IMG/VR virus record: IMGVR_UViG_3300043436_000007
Coordinates: 1 to 23,287 of that record
From: a virus
DNA length: 23,287 bases
Strand: one strand, 5' to 3'
Both the position numbers and the translations under genes were made by a program. The first letter of the stretch is position 1; every line of letters starts with the position of its first letter. Of the stretch, positions 1 through 23,287 are shown piece by piece. The notes under the pieces were generated by a model. That model saw only the letters and a list, made by a program, of their open reading frames with translations, was not told the origin of the DNA and did no database searches.

Positions 1-1
1 T

Positions 2-121
2 GCTGAAGACGGTTCTTTTTCTGATGGTCTTAAATTGATGTCAGCAGAATTGAGAAAGTTAGCAGACAAAATTGATGCAGCAGTACAAACAGAAAGGCCA
101 AGTCGTGAACCTACCAGATAA
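2..121 (+). CDS. C-terminal end of an unknown early-region protein (partial)
   Basis: An open frame enters from the left edge and runs to a TAA at 119-121, giving the last 39 residues of a protein whose start lies outside the window. The tail is helical and charged (S-A-E-L-R-K-L-A-D-K-I-D), then ends in a basic, proline-containing stretch. I do not recognise the family. It precedes a small gene that overlaps it and the RecT-family gene, all on the plus strand, so it probably belongs to the same early, DNA-metabolism operon. The frame is short, so a chance reading frame is possible, but the overlap pattern matches the rest of this genome. Confidence 0.45.
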   Translation, partial: AEDGSFSDGLKLMSAELRKLADKIDAAVQTERPSREPTR

Positions 122-296
122 GCCAGCCATCCGGCACGCCTATGAGCAGGCCGTGGTCGAGCTGCTCAACATCACCGATTGCAACGAGGTAGAGGCCGAG
201 GCCTTTGTCGACGCAATGACCAACCTGATTTTCACCACCATGCAAACCTACTTAACCGAGAAAGATATCCATGCAATTAACAGCGACAAACAATAA
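75..296 (+). CDS. Small unknown protein upstream of RecT
   Basis: A protein of about 73 residues, acidic and helical in its second half, with no signal peptide, membrane segment or recognisable motif. The start is uncertain. ATG at 75 (preceded by an in-frame TTG at 72) lies inside the previous gene, while GTG at 105 has a purine-rich AGAAAGG about 8 bases upstream and would give 63 residues. Its 3' end overlaps the RecT-like gene by 26 bases, suggesting translational coupling. From position it may be an accessory of recombination or replication, but that is only inferred from neighbours. Confidence 0.6.
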   Translation: MQQYKQKGQVVNLPDKPAIRHAYEQAVVELLNITDCNEVEAEAFVDAMTNLIFTTMQTYLTEKDIHAINSDKQ

Positions 297-1224
297 GGGC
301 TTTGCCCCCGCCACCCTTACCGAGGCCATCCAATTTTCAGAGATGCTGGCCAACTCCAGCATGGTGCCCAAGGCCTACCAAGGCAAGCCCCAGGATATTC
401 TGGTGTGCGTGCAGTGGGGCTATGAGATGGGGCTGGCACCCATGCAGGCGTTGCAAAACATCGCGGTCATAAATGGCAAGCCATCGGTCTACGGTGATGC
501 TGCACTCGCGCTGGTGCAGGCCAGTCCAGTCTGTGAAGATGTGCAAGAAACCATGGAAGACGAGGGCACGCCCAACCCCGTAGCTGTCTGCGTTGCCAAG
601 CGAAAAAATCGTAGCCCAGTTACCGTGCGCTTTTCAGTTGAGGACGCCAAGCGCGCCGGCTTGTGGGGCAAGCAGGGACCGTGGCAGGCATACCCAAAGC
701 GCATGATGCAGATGCGAGCCCGTGGCTTTGCACTGCGCGACGCCTTCCCTGATGTGCTCAAAGGCTTGATCACAGCGGAGGAGGCACAAGATTATCCAGA
801 TGAGGCCAAGCCAGCTGTTGACATCACGCCACCACGTAATCCACTGGATCGGATCTCAAGCTCACCCAGTGAGCCTGTGAGTAATCACATACAGATCGAG
901 GCAGCCATGGCAGACACAGTTGAGCCAGAGGTTATCCAAGAGCAGGCGCCAGAGCAGGTTGAGTCTGTTGGGTTTGATGTGCTTGTGCCAGGCAAGGAGC
1001 AGCCCTTCAGCACACACGCCACCCTAGATGATTGGCAAGATGCCTATGAGAACCTTGCAGAGAAAACCTACACAGCCGGCAAGCGCAGCGCACAGGATCG
1101 TATTGCAGCGCTAACCCAGCTGCGCGAGGCCAACAAGCAGACGCTGCTCAAGATAGATCTAACCAAGCGCATCCGACACTTGGCCGCCTATCAAAAGCGT
1201 ACCGAGTCGCTGGCTGCTAGCTAG
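271..1224 (+). CDS. recT: RecT-family single-strand annealing protein
   Basis: The 317-residue product matches the RecT family of phage single-strand annealing proteins, which coat ssDNA and anneal complementary strands in recombination and replication repair. Visible hallmarks are the N-terminal block 'VP.AYQGKPQDILV' (residues 32-46), then 'WGYEMGLAPMQALQNI' (49-64) followed by V-I-N-G-K-P, and a basic block around 141-160 (YPKRMMQMRARGFALRD). Residues 170-235 form an acidic, proline-rich linker and the rest is a helical tail, a layout common in this family. The ATG at 271 has GAGAAAG upstream and overlaps the preceding gene. No partner exonuclease or SSB is in the window; they may lie to the left. 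It is the last gene of the plus-strand operon and converges on the lysis module. Confidence 0.82.
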   Translation: MQLTATNNKGFAPATLTEAIQFSEMLANSSMVPKAYQGKPQDILVCVQWGYEMGLAPMQALQNIAVINGKPSVYGDAALALVQASPVCEDVQETMEDEGTPNPVAVCVAKRKNRSPVTVRFSVEDAKRAGLWGKQGPWQAYPKRMMQMRARGFALRDAFPDVLKGLITAEEAQDYPDEAKPAVDITPPRNPLDRISSSPSEPVSNHIQIEAAMADTVEPEVIQEQAPEQVESVGFDVLVPGKEQPFSTHATLDDWQDAYENLAEKTYTAGKRSAQDRIAALTQLREANKQTLLKIDLTKRIRHLAAYQKRTESLAAS

Positions 1225-1231
1225 GCTAGCA
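1215..1231. repeat. Palindrome at the convergent gene junction
   Basis: TGCTAGC-TAG-GCTAGCA is a perfect 7-bp inverted repeat with a 3-base centre. It contains the stop codons of both converging genes (plus-strand TAG at 1222-1224, minus-strand TAG at 1221-1223). Neither side has a T-tract, so it is not a canonical intrinsic terminator, but it is the only structure at the point where early and late transcripts meet. Confidence 0.6.
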
Positions 1232-1817
1232 CCATCAAGGCCTGCTGAGTTTCTCTAATGCGATGCTCCAGGCCTATAGCCCCGCCATTTATGATGCGAG
1301 TTACTTTTGGATGATCAAGGGCATCCGCTGGTGTATTGAGGTTGTGGGTAGACCAAAACCATCCAGCTGTGAGGGCAGCATATTTGGCAGTGCCAACAAG
1401 ATCAGGGTTAGCAACAAAATCCACACCCAGTGCCTTACCAGCGTGGAAATAATTAGAGTGCCCAGTAAGCTGAATACAACCACGACCCCTAAACCTATAA
1501 CCGTCACCACTATTTTCGTCACGGTTACCCATGCGAGAAGAATAGACTTGATTTGCAATTTTCTTAGGGTTTCCAGCGTAGGCATTGGCCACCTCCAGTG
1601 AGGGAAATCTTTTAGGCCACAGCTTCATTAGCGTGGCAGCCTTGTAGTTCAAGTTCTCTTCCAGTACTTTGAAGTTGCCACACTCATGGCCACACTGGCC
1701 AATGAACACCGCCTGCTGATTGCGTGTCACGATACCAAAGCGCTCAAAGGTTTCGTTGAGCGGGTCAACCCAGTCGGCACTGATGTGCAGCTTAGAAAGT
1801 TTCTCAGCGTTTAACAT
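1221..1817 (-). CDS. GH19 chitinase-like endolysin
   Basis: A 198-residue glycoside hydrolase family 19 enzyme, the compact single-domain form used by phages to cut peptidoglycan glycan strands. The 'GHECGNF' motif places a catalytic glutamate at residue 45, and 'EENLNY' places the second acid at about 54. 'GDGYRFRGRG' then 'IQLTGHSNY' (residues 104-123) and 'INGG' (176-179) are further family signatures. There is no N-terminal signal or SAR helix and no separate cell-wall-binding domain, so release should depend on a holin. The ATG is preceded by GGAG with 8-base spacing, and the start overlaps the end of the i-spanin gene by 14 bases. It is the last gene of the late operon, ending in the shared palindrome with the RecT gene. 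Confidence 0.93.
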   Translation of the reverse strand: MLNAEKLSKLHISADWVDPLNETFERFGIVTRNQQAVFIGQCGHECGNFKVLEENLNYKAATLMKLWPKRFPSLEVANAYAGNPKKIANQVYSSRMGNRDENSGDGYRFRGRGCIQLTGHSNYFHAGKALGVDFVANPDLVGTAKYAALTAGWFWSTHNLNTPADALDHPKVTRIINGGAIGLEHRIRETQQALMVLA

Positions 1818-2298
1818 TTATTGTCTCCATCACTTTGGCGTAGCTGTCGATGCAGGCGTTGAGCTGGGCTGTGTTCCTGTCTCCCTGGGCGACAATTTCT
1901 GCGATGGCTGCGAGGGTTGCTCGGTCGGCATCAGCAGCTTGGTTAGCCTGTCTGTCAGGTTGACTTCCCGCTTTGCTGCTATCTCCGCTGGGAGCGGCGG
2001 CACTTGGGGTGGCTTGTACACAACTTGTGGCCGGGAGCCGCACGCTACCAGACCTGATAGCACGATCAAGAGAAGACTGTTTTTCAGATATAACATTGTT
2101 GGCCTCCAGCAATTTGGTTGAGTTGTCGTTGAGTTGTTTGGTTAGCTCTTGCTCTTTGGTGCGAGCCTCTTCATTCTTGATGGCGATCTCTGCCTGCATC
2201 TCTGCGTCACGCTCTGCCCATCCCCTGTGGTGGGCGTAGAAATACAGGCTTGCAGCCACCACGATGGCACCAACAATCATCCAAGGGTTTGGGATCAT
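1804..2298 (-). CDS. Rz: i-spanin, Rz-like inner-membrane subunit
   Basis: A 164-residue protein with one N-terminal membrane helix (about residues 7-22, followed by HHRG) and a long charged coiled-coil-like segment (about 30-85). This is the type II membrane topology of Rz-type i-spanins, which bridge the periplasm with an outer-membrane lipoprotein and fuse the two membranes in the final lysis step. Assignment rests on topology, position directly before the endolysin, and the out-of-frame lipoprotein gene nested inside it. A Ser/Ala/Pro-rich linker (about 95-120) precedes a helical C-terminus with one cysteine. GAGGG lies about 8 bases before the ATG. The start shares an ATGA overlap with the preceding gene. 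Confidence 0.85.
   Translation of the reverse strand: MIPNPWMIVGAIVVAASLYFYAHHRGWAERDAEMQAEIAIKNEEARTKEQELTKQLNDNSTKLLEANNVISEKQSSLDRAIRSGSVRLPATSCVQATPSAAAPSGDSSKAGSQPDRQANQAADADRATLAAIAEIVAQGDRNTAQLNACIDSYAKVMETINVKR
1830..2096 (-). CDS. Rz1: o-spanin lipoprotein, Rz1-like, nested in Rz
   Basis: An 88-residue lipoprotein encoded wholly inside the i-spanin gene in another frame. It has a short positively charged start, a hydrophobic core and the lipobox L-V-A-C with the acylated cysteine at residue 19. The mature part is rich in proline (PPQVPPLP near 29-36, then S/T/P repeats at the end), as expected for Rz1. It would be tethered in the outer membrane and contact Rz across the periplasm. 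A strong GGAGG sits 6 bases before its ATG, so it is independently translated. Confidence 0.85.
   Translation of the reverse strand: MLYLKNSLLLIVLSGLVACGSRPQVVYKPPQVPPLPAEIAAKREVNLTDRLTKLLMPTEQPSQPSQKLSPRETGTQPSSTPASTATPK
2103..2107 (-). promoter_or_regulatory. Ribosome binding site for the embedded Rz1
   Basis: The minus strand reads GGAGG followed by CCAACA and then ATG at 2096. This strong Shine-Dalgarno site lies within the Rz coding sequence and supports real translation of the nested frame. Confidence 0.7.
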
Positions 2299-2789
2299 GT
2301 CTCAGCCCTCGCTGCAGAGCGCTCTTGTGCAATCTCTTCCTTGGCTGGATCAATGAAGTCTGGTGGTGTAGTCGGTGGTGGTGGCGCTCTCCACTCTTCA
2401 TCTAATGGAGGATTGATCCAGACAGGCAAAGCACCTGATGGTGTAGGTTGAGTTTGGTTAACAGTTGGAGTAGGAGTTGTGGGCGGTGCAGCTGGTGGTG
2501 TAGATGCCAACTTGTCAGCAATAGCTTGTGTTCCTTTGCGACTCATTACCCCACCGATACCGCCAACCACTAGGAGGACCACGTCGTTGAGCATTTTCGA
2601 CATGGCTTGATCAAGCGGAGCCATGGATTTAAGGGGTTGTGTTACGAACGCCAAGCTATAGAGCATAAAGAAGACTATGCCTGCCAAAATAAAAGTAACA
2701 ATCAGGACCACAAAGGCCCAGACTCTTACCTCAATTTCCTCTTGGGTTAGCAATCGGTTCGGATGAAACTTGGGCTGGTTGTTGGACAA
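2295..2789 (-). CDS. Two-helix membrane protein, holin candidate
   Basis: The frame is open to 2813, but the start I prefer is the TTG at 2789, which has GGAG 7 bases upstream and gives 164 residues beginning M-S-N-N-Q-P. The TTG at 2813 has no ribosome binding site. Two hydrophobic segments are visible: about residues 24-48 and 67-83 (N-D-V-V-L-L-V-V-G-G-I-G-G-V). A short basic stretch follows, then a long proline/threonine-rich tail. Position immediately before the spanins and endolysin suggests a holin or another membrane partner in lysis. This is inferred from topology and context, since I do not recognise a named holin family. It overlaps the lipoprotein gene upstream and shares an ATGA junction with Rz downstream. 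Confidence 0.65.
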   Translation of the reverse strand: MSNNQPKFHPNRLLTQEEIEVRVWAFVVLIVTFILAGIVFFMLYSLAFVTQPLKSMAPLDQAMSKMLNDVVLLVVGGIGGVMSRKGTQAIADKLASTPPAAPPTTPTPTVNQTQPTPSGALPVWINPPLDEEWRAPPPPTTPPDFIDPAKEEIAQERSAARAET

Positions 2790-2955
2790 TTGATTTCTCC
2801 AGTACTGGGGCAACTAAATAATCGGGGCAGTCTTGTGTAAACAGACAGTCAGGGCGCTGGCATCTCTTGGCCACAAAGTTCTTGGGATCCTGGCAGAAGT
2901 AGCGATACCTATCATCACAGGCAGTCAGCAGTAACAGCAACAATAGATATCTCAT
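2731..2955 (-). CDS. Small Cys-rich phage lipoprotein
   Basis: A 74-residue protein with a lipoprotein signal: a short M-R-Y start, seven leucines and the lipobox L-T-A-C with the acylated cysteine at residue 13. The mature region begins C-D-D-R-Y-R-Y-F-C and contains four further cysteines (about 21, 32, 37, 43) that could form two disulfides in the periplasm, then a proline/valine-rich tail. I recall similar small cysteine-rich proteins next to lysis genes in aquatic podoviruses but know no assigned function. It could be a lysis accessory or a superinfection-exclusion lipoprotein, which is speculation. Its ATG overlaps the stop of the gene before it (ATGA), and its 3' end overlaps the next gene. 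Confidence 0.7.
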   Translation of the reverse strand: MRYLLLLLLLTACDDRYRYFCQDPKNFVAKRCQRPDCLFTQDCPDYLVAPVLEKSIVQQPAQVSSEPIANPRGN

Positions 2956-3128
2956 TTGCTTTCTTTCAGTTCTTGCTTGAGCTTACGTAACTCTTTCATC
3001 TCTTTCTTGAGCTGGGCTTTCATGTATAGCGTTTCAATGTAGGCCATGCTTGTTGTACCCACGACAACGCACAACATGACTGCCATCAAAATCCACCAGA
3101 CAAGCCGCGTAGTTGCCACATTAGCCAT
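2952..3128 (-). CDS. Small single-helix membrane protein with basic coiled tail
   Basis: A short frame of 58 residues from ATG at 3128, or 44 residues from the in-frame ATG at 3086. The long form has one membrane helix (about residues 9-30, containing L-V-W-W-I-L-M-A-V-M-L-C-V-V-V-G) followed by a strongly charged helix (K-K-E-M-K-E-L-R-K-L-K). The long start gives the better membrane helix. The short start has GGTGGA upstream and forms a TGATG junction with the previous gene, so it may be the one used. The stop overlaps the lipoprotein start by ATGA. Function is unknown; a lysis regulator or holin-like role is possible from topology and location. Confidence 0.55.
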   Translation of the reverse strand: MANVATTRLVWWILMAVMLCVVVGTTSMAYIETLYMKAQLKKEMKELRKLKQELKESK

Positions 3129-3814
3129 CCAAAAATTAGAGATATAAACGTCACTGCTATGCCTCCACTAATCATTTCAATATGCCTAATCTCTTCCTGT
3201 TCTTTACGCCACCTTGCAAGCCTGGCTCTTCTGATCATCTCTGCTCTAGCCCAAGCCTGCTCTCTCTCGATCTGCCCATGCATCTTTAAGAACCTGGTGT
3301 ACAGATCTTTCAATTCTGCTGGCGCATAGACCATCGCCTCTCTGGTCTGCTCCATTAACTTCTCCAGCTGCAGCTCAATCAGTGCTCGCTCGATCGCCTT
3401 CTTGCTGGTGTTTTGCTCTGGGTTGTAGTTTGTTTTGGAGTCTTCTTCAAGCTCTTGGTAGTAGGTGTTGATTTGCTGCTGGGTGTCAAAGAGGATTCCA
3501 ATGTTTTCTCCAACTGACTTGATAAGCTCGAGCTCGAGCTGCTCATAGGATTGCTGTTGCTTGGCTGCAGCTGCTGGCTTTGACTTGGCTGCTGCTTTCG
3601 CAATAGGTTTAGCGATATCAACTTTAGGCGCTGATCTAAATAGGCCAATGAACCAGTCAAAGATTCCCTTAATGGCCTTGACATCTGCCATCGCTCCATC
3701 GACTGTTTTTTTAGCTGAGTCCAGAGCGATCCTGCCCTGGTGCAAATAGTCGCAGCCCTGTTTAATAGCTGCAAACGCACCCTGTGCCAGCATGAGTAAA
3801 CTGAATGGGTCCAC
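3086..3814 (-). CDS. Unknown helical protein with C-terminal membrane anchor
   Basis: A 242-residue protein with a GTG start at 3814, two bases after the previous stop. Residues 1-60 are mixed helical, with an amphipathic stretch W-F-I-G-L-F-R around 54-60. Then comes a short Lys/Ala-rich linker (about 65-87) and a long charged coiled-coil-like region (about 90-210) rich in Glu, Gln and Arg. A single C-terminal hydrophobic helix sits near 215-235. This is a tail-anchored arrangement with the bulk probably cytoplasmic. I do not recognise the family. Position between fibre-associated genes and the lysis cassette suggests a late membrane-associated role. Its 3' end overlaps the next small gene. 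Confidence 0.7.
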   Translation of the reverse strand: MDPFSLLMLAQGAFAAIKQGCDYLHQGRIALDSAKKTVDGAMADVKAIKGIFDWFIGLFRSAPKVDIAKPIAKAAAKSKPAAAAKQQQSYEQLELELIKSVGENIGILFDTQQQINTYYQELEEDSKTNYNPEQNTSKKAIERALIELQLEKLMEQTREAMVYAPAELKDLYTRFLKMHGQIEREQAWARAEMIRRARLARWRKEQEEIRHIEMISGGIAVTFISLIFGWLMWQLRGLSGGF

Positions 3815-3816
3815 AT

Positions 3817-4014
3817 TTAGATACCCAACAACTTCTTAACAAAGTCTGCAGCCACACCTGGTCCAAGCAGAACACACAGCATCACCGCATAGATGAGGTA
3901 CTCAATCTTAGCCATGCGCTTGTCACCACGCGACAGAGAATCATCAATGCGCTTGTAACGCTCAGAGCAGAGCGCCTCATGCACGGCCAAGCGAGTATCA
4001 GTATCCTCAAGCAT
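3817..4014 (-). CDS. Small XhlA-like membrane protein, possible holin or antiholin
   Basis: A 65-residue protein: a charged N-terminal half (E-R-Y-K-R-I-D-D-S-L) followed by one hydrophobic helix (about 39-56, Y-L-I-Y-A-V-M-L-C-V-L-L-G) and a basic C-terminus. This layout resembles the XhlA/haemolysin-type family of phage lysis proteins, which have a charged N-terminal segment and one C-terminal helix; the resemblance is topological only. It overlaps the preceding gene by 8 bases and has no clear ribosome binding site, so it may be translated by coupling. Confidence 0.65.
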   Translation of the reverse strand: MLEDTDTRLAVHEALCSERYKRIDDSLSRGDKRMAKIEYLIYAVMLCVLLGPGVAADFVKKLLGI

Positions 4015-4255
4015 TTTGCTGTGCTATCTGCGCTTGATACGCAGCAATTACTTCAGCAGTCCATGCGGCATTACAGATAGCCACTACATTGGCTGGTTGA
4101 CCAGTTAAGTCTTGTGCTGGTGTCAGACTTGTACGATGATATGTCTGTGCTATCTGCTCACCATCTTTTAGGATGCGTGTAGCCTCGCGGTACAGCACAA
4201 TGCCGTTTTCGGTGACTGTGATTTGGTCTACTGTTTTAGTTTCTGTGAGTGCCAT
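4007..4255 (-). CDS. Small conserved phage protein after the tail-fibre module
   Basis: An 82-residue soluble protein beginning M-A-L-T-E-T-K-T, with a beta-strand-like stretch I-T-V-T-E-N-G-I-V-L-Y-R-E-A-T-R and then a helical alanine/glutamine-rich C-terminus. AAGGA lies 8 bases before the ATG. I recall similar small proteins beside tail-fibre genes of aquatic phages, without an assigned role. Its location supports a structural or fibre-assembly job rather than lysis, but the sequence does not prove this. Confidence 0.65.
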   Translation of the reverse strand: MALTETKTVDQITVTENGIVLYREATRILKDGEQIAQTYHRTSLTPAQDLTGQPANVVAICNAAWTAEVIAAYQAQIAQQNA

Positions 4256-4304
4256 TGTGTTTTCCTTTGGTTAAGTGTCCGACTAACAAATCCATGCTAG
4301 TTAA

Positions 4305-4850
4305 TTAAGCCGTTGCTTGAAAAGTATAATTTGTTACATAGTTGTAATTATTTGACCAAACAATTGCACCATTTGTTGTTAAATGGTGCATTACTCCAGA
4401 AGTTCCACCACCATTTTGGTAATAAGTGTAAGTAACTCCAGTTTGACCAGTTTCTCTTACGATTGCAATTACTTGATAAGGATTTGTTCCAGTACCAGTT
4501 GAAGTAAATGGGATATTAGTAATATTGGCAATTCCACCAGCAGTTCCAGCAGAAGTAATAATAAAAGAAAAATGGATATAAACTGTTTGACCAATTTTTA
4601 TATATTCTCCGCTTGATGTATAACTAGTTATTGAGCCTGTTCCAGAGGTTACATTTGGTGTCCAAGTCCCTTCCTCATAATCATCCAATGTGTTTGCGTT
4701 AGTTGATGCTGATTGGGTTGCGGGGAATGTGATACCAGAGCCAGAGCCAGATGGTGTAGCACCACCAACGCCTATTGTGGTAGCCACTATTGGGGTTGTT
4801 AGCGTAGTGCTTGGAGCAATCATCTGCCCCTGTACTTGTGTGAGTGCCAT
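4305..4850 (-). CDS. Beta-rich fibre or appendage protein
   Basis: A 181-residue Ser/Thr/Gly-rich protein. The start 'MALTQVQGQMIAPSTTL' is followed by a linker with G-S-G-S-G and the block 'LDDYEEGTWTPNVTS' (residues 55-69), a module widely seen at the distal ends of environmental phage fibres. The rest alternates short hydrophobic and polar residues with many Tyr and Asn, as in beta-sandwich receptor-binding domains. No catalytic motif is seen. AAGGAG lies about 9 bases upstream, inside the end of the previous gene. The coding sequence is clearly richer in A and T than the neighbouring fibre gene, suggesting separate acquisition. Likely a second, short host-recognition protein. Confidence 0.65.
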   Translation of the reverse strand: MALTQVQGQMIAPSTTLTTPIVATTIGVGGATPSGSGSGITFPATQSASTNANTLDDYEEGTWTPNVTSGTGSITSYTSSGEYIKIGQTVYIHFSFIITSAGTAGGIANITNIPFTSTGTGTNPYQVIAIVRETGQTGVTYTYYQNGGGTSGVMHHLTTNGAIVWSNNYNYVTNYTFQATA

Positions 4851-4853
4851 TAG

Positions 4854-5210
4854 TTATGCTCCTTGCTGGGTTACAACCCAAGATGTTGTTGGTTCGTCCC
4901 ATGCATAAGGGCCGCCTTCTGTTGGCATTGCAGTTGGTGCATCCCACAAACAAGTGTTGTCGTTCAACGTCCAACTTGCGTATGGCTTTGGTGGGATAAA
5001 TGCATCACGCGTTACGTCGTAGCTAAAACCAATGCCTGCGTAGTTCTTACGCAGTGGAGTACCGCCATTACGATGCTGACCACCGTGCGTGTTGTAGCTT
5101 GTCTGAATCCATTGGCCAGGGCTTGAGTCAACAAACGTGCTAAAGAACTCAGGTTCAGCGACGATAACTTGTGTAACGATGCCGTCTACTACTTTTGCAA
5201 AATGTGACAT
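4854..5210 (-). CDS. Trp-rich fibre-associated protein of aquatic phages
   Basis: The frame is open further upstream, but the real start is taken as the ATG at 5210: the product then begins M-S-H-F-A-K-V-V-D-G-I-V and an AGGA sits 10 bases upstream, overlapping the end of the tail-fibre gene. The 118-residue product has features familiar from many marine and freshwater phages: the start block, R-K-N-Y-A-G-I-G in the middle, and tryptophan-containing repeats (A-S-W-T-L-N, C-L-W-D-A-P, Y-A-W-D-E-P, T-S-W-V) at the end. Function is not established. Adjacency to the fibre suggests a virion appendage or fibre chaperone. Confidence 0.7.
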   Translation of the reverse strand: MSHFAKVVDGIVTQVIVAEPEFFSTFVDSSPGQWIQTSYNTHGGQHRNGGTPLRKNYAGIGFSYDVTRDAFIPPKPYASWTLNDNTCLWDAPTAMPTEGGPYAWDEPTTSWVVTQQGA

Positions 5211-5217
5211 GTGTTTT

Positions 5218-8031
5218 TTATCCTGTGTAAGTGCCAGAAGATGTAAATGTGTGGTAGGTATAACCACCAGCAGATGTAACTGTACCGCCCGTTCCTCTTT
5301 GAGTTCCAAGATAGCGAATGATTACGATTCCAGAACCACCAGTGCCACCAGAACCACTGCCACTGGTTCCATAACCTTCACCACCACCGCCTCCGCCTGT
5401 GTTTGCTGTTCCAGCCGTGCCACTTGTTTGAGTAGCAGTAGCAAAACCTCCTGCACCACCTCCACCATTACCACCTGTGCCAGCAGATTGACCAGAGGCT
5501 CCACCTCCACCACCGCCACCAGCATAGAAAGTGCCAAGTGACTGCCAATTTAAACCAACACCACCATTACCAGCAGTTGTTCCATCTATAGCAGATGTTC
5601 CTGCGGCTCCAGCGCCACCACCACCGCCTCCGCGACGGTCGCCTCCACCACCAGAACCGCCACCACCAGAATTGCCCTGACCAGATGTTCCACTTGCAGT
5701 TGTACTATTTCGGCAACCCGCACCGCCACCAGAGCCACCAGACAATGCGGCAGTTGAAAACCCACCACCACCACCACCACCTGTTGCTGTTACAGAAAAA
5801 AATGATGAGGTACTGCCACTTACTCCTGTTAAACCGCTAGTACTTGCGCCAGTAGCTGCCAAACCAGCACCGCCAGCACCAACAACAATTGAATAACTTG
5901 TTGTTGGTGTTGGTGATGCAGTTGAGGCAATAAATCCACCCGCACCGCCACCGCCACCCGAAGTATCAGAAGATTGACCCGCACCGCCACCGCCGCCGCC
6001 AGCGACAATTAAATATTCAACAAGGTATGGAGCAACAGTCCAAATTGGAGCCGCACCAGAGCCTTGTGAAGTAAGTACCTGTCCAACAGTTCCAGCCGCC
6101 CCAGTTAATAACAATCCTGTAGTTATGTTTGGTGTAGTTATCGTAGGACTAGTAGCCAATACAACCGCACCAGAGCCTGTAGTGCTTGCCAGCTTTGCAG
6201 TAGTCACCGTGCCATCGCTTGGTGTTCCAATAGCCAATGGCGCACTAGATACAACTTCAATATTGCTAGTGCCAGTTGGTGGCGCAGTGCTAAATGTCAG
6301 CGTAGTACCAGAGACAGAGTATGTGTCCTTCTCTTGATATACACCGCTGACATACACCTGAGTATTGTTCTCACTGCCGGGATCAGCAGACAAGGTAAAC
6401 GCCACAGTGGAGTTGTTACCAGAGAATGCATCTACTGATATGTTGCTAGTGCCAAGGCCAGAGCTTGCAGCAAACCACTGATCAGTCTCAAAGTCAGCAA
6501 CAAAAATAGTTGATGAGTACTGAGCGCCAATGGTTACTGATGTAGCACCGTTAATAGTGTTAGTGCTAGAGCGCGCAACAGTCACCGCATTGGCGTCACC
6601 AGTCCACTTAACAATAGCTATTTTAAAACCATCGCTAACCGTGCTGATTGTTGGCAGGGTAATAGTGACAGCACCGCTAGTAGTAGTCACTCGGATTAGG
6701 TCACCAGCGTCACCAGCTACTACCGTGTAGTTAGCAGACTTGTCTTGCACTGCAGAGTACATACCGGAGGCAGCCGCAGCAGCTGCAGCGGTAGCCGAGT
6801 TGGCTGCAGCAGTCTCACTGTTTGCCGCATTGGTTGCGCTAGTTGATGCAGCTGTTGCTGAGTTGCTTGCGTTTGTTGCACTTGTTGTGGCAGATGTAGC
6901 GCTGTTGCTAGCGTTAGTGGCTTGGGTTGTAGCAGTACTTGCGGAGGTGCTTGCAGAGGTAGCACTGTTTGATGCATTAGTGGCAGATGTACTAGCGTTG
7001 CTAGCTTGGGTAGTCGCAGTGCTTGCCGACGCCGCAGCGTTGGTGGCTGATGTAGAGGCTCCGCTTGCACTAGTGGCTGCGTTGGTGGCGCTAGTCGATG
7101 CGTTGCTGGCCTGCGTAGTTGCTGTGCTAGCAGAGCTGGTAGCACTGGTTGCAGAGCTTGTCGCAGAAGACGCAGATGCAGCCGCGGCGGTTGCACTTGT
7201 TGACGCATTGCTAGCCTGGGTGGATGCCGTACTAGCGGAGGCTGCAGCATTTGTTGCCGAGGTTGATGCGCCACTAGCTGACGTAGATGCGTTACTCGCT
7301 GATGTGCTGGCTGCCGAGGCAGACGCCGCCGCATTGGTGGCCGAGGTTGTCGCAGATGCCGCGTCCACCAGCAGTGTCCACTTAGCAGAGTCAGTGTTGG
7401 TTGTAATTGGCAAAGATCCGCTTGAGGTATGCGCTGTGATTACCTGGAAGATATTGTTTGTGGTTGTGTCTTTTGCTATGTCTCGCACATAGTAGACAGT
7501 GCTAGCAGCCCAGTTGCCACGGTTGGTGCCTAGCGTCTCGCCTAAAGCTGGGTTGCCATTGGCATCAAAGCCCAGCGTCTTGTTGGCTCGCAATGATGCA
7601 AGTGGCAAGGTCATGTTGATGTTGGTCGGGTCTGTCTGTGGAGCTGACAGCGCCCGGATCAAGCCCTCGGCATTTTGCTGGGCAAAGATGGTCTGCTGGT
7701 CGAGCTCGTCATTCAACGTGTTAGCAAAGAAGTCGCCACCAGTTGTGAAGTCTGTAGACCTAGCGATAGTACGGTTGCCAACAATGGCGTACTGGGTGGG
7801 GCTTGTAGGCGAGAGCGCCAGGCCAGTAGCTGTGATGGTCACAGAGCCTGTGCCATTGGCAGCAATGCTGACCGTGTAGTGGGTGGTCAACGTCAGCAGC
7901 ACCTCGTCTTTAAATACTGCAATGTCTGTGTTGGCCAGGATCTCAAAGGTAAACGCATAGGGGCCTTCGCCACCGGTTCCGGTAGGCGCATACACAGCTC
8001 TGCGTGTTACGTTACTAATTGGCACTGGCAT
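5218..8031 (-). CDS. T7-like tail fibre with glycine-rich tip
   Basis: A 937-residue fibre. Residues 1-135 match the T7 gp17-type N-terminal domain that anchors the fibre to the tail (R-R-A-V-Y near the start, F-F-A-N-T-L-N-D-E-L-D-Q at 101-112). Residues 171-223 (N-W-A-A-S-T-V-Y-Y-V-R-D ... K-W-T-L) look like a small carbohydrate-binding-type module. Residues 224-423 are an Ala/Ser/Thr/Asn repeat region, probably a trimeric coiled stalk. Residues 424-600 hold two beta-rich domains, and 604-670 a 'TTAKLAS' type repeat segment. Residues 676-907 are a glycine-rich adhesin-like domain closing with G-I-V-I-I-R-Y, and the last 30 residues are a small beta cap. AGGAG precedes the ATG with about 8-base spacing. 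This is the main host-recognition protein. Confidence 0.9.
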   Translation of the reverse strand: MPVPISNVTRRAVYAPTGTGGEGPYAFTFEILANTDIAVFKDEVLLTLTTHYTVSIAANGTGSVTITATGLALSPTSPTQYAIVGNRTIARSTDFTTGGDFFANTLNDELDQQTIFAQQNAEGLIRALSAPQTDPTNINMTLPLASLRANKTLGFDANGNPALGETLGTNRGNWAASTVYYVRDIAKDTTTNNIFQVITAHTSSGSLPITTNTDSAKWTLLVDAASATTSATNAAASASAASTSASNASTSASGASTSATNAAASASTASTQASNASTSATAAAASASSATSSATSATSSASTATTQASNASTSATNAATSASGASTSATNAAASASTATTQASNASTSATNASNSATSASTSASTATTQATNASNSATSATTSATNASNSATAASTSATNAANSETAAANSATAAAAAAASGMYSAVQDKSANYTVVAGDAGDLIRVTTTSGAVTITLPTISTVSDGFKIAIVKWTGDANAVTVARSSTNTINGATSVTIGAQYSSTIFVADFETDQWFAASSGLGTSNISVDAFSGNNSTVAFTLSADPGSENNTQVYVSGVYQEKDTYSVSGTTLTFSTAPPTGTSNIEVVSSAPLAIGTPSDGTVTTAKLASTTGSGAVVLATSPTITTPNITTGLLLTGAAGTVGQVLTSQGSGAAPIWTVAPYLVEYLIVAGGGGGGAGQSSDTSGGGGGAGGFIASTASPTPTTSYSIVVGAGGAGLAATGASTSGLTGVSGSTSSFFSVTATGGGGGGGFSTAALSGGSGGGAGCRNSTTASGTSGQGNSGGGGSGGGGDRRGGGGGGAGAAGTSAIDGTTAGNGGVGLNWQSLGTFYAGGGGGGGASGQSAGTGGNGGGGAGGFATATQTSGTAGTANTGGGGGGEGYGTSGSGSGGTGGSGIVIIRYLGTQRGTGGTVTSAGGYTYHTFTSSGTYTG
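5311..6006 (-). repeat. Glycine-rich coding repeat in the fibre tip
   Basis: Tandem GGN codons encode runs of five to seven glycines separated by short variable loops (residues about 676-907 of the fibre). On the plus strand this appears as repeated CCACCACC. Such poly-glycine tips are known as stacked-helix adhesin folds in some phage receptor-binding proteins. Confidence 0.75.
6763..7362 (-). repeat. Ala/Ser/Thr repeat encoding the fibre stalk
   Basis: About 200 residues built from imperfect units such as T-T-Q-A-S-N-A-S-T-S-A-T-N-A and S-A-S-G-A-S-T-S-A-T-N. The units recur at about 11-residue and longer spacing. Unit number is a likely site of slippage or recombination that would alter stalk length. 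Confidence 0.75.
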
Positions 8032-8070
8032 AATATTTCTCCTGTCCTAATTCTACAAATGTGTTCTAAC

Positions 8071-11000
8071 TTAGTCTATAGCCGCTTCACGCGGCTGGCG
8101 TTTGTATTGGCGCAAAGCCAAGTCACGGTTTCTAGAAATCTGGTTTGCAGCATCTGGATACATAGCAGTAAAGCCTGGGCTGGCCACCGCTGCATCGCGG
8201 TAGTCAGAAACCGTGCCGGACAACTTAGCGCTAATTCCCTCATAGGCGCCGCGACTCATTTGCATATTTAACTCAGGGTCAATCAAGTGCGCAGCAAGTG
8301 CGCCCCGTAGCGTTTGTCCATTGATTGGAATTGAATTCATAAGCAAGAGCATGTCGCTGTATTCAGCATCGTTTAATTTGATGTTGGCCACCACATTCTC
8401 AGGCTTGTTAACTGGCATGCTGCCGCGTGCTTTGGCAATCTGCAAAAACATTGCTTCATCTGGGTCAAGGTCTCGGACCTTTTTGTTAAAAGGTAATACA
8501 AAACTAAGCGCACCAGGCTCGCCTGTTTTAATTTCATCACCCCATAAATTACGAGATGGCTTGAGTATGGGCGATCCATCCTCTGCTGTAGCTGTAGACG
8601 CTAGCGGAGTCTTAGACATCCAATTGCGGAACAAATAGCTGAAGTACTTTGTTTCAACCGGCATACTTGGGTCTGGGGTTACATCGCGCTTAGTCGGATC
8701 AAGCATGTTCTCAATCATCCGCAAGCTAGATGCACCAGGCATTGGCACTGGCGTGACGCCGCCCACCATGTTTTGAGCAATGCCTCCAAAGAATTTAACT
8801 ACGGCAGCGTTGCCAGCCTGGCTCTTCTCTCCAAGCGGATCACGCTTAAATTGCTCAACCATGTTTACCAGGTTAGACATTGAAGACATAAATGGCAACT
8901 CGCCTATATATTTAAAAGGCAACAGCGCAGAGTACATCAGCAGATCGTGCCACTCATCATCTTCTTCTTTACCGTATACAGCGCCCACTTCAGCTAGAGT
9001 TGCCGACATACCTAGCATGCCGCCAATTGGTTCTAGGCCTGCATAACTGCGGTATATACCTTTGCCATTTTCATCTGTTCCAGTGCGAACTGAGTAGGCT
9101 TGCCAGCCGGTAGTTTCAGTTAAGAACTTGCGTCTTGCTGGATCAACTGGGCCGGCACCCGTTATCGTGCCTTCTAGCGCCATGTAGTAGCCCAAGCCCA
9201 TAAAGGAAGAACCCATCGCGGCCTTACCCATTGCCATCTGGCGTCGTGCGCCTCCAGCAATATAGTCATCACGAATTTCTTTAAGGGCAAGTTGGCCAAC
9301 CGGAGTGCGTGCCAGCATCTGCTTTTGCGCGTTGATGACCGTCTTGATAAACGGCATGATGACCGTGCCCACTGGTCCAAGGTCGTTCCTGATTTTGTTA
9401 AGTGCGTTGCCAAAGCTACCCAAGTCAGACTGCAACGTGCCTTCAAGAACACCCTGATGCACGCGCTCTATAGTCTTAGCGTCTGGGTTGGTGATCTGCA
9501 TGGCCATACCGTCTAGTGCCGTGTCTATATCTACGCCGTTATCCATTGCAATCAATGCTTCACGGGCGGCAAGGCGGCGAGTTTCCATTGCAGCTAGTTG
9601 TGCCTTGCTAAACTCATCAACGGCCAACATGCCACGCGACCATAAGCGCACAGCCTTACCTACAAAATCCACACCTTGCGCTACCATGCTTTCTGGGTCG
9701 GCAAACATCTTTGCTGATATGGCTGGGTCTGGCGTCTTGTCAACATCTCGGCCTACCTTATAGACAGGCATGTCGGTTACAAATGCTTGCGCACCAGCCT
9801 TTAGCGCATTTGGCAAACTAGTAAAGAAGTTAGCAATCTCAATGAAAGCCTCGTTAACACCAACTTGATCAGAGCTTTTGCTGCCAAAAAGCGGGGTAGC
9901 AATTGTCTTATCAACGGCACGCCCAACAGTAGCAGCAAACAGCGTATCAAATGGACGGGCTAGCGTCATTGCAATGTTGCCAAAAAGTGCCCGTTCAACT
10001 GGAGCTGGCGACAACAACAGAGATGAGTAATACAGCTCTTTCCATACCGCACCTAATTGCTGAGTAGTAGACCCAGCCAAGTCAACAAAGCGTGCTTGCT
10101 GGTCAAGGCTTAGAGCTTGATAGGAAGTTGCTAGGTTCTTCATGTTGGCTCGACCGCCCATTTCGTTTAGCAGTGAGGCAATCTGATTTGGATCTGATAT
10201 ACCTGTGGCACCGTCAACAGGTAAGCGGAAAGAGCGTAGTGCGCGAGCTGTCTCGGTCTGCGCAGCCTTCAAGCGCATTTGGATTGCAGCATGGGTGGCT
10301 AGTGCATTACGAAACTCTAGCAGCAGCTTGTCGTCCTCAGTGCCAACTGGCATAGCTTTAATCTTTGTGGCCATGCTATCAAGGTTTGCAGCGGAGCGTA
10401 CCAATAAATGACGCGAGGCTAGCAATTGCTCTGCGTTTAGCGTACCGCCGTTTTTTGTTGCCAGTAGTTCGGGTGCAATGTTGAGGCGTGCAGCCATGTC
10501 TTTGAGCGCCTCATCTCCTAGCACACCACGCTTGGCCACATCCATCTGTGTAGCGTATGCTTTGCTGGTGGCGTCAATCGCCCTATCAATATCTTCTGTG
10601 GTTTGCAGATAGTTAAGATTAAAGTCGACGCCAACAGCTGGCGCATCGAGACCAGATAGAAACTTGTCTGCCTGCTCTGGCGTAGCAATCTTGATGATGG
10701 CGCCAGCAGGCTCGGGTGGTACTACTTCAGCTGCATCCTCTGCCACCTTAATAGCAGTTTGCATTTGTTCTGTGCTGGCCGGTGGAGGTGGTGTGGTCTG
10801 AACTTCGGCGGCTGGCTTGGCAGGCTTTTCTGGTGCCATCGCTGCTTTGACCTTTTGTACCGCGCCAGGCACGGTAGTCTTTTCAACAGCTGTTGCCGCT
10901 TCTTGAACCGTCTTTTGCGCAGCCTCAGAGACAGCACGATCAGCAGCGGAGGGCTCAAGCGCTTTAGCTGGCTTAGTCGCCTGCTTGATAACTTTAAGTA

Positions 11001-11148
11001 CAGTGCCTAGCCCAGCAACTTGAACCGGCTCATCTAAGGCTGGCGATTGGGTTGCCATTACGTCTACATCATCTTGTAGAAACTCAGGCGCTTGCGCCGG
11101 CAAGATGCTACTTAACCGCTGATCTAGGGACTTTTGTTCAATGGCCAT
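8071..11148 (-). CDS. Large ejection protein (T7 gp16-like position)
   Basis: The 1025-residue product is the largest of the internal virion proteins, and its position between the gp15-like proteins and the tail fibre matches T7 gp16. Residues about 55-150 are a low-complexity Ala/Pro/Lys/Glu linker. The middle and C-terminal parts are mostly helical, with glycine-rich hydrophobic stretches that could enter the membrane (for example M-G-S-S-F-M-G-L-G-Y-Y-M and the G-P-V-G-T-V-I-M-P-F-I-K-T block). I see no lytic transglycosylase motif at the N-terminus, unlike T7 gp16. The P-F-I-K-T block resembles modules found in large injected polyvalent phage proteins, which is a tentative likeness. The start forms a TAATG junction with the upstream gene. 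It probably helps form the trans-envelope DNA channel. Confidence 0.75.
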   Translation of the reverse strand: MAIEQKSLDQRLSSILPAQAPEFLQDDVDVMATQSPALDEPVQVAGLGTVLKVIKQATKPAKALEPSAADRAVSEAAQKTVQEAATAVEKTTVPGAVQKVKAAMAPEKPAKPAAEVQTTPPPPASTEQMQTAIKVAEDAAEVVPPEPAGAIIKIATPEQADKFLSGLDAPAVGVDFNLNYLQTTEDIDRAIDATSKAYATQMDVAKRGVLGDEALKDMAARLNIAPELLATKNGGTLNAEQLLASRHLLVRSAANLDSMATKIKAMPVGTEDDKLLLEFRNALATHAAIQMRLKAAQTETARALRSFRLPVDGATGISDPNQIASLLNEMGGRANMKNLATSYQALSLDQQARFVDLAGSTTQQLGAVWKELYYSSLLLSPAPVERALFGNIAMTLARPFDTLFAATVGRAVDKTIATPLFGSKSSDQVGVNEAFIEIANFFTSLPNALKAGAQAFVTDMPVYKVGRDVDKTPDPAISAKMFADPESMVAQGVDFVGKAVRLWSRGMLAVDEFSKAQLAAMETRRLAAREALIAMDNGVDIDTALDGMAMQITNPDAKTIERVHQGVLEGTLQSDLGSFGNALNKIRNDLGPVGTVIMPFIKTVINAQKQMLARTPVGQLALKEIRDDYIAGGARRQMAMGKAAMGSSFMGLGYYMALEGTITGAGPVDPARRKFLTETTGWQAYSVRTGTDENGKGIYRSYAGLEPIGGMLGMSATLAEVGAVYGKEEDDEWHDLLMYSALLPFKYIGELPFMSSMSNLVNMVEQFKRDPLGEKSQAGNAAVVKFFGGIAQNMVGGVTPVPMPGASSLRMIENMLDPTKRDVTPDPSMPVETKYFSYLFRNWMSKTPLASTATAEDGSPILKPSRNLWGDEIKTGEPGALSFVLPFNKKVRDLDPDEAMFLQIAKARGSMPVNKPENVVANIKLNDAEYSDMLLLMNSIPINGQTLRGALAAHLIDPELNMQMSRGAYEGISAKLSGTVSDYRDAAVASPGFTAMYPDAANQISRNRDLALRQYKRQPREAAID

Positions 11149-13220
11149 TATTTGGCTCCAGACTTAGGAGCGCTACGGCCCCGTGTTACTGTTGTTGCTG
11201 GCGCAGCTGGCGCAGCTTGTCCGACACCGACGGTATTCCCTGCTCCTGCAGCGCTTGTCGGTTCTGCTGCAACTTGACCCGCATTGCTGCGGCCTCTAGC
11301 TCCAGCGAGCTCGGCATCTGTGAAGGGGATTCCTCTGGCATTGAGTAGGTTTTTTGCTCCATCTGAAAAACTCTCCGATCTTGCCGATTTAATTCCCATA
11401 TTGTAGTACAAGCTCTGCTCGTAGTACCACAATACCGCTTGGTTTGCCTGCTCGTCCAACTTCATGTTGGTAGCAACAGATCTATTAAATTGTTTCATTA
11501 CAGAGCGCTCAGCCTCATTGCGCGGTGCATCAACTAAACCTTGCTCACTGAGTGGACCAGTGGTTAATGTTCCGGTATGTCGGTTGTACGTCCTAGTAAA
11601 CCACTTGTCTGCGGTAGTTTCTTTGATGCCGTTTAGGTTTAAGAAGAACGCACCGCCCTTTTCTCCCATGATAAAAGAGCCCATCTTCATATCTGTGGCT
11701 TTGCCGGGAATACTGGAGTCTTTGTATAGCCCAGATGCAGCCTTCATCTCGCTGATTTCTTTTACTGTATGGGGTGTTAAAAGCCACTCAGCATAATTAT
11801 CAATGCCCATGGTATTCATCATAAAGTCATGCAGGTTAAGCTGCTGCTCCATGGTTGGTCCAGTGGTGCCTCCCCATAGCTTTCCATTGTCTGGGTTTCT
11901 AGAAGGAACCTTTCCGGTCCGCATTAGGTCTTCAGTAATGCGCATTGCCACAGACCAATTTTCAGAGGCACGCTTGTTGTAACTGGTAGACGCTGCAAAA
12001 GCAGTGGACATTACCCTCAATGGTTCATTAGTGGCAAGCTCTGGAACAATCTTTGACCCAAGTGCAAACGCTTGGAAGACATCATCTTCATACCATGTTG
12101 CGCCACTGATTGGCTGCGACATTTGGTACTCAGCTTCTGCTGTCGCAGAGTCAACCATCTTGACAAGATCTTTTGGTTTAGTTGGGTCAAGCGGTTTGCC
12201 TTTGTTAAGCGCAAGCTGTGACTTTTCTAAAACTAAACCAATATCACTAACTACTAAGGTTTCATTTTTTCCAGTGCCTTTTATCTCTGGCCGAGTCAAT
12301 CTCAATGCTACTGATGGAGCTCGTTGCGCTTGTGGCAGAAAAGCATTAAGTGCAGGGTCATTGGCAACTATGTCAATTGCTTTAGGTAACTCAACCGTTG
12401 GATTAAATTTTGATGGCTCCACAATGTTCATCATTACTGGCGATCCAAGCACGTCCATGCTCTTGATGGCCATCCTGCCCGCCTCTGGTGCGAGAGCTTT
12501 GCCGGCAGCCATAGCGCCTTTGACAGCCATCGTGCCAGCCTTGGCCGCTAGCAATGGATCTCCCACCAACTCGCCAACAGTACCGCCAGCTTCAGCTGCA
12601 GCCTGGCGCTCCTCTGGTGTTAGGCCTAATGCACTTGTGCCTAGTGGCACAGCTGGTGGCAAAGGTATTGTTATATCTGTGCCTGGTATCCTAAAGCCCT
12701 CTTTGCTCACTTCTTCGCTTGATGGTAAAAAAGTTGGATCTTCCATTGTTTTACCAGCACGGCCAACCTTATCCATAAAGGTGCCACCTTGGTTATCAGT
12801 GGCCAAGGCACCAATAAATCGACCAATCTTTTGCATGTCACCGCCAAAGCCAAGAGCAGCTGCCGTGCCTTCACGCGCAAGTCCAGCACCAAAGTCTGGA
12901 GCTCCAGTAATCATTCTCTCGCCAATAGTGCTTTTTTGGCTGCGCTTACCCATGCCAGGGAAGACGCCAAAGGCTGCGCCAGCATCGCTTACCACAGGGC
13001 TAGGGCCAGCGGCCAGCTGCAATGACTCAGGCCGACCTAAAGCAATTTGCTCACCATAGGGTGATGTGTAGTACAGGCCTTGTCCATCGTCTGTATCTTC
13101 AAGCGTTATCTCAGGGTCGCCGTCCATGTGGCGTTGCATTAAACCTTCGCGCACACCTGGTGTATTGACAAAATTATCAAAGTTGTAGACGTCTTGTATT
13201 GTTGGAGGCTTAGTGATCAT
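11148..13220 (-). CDS. Internal virion or ejection protein with unknown C-terminal domain
   Basis: The 690-residue product lies between two ejection proteins. The N-terminal third contains Gly/Ala-rich segments (V-F-P-G-M-G-K-R, G-L-A-R-E-G-T-A-A-A-L-G-F-G-G) followed by alanine-rich helices around 208-250 that may insert into membranes. Residues about 380-620 form a compact-looking region with conserved-looking motifs (W-F-T-R-T-Y-N-R-H-T-G near 560, then V-L-W-Y-Y-E-Q-S-L-Y), which I remember in other large phage proteins without an established activity. The last 50 residues are an Ala/Gly/Pro-rich tail. It shares ATGA with the preceding gene. By location it is most likely packaged in the head and ejected. 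Confidence 0.68.
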   Translation of the reverse strand: MITKPPTIQDVYNFDNFVNTPGVREGLMQRHMDGDPEITLEDTDDGQGLYYTSPYGEQIALGRPESLQLAAGPSPVVSDAGAAFGVFPGMGKRSQKSTIGERMITGAPDFGAGLAREGTAAALGFGGDMQKIGRFIGALATDNQGGTFMDKVGRAGKTMEDPTFLPSSEEVSKEGFRIPGTDITIPLPPAVPLGTSALGLTPEERQAAAEAGGTVGELVGDPLLAAKAGTMAVKGAMAAGKALAPEAGRMAIKSMDVLGSPVMMNIVEPSKFNPTVELPKAIDIVANDPALNAFLPQAQRAPSVALRLTRPEIKGTGKNETLVVSDIGLVLEKSQLALNKGKPLDPTKPKDLVKMVDSATAEAEYQMSQPISGATWYEDDVFQAFALGSKIVPELATNEPLRVMSTAFAASTSYNKRASENWSVAMRITEDLMRTGKVPSRNPDNGKLWGGTTGPTMEQQLNLHDFMMNTMGIDNYAEWLLTPHTVKEISEMKAASGLYKDSSIPGKATDMKMGSFIMGEKGGAFFLNLNGIKETTADKWFTRTYNRHTGTLTTGPLSEQGLVDAPRNEAERSVMKQFNRSVATNMKLDEQANQAVLWYYEQSLYYNMGIKSARSESFSDGAKNLLNARGIPFTDAELAGARGRSNAGQVAAEPTSAAGAGNTVGVGQAAPAAPATTVTRGRSAPKSGAK

Positions 13221-14992
13221 TTTGCTTTGCCTTCCCTTGCTTTATTGGTGTTTGTGCGGTAATCGTCTACAGCAGACTTGGCGGCAGCAATGCTGGTTGT
13301 GTTTGCTTTTCTTGCTGTAGCTTTAGCAAAGGCGGCATTGACTGCTGCTTCATTTGTTAAATCAACACCATTAAGTTCTGGCAAAGACAGCACCGCCGAC
13401 TTTAGATTGTTAGTGGCGGCCACCTCAAAAGCTCCACTCATTTGGCTTTTAGCTAGTTTTGCCAAGTCATCCCCGCGCTTGCGTACTTCAGTAGGGTTAG
13501 GCAATAAACCATTTTCATTGGGGGTGCGCGTAAACTGATGAAGTTGCATTACCAAATCATTGCGTGTTTCTACAGCTTTTTGACGAGCTTGGGAATCTTT
13601 TAATTCTGGCGGCAGATTAGCCGCTTGAATGCCGACCGATAAGTTGATCTGGTTGGTGGCATAGTTAACGTCATCGCTAGGGTTAGATCTAGCAATAGTC
13701 AATTGTCTCTTTGTTGCGTTGGTAAATGGCCCGCTGCTGATCTCGGCCTGTGTCGCCAAGCCAAGGGCTACACGTTGCGATACGCGACCAAGCGCTTCAA
13801 AATCATCATTGGGGCGTCCCTCTTTACCTTGATCGGTAATGAATGCTCTTGCTGTCTTTAGGCTTTCTGGAGACACAGGCATAGAAGACAGCTGTGAGAA
13901 TAAATCTTTTTGTTCTGCAATGTTGTTGCTAGAGTAAATTTTGCGCAGCAATGTATCACCTTGACGTTGTGCAGATGTCAAGTTGAAATCAATACCTTGC
14001 TTGCGATCTTGTATAGCTTGTCTGTAGTTGTTTTTGATTTTTATTACAGACTCATAATCGTTAACAATTAGCGATTTCAATACAGGGCTTAGATTGCCGA
14101 GATCACCAGCTTCAATTTTCTTTAAAGTTAACTCAGGATTTACCATGTTTTCTTCAGCCATTAAGGCTTTAGTAACAGTAAAAATTTTGGCGTCTTTTAC
14201 ATCTTTTTCAAACTTGGCCAAATACTCTTTTCTCATACCCGCATTACCCATTAACAATGCGCCAGTTGATATTTGCTCTCTTACCATATCAACAAAATCT
14301 TCTACTGGTCTAACAACACCGCTAGCATCTGTATAAGATCCTTCTGCAATTCTTTGCTCTAAAAGTTTTAAAGAGTTTGCATACCCATTAACAAACTTTA
14401 TTTGATTTTGTTCTTGATTTCTTTTTAATTCAGCTTTCAATGCAGAATTAAGCACAGTGTTGCCGTGCGTTGCCATAGTGGCTCTAAATTTAATTACTGC
14501 CTCTGGATCTACATTAGACGAAATTGCTTTAGAAAGACCATCTGATGCAGCTTTAATTCTTGAACTTGCTACAGCTGACGTTATGGTTCCAGCCTCAACT
14601 TCATCCAATATCTTAACTAAAACATTTTTACCTTCTTCCTCAAAATGATTAGCCAGCTCTAAGCTGCGAGCTTTGGCCACCGCCTGGTCAAAGTAGTTAA
14701 GCGAGCTGGTGCTACCAAAACCAAGAGGCACGCCTTCTGTAGCTTTTTGTATTTGATCGATTGTTAACTTGTTATCTGCAACATACTGAAAGCCCTCTTG
14801 CTGGCGCATGGGTGCAGCTAGTTGAAACGCACTAGCGCTCATCCTGTCGAGCACTTGGGCTAGCTGGCTGGCTCCTTGTGCCGCAGCCCTTGGTCCGACA
14901 AAATCTACCGCCTGCTGCTGTGGCTGCACCATAGGCACACCGCCCACAGAGCGCAGTTGCATTTGTCCTGATTCAAGTCTTTGAGTAGCCAT
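13217..14992 (-). CDS. Internal virion protein (T7 gp15-like position)
   Basis: The 591-residue product is almost entirely predicted helix, rich in Gln, Ala, Lys and Glu, with no membrane helix, matching the size class and gene order of T7 gp15-type ejection proteins. The N-terminus (S-V-G-G-V-P-M-V-Q-P) is typical of proteins that sit on the portal-proximal core. AGGG precedes the ATG, which starts two bases after the preceding stop. The central part (about bases 14040-14640) is noticeably more AT-rich than both ends, a sign of mosaic origin. Assignment is by order and composition rather than by a specific motif. Confidence 0.72.
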   Translation of the reverse strand: MATQRLESGQMQLRSVGGVPMVQPQQQAVDFVGPRAAAQGASQLAQVLDRMSASAFQLAAPMRQQEGFQYVADNKLTIDQIQKATEGVPLGFGSTSSLNYFDQAVAKARSLELANHFEEEGKNVLVKILDEVEAGTITSAVASSRIKAASDGLSKAISSNVDPEAVIKFRATMATHGNTVLNSALKAELKRNQEQNQIKFVNGYANSLKLLEQRIAEGSYTDASGVVRPVEDFVDMVREQISTGALLMGNAGMRKEYLAKFEKDVKDAKIFTVTKALMAEENMVNPELTLKKIEAGDLGNLSPVLKSLIVNDYESVIKIKNNYRQAIQDRKQGIDFNLTSAQRQGDTLLRKIYSSNNIAEQKDLFSQLSSMPVSPESLKTARAFITDQGKEGRPNDDFEALGRVSQRVALGLATQAEISSGPFTNATKRQLTIARSNPSDDVNYATNQINLSVGIQAANLPPELKDSQARQKAVETRNDLVMQLHQFTRTPNENGLLPNPTEVRKRGDDLAKLAKSQMSGAFEVAATNNLKSAVLSLPELNGVDLTNEAAVNAAFAKATARKANTTSIAAAKSAVDDYRTNTNKAREGKAK

Positions 14993-14994
14993 AA

Positions 14995-15612
14995 TTACCC
15001 TACTGCCTTCGTTAGCCTGAGATAGTCAATGCCAGCCTTGCCCAGCTTGGCGCCAGCAAGCAGACCGCTAGCCTTGCGGCCAGCCTCTCCAGCAAACGTG
15101 AGCTGGCCTGCTTGGCTTCTTGCGCTGTAGAGGTTTAGCGTGTTCTGGTACTCAGTAGATTCCAGCATGGCTGTTGCATCCTCAAAGCCCAGCACCCGAG
15201 CTGTCAAAGCGTTGAGGTCTGATATGCCTACGTCGCGCATAGTGCCTTGGATGTTTTGGTTAATCACACTCTGTATAGATCCCTCACCCAGCACCACGCC
15301 AGATGCAGCCGCCCTGGCACGTACAGCTGCGTTAGTGGCGCGCATATTCTTTAGCAGGGTGTTGCCAGCGATGGTGTAGTTCTGCGCCTCCAGCTCGGCC
15401 TTCCTGATTGTGCGGCCAGCTTGGATGGTGGAGTACTGCTCTGCCATGTCGGCGCGCACCTCGGCCACCGCCAGCGTGTCTCTTGCCTGCAGCATGTAGC
15501 TAGTCTGCTGGTTGATGGCTGCGGCTTTGCTAGCCTCAATCTCGCCATAGCTAGCCAGCAGGCCTGCGCCTGCGACTAAACCTGCTGCTGATGGATTGGG
15601 TGCTGTTGCCAT
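14995..15612 (-). CDS. Internal virion protein (T7 gp14-like)
   Basis: The 205-residue product is alanine-rich, with a Gly/Ala hydrophobic start (G-L-V-A-G-A-G-L-L-A-S-Y-G) followed by one long helix (about residues 22-115), a motif G-V-V-L-G-E-G-S near 105-112 and a C-terminal glycine/alanine segment. This pattern (short hydrophobic start, long helix, 'A-S-G-V' block) is typical of gp14-like proteins, which are ejected to form the outer-membrane part of the DNA channel. It follows tail tubular protein B as in T7. AGGA is about 9 bases before the ATG. Confidence 0.78.
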   Translation of the reverse strand: MATAPNPSAAGLVAGAGLLASYGEIEASKAAAINQQTSYMLQARDTLAVAEVRADMAEQYSTIQAGRTIRKAELEAQNYTIAGNTLLKNMRATNAAVRARAAASGVVLGEGSIQSVINQNIQGTMRDVGISDLNALTARVLGFEDATAMLESTEYQNTLNLYSARSQAGQLTFAGEAGRKASGLLAGAKLGKAGIDYLRLTKAVG

Positions 15613-15615
15613 GTC

Positions 15616-17832
15616 TTATGTTCCTGAGAAAACCGCTACACGGTAGTCCAAGCCTAGCAGATTCATCTTTACTGGTAGGTCTTGGGATACCTCAATACTC
15701 TGCTCGCGGTTGTAGCCAAGCACGCCATTAACCCGCTTGATGCCGGTGAACTCTGGTATTGGATCATCTAGCAGCGGGTTGTCAAACAAGCGGAACGCTA
15801 CCGGCTGATTGTTGATGATCAGGTTCTGGGTCTCATTAAGCACTGCGCTGATTTCAACAATACGCTTCTTGAACGAGACTCGGCTGCCAGTCTGCAGCTT
15901 GACCTCGGCAGGCATGGTCTTTACATAGACCGTGATGGGCAGGCCAACCTCATAGCTGGTTGTTGACTCTCGGTCAAAGGTCACAGCGCCACCAGCGCTT
16001 ACAGTCTCGTTGCCCTGGGGTGAGCCATCACAGATGACATTGAGTGACTTTCCAATATGTGGCAGCCCACTTCCAACACCCCCAGCAGAGGCACCAACAA
16101 ACGCACAGTCTGTAAAGTACTCATAGCCAAAGATCTCAATAAAGTACCTAACCACGCTGTTAAACGTGCGCTTGGTAACCACATAGATCTGGTTGACATC
16201 CACGCCCACATCAATGAACTCGCCATCGGTGGTGAACTCAGATGGGCTAGTGACTTGCTGGCTGCGCATGATGCTGAACGCTGCAATGCTGCCATCATCA
16301 GTGTTGGTCATCAAGAGCAGGTCGGCCTCTTCGGTGCTCGATGCCCTACGCAGTGCAACCCGCTGCGGCCCCTTGAGCAGGTGCCCAGACAGTAGCGATA
16401 TACGCTGTGTGATGTAGGTCAGCTGGGTGTCATTGAACACAAACTCATTGAGCGACTTACCCTGGCGCTGGATGTAGATCGAGCCAGATTCAACAGACTG
16501 CACGCGGGTGCCAGGCTTGATGCCATTGCGACTTACATTTTTGAATGTAAAGGTCAGCGGGGTCACAGGGTCGGTGCCGGCCTGCGGTATATAGAACTCG
16601 CCTCCTGTGGTAAACACTTGGAAATCTCGACCACTGATTATGTCGGTGATGACGTTGAGGTCGTTGGTGTCAAGCGTTGCCTCAAGCGCATCATCATCTA
16701 GCGACTCGTTTGGCACAAAGTCAAAGAAGAGTCCAATCTTGGAGCCCCAGATTGTGGACGGGCGCGACTTGCTGCCACCAAAGTAAAGCCGCCCCTCATG
16801 GAACGACACCGAGCGTGGCCAACCCTTAGTGCTTGACCACACATCTACATAGCCGTGCTCTAGCTCCCAGCGGCCTGCATCAATGGTAGTAGTGTTAAAG
16901 AACGGGTACTCTGTCACCACCTCGACCACAGTCGCTGACACATAACGTACTATGCGAGCTCTGCCCTGCGGCTGTGCATTGATGTACTGGTTGACAGACA
17001 GATCTGAAAACGTGGTTGTGGTGTAGGTGCTTGTGTTGTTTGGTGTGGTGGTAAAAGCCTCACCCACTGTGGCTACCTTGGTGCTGCCAACATAGTCCTC
17101 AATCAACCGCGTTTGGCCAGAGCCTGTGCCGCCTGTGATGTTGATGTACATGCCAACATATATGTCATCTGTTGCACTTGCTGTGTTCTTGAGCGTTATT
17201 GTTGTGCTGGTGCCAGCTTGCGCTGTGCCAGAGTCATGGTGGGTGGTTGATGCAGTCAGCGTCACATTACCAGACACAGCAGACGGGGTCAGCGTTGAGC
17301 TGGTGTTGGTATGAAAGTCAATGTCGTAAGCGTACTTGGGTATTGCATCAAACGTGATTGATGTGGCTGTCCATGCTGTGTCACTGGTTCTGGTGATGCG
17401 CACCGGCTGCAGATCTGGATGCACCACGATCAATGTATCGGCAGACTGTGTCCAGCACATATCGTCCACAATCGTGCTGCCAATAGTGGTTGTCAGATAG
17501 CTGTTACCTGTGCCGTTGATGTTTGTCTGCACCACACCGTTTTTAACTACATGCATACGGTTGTGGGTAAAACACAACATATAGCTGTCATCCACAGAGA
17601 ACTGGAACGGCACCAATCGCACGCCGTTGCCGGCAGACTCGGTGCTGGTGTTTGGCAGCTGAAAGATATGCTTGGTGCCAGGCCTGCGACGCAGCCCACC
17701 TTGGGGCTGGATCAATACATTAGTCGCCTTTGCCAGCGCATTGCCGTAGGCCTGCAGATCCACACGCGCACGCAACAGCGGATCGAGCTCGCCGGTTGCA
17801 AAGTTGGTTGTGAACTCTACAAAGCGTGGCAT
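15616..17832 (-). CDS. Tail tubular protein B, nozzle
   Basis: The 738-residue product begins with the family signature: 'FTTNFATGELDPLLRARVDL' (residues 7-26), then N-V-L-I-Q-P-Q-G-G-L-R-R-R-P-G-T-K, followed by V-R-L-V-P-F-Q-F-S. This identifies a T7 gp12-type nozzle protein, which forms the lower tail tube. The rest is beta-rich with many Thr and Val. Length is close to that of T7 gp12. The start overlaps the stop of the tubular A gene in a TGATG junction, so the two are translationally coupled. Confidence 0.92.
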   Translation of the reverse strand: MPRFVEFTTNFATGELDPLLRARVDLQAYGNALAKATNVLIQPQGGLRRRPGTKHIFQLPNTSTESAGNGVRLVPFQFSVDDSYMLCFTHNRMHVVKNGVVQTNINGTGNSYLTTTIGSTIVDDMCWTQSADTLIVVHPDLQPVRITRTSDTAWTATSITFDAIPKYAYDIDFHTNTSSTLTPSAVSGNVTLTASTTHHDSGTAQAGTSTTITLKNTASATDDIYVGMYINITGGTGSGQTRLIEDYVGSTKVATVGEAFTTTPNNTSTYTTTTFSDLSVNQYINAQPQGRARIVRYVSATVVEVVTEYPFFNTTTIDAGRWELEHGYVDVWSSTKGWPRSVSFHEGRLYFGGSKSRPSTIWGSKIGLFFDFVPNESLDDDALEATLDTNDLNVITDIISGRDFQVFTTGGEFYIPQAGTDPVTPLTFTFKNVSRNGIKPGTRVQSVESGSIYIQRQGKSLNEFVFNDTQLTYITQRISLLSGHLLKGPQRVALRRASSTEEADLLLMTNTDDGSIAAFSIMRSQQVTSPSEFTTDGEFIDVGVDVNQIYVVTKRTFNSVVRYFIEIFGYEYFTDCAFVGASAGGVGSGLPHIGKSLNVICDGSPQGNETVSAGGAVTFDRESTTSYEVGLPITVYVKTMPAEVKLQTGSRVSFKKRIVEISAVLNETQNLIINNQPVAFRLFDNPLLDDPIPEFTGIKRVNGVLGYNREQSIEVSQDLPVKMNLLGLDYRVAVFSGT

Positions 17833-18446
17833 CAGTTTCTAACCGCAATAAGTGAATAATCTTCAATGACACGCACAGGGTTGTTTTGTCCATCGATCTG
17901 GGCAGCTGTGCGAAAGAACCCACCGCGGCCATTCTCAGATACATCACCAGTGGCCACACGTTGCCACTTGGTTGCCTTGTCCTGTTGTTCGGTCACGGTC
18001 TCTGCAATGTGCCAAGCCACCATGTATTTAAGCAGCTGCACAAAGTACTGCGGCATCGCAAACTCTGGCACGCTAAATTGGTAATCAATAAAAACGCTAG
18101 TCAGGTTTGTGAGCAGCTTGTCGCCTTGGATCTCCCAGTCTTTTTGTATGGGGCTGCTCTGCGTAGAGCTGTTGTATACCAAGCGTGGGTTAGCTAGCTT
18201 GTCGCCTGGCAGCTGATACTCATAGCGCCAGAAAGATGTAGGGGTTGTGATGAGCTGTGCCAGCTGCACCTTCTTCATGCCAAAGCTCCACGGGTACATC
18301 ACCAAGGTGGAGTCTCTAATATCTGGATAGAGTCGGTCGCATACGCTAGAGGCGTCGGTGCCGTCGTTAAAAGACGATATAGCCTTCGCTCCTATTAAGA
18401 GCAAGGCATCAGAGCAGATTGATACACCAGTGTCACCAGCAGCCAT
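17832..18446 (-). CDS. Tail tubular protein A, adaptor
   Basis: The 204-residue product matches T7 gp11-type adaptor proteins that join portal to nozzle and hold the fibres. Visible family features are the N-terminal 'ICSDALLLIGAKAISSF' block, V-C-D-R-L-Y-P-D-I-R-D near 35-45, Y-P-W-S-F, and W-R-Y-E-Y-Q-L-P-G-D at about 73-82. AGAGG lies 6 bases before the ATG, partly held in a small hairpin (T-C-T-C-A / T-G-A-G-A), and a larger hairpin precedes it. Coupled to the downstream nozzle gene. Confidence 0.92.
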   Translation of the reverse strand: MAAGDTGVSICSDALLLIGAKAISSFNDGTDASSVCDRLYPDIRDSTLVMYPWSFGMKKVQLAQLITTPTSFWRYEYQLPGDKLANPRLVYNSSTQSSPIQKDWEIQGDKLLTNLTSVFIDYQFSVPEFAMPQYFVQLLKYMVAWHIAETVTEQQDKATKWQRVATGDVSENGRGGFFRTAAQIDGQNNPVRVIEDYSLIAVRN

Positions 18447-18461
18447 TTGAACCTCTCAATG

Positions 18462-18500
18462 TGAGAAAGGCCAACCTCCGCTAATGGCAGAAGTTGGCCT
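18462..18500 (-). terminator. Strong hairpin between capsid module and tail module
   Basis: On the minus strand, AGGCCAACTTCTGC pairs with GCGGAGGTTGGCCT across a 5-base loop (18468-18500): 14 pairs, two of them G-U type. It is followed by TTCTC, so the T-tract is weak. It probably acts as a partial terminator or an RNA-processing/stabilising element that lowers tail expression relative to capsid. Confidence 0.7.
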
Positions 18501-18518
18501 CTTTACAGCAGACCCGAT

Positions 18519-18794
18519 TTAGTCGGTATCTGTTGCGCTTACGGTTGTACCGTCAGCAATGTCAACCACTCCAGCTGAAGACACAGCGTTGACGTAAGTC
18601 AACACTAGGCTGGGGGTAGTAGCGTCATAGACAAAAATAATGTCGCCGACTTTTAACAGCGATGCGATGCTGTCAAAGTAGCTCACAGTGTTAACCGTGG
18701 CTTGGGTATCTGTTGTTTTGTACAGATACATTGATGGTGCATTGCCAGATTTGGCAGCGCATACGGTTACAAAACCAGTGCTTGAAAATGCCAT
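18519..18794 (-). CDS. Putative capsid decoration or head protein
   Basis: A 91-residue protein directly downstream of the capsid gene, 14 bases away. The sequence is beta-rich and Ser/Thr/Val-rich, beginning M-A-F-S-S-T-G-F-V-T-V and containing M-Y-L-Y-K-T-T-D-T-Q-A-T and L-L-K-V-G-D-I-I-F-V-Y-D. Proteins of this type (a repeated Y-K-T-T-D-T and L-K-V-G-D pattern) are common immediately after the capsid gene in aquatic podoviruses and are plausibly head decoration or head-fibre proteins. That role is inferred from position. A strong hairpin follows its stop. Confidence 0.65.
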   Translation of the reverse strand: MAFSSTGFVTVCAAKSGNAPSMYLYKTTDTQATVNTVSYFDSIASLLKVGDIIFVYDATTPSLVLTYVNAVSSAGVVDIADGTTVSATDTD

Positions 18795-18808
18795 GTCAGT
18801 CTCCTAGA

Positions 18809-19651
18809 TTAAGTTTCACGGCAGGTGATCTTGACGATACCTTCATCGTCAATGGCAACAGCGCCAGCACTGAAGACCTCGTTCACCAACCAAGAAGTCT
18901 TCTCAGCGATGTAGTTGATCTCAGTTCTCATGGCAATGCCTTCACCGTAGCCAACTGCATCCTTGTGGAATGCAAAGCAGCTGCGATCAAGTGAGGCATC
19001 AATAGCCAAGCCGCCTTCAGAGCGGTCACCCAAGACATGGAACGTGAAGCCCAAGTAGGTGTTGAGCTCGCCCTGCACCAGCGCTTTAACGCTGTTGAAG
19101 TCGGAGCTGGTCACGCTAGTCTCAGACAGCAAGTTGGCCAAGCCATTTGCGTGAATGATGATGTTGCGGCCATCTGGTGGAACATTGTTCTTGTCCATTA
19201 AGCGCTTTGCTTCGCGCAGCTTGGTAATGTTCATATTGGTGTCAGAGCCACCAATGTCATTGCTGACGGTCAAGCTGGTGCTAGATGCGGTAAGTGCATC
19301 CAGAATCATCTGATCTTGGCGACGGCCCATAGCGCCAGCAACAACTTGTACGAGCTCTTGACGCTCATCAAAATTGACCTTGGCTTGGCTGAAAATGTCA
19401 GAGTACTCTGCTGCGTTGTAATCAGCCAAAGTCAAAGTGACTGAGCTAAATGCAACATTCAGAGGTGTGACATCGGTTTGGGGGACGCGAATAGTCGCAA
19501 CACCCTTACCGACTTTAGGAAACTTAACAGTTGAACCTTCGACTCCACGACGCTGGCGAACCGCCGGAACCAACTTTGCCATACCTTGGTAGGCTTGTTT
19601 GACTTCCGCGTCGAAGAGAGTAACGAAGGCATTGCTTAAAGAAATGCTCAT
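18809..19651 (-). CDS. Major capsid protein
   Basis: The 280-residue product follows the scaffold and is the only candidate of the right size and place for the major head subunit, expected to adopt the HK97 fold. Supporting features are the N-terminal helix, the V-R-Q-R-R-G-V-E-G-S-T-V-K-F-P block (residues 31-45), a helical spine region (E-L-V-Q-V-V-A-G-A-M-G-R-R-Q-D-Q), the H-A-N-G-L-A-N-L-L segment near 168-176 and the beta-rich end. GAGG sits 8 bases before the ATG. It has its own sigma70-like promoter and a structured leader of about 140 bases, suiting high-level late expression. Confidence 0.85.
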   Translation of the reverse strand: MSISLSNAFVTLFDAEVKQAYQGMAKLVPAVRQRRGVEGSTVKFPKVGKGVATIRVPQTDVTPLNVAFSSVTLTLADYNAAEYSDIFSQAKVNFDERQELVQVVAGAMGRRQDQMILDALTASSTSLTVSNDIGGSDTNMNITKLREAKRLMDKNNVPPDGRNIIIHANGLANLLSETSVTSSDFNSVKALVQGELNTYLGFTFHVLGDRSEGGLAIDASLDRSCFAFHKDAVGYGEGIAMRTEINYIAEKTSWLVNEVFSAGAVAIDDEGIVKITCRET

Positions 19652-19722
19652 TGGGATACCTCATTCGGTTAATTAAAAACAGGGTTCTCGCGCCGGTAAG
19701 CCAGTAATCTGGGCCAATGCTT

Positions 19723-19737
19723 GCTAGTTACGCTAGC
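19723..19737 (-). promoter_or_regulatory. Hairpin in the capsid mRNA leader
   Basis: GCTAG-TTACG-CTAGC (plus-strand reading) is a perfect 5-bp inverted repeat in the untranslated leader. An additional ATCTGG/CCAGAT pairing (near 19773 and 19706) would enclose it. It may stabilise the capsid transcript. Confidence 0.4.
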
Positions 19738-19791
19738 CAGTCGTCTGCATCTCGCAGTGGTCAGGGTCTGTTGCCAGATAAGCCTTGCGCC

Positions 19792-19822
19792 ATTATATAT
19801 ATTTCTTTTTACTTGTTGTCAA
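19792..19822 (-). promoter_or_regulatory. Sigma70-like promoter for the capsid gene
   Basis: The minus strand carries a perfect TTGACA (19817-19822) followed by an AT-rich spacer and TATATA (19794-19799, 17-base spacing) or TATAAT (19792-19797, 19-base spacing). It points at the capsid gene, whose start is about 140 bases downstream. Recognition by host RNA polymerase is inferred. Confidence 0.65.
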
Positions 19823-19838
19823 CATTTATTTTGGGCAT

Positions 19839-19905
19839 GACTTCCCCAAGGGTGAGAAGTACTCCCCCAAGCCCATGTGCGCAAGCACACTAGCTTCCCC
19901 ATAAG
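19839..19905. repeat. Three short C-rich repeats upstream of the capsid promoter
   Basis: Plus-strand copies: GACTTCCCCAAG (19839-19850), TACTCCCCCAAG (19860-19871) and TAGCTTCCCCATAAG (from 19891). They lie just upstream of the minus-strand -35 box, between about 17 and 85 bases away, a position suitable for an activator or repressor. Confidence 0.4.
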
Positions 19906-19919
19906 GATGCGATTCATTC

Positions 19920-19952
19920 GATAGAGGTCTTGTCTCACCTTGTCCCTCTATC
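19920..19952. repeat. Perfect 8-bp inverted repeat in the capsid upstream region
   Basis: GATAGAGG (19920-19927) and CCTCTATC (19945-19952) flank a 17-base loop that itself contains two direct copies of GACAAG on the minus strand. No T-tract follows on either strand. Role unknown. Confidence 0.5.
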
Positions 19953-19980
19953 TTGCCCGATACCTCGCACACAGTTCGGT

Positions 19981-20010
19981 AGGGTTACCAGCGGGGTGAT
20001 GCGCTGCCCT
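19981..20010. repeat. Bulged inverted repeat in the capsid upstream region
   Basis: AGGG, then CAGCG, an 8-base loop, CGCTG and CCCT, with TTAC bulged on one side. It is one of a cluster of hairpins in the 19652-20247 non-coding region. Role unknown. Confidence 0.4.
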
Positions 20011-20079
20011 ATGTTCTATCCCAAGCCATCCATGTAAATGCACTGCTTTCGCGTGGGGTGCGGCTGGCGTAGGGACAAT

Positions 20080-20186
20080 AAAAAAGCCGCTTACTGCTGC
20101 CCCCGGTAGGAACCCTAAAGTAAAAACCAAGGGCGAGAGCATGAGTAAACGGCTTTAAAACCTGTCGCTTCCTACGGCAACGGTTT
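20080..20186 (-). ncRNA. Candidate structured small RNA with loop-loop pairing
   Basis: Read on the minus strand, the element begins with hairpin 1: AAACC-GTTGC / GCGAC-A-GGTTT, ten pairs with one bulged A (20177-20186 with 20158-20168) and the 8-base loop CGTAGGAA. Hairpin 2 is AAAGCCGTTTAC / GTAAGCGGCTTT, twelve uninterrupted pairs (20145-20156 with 20083-20094), extended inside by TGCT/AGCA and CCCT/AGGG. It ends in a T-run (six T, then ATT), which makes it an intrinsic terminator. GTAGGAA in loop 1 is perfectly complementary to TTCCTAC (20106-20112) inside hairpin 2, giving a possible kissing or pseudoknot contact. Both non-Watson-Crick pairs are G-U only on the minus strand (A-C on the other), which fixes the strand. 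I do not recognise a known family. Confidence 0.6.
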
Positions 20187-20188
20187 GG

Positions 20189-20215
20189 ATTATACACAAA
20201 AAAAGCCCCTAACAA
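20189..20215 (-). promoter_or_regulatory. Possible promoter for the structured RNA
   Basis: A perfect TATAAT (minus strand, 20189-20194) lies directly before the first stem of the candidate RNA. The best -35 match, TTGTTA (20210-20215), is only 15 bases away and lies in the loop of the upstream terminator, so the promoter is weak or the match fortuitous. Confidence 0.35.
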
Positions 20216-20224
20216 GTAGGGGCT
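20198..20224 (-). terminator. Intrinsic terminator after the scaffold gene
   Basis: On the minus strand AGCCCCT-ACTTGTT-AGGGGCT, a perfect 7-bp GC-rich stem (20204-20224), is followed immediately by a T-run (20198-20203). It should end or reduce transcription coming from the portal-scaffold genes. Confidence 0.85.
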
Positions 20225-20230
20225 AAAGGC

Positions 20231-20249
20231 AACTGCTCCTGTAGCAGTT
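20231..20249 (-). other. Hairpin overlapping the scaffold stop codon
   Basis: AACTGCT-CCTGT-AGCAGTT, a perfect 7-bp stem overlapping the scaffold TAA. It sits just before the intrinsic terminator and may protect the 3' end of the scaffold mRNA or slow terminating ribosomes. Confidence 0.5.
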
Positions 20250-21024
20250 ATTTGATTGTAGCGTGGAACATCTTTTCTACCTTCTGTCTGTAGGCAGTGT
20301 CTGTTTTATATCTAGGATCGTTAACCATTTGATAGAGCTCGTCCTTGCTTGGAGCACCTTCCAAAGGTGCGCTCTGTGTTGGCACCCTGCCCTCGTAGGC
20401 CTCTCTGACTTTCATCAAAGCTGTGATGCCCCTGGCTGTGCCACCCATGATCTTAAACTCTTCAAAGTCATCCTTTGACCACACGCCCTTGTTGACCAGG
20501 CCGCGTGCCCAGTCCACCATGCCGTTGACTATGGCGCCACCGTTGGGTCCTAGCTGCTTCATCTCTGCAGCTGGGTCAATCATGTCGCCTTGCATGAGCT
20601 CTTTGGCTTGTGTCTGCAGGTTGCCGACCAGGTCGTCAAAGGCAGTCTGGGATAGTCCATTGTCTTTTGCCCAGCTGGAGAGAGTGGTCGCCATGGGGTT
20701 GGTTTCGGCTTCCTCTCCAAATACTTTTAGATCGTATTTGCCGTCAGCTGGTGCCTTGTGTTTGCCTTGGCTAATTTGCTTGCGCAGATCTGTCCAGCTC
20801 TTGGCTATGCCTTCTAAGTCTGGCTCGTTTTCGTCCTTCCGCCAGAAGTTCTCTGGCCAGTAGTCGGGTCTCTCTAGAGGATCCTCTGGCGCTGGAGCGC
20901 TTGGGTCTGCAGCCTTGTGGTCGATCTCGACCGACTGCGGGTTAATTGTCTTGGCTTCGTCACTTGCTTGCACGTTGTCAAGTAGGCCGGATGTACCGGG
21001 CTCGACTGTTGCTGTGTCTGTCAT
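20248..21024 (-). CDS. Scaffolding (capsid assembly) protein
   Basis: A 258-residue acidic protein located between portal and capsid, the standard place for a podovirus scaffold. It has a disordered N-terminus, then the block 'RPDYWPENFWRKDENEPDL' (about residues 52-70), a pattern I know from T7-like scaffold proteins, and a 'GKYDLKVF' segment. Helical regions follow, ending in a basic C-terminal helix (Y-R-Q-K-V-E-K-M-F) suited to binding the inner capsid surface. No protease motif is seen. The start shares ATGA with the upstream gene. A hairpin and a terminator follow its stop. Confidence 0.85.
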   Translation of the reverse strand: MTDTATVEPGTSGLLDNVQASDEAKTINPQSVEIDHKAADPSAPAPEDPLERPDYWPENFWRKDENEPDLEGIAKSWTDLRKQISQGKHKAPADGKYDLKVFGEEAETNPMATTLSSWAKDNGLSQTAFDDLVGNLQTQAKELMQGDMIDPAAEMKQLGPNGGAIVNGMVDWARGLVNKGVWSKDDFEEFKIMGGTARGITALMKVREAYEGRVPTQSAPLEGAPSKDELYQMVNDPRYKTDTAYRQKVEKMFHATIK

Positions 21025-21284
21025 AGTTTCCTTGCTGTGTTAATCCGTACCTCGATGTCCCGCACCACTGTTCTCTGCCCTTCAGCAAAGAAAGCGTGTG
21101 AGGGGTCTGTGCCCGGCACGGCGATGGGCACATTCACATACATGTATTTAAGCCACTGGAGTAGCTTCTGGCCATCCTCAGAGCTAAACACCCGCAGGGT
21201 TAGCCTGGCAAGATCTTCTCTCTTTTGGTCAACATCTCGGATGTCACTGTTCTGGCCAATGGCGTCTAGTTCGTCCCAGCTCAT
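21021..21284 (-). CDS. Bbp19-like small protein between portal and scaffold
   Basis: The 87-residue product contains V-F-S-S-E-D-G-Q-K-L-L-Q-W-L (about residues 32-45) followed by F-A-E-G-Q-R-T-V-V-R-D-I (about 66-77). This spacing resembles the small Bbp19-type protein encoded beside the portal in Bordetella phage BPP-1 and many related podoviruses. That is a recalled family likeness, not a database result. Function is unknown; a head-assembly role fits its place. It overlaps both neighbours by ATGA-type junctions. Confidence 0.6.
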   Translation of the reverse strand: MSWDELDAIGQNSDIRDVDQKREDLARLTLRVFSSEDGQKLLQWLKYMYVNVPIAVPGTDPSHAFFAEGQRTVVRDIEVRINTARKL

Positions 21285-22900
21285 TGCATAGCCCCTTCTG
21301 GTGCGGGTAGAGCCTGCATGCCGGCACCAGCTTGGGCTTGCATGGCCATGGCCTGTGCGATAGCTTGCTGCTGCTGCTGGTTCTTCATCTCTTCCATAAG
21401 CACGGCACGCTCGGCTGCGGTGTTTCTCACAGCTGCTGGCACTCCTAGCTTGTCGGCTAGGTAGTCCACCAGCACATCTGTCTTAATAGCTAGCTGGCCA
21501 TCGGTGCCCAGGCTCTGGCTAATCTGCATGTACTGCATGATGGAGTTAACCTCCTCCATGTTCTGAGCCATAGCAAGCGGAGCCACTGGGGTTACCTTGA
21601 CCTCTAGCCCATTCACACGCAAAGGCATGTCAATCAGTCCACGCTCGTCCATCACTTCCAATATCTTGGCAGTCACTGGAATCATGGTCTCATTGATTAG
21701 GCGACCAAAGGCAGAGCCCAGGTTCTGAGCCAGCTCCTTCATGCGCTCGACAATCTCTGTGGCAGAGCGAGCGCTCATGTTGTCAGGTGGTAGCGACTCA
21801 TCTAGCAAGATCCGCTTGATACTTTGCGTCATGTCGTTGATCACTAGCTGGCTGACGTTGAAGTCACCAGAGCGGGGCAGGGCTAGCAGGGCTGGGCCTT
21901 GTGCGCCACCATTGCGCGCAACAGGGATGATGGCACCAGGCACTATCTTGACTGTGTTGGGGTTTAACACTCCATCATCGGCGGCGGTATAGACCCCGGC
22001 CACAGCAAGCGATGCGTTCTTGAGCAGCAGCTCCTTAACCTTGTTTAGCGTCTTGATGTCTGGCAGCGCAGTCATCAACGGTCCACGCCCATAGATCTCG
22101 CCTGCTACCTTCATGTAGCGAGAGATCACCCAAGGGCTCATCTTCCTGCGGCGGTAGACAATCTCTGTCTTAGATACCTTGTCAATAACGTGGTAGCAGT
22201 AGTCGCCACGCTTGTAGTCATAGATGGTGGCCTCTAGCAGCTCTACGTCATCGGTAGGCTTGTTCTCAATGCGGCGCTTTAGATCGTCTGATATCTCAGC
22301 ATCTGGCCACTGGCGCTGGATAGACTCACCCTTCATGCGCATGCGACGGTAGACGTTGTCTACTTGGCCATTAGCGCCTTCTTCGTAGCTAACCAGGAAG
22401 AGAGGCACAGGGATAAAGTTCAGCGGCTGCACATCGTCACCAGGCTGCACCATCATGCAGGCCGTGCCAACTGCTAGGTCTAGCAAGAACTCACCCATGG
22501 CAATGTCAAAGTTGCTCTGGTTGAGCATGGTAAACATCTTGTCTTGGTAGACCTCAAGGATCGCTTGGGCTTGTTGCTTCTGCTCTGGTGGTATATCAGA
22601 GCCAGCCTCTAGCTTTGCCCACTTACGCTGTGGTGGGAACACAACAGACTGCAGCCGATTGGCAAAGCGCTGTGTGGAGTTGATGGCGGTCGAGTCAAAG
22701 ACGCGCTGCATCTTCTTGGAGCCCACAGCGCCGCCTTCCCACACACCGTAGAGCTGGCGCTGGGGTAGGGCAAACTCATAGGCGTCTTGATACAGCTGCT
22801 GGAACTCGTCCTTCTTTGCTTGGGCTGTGGCCTGCCGCTTTAAGATCTGCTCTGGTGTTAGGCGCATGCCGCCAGACGGGTTGTTTTTTTCGTATTCCAT
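21281..22900 (-). CDS. Head-to-tail connector, portal protein
   Basis: The frame is open to 22969, but the start is set at the ATG at 22900, which has AAGGA 7 bases upstream and gives 539 residues beginning M-E-Y-E-K-N. The product is a T7-type head-to-tail connecting protein, the dodecameric ring through which DNA is packaged and ejected. Family features include the N-terminal helical segment with Y-Q-D-A-Y-E-F-A-L-P-Q-R (about 37-48), V-F-D-S-T-A-I-N-S-T-Q-R-F-A (67-80), L-Q-S-V-V-F-P-P-Q-R-K-W, and the late G-S-A-F-G-R-L block. The C-terminus is Gln/Ala-rich (Q-Q-Q-Q-Q-A-I-A-Q-A-M-A). Length agrees with the family (about 510-560). Confidence 0.93.
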   Translation of the reverse strand: MEYEKNNPSGGMRLTPEQILKRQATAQAKKDEFQQLYQDAYEFALPQRQLYGVWEGGAVGSKKMQRVFDSTAINSTQRFANRLQSVVFPPQRKWAKLEAGSDIPPEQKQQAQAILEVYQDKMFTMLNQSNFDIAMGEFLLDLAVGTACMMVQPGDDVQPLNFIPVPLFLVSYEEGANGQVDNVYRRMRMKGESIQRQWPDAEISDDLKRRIENKPTDDVELLEATIYDYKRGDYCYHVIDKVSKTEIVYRRRKMSPWVISRYMKVAGEIYGRGPLMTALPDIKTLNKVKELLLKNASLAVAGVYTAADDGVLNPNTVKIVPGAIIPVARNGGAQGPALLALPRSGDFNVSQLVINDMTQSIKRILLDESLPPDNMSARSATEIVERMKELAQNLGSAFGRLINETMIPVTAKILEVMDERGLIDMPLRVNGLEVKVTPVAPLAMAQNMEEVNSIMQYMQISQSLGTDGQLAIKTDVLVDYLADKLGVPAAVRNTAAERAVLMEEMKNQQQQQAIAQAMAMQAQAGAGMQALPAPEGAMQ

Positions 22901-22901
22901 A

Positions 22902-23225
22902 TCAATCCTTTTGCAATTCGTACTTCTGCAACATGTTGCGTCCCTTGGCCGCGAGCCTAGCTGCTGCACCTGCAGTGCGTGGTGGCGACTCGCCCCATGC
23001 GTTGGCTGCGAGCGCTAGCCTGGTTGGCTTGCCCTTGTCGTCTACCAGTGGGCCGCTAGGGTTGGTATAGAACCGAGTCAGGAAAGATCCTTTACGACGC
23101 AGTGCTTGGCCTGCAGGGCTCTTGTCTTTGACACCAGGCTGCAGGTTCTTGCTTTCACCGGAGCTCTCAAACTTGCGCCGACCGGCCTCGGTCAACCCAC
23201 CCTCTGGATCTTTGTACTTGCTCAC
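22902..23225 (-). CDS. Small basic phage protein, DUF6321-like
   Basis: The 107-residue product starts with GTG overlapping the stop of the previous gene (GTGA). It is basic, with G-G-L-T-E-A-G-R-R-K-F near the start, R-R-K-G-S-F-L-T-R-F-Y in the middle, and the well-conserved-looking block 'NPSGPLVDDKGKPTRLALAA' followed by N-A-W-G-E. I recall this pattern as the DUF6321 type found in aquatic phages upstream of portal genes; the number is from memory. No function is established. Ends one base before the portal ATG. Confidence 0.65.
   Translation of the reverse strand: MSKYKDPEGGLTEAGRRKFESSGESKNLQPGVKDKSPAGQALRRKGSFLTRFYTNPSGPLVDDKGKPTRLALAANAWGESPPRTAGAAARLAAKGRNMLQKYELQKD
22906..22910 (-). 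promoter_or_regulatory. Ribosome binding site deciding the portal start
   Basis: The minus strand reads AAGGA then TTGAT then ATG at 22900. The upstream in-frame start at 22969 would lie inside the preceding gene. Confidence 0.6.
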
Positions 23226-23287
23226 TTCTTGTCTCGCGCTGCAGCCATGTTGTCTACCAAGTTGGGATAGGGGCGGCCAGCCTTGGC
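23222..23287 (-). CDS. C-terminal end of an unknown protein (partial)
   Basis: A minus-strand frame enters from the right edge and stops with TGA at 23222-23224, giving 21 residues (A-K-A-G-R-P-Y-P-N-L-V-D-N-M, then A-A-A-R-D-K-K). The stop overlaps the GTG start of the next gene, as at other junctions here. Too short to assign; in this position it could be a small head gene or the end of a packaging gene. Confidence 0.5.
   Translation of the reverse strand, partial: AKAGRPYPNLVDNMAAARDKK

Follow-up and report, generated by a model that had tools for sequence, protein, structure and literature searches.

Does the interval between the scaffold and capsid genes of this phage encode a stand-alone RNA, and if so, what might such an RNA do? 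The window analysed here is the whole of a 23,287-base virus record (IMGVR_UViG_3300043436_000007), in which podovirus structural genes are read from the minus strand. The capsid protein is 76.8% identical to that of Methylophilales phage MEP301. The initial annotation proposed, from the sequence alone, that a small RNA with two stems and a 7-base loop contact lies on the minus strand between the scaffold gene (20248-21024) and the capsid gene (18809-19651). Both stems, the terminal U-run, the TATAAT and the exact 7-nt complement are indeed present. The features of the region, including a second structured RNA that the initial annotation missed, are as follows.

20204-20224, minus strand: intrinsic terminator hairpin of the scaffold operon (T-run 20197-20203), whose loop carries the -35 of RNA1
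20210-20215, minus strand: -35-like element TTGTTA, 15 nt before the -10
20189-20194, minus strand: -10 box TATAAT of RNA1
20080-20187, minus strand: RNA1, the structured small RNA of about 105 nt
20164-20181, minus strand: P1 core hairpin (5 bp, 8-nt loop)
20169-20175, minus strand: first strand of the loop contact, GUAGGAA
20144-20155, minus strand: 5' arm of P2 (AAGCCGUUUACU)
20106-20112, minus strand: second strand of the loop contact, UUCCUAC, in the interior of P2
20080-20095, minus strand: 3' arm of P2 (20084-20095) and U-run (20080-20085), the intrinsic terminator of RNA1
19836-20063, minus strand: RNA2 (type I), the second structured RNA of the cassette
19792-19822, minus strand: promoter of the capsid gene (TTGACA 19817-19822, TATAAT 19792-19797), outside the cassette

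The minus strand of the RNA1 region folds at -46.4 kcal/mol, against a mean of -31.5 for shuffled sequences (z -3.97), and none of 200 shuffles is as good. A single 7-nt match is modest evidence on its own, since shuffled interiors reach 7 nt in 2.5% of cases. Comparison with relatives, fetched through the capsid protein and through short DNA patterns, is what decides the matter. The 52 distinct RNA1 sequences at this site fall into type I (32, including the window), type II (19) and one divergent form (L176; labels of this kind denote individual sequences and loci in the comparison). Every one of the 52 keeps at least 7 exactly complementary bases between the P1 loop and the P2 interior, although the contact takes 27 different sequence forms. 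When the loop of one type-I sequence is paired with the interior of another that has a different loop, only 0.7% of 570 combinations reach 7 nt; in the less diverse type II the figure is 7.2% of 278.

In an ungapped block alignment of 24 type-I sequences, 98.4% of cells are paired, and the covariation score of the whole structure is 0.462 against 0.180 for shuffled alignments, a score that none of 500 shuffles reaches. The contact helix is 100% paired, with changes on both sides in 5 of its 7 pairs and no G-U in 168 cells. The contact strand was placed in this alignment by its complementarity, and the swap tests, which do not depend on the alignment, therefore carry more weight. The core of P1 is paired in 97.5% of cells, and P2 in 97.9%, with double changes in 4 of its 12 pairs. 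The G-U pairs that occur in P1 and P2 fit an RNA read from the minus strand. The larger stem counts of the initial annotation include lineage-specific extensions; the core P1 stem has 5 bp and an 8-nt loop, of which 7 nt pair. A covariance model of RNA1 scores the window at 95.1 bits (E 7.5e-19), although the window belongs to the training set of that model. A second set of 34 distinct RNA1 sequences, from other genomic sites, was found through the 5' motif of RNA2 and a model of the nested stems only. Of these, 30 keep at least 7 nt of complementarity, in 17 forms. Among the exceptions, L279 has a P1 broken by recombination, and L249 and L258 are very divergent.

The flanking signals are those of a separate transcription unit, although transcription itself is inferred. 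The terminator of the scaffold operon lies immediately upstream of RNA1. In 19 of 52 relatives the loop of that terminator carries a perfect TTGACA, 15-17 nt before a -10 box (for example gcccctgcTTGACAggggctttttttcggcTATACT in L124, L132 and L213), and TATAAT or TATACT precedes RNA1 in 43 of 52. The window's own -35 is weak, with TTGTTA and a 15-nt spacer before TATAAT, and was not reported by a simple promoter scan. Because MEP301 was reported to encode no RNA polymerase (PMC8024684), a host-type promoter is expected. P2 followed by the U-run is a textbook intrinsic terminator.

RNA1 does not occur alone. Scaffold-capsid gaps in this group come in two sizes, and of 137 distinct gaps, 87 lack the element and 50 carry it. 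Gaps without it are mostly about 245 nt long, and gaps with it are 586-978 nt long. The added DNA holds RNA1 and, directly after it, RNA2, of about 230-270 nt. Over 32 homologues, type-I RNA2 has 45 consensus pairs, with 98% of cells paired and double Watson-Crick changes in 26 pairs; probable pseudoknots are also seen (for example GGUGGG/CCACCC becoming GGUGAG/CUCACC in the window lineage). The two RNAs are all-or-none over these gaps. The single apparent RNA2-only case, L176, carries a divergent RNA1 that the covariance model finds at 34.1 bits (E 5.9e-5). The parts can nevertheless recombine, since L151 combines RNA1 of type I with RNA2 of type II.

The same pair is found in unrelated phages. 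A BLAST search with one cassette hit MW202484.1, Podoviridae sp. ctfne034 from Manatee Spring, where RNA1 (78.3 bits, E 5.7e-17) and then RNA2 lie between a helix-turn-helix gene and rusA, in a region with cro. A hypothetical protein annotated across the two RNAs in that record (33533-33892; L239:2953-3312) is probably a mis-annotation. A pattern from the 5' end of RNA2 then found 67 viral contigs. In about 45 of the new ones, neither the capsid nor the scaffold gene of this group lies in the fetched stretch, and RNA1 directly precedes RNA2 in 51 of the 52 loci tested by the model. In L264 an extra segment lies between them, and L261 lies below threshold but shows a 12-nt contact by eye. The downstream genes vary and include a YbcO-type nuclease, Mom, PAPS reductase and unknowns. 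No convincing copy was found in bacterial or archaeal genomes: an internal RNA2 motif gave no match, and three matches to the 5' motif were judged from their contexts to be due to chance. The element recurs in more than a hundred environmental phage contigs in several genomic contexts, so it is probably useful to phages.

Neither the window nor cassettes from any context match an Rfam 15 family at the gathering score; only weak hits were obtained, mostly to the upstream terminator hairpin. ARAGORN found no tRNA or tmRNA in the window or in ten cassette loci, and literature searches found no description of this RNA. Like phi29-type prohead RNA (pRNA), RNA1 is a small phage RNA with covarying loop contacts and of about the same size (PMC5340915, PMC6765105). 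However, it lacks the three-way-junction pRNA fold, has its own strong terminator hairpin, is present in only some close relatives, and occurs in phages unrelated to phi29; no pRNA model matched, as far as Rfam holds pRNA families. GOLLD and ROOL are also structured, accessory phage RNAs of unknown function, with pseudoknots and kissing contacts and sometimes next to tRNA-like sequence (PMC12286853), but they are 600-800 nt long, whereas RNA1 and RNA2 are two shorter, separate RNAs in fixed order, and no match to GOLLD or ROOL was obtained. The pistol ribozyme probably also pairs a hairpin loop with a strand inside a second stem; there the paired strand would lie on the other side of the inner hairpin, and RNA1 ends in a terminator. 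Phage regulatory RNAs such as c4 and DicF, and probably lambda OOP, have their own promoter and a terminator or terminator-like stem (PMC12197685), but RNA1 has no antisense seed and has a conserved pseudoknot and an obligate partner in RNA2. HEARO RNA lies beside an HNH gene, as RNA2 does in some copies, yet four HNH-bearing loci (L116, L089, L105 and L090) gave no HEARO match.

The evidence supports the central proposal of the initial annotation, a stand-alone structured phage RNA gene on the minus strand that had not been described before. The explanation that seems more likely than not is that host RNA polymerase starts RNA1 at the sigma70-type promoter whose -35 lies in the loop of the scaffold-operon terminator, and that the transcript ends at P2. 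In this explanation the P1 loop docks by 7-9 Watson-Crick pairs onto the strand just 3' of the inner hairpin of P2, giving a compact pseudoknotted fold. RNA1 and RNA2 form one accessory module that is gained and lost as a unit at a hotspot between the scaffold and capsid genes and is carried by unrelated phages elsewhere. Its function is inferred only, no protein partner or target being known. The most likely action is in trans, with RNA1 recognised by its shape (by a host or phage protein or by another RNA) rather than by antisense pairing, as an optional host-takeover or counter-defence factor. A bolder and more tentative possibility is that the two RNAs act together as an RNA-only two-component module, for instance as a complex that captures a host or defence factor. 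No obligate pair of structured RNAs behaving in this way is known to us, and strongly supported new RNA families with a fixed RNA partner are rare.

The main competing view is that RNA1 is an attenuator, a leader whose P1/P2 contact times or stabilises termination ahead of RNA2 and a downstream cargo gene. The order promoter, RNA1, terminator, RNA2 is fixed and is often followed by a ribosome-binding site and a gene, and the terminator is conserved in nearly all copies. RNA2 has no obvious promoter and lies just after the RNA1 terminator, so readthrough must occur in some condition, which leaves room for such a role. On the other hand, no conserved antiterminator pairing was seen, although alternative pairings were not searched systematically, and RNA1 has no ligand-like conserved core. 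At the scaffold-capsid site RNA2 is usually followed by the independent capsid promoter rather than by a gene that it could control, and attenuation remains doubtful. It is equally doubtful that the contact is formed between molecules. Covariation cannot distinguish contacts in cis from those in trans. The strictly Watson-Crick type-I contact and its many mutually incompatible forms would suit multimers like those made through kissing contacts by phi29 pRNA, ROOL and GOLLD (PMC12286853). However, P1 and P2 are only about 10 nt apart, so that an intramolecular contact is easy, and RNA1 shows no complementarity to RNA2 above swapped controls.

Action on host transcripts, one of three roles raised in the initial annotation, is unlikely to proceed by base pairing. 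Many phage small RNAs act as antisense (PMC12197685), and RNA1 has its own promoter and a Rho-independent-type terminator, but its invariant positions lie in helices, the contact or the terminator, leaving no conserved unpaired seed. The loop varies freely and is tied up in the contact, and RNA1 has no complement in RNA2 or the capsid leader above swapped controls. A selfish DNA element (homing endonuclease cargo), whose spread the RNAs serve, is comparably improbable. A gene for an HNH protein of about 110 aa (PF01844) follows type-II RNA2 in several relatives, and L147 has an HNH gene at the same site with only the 3' end of RNA2 left, but most copies, the window included, lack any nuclease gene and yet keep both RNA folds under selection. 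Least likely of all are the other two roles in the initial annotation, packaging and control of capsid expression, which rest on the position between scaffold and capsid genes. The element is missing from gaps of phages with about 99% identical capsid, and no strong second copy was found with the type-I model elsewhere in 38 contigs searched. The capsid gene keeps its own promoter and leader without it, and the pair occurs in phages away from capsid genes. The 5' leader of the capsid mRNA (19652-19791, minus strand) is conserved and looks structured in all relatives seen, with or without the cassette, and recognisably in MEP301.

The scaffold-capsid gap is an accessory hotspot. L139 has an unrelated, helix-turn-helix-like ORF there, and in L111 and L130 a zinc-ribbon-like ORF of about 40 aa (for example MLICPCGGKVSQAELTSGRERRSCADCGRYEIF...) takes the place of the HNH gene after RNA2. 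Between RNA1 and RNA2, L140 and L230 (also L264 and L281) carry an extra segment with a tRNA-like T-arm (UCUGGUUCGACUCCAGA) next to a 7-bp acceptor-like stem that changes between lineages yet stays paired (CAGAUUG/CAAUCUG versus CGGGUUG/CAAUCCG), as read by eye; ARAGORN calls no tRNA in L140. Further structured-looking inserts of about 100-200 nt with long closing stems, different from lineage to lineage, occupy this position in L138, L143, L171 and L235. Within type-II RNA2 (L114, L039, L090, L111, L130, L151 and L176), an 8-10 nt direct repeat, read from the alignment, changes in step in both copies (TAGGGCAT, CAGGGCAT, AAGGGCAT, AGTAGCAATT, AAGAGCAAT, TAGAGGGT, CAGAGGGT), a feature that is unexplained. 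Finally, a weak hit to the RNA1 model elsewhere in the L127 contig (L218:589-700; G020:C1:14589-14699) has a long terminator hairpin and a 10-nt complement upstream (GTGGCATAGT/ACTATGCCAC), and may be a distant relative.
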